Assembly (NCBI GenBank): GCA_019423265.1
Contig: JAHZBS010000076.1
Coordinates: 1 to 10,583, forward strand
Direction of reading: 5' to 3'
DNA from: Clostridiales bacterium
GTDB lineage: Bacteria > Bacillota_A > Clostridia > Lachnospirales > Bianqueaceae
DNA: 10,583 nucleotides
The notes beneath the pieces were generated by a model. It was given only the letters and a program-made list of their open reading frames with translations, was not told where the DNA came from and made no database searches. The translations under genes and the position numbers were made by a program. This document shows, one piece after another, positions 1 through 10,583 of this stretch (its first letter is position 1; each line of letters opens with the position of its first letter).

Positions 1-51
1 TGTCGGAAAATCTTCTCCCCTTATATGGGTCACATCTATTTACTTCACAGA

Positions 52-116
52 ATTTTTTCATAGAAAATTTTGAAAAGGATTTGCCAAGGAAGCTGGAGTG
101 TGATACTATAAAGGAT
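52..116 (+). promoter_or_regulatory. Predicted sigma-A promoter of the rlmN operon
   Basis: The sequence shows a -35 box TTGCCA (81-86), a 17-base spacer and a -10 box TACTAT (104-109), with the extended -10 dinucleotide TG at 101-102. Start of transcription is predicted near 116. The stretch 52-77 just upstream is rich in A and T tracts and could act as an UP element. Bases 1-51 hold no coding region or site that I recognise. The promoter is inferred from consensus match and spacing only. Confidence 0.6.
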
Positions 117-122
117 GGATAT

Positions 123-164
123 GCCGTCCTTATGCCAGTGAAGGCAGGGATGGATGGCTTTTTT
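123..164 (+). terminator. Terminator-like hairpin in the rlmN leader (possible attenuator)
   Basis: GCCGTCC (123-129) can pair with GGATGGC (152-158), with one G-U pair. Inside it TGCC (133-136) pairs with GGCA (143-146) around the loop AGTGAA. Six T residues follow at 159-164. This is the layout of an intrinsic terminator, yet it lies after the predicted promoter and 28 bases before the rlmN start. It could be an attenuator of the rlmN-to-thiN operon. Alternatively it ends transcription coming from a gene left of the window. A six-codon ATG mini-ORF (121-141) overlaps the left arm, but its role is unproven. Confidence 0.5.
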
Positions 165-192
165 ATTGCAAAGTTCAGGAGGAGAGCATTGG

Positions 193-1260
193 ATGAACCT
201 GGAACAACAGGACCCGCACAGTCTCCTGCCAAAGGAGTGGGAAGCTCTGTGTACGGGGCTGGGGCTACCGGCATACCGGGGCCGGCAGATCTTTCAATGG
301 CTGCACCAGAAGGATGCCGCCTCCTTTCTGGAGATGACGGACCTGCCGGAGGAACTCCGCCGAAGATTGGAGTCGTCGATTCCGATTTTCCAAATGCAGC
401 TGGCGCAGAAACAGAGATCGACGAAAGATGAGACAACAAAATATTTGTTTCGACTGCGGGACGGACAGTGCATCGAATCGGTGCTGATGCGCTATGAATA
501 CGGGTATTCCCTCTGCATCTCATCGCAGGTCGGTTGCAGGATGGGATGCCGCTTTTGCGCCTCCACTCTTGGAGGTCTGGTCCGAAACCTTTCGGCGGGC
601 GAGATGGTCCAGCAGGTATACGCCGCGTCCAAGGAGGCGGGGGTCAGAATCTCCCACGTGGTCGTCATGGGCTGCGGAGAGCCATTTGACAACTATGATG
701 CCCTGCTCCGGTTTTTTTCCCTGTTGAGGGATGAGAAGGGGCGGGGGCTCAGCCTTCGAAACATTACGGTATCTACCTGTGGGCTTCCACAGCGCATTCG
801 AGAGTTTGCCGGCCGTCGCCTGGGCGTGACGCTGGCCGTCTCCCTCCACGCTGCGGAGGATGAGCTTCGAAGGCAGTTGATGCCCGGAGCCGCCCGGTAT
901 TCTCTTGACGAACTCTTGGATGCCTGTCAGTACTATACAGAGGAAACCGGGCGCCGGATCACCTTTGAATACGCCTTGATTAAGGGGTGTAACGATGGGC
1001 AGGAGAATGCGGCGCGGCTTGTGGAAAGGCTGCGGGGAATGCTAGCGCATGTAAACCTCATCCCGGTTAACCCTGTGGAGGAGCGCGGGCTCGCTCGGCC
1101 GTCGCTCCAGCGTGTCCGGGAATTTGCCAAAGTTCTGGAGAGAGGCCGAATTCCAGTGACCATACGCAGAGAGATGGGGGCGGACATCGACGGCGCGTGC
1201 GGTCAGCTCAGAAATCGATACACGCGCAAACAGGAGGAGCGTCCAATCCGGTTGGAATGA
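193..1260 (+). CDS. rlmN: 23S rRNA (adenine2503-C2)-methyltransferase RlmN
   Basis: This radical-SAM enzyme methylates C2 of A2503 in 23S rRNA, and of A37 in some tRNAs, in the cytoplasm. The 355-residue protein carries the iron-sulfur cluster motif C115-x3-C119-x2-C122. The expected catalytic cysteine pair is present: C108, seven residues before the cluster, and C336 in the GACGQL motif near the C-terminus, which carries the methyl group in the family. A GCGEP motif (160-164) takes the place of the usual GMGEP. The ATG at 193 is chosen because AGGAGGAG (177-184) lies eight bases upstream. An in-frame ATG at 154 has no such site and falls inside the leader hairpin. It is the first gene of the operon and ends 18 bases before stp. 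Length is normal for RlmN, and the RlmN-type C-terminal motif argues against Cfr. Confidence 0.95.
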   Translation: MNLEQQDPHSLLPKEWEALCTGLGLPAYRGRQIFQWLHQKDAASFLEMTDLPEELRRRLESSIPIFQMQLAQKQRSTKDETTKYLFRLRDGQCIESVLMRYEYGYSLCISSQVGCRMGCRFCASTLGGLVRNLSAGEMVQQVYAASKEAGVRISHVVVMGCGEPFDNYDALLRFFSLLRDEKGRGLSLRNITVSTCGLPQRIREFAGRRLGVTLAVSLHAAEDELRRQLMPGAARYSLDELLDACQYYTEETGRRITFEYALIKGCNDGQENAARLVERLRGMLAHVNLIPVNPVEERGLARPSLQRVREFAKVLERGRIPVTIRREMGADIDGACGQLRNRYTRKQEERPIRLE

Positions 1261-1278
1261 AGATAGTGAGGTGTTAGA

Positions 1279-2061
1279 ATGTTTGCAGCTGCAAAGTGTG
1301 ATGTAGGCAAGCTTCGAAAGACAAATCAAGACTCTGTGTACTGTTCCATGGAGCCGGTGGGGGATCTTCCCAACCTATTTATCGTGGCGGATGGGATGGG
1401 CGGCCATTTAGCCGGGGAACATGCGTCGTCGGAAGCGGTCCAATTTTTTGTCCAGGAAGTGGCCGAGAAGTCTTTCAAAGAGGATAGTATCGTCAAGCTG
1501 CTGCGGGAAGGTGTGGAGAGCGCCAATCGGTATGTCTACAAGCTCTCAAAGCAGTCTTCCGCCTGGACGGGCATGGGGACTACCTTTGTCGCCGCGGTTA
1601 TCAAGGAGGATACGCTATTTTGCGTCAATGTCGGGGATAGCCGGCTGTATCTTGTTCTGGTTGACGGGCAGGGGGGGCTTGGCTTGAAGAAGCTAACCAT
1701 CGATCATTCTGTTGTGGAAGAACTGGTACAGAAGGGAGAAATCACGGCGGAAGAGGCGAGGGTTCATCCTCAGAAGAATGTGATCACCAGAGCGGTTGGG
1801 ATTGAAGAGCAAGTCAGCGTCGATGCGTTTGAGATTCCCCTCACAGGGATCCTGCGGGTGCTGCTGTGCTCCGACGGCCTCAGCAATATGGTGGAGGATA
1901 CGGAATTGCTCCATCTGTTGGGGACGGCAGTGCCGGCCGGTCAGGATGAAATTGAGAGTCTGGCGGAGCAGCTCATCGGTAGGGCAAACGATAACGGGGG
2001 GTATGACAATATATCGGTCATACTGATTGATTTATGGAAGGAAGGTGCGCAACATGCTTAG
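1279..2061 (+). CDS. stp: PP2C-family Ser/Thr protein phosphatase (Stp/PrpC)
   Basis: This metal-dependent PP2C phosphatase removes phosphate from proteins phosphorylated by the adjacent PASTA kinase, including the kinase itself in studied relatives. The 260-residue soluble protein has the family motifs in order: TNQDS (15-19), VADGMGG (36-42, metal-binding D38), TGMGTT (97-102), NVGDSR (117-122), CSDG (197-200, metal-binding D199) and GGYDNIS (240-246, metal-binding D243). There is no signal peptide or membrane segment. The start at 1279 follows a modest TGAGGTG site at 1267-1273. Its last 8 bases overlap prkC, which suggests coupled translation and a fixed kinase-to-phosphatase ratio. All catalytic aspartates are present, so activity is expected. 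The product of this family is also called PrpC. Confidence 0.95.
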   Translation: MFAAAKCDVGKLRKTNQDSVYCSMEPVGDLPNLFIVADGMGGHLAGEHASSEAVQFFVQEVAEKSFKEDSIVKLLREGVESANRYVYKLSKQSSAWTGMGTTFVAAVIKEDTLFCVNVGDSRLYLVLVDGQGGLGLKKLTIDHSVVEELVQKGEITAEEARVHPQKNVITRAVGIEEQVSVDAFEIPLTGILRVLLCSDGLSNMVEDTELLHLLGTAVPAGQDEIESLAEQLIGRANDNGGYDNISVILIDLWKEGAQHA

Positions 2062-4000
2062 TCCGGGAACTATTTTAGGAAACCGGTACGAGATTGTAGA
2101 GGAAATCGGTTCCGGAGGCATGGCGATTGTATATAAAGCAAAGGACTATAAGCTGCACAGGATGGTAGCGATCAAAGTTCTGCGCAGAGAGTACGCCGCC
2201 GACGAAGTGGTGTTGGCAAAGTTTCAAAAGGAGGCACTTGCGGCTGCCAGCCTCTCCCATAACAATATTGTGGGGGTGTACGATCTAGGGCAGGAGAAGG
2301 ACGTCTATTATATCATTATGGAATACATAGACGGCATCACGCTAAAAGAGTATATTCGGCGGCGCGACACCATGTCGTCGGAGGAAATCTTGAAGATCTC
2401 CCTGAAGATAGCCGACGCTCTCCGCGTTGCCCACGCGAATCATATCATTCATCGGGACATCAAGCCGCAGAATATCATGGTTACCCAAAAGGGAGCGGTG
2501 AAGGTTACGGATTTTGGAATCGCAAAGGCGGCAACATCCACGACCATGACGAATCATATGGATACCATGGGATCCGTTCACTATTTTTCTCCTGAGCAGG
2601 CGAGGGGCGGCTTTGTGGATGTCCGCAGCGATCTGTATTCTCTGGGAATCACCATGTATGAGATGGCGACGAAGAGGCTTCCTTTTAACGGCGATACGCC
2701 GGTCTCAGTCGCCATGCAGCAGATCCATGATCCCATGCCCAACCCCCGGAAAGAGAATGCGGCTCTGTGGCCCGGGCTCGCCGCGATTATCCGCAGGCTG
2801 ACGCAGAAACGTCCGGAGCTGCGGTATCAGTCGGCGGAGGAGCTCATGGCGGATCTGCGAAAGGTCTATGTGGATCACGACTATATCGTGCCGCTTCCGA
2901 CACAGATTGACGAGGCGGATTCCTACGGGGAGCCTCCGCGCCGTCAGGAGGTTCGTCCGGCGCCGCCGAAACGCCCGGTTTCGGAGGCCGAGGATACGGA
3001 TGAGGACAGAAAGCCGGATACGGCGGCGAAAAAGAAGAAGATCCTCATTTTTTCCGCCTGTGGAGCGGCTGTATTGATTATAGCCCTTGTCCTGGTCTTC
3101 AATTTTCTGTTGAAGCAGGCTAAGAGCAATCTGATACCAAATCTGGCAGGGTATACCCTTGAGGAAGCGCAGGACAAGGTATCAGGGCTGAAGATGACAG
3201 TGGAAGTGGAGAGACAGGAATATAACGATCAATATGATGCCGGCAAGATTACCGGACAGGATCCCCCCGTCAACACGGAGGCGGTGGAGGGTTCCGTGAT
3301 CAAGGTCGTTGTCAGTATGGGAAAACGGCAGGTCGATAAGGTGCCGGATGTGACCAATCTGACGTACGCAGGTGCGGTGAAAGTTCTGGTCGATGCGGGG
3401 CTGCCCTACACCGTCGAGACAAAGGCGGATGAGACAGTGGCTATGGGCACTGTCATCTCCCAGGATCCGGTGAAGGATACGGATCTGACCGAGGGAACCG
3501 TCGTCACGATCTATGTCAGCACAGGGACGGGGGAAACGCTCATCGAGGTGCCGGATCTGACGAACATGACGGAAGAGCAAGCCAAGGAAGAGCTGACACA
3601 GCGGAAGCTGACCATAGGGACCGTCAGCGAATCCTATCACGACTCTGTGGAACAGGGCAAAATCATCGCCCAGGGGACGGAGAAGGGCTCGATGGTCATG
3701 GAGGGAACGGCGGTGGATGTGACGGTCAGCCTTGGCAAGCTAGATGGGGAGACAGTGGGCAAAGACGGCGGAAATATCATCCTCACCAGTCCCTTTTCTA
3801 AAGATGATACAGGTTCAAAACTTTTGACGATCCAGGCGACGGACAAGGATGGACAGATGACGGAACTCTACAACAAGACCGTTACGGCGGCTACCTTTGG
3901 AGCCCAGGGCGGCATTTCAGTGGCGTATCCGAGGGGAACCGTGGTCATCAAGGTATTCTTGGACAATTCGCCGGTTTTGACGCGGAATGTAAATGAATAA
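2054..4000 (+). CDS. prkC: PASTA-domain Ser/Thr protein kinase (PrkC/Stk1 family)
   Basis: This is a membrane-anchored Hanks-type kinase that senses muropeptides or lipid II and controls cell wall, division and, in spore formers, germination. In the 648-residue protein I see a Gly-rich loop GSGGMAIVY (19-27), catalytic Lys K41 (VAIK), HRDIKPQN with D136, DFG at 153-155, a Thr-rich activation loop and SPEQARG. A charged Pro/Arg/Lys-rich juxtamembrane stretch follows, then one transmembrane helix (about 330-353). Three extracellular PASTA repeats lie at about 360-424, 428-492 and 497-562. A C-terminal extracellular segment (563-648) is not assigned to a family. The ATG at 2054 is chosen over the in-frame ATG at 2027 because GGAAGG (2040-2045) precedes it and the protein then begins just before the kinase domain. 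It overlaps stp by 8 bases. Confidence 0.95.
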   Translation: MLSPGTILGNRYEIVEEIGSGGMAIVYKAKDYKLHRMVAIKVLRREYAADEVVLAKFQKEALAAASLSHNNIVGVYDLGQEKDVYYIIMEYIDGITLKEYIRRRDTMSSEEILKISLKIADALRVAHANHIIHRDIKPQNIMVTQKGAVKVTDFGIAKAATSTTMTNHMDTMGSVHYFSPEQARGGFVDVRSDLYSLGITMYEMATKRLPFNGDTPVSVAMQQIHDPMPNPRKENAALWPGLAAIIRRLTQKRPELRYQSAEELMADLRKVYVDHDYIVPLPTQIDEADSYGEPPRRQEVRPAPPKRPVSEAEDTDEDRKPDTAAKKKKILIFSACGAAVLIIALVLVFNFLLKQAKSNLIPNLAGYTLEEAQDKVSGLKMTVEVERQEYNDQYDAGKITGQDPPVNTEAVEGSVIKVVVSMGKRQVDKVPDVTNLTYAGAVKVLVDAGLPYTVETKADETVAMGTVISQDPVKDTDLTEGTVVTIYVSTGTGETLIEVPDLTNMTEEQAKEELTQRKLTIGTVSESYHDSVEQGKIIAQGTEKGSMVMEGTAVDVTVSLGKLDGETVGKDGGNIILTSPFSKDDTGSKLLTIQATDKDGQMTELYNKTVTAATFGAQGGISVAYPRGTVVIKVFLDNSPVLTRNVNE

Positions 4001-4011
4001 CGGAATGAGAG

Positions 4012-4043
4012 AGGACCGGCGGCGCGATGTGCGCTCCGGTCCT
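4012..4043 (+). repeat. Inverted repeat (hairpin) between prkC and rsgA
   Basis: AGGACCGG (4012-4019) and CCGGTCCT (4036-4043) form a perfect 8-bp stem. GCGC (4022-4025) and GCGC (4031-4034) extend it inward around the loop GATGT. There is no T tract, so it is not a classic intrinsic terminator. The stem ends just before the rsgA ribosome binding site TAAGGAGG (4047-4054). It may be an RNA stability or processing element separating the stp-prkC part of the message from rsgA-rpe-thiN. Confidence 0.65.
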
Positions 4044-4058
4044 ACTTAAGGAGGATGT

Positions 4059-4934
4059 ATGGGGGAAGGAACCATTATCGCCGGCGTAAGCAGCTTTTAT
4101 GACGTGTATCAGCAGGGCACCGTCACACGGTGCAAAGCGCGGGGGCTTTTCCGCAAGGAAAATATTACGCCGGTTATAGGAGATCGCGTGCGATTTTCCG
4201 AACAGGGGTATCTGGAGGAAATCTTGCCGAGAAAAAATCAGCTCCTGCGCCCCGCCGCCGCAAATGTTGATCAGGTTGTGATTGTGTTTGCCGTCAAAAA
4301 TCCCAATCCCCATTACCCGCTGTTGGACCGGTTCTTGGTGGAATCGGCACAGCAGTCCATTCAAGCCGTCATCTGCCTCAATAAATGGGATTTAAAGGAG
4401 GACGACCAGGCGGATGAAATGTCGGCGGTGTACGAATCCGCCGGCTATCCGGTGATCCATACCAGCGCCTATGGCAGGGAGGGGATTGGGGAGCTGCGGC
4501 AGATGCTCGAGGGCAAGGTCACAGTCTTTACAGGGCCTTCGGGCGTGGGCAAATCCTCTCTGCTCAATGCGGTGGACAGCCGCCTTGTTCTCCAGACGGG
4601 GCAACTGAGCGAAAAGGTACAGCGCGGCCGCAATACGACCCGCCACGCGAAACTGATCCCTCTGGACAGCGGCAATGGCTTTGTTGCGGATACCCCTGGC
4701 TTTACCTCTCTCCATTTGGAGCATATCCCCTATGCGGACTTGGGACAATACTACCCAGAGTTTCTTCCCTGGCTGGGAAATTGTCGCTTTACCGGATGTA
4801 GCCATATCAGCGAACCTGATTGCGGTGTAAAACTGGGCGTTCAAAGGGGCGAGATTTCAGAGCAGCGCTATGACAGCTATGCTGAGTTATACCAGGAGAT
4901 TCGGTGCCAGCAGGAGAGCAATCGATGGAAGTAA
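4059..4934 (+). CDS. rsgA: Ribosome small subunit-dependent GTPase A (RsgA/CpgA)
   Basis: RsgA is a circularly permuted GTPase that checks and helps to mature the 30S subunit late in assembly; its GTPase is stimulated by the ribosome. The 291-residue protein has an N-terminal OB-fold-like part (about 1-65). The GTPase motifs follow in permuted order: G4 NKWD (108-111), G1 GPSGVGKSS (159-167), a switch segment RGRNTTRH (189-196) and G3 DTPG (211-214). The C-terminal zinc motif has C242, C247, H249 and C255. Length and order are typical. The ATG at 4059 follows TAAGGAGG (4047-4054) by four bases. It is known in relatives as a substrate of the PrkC kinase, which fits its place in the operon. It ends 19 bases before rpe. 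Confidence 0.95.
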   Translation: MGEGTIIAGVSSFYDVYQQGTVTRCKARGLFRKENITPVIGDRVRFSEQGYLEEILPRKNQLLRPAAANVDQVVIVFAVKNPNPHYPLLDRFLVESAQQSIQAVICLNKWDLKEDDQADEMSAVYESAGYPVIHTSAYGREGIGELRQMLEGKVTVFTGPSGVGKSSLLNAVDSRLVLQTGQLSEKVQRGRNTTRHAKLIPLDSGNGFVADTPGFTSLHLEHIPYADLGQYYPEFLPWLGNCRFTGCSHISEPDCGVKLGVQRGEISEQRYDSYAELYQEIRCQQESNRWK

Positions 4935-4953
4935 ATAGTTGGAGGAAAATGAG

Positions 4954-5625
4954 ATGATCGTATTATCACCGTCGATTTTGACGGCGGATTTTGGAAATCT
5001 GCAAAAAGAGGTGGAACAGGCGGTCCGCGGTGGGTGCGATTGGCTGCACCTGGATATCATGGACGGACATTTTGTCCCCAATATCACCATAGGTCCCGTG
5101 ATCGTCAAGGCATTGCGGCGCTTTGCCGCCGTTCCCCTCGATGTCCATCTGATGGTGGAAAATCCGGACGACCTGTTAAAACTGTGTGCAGATGCGGGCG
5201 CAGATCTTGTGACCGTCCACCAGGAGGCATTGGGGTGCCGTCATCTGCACCGGACGATTCAGCACATAAAAGACCTTGGGATGAAGGCAGGCTGCGCTGT
5301 CAATCCGGGAACGCCGGTGGAGTTGTTGGAGCCGGTCCTTGCGGATCTGGACATGGTTTTGATCATGACGGTCAATCCGGGCTTTGGGGGTCAGTCCTTT
5401 ATTCCATCCACGCTGCACAAAATTGCGCGCTTGCGCGCTATGGCGGAGCAGTGGAAGCCTGACCTGCTGATCCAGGTGGACGGAGGTATAAATGCGGCGA
5501 CCTGCGAATCGGTGATCCAGGCGGGAGCCAATGTTTTGGTCATAGGCTCCGCAATTTTTGACGGTGTGGATCCGGAGGGCAATGTCCGGAAGTATAAAGC
5601 GCTGCTGGAACGGAGAGAAGAATAG
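4954..5625 (+). CDS. rpe: Ribulose-phosphate 3-epimerase
   Basis: Rpe interconverts D-ribulose 5-phosphate and D-xylulose 5-phosphate in the pentose phosphate pathway, in the cytoplasm. The 223-residue protein is a TIM barrel with SPSIL (5-9) and HLDIMDGHF (32-40), supplying metal-binding H32 and catalytic D34. It also has DVHLM (63-67, metal-binding H65), VNPGFGGQSF (140-149, phosphate loop) and QVDGG (174-178, catalytic D176). Length is normal. I chose the ATG at 4954 because GGAGGA (4941-4946) lies seven bases upstream; an in-frame TTG at 4939 would use that site as coding sequence. The stop codon directly abuts the thiN start, so the two are probably translationally coupled. Confidence 0.95.
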   Translation: MIVLSPSILTADFGNLQKEVEQAVRGGCDWLHLDIMDGHFVPNITIGPVIVKALRRFAAVPLDVHLMVENPDDLLKLCADAGADLVTVHQEALGCRHLHRTIQHIKDLGMKAGCAVNPGTPVELLEPVLADLDMVLIMTVNPGFGGQSFIPSTLHKIARLRAMAEQWKPDLLIQVDGGINAATCESVIQAGANVLVIGSAIFDGVDPEGNVRKYKALLERREE

Positions 5626-6282
5626 ATGAAAGTCTTAATTTTGACTGGCGGCCGGCTCAACGATTCGGGAAATCTGAGGGAGAAGGTACAGCGGTACAAC
5701 CCAAAATGGGTGATCGCCGCTGACTCGGGGTTGGTACACGCCCAGCGATTTGGCCTCATACCCAACGAGATATTGGGGGATTTTGATTCCGTGGATTCAG
5801 CGCTGGTGAAGCAGTATCAGAATTTTCAGGGAGAGGTGACCCAGTATCCTGCCAGGAAGGATTTTACGGACACAGAGCTTGCCATTGAAGCCGCTATGGA
5901 GAAAGCCGGACATACCGGTGAGATTTGGATCCTCGGCGGCACAGGGAGCCGGATCGACCACAGCCTGGCCAACGTTACGCTTCTGAAACAGCCCACGGAC
6001 GCGGGCGTGCGCTGCCGCTTGCTGGATGGGCGCAATACGGTCCAGATGGTCAAAGCGCCAGCGGTGCTGGATGTGGAAAGGGAAGAGGGGATGCGATATG
6101 TCTCCCTCATCCCCATGTTTGGCGACGTGGCCGGCGTTACGCTGGAGGGATTTCTATATCCGCTGCAGGATGCGCTGTTGCCCAGCGGCCGCAGCCTCGG
6201 CATCAGCAATGAGCTGCTGTACCACCGAGGGCGGATCCGGATTATCAGCGGCTATCTGCTCATCATCCAGTCCTCCGACTGA
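5626..6282 (+). CDS. thiN: Thiamine pyrophosphokinase
   Basis: ThiN transfers pyrophosphate from ATP to thiamine to give thiamine pyrophosphate, the cofactor of transketolase and other enzymes. The 218-residue protein shows AADSG (31-35), GDFDS (51-55), KDFTDTE (78-84) and GGTGSRIDH (104-112), which form the active site of the family. The C-terminal domain has the thiamine-binding SNE motif (194-196). The ATG lies immediately after the rpe stop codon with no gap. In B. subtilis the same order rsgA-rpe-thiN is found. No TPP riboswitch is visible in front of the gene, so control is probably by the operon promoter. It is the last recognised gene of the left block. Confidence 0.93.
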   Translation: MKVLILTGGRLNDSGNLREKVQRYNPKWVIAADSGLVHAQRFGLIPNEILGDFDSVDSALVKQYQNFQGEVTQYPARKDFTDTELAIEAAMEKAGHTGEIWILGGTGSRIDHSLANVTLLKQPTDAGVRCRLLDGRNTVQMVKAPAVLDVEREEGMRYVSLIPMFGDVAGVTLEGFLYPLQDALLPSGRSLGISNELLYHRGRIRIISGYLLIIQSSD

Positions 6283-6318
6283 GGCGGCAATAAATCTATA
6301 ATGTTGTCACATGGAAGA

Positions 6319-6361
6319 GCCCTCCCTCATAAAATAGAGTATCAAGCTTCGGAGGGAGGGC
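6319..6361 (+). promoter_or_regulatory. Hairpin that can sequester a ribosome binding site
   Basis: GCCCTCCCTC (6319-6328) is perfectly complementary to GAGGGAGGGC (6352-6361), with a 23-base A+T-rich loop. The right arm contains the Shine-Dalgarno-like GGAGGGAGGG (6351-6360), which sits ten bases before the ATG at 6371. Folding of the RNA would hide the ribosome binding site. There is no T tract after the stem, so it is not an intrinsic terminator. That it regulates translation is an inference. Confidence 0.6.
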
Positions 6362-6370
6362 GTCCATCGC

Positions 6371-6586
6371 ATGGGCAGACCAGGTTGCAAACCGTTTCGG
6401 CCCTGTTGTTCTAAGCCAGGGCGGCACCAAGAATTTTTAAAACAGTTGGCGGGTCTACTTCTCATCGCCGCGGGGATCGGTATCTTGCTGGCAATTCTTT
6501 TCTGCAATCTTTTTATCCAATGGATTCTAGCGGTGGCGCTGATTGCCCTGGGGCTTTTTCTGTTAAAGGGGCGCCGGCGGTGTTGA
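6371..6586 (+). CDS. Small predicted two-helix membrane protein, function unknown
   Basis: I do not recognise this 71-residue protein. The N-terminus is basic and rich in Cys and Pro (C6, C12, C13). Two hydrophobic segments follow at about 25-45 and 47-66, separated by a very short turn, and the tail is KGRRRC. The basic residues at both ends suggest a helical hairpin with both ends in the cytoplasm. A strong GGAGGGAGGG lies ten bases upstream, but inside a hairpin. The gene stands 88 bases after thiN and before a terminator, in the place where B. subtilis has the 26-residue spoVM. It does not resemble SpoVM. It may be the last gene of the left operon. Confidence 0.6.
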   Translation: MGRPGCKPFRPCCSKPGRHQEFLKQLAGLLLIAAGIGILLAILFCNLFIQWILAVALIALGLFLLKGRRRC

Positions 6587-6615
6587 TTTCACTTTTTAGG
6601 TTTGACAGACGATGG

Positions 6616-6646
6616 GAGCTTGCCGGTGGCTGAGCTCTTTTTTTTT
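6616..6646 (+). terminator. Intrinsic terminator after the left operon
   Basis: GAGCT (6616-6620) pairs with AGCTC (6633-6637), and GCC (6622-6624) pairs with GGC (6628-6630) around a GGT loop. Nine T residues follow at 6638-6646. The stem plus long T run is a good rho-independent terminator on the + strand. It ends the rlmN-to-small-membrane-protein transcript and isolates the nrd operon. A second small inverted repeat, CAGCG (6647-6651) with CGCTG (6661-6665), follows without a T tract. Confidence 0.8.
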
Positions 6647-6680
6647 CAGCGTTTTTCGAGCGCTGTTACATAGATAGTTT

Positions 6681-6709
6681 TTGACCGGAAATTTCAAATA
6701 AGGTATTAA
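6681..6709 (+). promoter_or_regulatory. Possible upstream second promoter of the nrd operon
   Basis: TTGACC (6681-6686), a 17-base spacer and TATTAA (6704-6709) fit a sigma-A promoter moderately well, with a start near 6716. Its transcript would run through the NrdR boxes and the main promoter. The -10 box is imperfect and nothing else supports it. Confidence 0.3.
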
Positions 6710-6731
6710 ATAGTAAAGAGCTTCAAAAAAA

Positions 6732-6747
6732 AGACGATATATTGTAT
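6732..6747 (+). promoter_or_regulatory. NrdR box 1 (upstream)
   Basis: The 16-base site has the core CGATATATTG (6735-6744), which matches the NrdR consensus core CwATATATwG at nine of ten positions. Over the full consensus acaCwAtATaTwGtgt I count 13 of 16 matches. NrdR is the ATP/dATP-responsive repressor of ribonucleotide reductase operons. The paired site 32 bases downstream makes the assignment much stronger. Confidence 0.75.
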
Positions 6748-6763
6748 ATTGCATATAATTTAA

Positions 6764-6779
6764 ACACAATATATTGACT
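6764..6779 (+). promoter_or_regulatory. NrdR box 2 (downstream, overlaps the -35)
   Basis: The site has the perfect core CAATATATTG (6767-6776) and matches the consensus acaCwAtATaTwGtgt at 14 of 16 positions. It lies 32 bases, about three helical turns, from box 1, which is the paired spacing known for NrdR. It covers the -35 box TTGACT, so bound repressor should block RNA polymerase. Confidence 0.85.
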
Positions 6780-6809
6780 TCGCGTCTTTTTTTGATTATA
6801 ATATCATAC
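6774..6809 (+). promoter_or_regulatory. Main sigma-A promoter of the anaerobic nrd operon
   Basis: TTGACT (6774-6779), a 17-base spacer and a perfect TATAAT (6797-6802) predict a strong promoter with a start near 6809. The -35 lies inside NrdR box 2. The resulting leader before the first start codon (6866) is about 57 bases and shows no riboswitch that I recognise. Confidence 0.85.
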
Positions 6810-6865
6810 AGATGTCAAGATTTTTACGGGCGTATGTAATTTGCCGGAAGGGGAGAGAAGTTATT

Positions 6866-7201
6866 ATGATGAAAGTAGGTATTATTCGTTGTATGCAGAC
6901 AGAGGATTTTTGCCCCGGCACAACAGATTTCAAAGCGGTTCGGGAGAAGATGGGCGCATTTGCGGAGGTTCAGGAAGAAATTGAAGTCGTTGGTTTTGTC
7001 AACTGCGGCGGATGTCCGGGAAAGAAAGCGGTGCTTCGTGCAAAAGAGCTGGTAAAACGGGGCGCAGACACGATTGCGTTCGCTTCCTGTATCCAGAAAG
7101 GTACGCCGATTGGCTACGCCTGCCCTTTTGCCAAACGTATGAAAATGATTGTGCAGGCTGCTGTTGGAGAAGAGATTCGGATTTTAGATTATACACATTA
7201 G
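6866..7201 (+). CDS. CGGC-domain protein, function unknown
   Basis: The 111-residue protein looks like the small CGGC-domain family, named after its conserved Cys-Gly-Gly-Cys motif, here at 47-50 in VNCGGCPG. Other cysteines are C9 (IIRCMQ), C16 (FCPGT), C75 (ASCIQKG) and C86 (ACPF). Five of the six precede or form conserved-looking turns, which suggests metal or iron-sulfur binding or thiol redox chemistry; the biochemical role is unknown to me. I place the start at the ATG at 6866, after AAGGGGAG (6848-6855). The in-frame ATG at 6812 lies only about three bases from the predicted transcription start and has no ribosome binding site. It is the first gene of the NrdR-controlled operon and ends 15 bases before nrdG, so a role in anaerobic dNTP synthesis is a fair inference. 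Confidence 0.8.
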   Translation: MMKVGIIRCMQTEDFCPGTTDFKAVREKMGAFAEVQEEIEVVGFVNCGGCPGKKAVLRAKELVKRGADTIAFASCIQKGTPIGYACPFAKRMKMIVQAAVGEEIRILDYTH

Positions 7202-7216
7202 CAGAGGCGGCCAATT

Positions 7217-7912
7217 ATGAAAATCGGCGGATTTCAAAAACTGACTCTCTTAGATTACCCCGGTCAGGTTGCCTGCATTGTTTTTACAAAGGGATGTAAT
7301 TTTCGCTGTCCATTCTGCCACAATGCCGGTCTGGTTCTGCCTCAGCAGGAGGAATGTGACATTGCGGAGGAGGCGGTTCTTTTTTACCTGCAAAGGAGAA
7401 AGCATATACTGGACGGAGTGGTGATGACAGGCGGCGAGCCTTTGATCTGGCCTGATCTTTCCGGCTTCTTACGCAAAGTGCGTGGGTTGGGATACAAAAT
7501 AAAGCTGGATACAAACGGAAGTTTTCCGGAGCGTTTGAAGGCGCTGCTGGACTTTGGGCTGGTTGATTATGTAGCGATGGATATAAAACAGACTCCTGAA
7601 CGGTATGAAGACGCTTCCGGTGCGAATCATAAAGAGGTTGTCCCGCTGGTTGAGCAGAGCCTGCGTTTGCTTACAGATTCAGGGATTCCCTTTGAACTTC
7701 GTACAACGGTTGTAAAAGGGATTCACACATTAAAGGATATGACCGCCCTTGCAAAATGGATTGGAAATGTAGCACCGTACTATTTGCAGCCCTATGTGAA
7801 TTCAGAGCATATTCTTTCCCCGGAGGGCCTTTTCTCTTTTTCGGAGAAAGAATTGGAAGAAATATTATCAGAAGTCAAACTCTACTGCCCCTCGGCAGCA
7901 TTGCGGAAATAA
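7217..7912 (+). CDS. nrdG: Anaerobic ribonucleoside-triphosphate reductase activating protein (NrdG)
   Basis: NrdG is a radical-SAM activase that uses a [4Fe-4S] cluster and S-adenosylmethionine to create the glycyl radical on NrdD. The 231-residue protein has the cluster motif C27-x3-C31-x2-C34 (GCNFRCPFC) and the SAM-binding TGGEP (71-75). It also carries the DIKQTPERY stretch typical of the longer NrdG2-type activases found in many anaerobes. The start at 7217 follows a weak AGAGG (7203-7207). It lies between the CGGC gene and its substrate nrdD, 47 bases upstream of the latter. Its length exceeds that of E. coli NrdG (about 154 residues), which fits the NrdG2 subgroup. A pyruvate formate-lyase activase is the main alternative, but the direct neighbour nrdD decides the assignment. 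Confidence 0.92.
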   Translation: MKIGGFQKLTLLDYPGQVACIVFTKGCNFRCPFCHNAGLVLPQQEECDIAEEAVLFYLQRRKHILDGVVMTGGEPLIWPDLSGFLRKVRGLGYKIKLDTNGSFPERLKALLDFGLVDYVAMDIKQTPERYEDASGANHKEVVPLVEQSLRLLTDSGIPFELRTTVVKGIHTLKDMTALAKWIGNVAPYYLQPYVNSEHILSPEGLFSFSEKELEEILSEVKLYCPSAALRK

Positions 7913-7959
7913 GAGATACCACTTCAGGTGCAATCAGGCAGAAAGGATAGGAAAAATTT

Positions 7960-10023
7960 ATGGAAGATTATCTAGTTGTGAAACGAGATGGAAAAAAGGT
8001 GGATTTTGAACTTCAAAAGATCATTTCCGCCATGGGGAAGGCTTTTAAGGCGTTGGACAAGCATACCCATTCCTCCGTGATCGAATTGCTGGCAATACAG
8101 GTCACAGCGGATTTTGACAGCAAAGTCACGGATAACTGCATTTCCGTTGAGGATATTCAGGACAGTGTGGAAAAAGTCTTATCGCAAACCGGATACCCGG
8201 ACGTGGCAAAGGCATATATCCTGTACCGCCGCCAGAGGGAAAAGCTGCGTCAAACGCAGTCTACGCTTTTGGATTATAAAAAGACCGTGGATAATTATTT
8301 GCAGGTCAATGACTGGCGTGTAAAGGAAAATTCCACTGTTACCTATTCCGTAGGCGGTCTGATTCTATCCAATTCCGGCGCTATGACAGCAAATTACTGG
8401 CTCTCGGAAGTCTATGATGATGAAATTGCAAATGCCCACCGAAATGCGGAACTGCATATCCACGATTTGTCTATGCTGACAGGATATTGCGCTGGATGGT
8501 CGCTGAAGCAGTTGATCCAGGAGGGGCTGGGCGGTGTTCCCGGAAAAATCACTTCCGCTCCGGCGAAGCATCTTGCCACATTGTGTAATCAGATGGTAAA
8601 CTTTTTGGGCATTATGCAGAACGAGTGGGCAGGGGCGCAGGCGTTTTCATCCTTTGATACCTATCTTGCTCCTTTTGTAAAAGTGGATAATCTGACCTAT
8701 GATCAGGTCAAGAAATGCATCGAATCCTTTATCTATGGAGTAAATACTCCCTCCCGCTGGGGAACGCAGGCTCCTTTTTCCAATATCACGCTGGACTGGA
8801 CTGTACCCTCTGATCTTGCGGAATTGCCGGCCATTGTCGGCGGGAAAGAAATGCCGTTCAAGTATAAAGACTGTAAAAGGGAAATGGATATGGTCAATAA
8901 GGCGTTTATCGAGGTCATGGTGGGAGGTGACGCCGAGGGGCGCGGCTTCCAATATCCGATTCCCACCTATTCCATCACAAAAGATTTTGACTGGTCAGAT
9001 ACGGAAAATAACCGCCTTTTGTTTGAAATGACGGCGAAATATGGCACGCCTTATTTCTCCAACTACATCAACAGCGATATGCAGCCCAGTGATATCCGAA
9101 GTATGTGTTGCCGCCTGCGTCTTGATCTGCGGGAACTTCGAAAAAAGACAGGCGGTTATTTCGGCAGCGGGGAAAGTACGGGATCGGTTGGGGTTGTCAC
9201 AGTCAACCTGCCCCGGATTGCCTATCTTGCAAAAGACGAGGCAGACTTCTTTGACCGTCTGGACAGATTGATGGATATTGCGGCGCGTTCTCTGAAAGTC
9301 AAAAGAACGGTAATCGGAAACCTGCTGGAAAATGGGCTTTATCCGTATACCAAACACTATCTTGGAAATTTCGATCATCATTTTTCCACGATTGGGCTTG
9401 TTGGAATGAATGAGACCGGATTAAATGCACGGTGGCTTGGAGAGGATATGACCTGCCCGGAAACGCAGGCTTTTGCCGCAAAGGTACTGAATCATATGCG
9501 GGAGCGCCTTTCGGATTATCAGGAACAATATGGGGATCTGTATAATCTGGAGGCAACACCTGCTGAGTCTACCGCTTACCGGCTGGCGAAGCACGATGTG
9601 GAACAGTTTCCTGACATAAAAACAGCAGCAGAGCCGGGTGGTACGCCTTACTATACCAACAGCTCCCATTTACCGGTTGGTTATACGGACGATCTGTTTT
9701 CAGCGCTGGATATTCAGGATGAACTTCAAACTCTATATACTTCCGGTACTGTATTCCATGCCTTTTTGGGCGAGCGCGTATCTGACTGGCAGACAGCCGC
9801 AAAATTAGTACGAAAGATTGCTGAAAATTACCGTCTGCCCTATTACACACTTTCTCCGACTTACTCCATTTGTAAAGAGCATGGGTATTTAACCGGAGAA
9901 CAGCCGGAATGTCCGATCTGCCATAAAAAGACAGAAGTATATAGCCGGATTACCGGTTATTACCGTCCGGTTCAGAACTGGAACGATGGGAAAGCACAGG
10001 AGTATAGGCAGAGGAAGAACTAG
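7960..10023 (+). CDS. nrdD: Class III anaerobic ribonucleoside-triphosphate reductase (NrdD)
   Basis: NrdD reduces ribonucleoside triphosphates to dNTPs without oxygen, using a glycyl radical made by NrdG. The 687-residue protein starts with an ATP-cone regulatory domain (about 4-95, VVKRDGKK), which senses ATP/dATP. The ten-stranded barrel follows, with C177 (LTGYCAGW) and the MCCRL motif (382-386), which likely holds the thiyl-radical cysteine. A zinc-site pattern C638-x2-H641 and C651-x2-C654 precedes the glycyl-radical loop SRITGYYRP with G666. AGGA (7949-7952) lies seven bases before the ATG. The C-terminal loop differs from the E. coli type and suits the thioredoxin-dependent subgroup. 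The reading frame stops at TAG (10021-10023), and a thioredoxin-like domain continues in the same frame. The NrdD domain itself looks complete. Confidence 0.95.
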   Translation: MEDYLVVKRDGKKVDFELQKIISAMGKAFKALDKHTHSSVIELLAIQVTADFDSKVTDNCISVEDIQDSVEKVLSQTGYPDVAKAYILYRRQREKLRQTQSTLLDYKKTVDNYLQVNDWRVKENSTVTYSVGGLILSNSGAMTANYWLSEVYDDEIANAHRNAELHIHDLSMLTGYCAGWSLKQLIQEGLGGVPGKITSAPAKHLATLCNQMVNFLGIMQNEWAGAQAFSSFDTYLAPFVKVDNLTYDQVKKCIESFIYGVNTPSRWGTQAPFSNITLDWTVPSDLAELPAIVGGKEMPFKYKDCKREMDMVNKAFIEVMVGGDAEGRGFQYPIPTYSITKDFDWSDTENNRLLFEMTAKYGTPYFSNYINSDMQPSDIRSMCCRLRLDLRELRKKTGGYFGSGESTGSVGVVTVNLPRIAYLAKDEADFFDRLDRLMDIAARSLKVKRTVIGNLLENGLYPYTKHYLGNFDHHFSTIGLVGMNETGLNARWLGEDMTCPETQAFAAKVLNHMRERLSDYQEQYGDLYNLEATPAESTAYRLAKHDVEQFPDIKTAAEPGGTPYYTNSSHLPVGYTDDLFSALDIQDELQTLYTSGTVFHAFLGERVSDWQTAAKLVRKIAENYRLPYYTLSPTYSICKEHGYLTGEQPECPICHKKTEVYSRITGYYRPVQNWNDGKAQEYRQRKN
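10021..10023 (+). other. In-frame amber codon between NrdD and the thioredoxin-like domain
   Basis: The codons read Arg-Lys-Asn-TAG-Gln-Phe-Ile-Lys, and the frame then stays open for 106 codons to the TAA at 10342-10344. One base change (TAG to TAT or TAC) would give Tyr and a single fusion of about 794 residues. The bases after the stop, CAGTTC, are close to the CARYYA context known from viral readthrough sites in eukaryotes; whether that matters in bacteria is unknown. Confidence 0.85.
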
Positions 10024-10038
10024 CAGTTCATAAAGTCG

Positions 10039-10344
10039 GTGGTCTCGGCCATAGATGTCGTATCAGCTGCTGTGGCTGCTAAAAAAGAGGACAGCAAGCA
10101 GCAAAAAGAAAATTATTCATTTAAGTTGTTTACTACTGCTACATGTCCAAACTGTCGCATTGCAAAGGAGAAACTCCGTCAGGCAGAGCTTTTTCCAGAA
10201 GTGATTTTAGCAGAGGAACAACCAGAACTTTGCACACAATATGGTATTTTGCAGGCGCCGACTTTAGCAGTAGAAAACGGTCATAGCGTTTCCCTGCATA
10301 TGGGTATATCGGAGATACTTCAATTCATTGCTGATCTTGAATAA
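10039..10344 (+). CDS. Thioredoxin/glutaredoxin-like domain, probably once the C-terminus of NrdD
   Basis: The frame encodes a thioredoxin-fold domain with the redox motif CPNC (36-39) after LFTTAT, and the cis-proline motif QAPT (72-75). This is the expected electron donor for a formate-independent class III reductase, passing electrons from NADPH or ferredoxin to NrdD. Residues 7-27 form a polar, Ala/Lys-rich linker of the kind that joins fused domains. The first possible start is a GTG at 10039, but no good ribosome binding site precedes it, and no in-frame ATG occurs before the active site. It shares the frame of nrdD, separated by one TAG. So it is either made by readthrough, by weak reinitiation, or is the cut-off half of a broken fusion. 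The fold motifs are intact, which argues against long decay. Confidence 0.7.
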   Translation: MVSAIDVVSAAVAAKKEDSKQQKENYSFKLFTTATCPNCRIAKEKLRQAELFPEVILAEEQPELCTQYGILQAPTLAVENGHSVSLHMGISEILQFIADLE

Positions 10345-10358
10345 ACGTAGCGAAGCCA

Positions 10359-10399
10359 AGGAGGGCGCCTTGCTGAATGACTCAGCCAGGCGCCCTCCT
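10359..10399. repeat. Long perfect hairpin between convergent nrd and rpmB genes
   Basis: AGGAGGGCGCCT (10359-10370) pairs perfectly with AGGCGCCCTCCT (10388-10399). After one mismatch GCTGA (10372-10376) pairs with TCAGC (10382-10386) around the loop ATGAC. It lies between two convergent genes and may serve both as a transcript end. Neither strand has a T tract directly after the stem, so it is not a canonical intrinsic terminator. A short T run occurs on the + strand only at about 10414-10418. Confidence 0.7.
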
Positions 10400-10448
10400 G
10401 CCGCAATTCTTCATTTTTGTATAGGGATTGCTCTCCTCCAAAGCGCGA

Positions 10449-10583
10449 TTACGCTCTTGTAACCTTGTTGGATCGTAAACAGCGAGCACATACATGAAGT
10501 GTTTTCGGGGTTCCGTTCACGATAGCTTTCACGGTACGAATATTGGGTTTCCACTGTCTGTTCGATCGTCTATGAGAATGGCT
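10449..10583 (-). CDS. rpmB: Ribosomal protein L28, C-terminal part
   Basis: On the - strand the last 44 codons of a 50S ribosomal protein L28 gene enter from the right edge and end with TAA at 10451-10449. The translation contains SHSHRRSNRQWKPNIR, then IVNGTP and the Cys pair VCARCLRS, and ends KVTRA, as expected for bacterial L28. The N-terminal part lies outside the window. In B. subtilis rpmB is convergent with the prkC-rsgA-rpe-thiN-spoVM block and lies right beside it. Here the nrd operon lies between them. Confidence 0.93.
   Translation of the reverse strand, partial: SHSHRRSNRQWKPNIRTVKAIVNGTPKTLHVCARCLRSNKVTRA

Follow-up and report, generated by a model that had tools for sequence, protein, structure and literature searches.

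The nrdD locus and the frame behind its stop codon

The window, by which we mean the whole stretch of 10,583 nucleotides that was analysed, encodes a class III anaerobic ribonucleoside-triphosphate reductase, NrdD, preceded on the same strand by its radical-SAM activase (Table 1). NrdD matched the Pfam profiles PF13597 (625.8 bits) and PF03477 (77.3 bits) and scored well above the curated NCBIfam cut-offs for NF006126 (1122.6 bits vs 548) and TIGR02487 (504.5 vs 326.35); the protein also has an ATP-cone. A finger loop with the motif MCCR starts at residue 382, and the sequence RITGYY, which we take to be the glycyl-radical motif, starts at residue 663; the C-terminal cysteines presumably are of the zinc-binding kind. 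Thus, the finger-loop cysteine, the glycyl-radical motif and a nearby nrdG, which together characterize class III NrdD, are all present, and the finger loop has the double cysteine of the thioredoxin-dependent class III type. Immediately 5' of nrdG, at 6869-7201, there is a gene for a CGGC-domain protein (PF08821). Among the upstream genes of the window, only rpe was matched in the loci that we fetched, at 41%, these loci having been chosen by their NrdD.

Table 1. Features of the nrdD region and of its downstream flank
Feature	Position	Strand	Details
nrdG (NrdG2 type), radical-SAM activase of NrdD	7217..7912	+	TIGR02495, 216.4 bits vs cut-off 131.15
nrdD, class III anaerobic ribonucleoside-triphosphate reductase	7960..10023	+	687 aa, ends with TAG
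In-frame TAG, aligned with Tyr of relatives	10021..10023	+	reading frame, aligned relatives
Linker between NrdD and redoxin	10024..10092	+	boundary with redoxin approximate
Redoxin (thioredoxin/glutaredoxin-like) domain	10093..10344	+	in phase with nrdD; CPNC from residue 729, QAPT; ends with TAA
Inverted repeat	10359..10399		perfect 12-base arms, 17-base loop; between redoxin stop and convergent rpmB; arms checked
Ribosomal protein L28 (rpmB), 3' part	10449..10583	-	convergent, truncated at window end; translation

The most conspicuous feature of the locus is the way in which nrdD ends. The original prediction placed a thioredoxin-like frame with CPNC and QAPT in phase with nrdD, behind a single TAG, and the reading frame bears this out: from 10024, the nrdD frame stays open for 106 codons, up to the TAA at 10342-10344, so that a single codon, the TAG at 10021-10023, is all that keeps NrdD and the redoxin from sharing one open frame. 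The QAPT motif presumably holds the usual cis-Pro. Profile matches of the redoxin are weak and fall below the curated cut-offs (PF00462, E 0.0023 and 18.6 bits vs 22.9; TIGR02187, E 2.6e-5), and comparison with the solved thioredoxin 1fo5 gave an E value of 3.8e-4. The tail is not a chance open frame because, in 78 of the 80 best matching loci (see below), a CPxC tail continues NrdD without a break.

The downstream part appears poorly equipped for translation on its own, again as had been predicted. Between 10021 and 10200, the frame offers GTG at 10039, GTG at 10072 and TTG at 10126 as possible starts, with no early ATG, and inspection by eye of the 20 bases 5' of each of the three detected no good Shine-Dalgarno sequence. 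The purine-rich GAGGAAG at 10011-10017, which precedes the TAG, lies 21 bases from the GTG at 10039, a greater distance than is usual for a ribosome site.

The inverted repeat that follows the redoxin stop resembles a terminator but has no T run, and a terminator scan of the window reported none. The gene behind it is a putative rpmB, named from its L28-like translation. Of the 75 loci among L001-L080 that extend for at least 400 bases past the fusion, 41 have the start of a thioredoxin-reductase-like flavoprotein gene, recognized by motif match only, no more than 400 bases 3' of it; in the window, rpmB on the opposite strand takes the place of such a gene.

NrdD-redoxin fusions in relatives

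With the NrdD part alone as the query, we collected the best 80 of 587 confirmed relatives from a genome collection, the closest of which (L001) shares 90% identity with the window over NrdD. The redoxin continues without a stop in 78 of these 80 loci, and the remaining two (L058 and L077) run out at the end of their contigs. Without exception, the 80 loci carry Tyr where the window has the TAG, and MCCR in the finger loop. The same Tyr is found in each of the 99 distinct fused tails that remained when 144 loci were deduplicated by tail, and also in six NrdDs that lack a redoxin. A search of 397 genomes of the family yielded matches of some kind in 391, with no internal stop among the matches listed, and the genus searches gave matches in 20 of 20 genomes (this type of NrdD only in one of them, G001) and in 40 of 42.

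Judging from these alignments, the fusion of NrdD with a redoxin is the normal state in the relatives, and this architecture appears to be common among gut Clostridia. The C-terminal redoxin of the original prediction is therefore a true fusion, unbroken in 78 of the 80 best loci, and the Tyr that was considered plausible at the TAG is what stands there in all 80 and in a near-identical protein, P0002, described below. The suggested alignment with relatives thus recovered an uninterrupted fusion with Tyr at the TAG, and we rejected the alternative that the redoxin is a separate gene in these bacteria, given that the relatives are fused. Stand-alone relatives of the tail seem to be uncommon: with the 106-aa tail as the query, 2 such proteins were retrieved among 48 candidates, both encoded on contigs shorter than 1.7 kb and likely to be fragments.

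Nonsynonymous divergence in the redoxin is 0.195 between the window and L001, 0.392 between the window and L002, and 0.377 between L001 and L002. In the tail, silent sites are saturated in the comparison with L001, so that the dN/dS ratio gives no verdict. Two other proteins, P0125 and P0126, known as protein sequences only, have apparent private frameshifts in the redoxin or linker beside intact, near-identical copies, which indicates that isolated breaks do occur among such copies.

A near-identical intact copy and a cluster of differences next to the TAG

A near-identical, uninterrupted protein, P0002 (encoded on a 3161-base ENA contig and belonging to a cluster of 7 members), agrees with the window read-through in 783 of 794 residues and carries Tyr in place of the TAG. 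The 11 differences are distributed unevenly: one lies in the core (residue 433), one near the end of the redoxin (residue 788, the only difference in the last 77 residues), and the other nine fall within residues 691-705, encoded by 10030-10074 in the linker, forming a patch that, in the protein comparison, directly follows the TAG. When differences were simulated at column rates derived from 15 homologues, not one of 200,000 replicates placed at least 9 of 11 differences within 15 residues, and 8 were reached twice.

Among 282 close pairs of fetched proteins, the pair of the window and P0002 included, this is the tightest cluster. It has near counterparts, however: another close pair has 8 differences in 15 residues, a few differ at 5 to 12 residues of the linker and at 1 to 5 of the core, and one has 5 in the linker, 1 in the core and none in the redoxin. 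The linker changes much faster than the core and the redoxin, even between some near-identical proteins (for example, P0136/P0140 and P0034/P0042). Given this fast evolution of the linker, the cluster is suggestive of a local error or a cluster of mutations but does not prove either. In an ungapped comparison at the nine patch positions, a further homologue (P0122) matches P0002 at three and the window at none, suggesting that it is the window copy that has changed. A short inversion, reversal, complement or compensated frameshift was tried as the origin of the cluster relative to P0002 and rejected, the best gain being 2 residues, over 36/46.

The cause of the TAG

The TAG is best explained as a private, unprogrammed nonsense codon, either an error or a recent mutation, in what otherwise appears to be an ordinary NrdD-redoxin fusion gene, at a position where Tyr is invariant; we put the probability of this reading at about 0.86. 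What counts against a private defect is that the remaining genes of the window, judged from its sequence alone, show no obvious breaks. As to the source of the codon, a local sequence or assembly error has close to an even chance of being the cause, and we judge it somewhat likelier than a real mutation. A real nonsense mutation in the living strain, which would leave NrdD without its redoxin and dependent on a separate reductant, as an early step in the loss of the fused domain, nevertheless deserves serious, if tentative, consideration. It is consistent with the otherwise intact frame past the TAG and with the situation in six genomes of a related genus (L132-L137), in which NrdDs without a redoxin end 3-4 codons past the same Tyr (in two of these genes, a TGA flagged as internal is the natural end, 3 codons past the Tyr). 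All six retain MCCR, as do the 80 nearest loci, which implies that this type of core can do without a fused partner; weak redoxin matches were found elsewhere in four of the six genomes and none in the other two. Against a mutation, even these redoxin-less NrdDs keep the Tyr that the stop in the window removes, and one point mutation would not account for the dense patch of private differences beside the TAG. Because linkers evolve fast in other pairs as well, the patch could still have arisen naturally, with the TAG as a true trait of the strain.

The original prediction offered a nonsense mutation, a sequence error and deliberate readthrough as explanations, of which the former two fit the data, whereas the last is not supported, there being no stop at this column in any relative examined. 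Programmed readthrough, with a minority of long, self-reducing NrdD made beside the short form, would account for the open frame behind the TAG and for a redoxin that is nearly unchanged compared to P0002, and both the C that follows the TAG and the predicted RNA fold downstream (z -2.56 for a single, arbitrarily chosen 100 bases, with 2 of 200 shuffles folding equally well) could be cited in its favor. Yet the CAG after the TAG is shared with the intact L001-L003 and therefore is not a special stop context; the RNA after the TAG is equalled or exceeded in stability by 52 of 229 stretches of the gene, so that this fold is not unusual for the gene and was left out of the evidence; and a very recent break explains the conservation of the redoxin equally well. 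Where programmed readthrough would be expected to show a conserved stop, all 99 distinct fused tails have Tyr, and the near-identical P0002 is uninterrupted, which leaves the mechanism without comparative support and, in our estimate, very unlikely. Rfam gave 0 matches in the window, and a literature search for bacterial readthrough with a domain extension found none. We consider it highly improbable, too, that the strain keeps the TAG and leaks, so that free NrdD is accompanied by a little self-reducing NrdD-redoxin and the linker behind the stop has been reshaped to suit.

Separate production of the redoxin by reinitiation at the GTG at 10039, 15 bases past the TAG, would make use of an in-frame start close to the stop, but this GTG has no proper ribosome site that could be recognized by eye, and stand-alone redoxins look rare among the relatives; we regard this route, too, as very improbable. 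The TAG could, finally, be read as an amino acid, be it pyrrolysine or through a recoded or suppressor tRNA, and the open frame under such a code is the sole support for this scenario. Of eight further genes inspected in the window, three have TAG as their stop codon (at 2061, 5625 and 7201), the window contains no tRNA genes, and PylS was above the cut-off in none of five related genomes; the weak matches below the cut-off in all five recur in 12 of 14 control genomes. Such recoding is, accordingly, the least probable of these explanations, with hardly any chance of being correct.

Enzyme function and probable redox partner

In the intact enzyme, the fused redoxin would most likely feed electrons to the active-site cysteines of the MCCR-type NrdD and would itself be recharged by a thioredoxin reductase, the gene for which, in the relatives, frequently seems to follow next. 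If the TAG in the window is real, the product would be a 687-aa NrdD without the redoxin and the last few residues of the core, and a free redoxin or formate would be needed as the reductant. Solved NrdD chains run past the last residue aligned to the window core, by 8 residues in 8p23 (735/743) and by 11 in 4coi (640/651), which suggests that the 687-aa product is nearly, perhaps not fully, complete.

Finger-loop motifs containing Met and a double cysteine appear to equip NrdD for the use of either formate or thioredoxin, according to the accessible text of PMC9669993. Among the tails with CPxC or CLxC, 124 go with MCCR and 2 with NCCR, and in 1 case the motif was not found, with overlapping pieces of some genes included in these counts. 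The 14 tails without CPxC/CLxC (the six redoxin-less L132-L137, two contig ends, the viral L176 with CHNC, and five viral redoxin-less loci) go with MCCR in 13 cases and with LCCR in 1.

Relation to known systems

The order of core, linker and CPxC redoxin in the window is the same as in the Clostridia NrdD-redoxin fusions with an NF006126 core; the window copy differs in the TAG between the parts, which is absent from the relatives examined. In the accessible parts of Rozman Grinberg et al. 2018 (PMC6187632), a grx::nrdD fusion is listed for Lachnospiraceae bacterium TWA4, so that there, as in the window, a glutaredoxin-type domain is joined to NrdD in a member of the Lachnospiraceae. These parts list the fusion and give no further description of it or any interruption, and the fusion that was tested in that work is Grx on the class I NrdB. 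This brief mention is what we found in the literature, in the accessible text, on such an NrdD-redoxin fusion; a search for NrdD with a 'thioredoxin domain' in Clostridia found none, and the accessible portions of PMC11226230 and PMC9531940 contain nothing on fusions. With the fusion already in print, the architecture is known in kind, and the window adds a broken copy.

The NrdD of Neisseria bacilliformis uses thioredoxin (Wei et al. 2014, as cited in the available text of PMC4390871, PMC4493059 and PMC9669993). It resembles the window NrdD in the double-cysteine finger loop and in a redoxin as the reductant, the latter a probable role in the case of the window, but it depends on a separate redoxin and has SCCR where the window has MCCR. 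The redoxin-less NrdDs of L132-L137 share with the window an MCCR core that ends within a few residues of the same Tyr; unlike in the window, they have a natural stop after this Tyr, and in L132, L134 and L135, a CPxC redoxin was not found downstream.

The intact fusion is an anaerobic, oxygen-sensitive ribonucleotide reductase that may carry its own reductant. The TAG is mainly a caution, in that one damaged copy is easily mistaken for gene-splitting or recoding. A real TAG would show the fused domain in the course of being lost; NrdDs without a redoxin exist in a related genus.

Viral contigs contributed 32 loci (L162-L193), which, when classified by eye, comprise 23 fused (L176 with CHNC), 5 redoxin-less and 4 that gave no C-terminal motif; host sequences might have been carried over into this collection. 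One of these contigs (L180) has an in-frame TAG at 3723-3725, near the C-terminus of NrdD, where relatives have Gln. This is the sole in-frame stop in the 610 codons counted and could represent recoding or the true end of the protein. In four others (L187, L189, L190 and L192), the NrdD match spans ~0.9 to 1.1 kb of DNA beyond what the matched residues require, possibly an intron or an intein.
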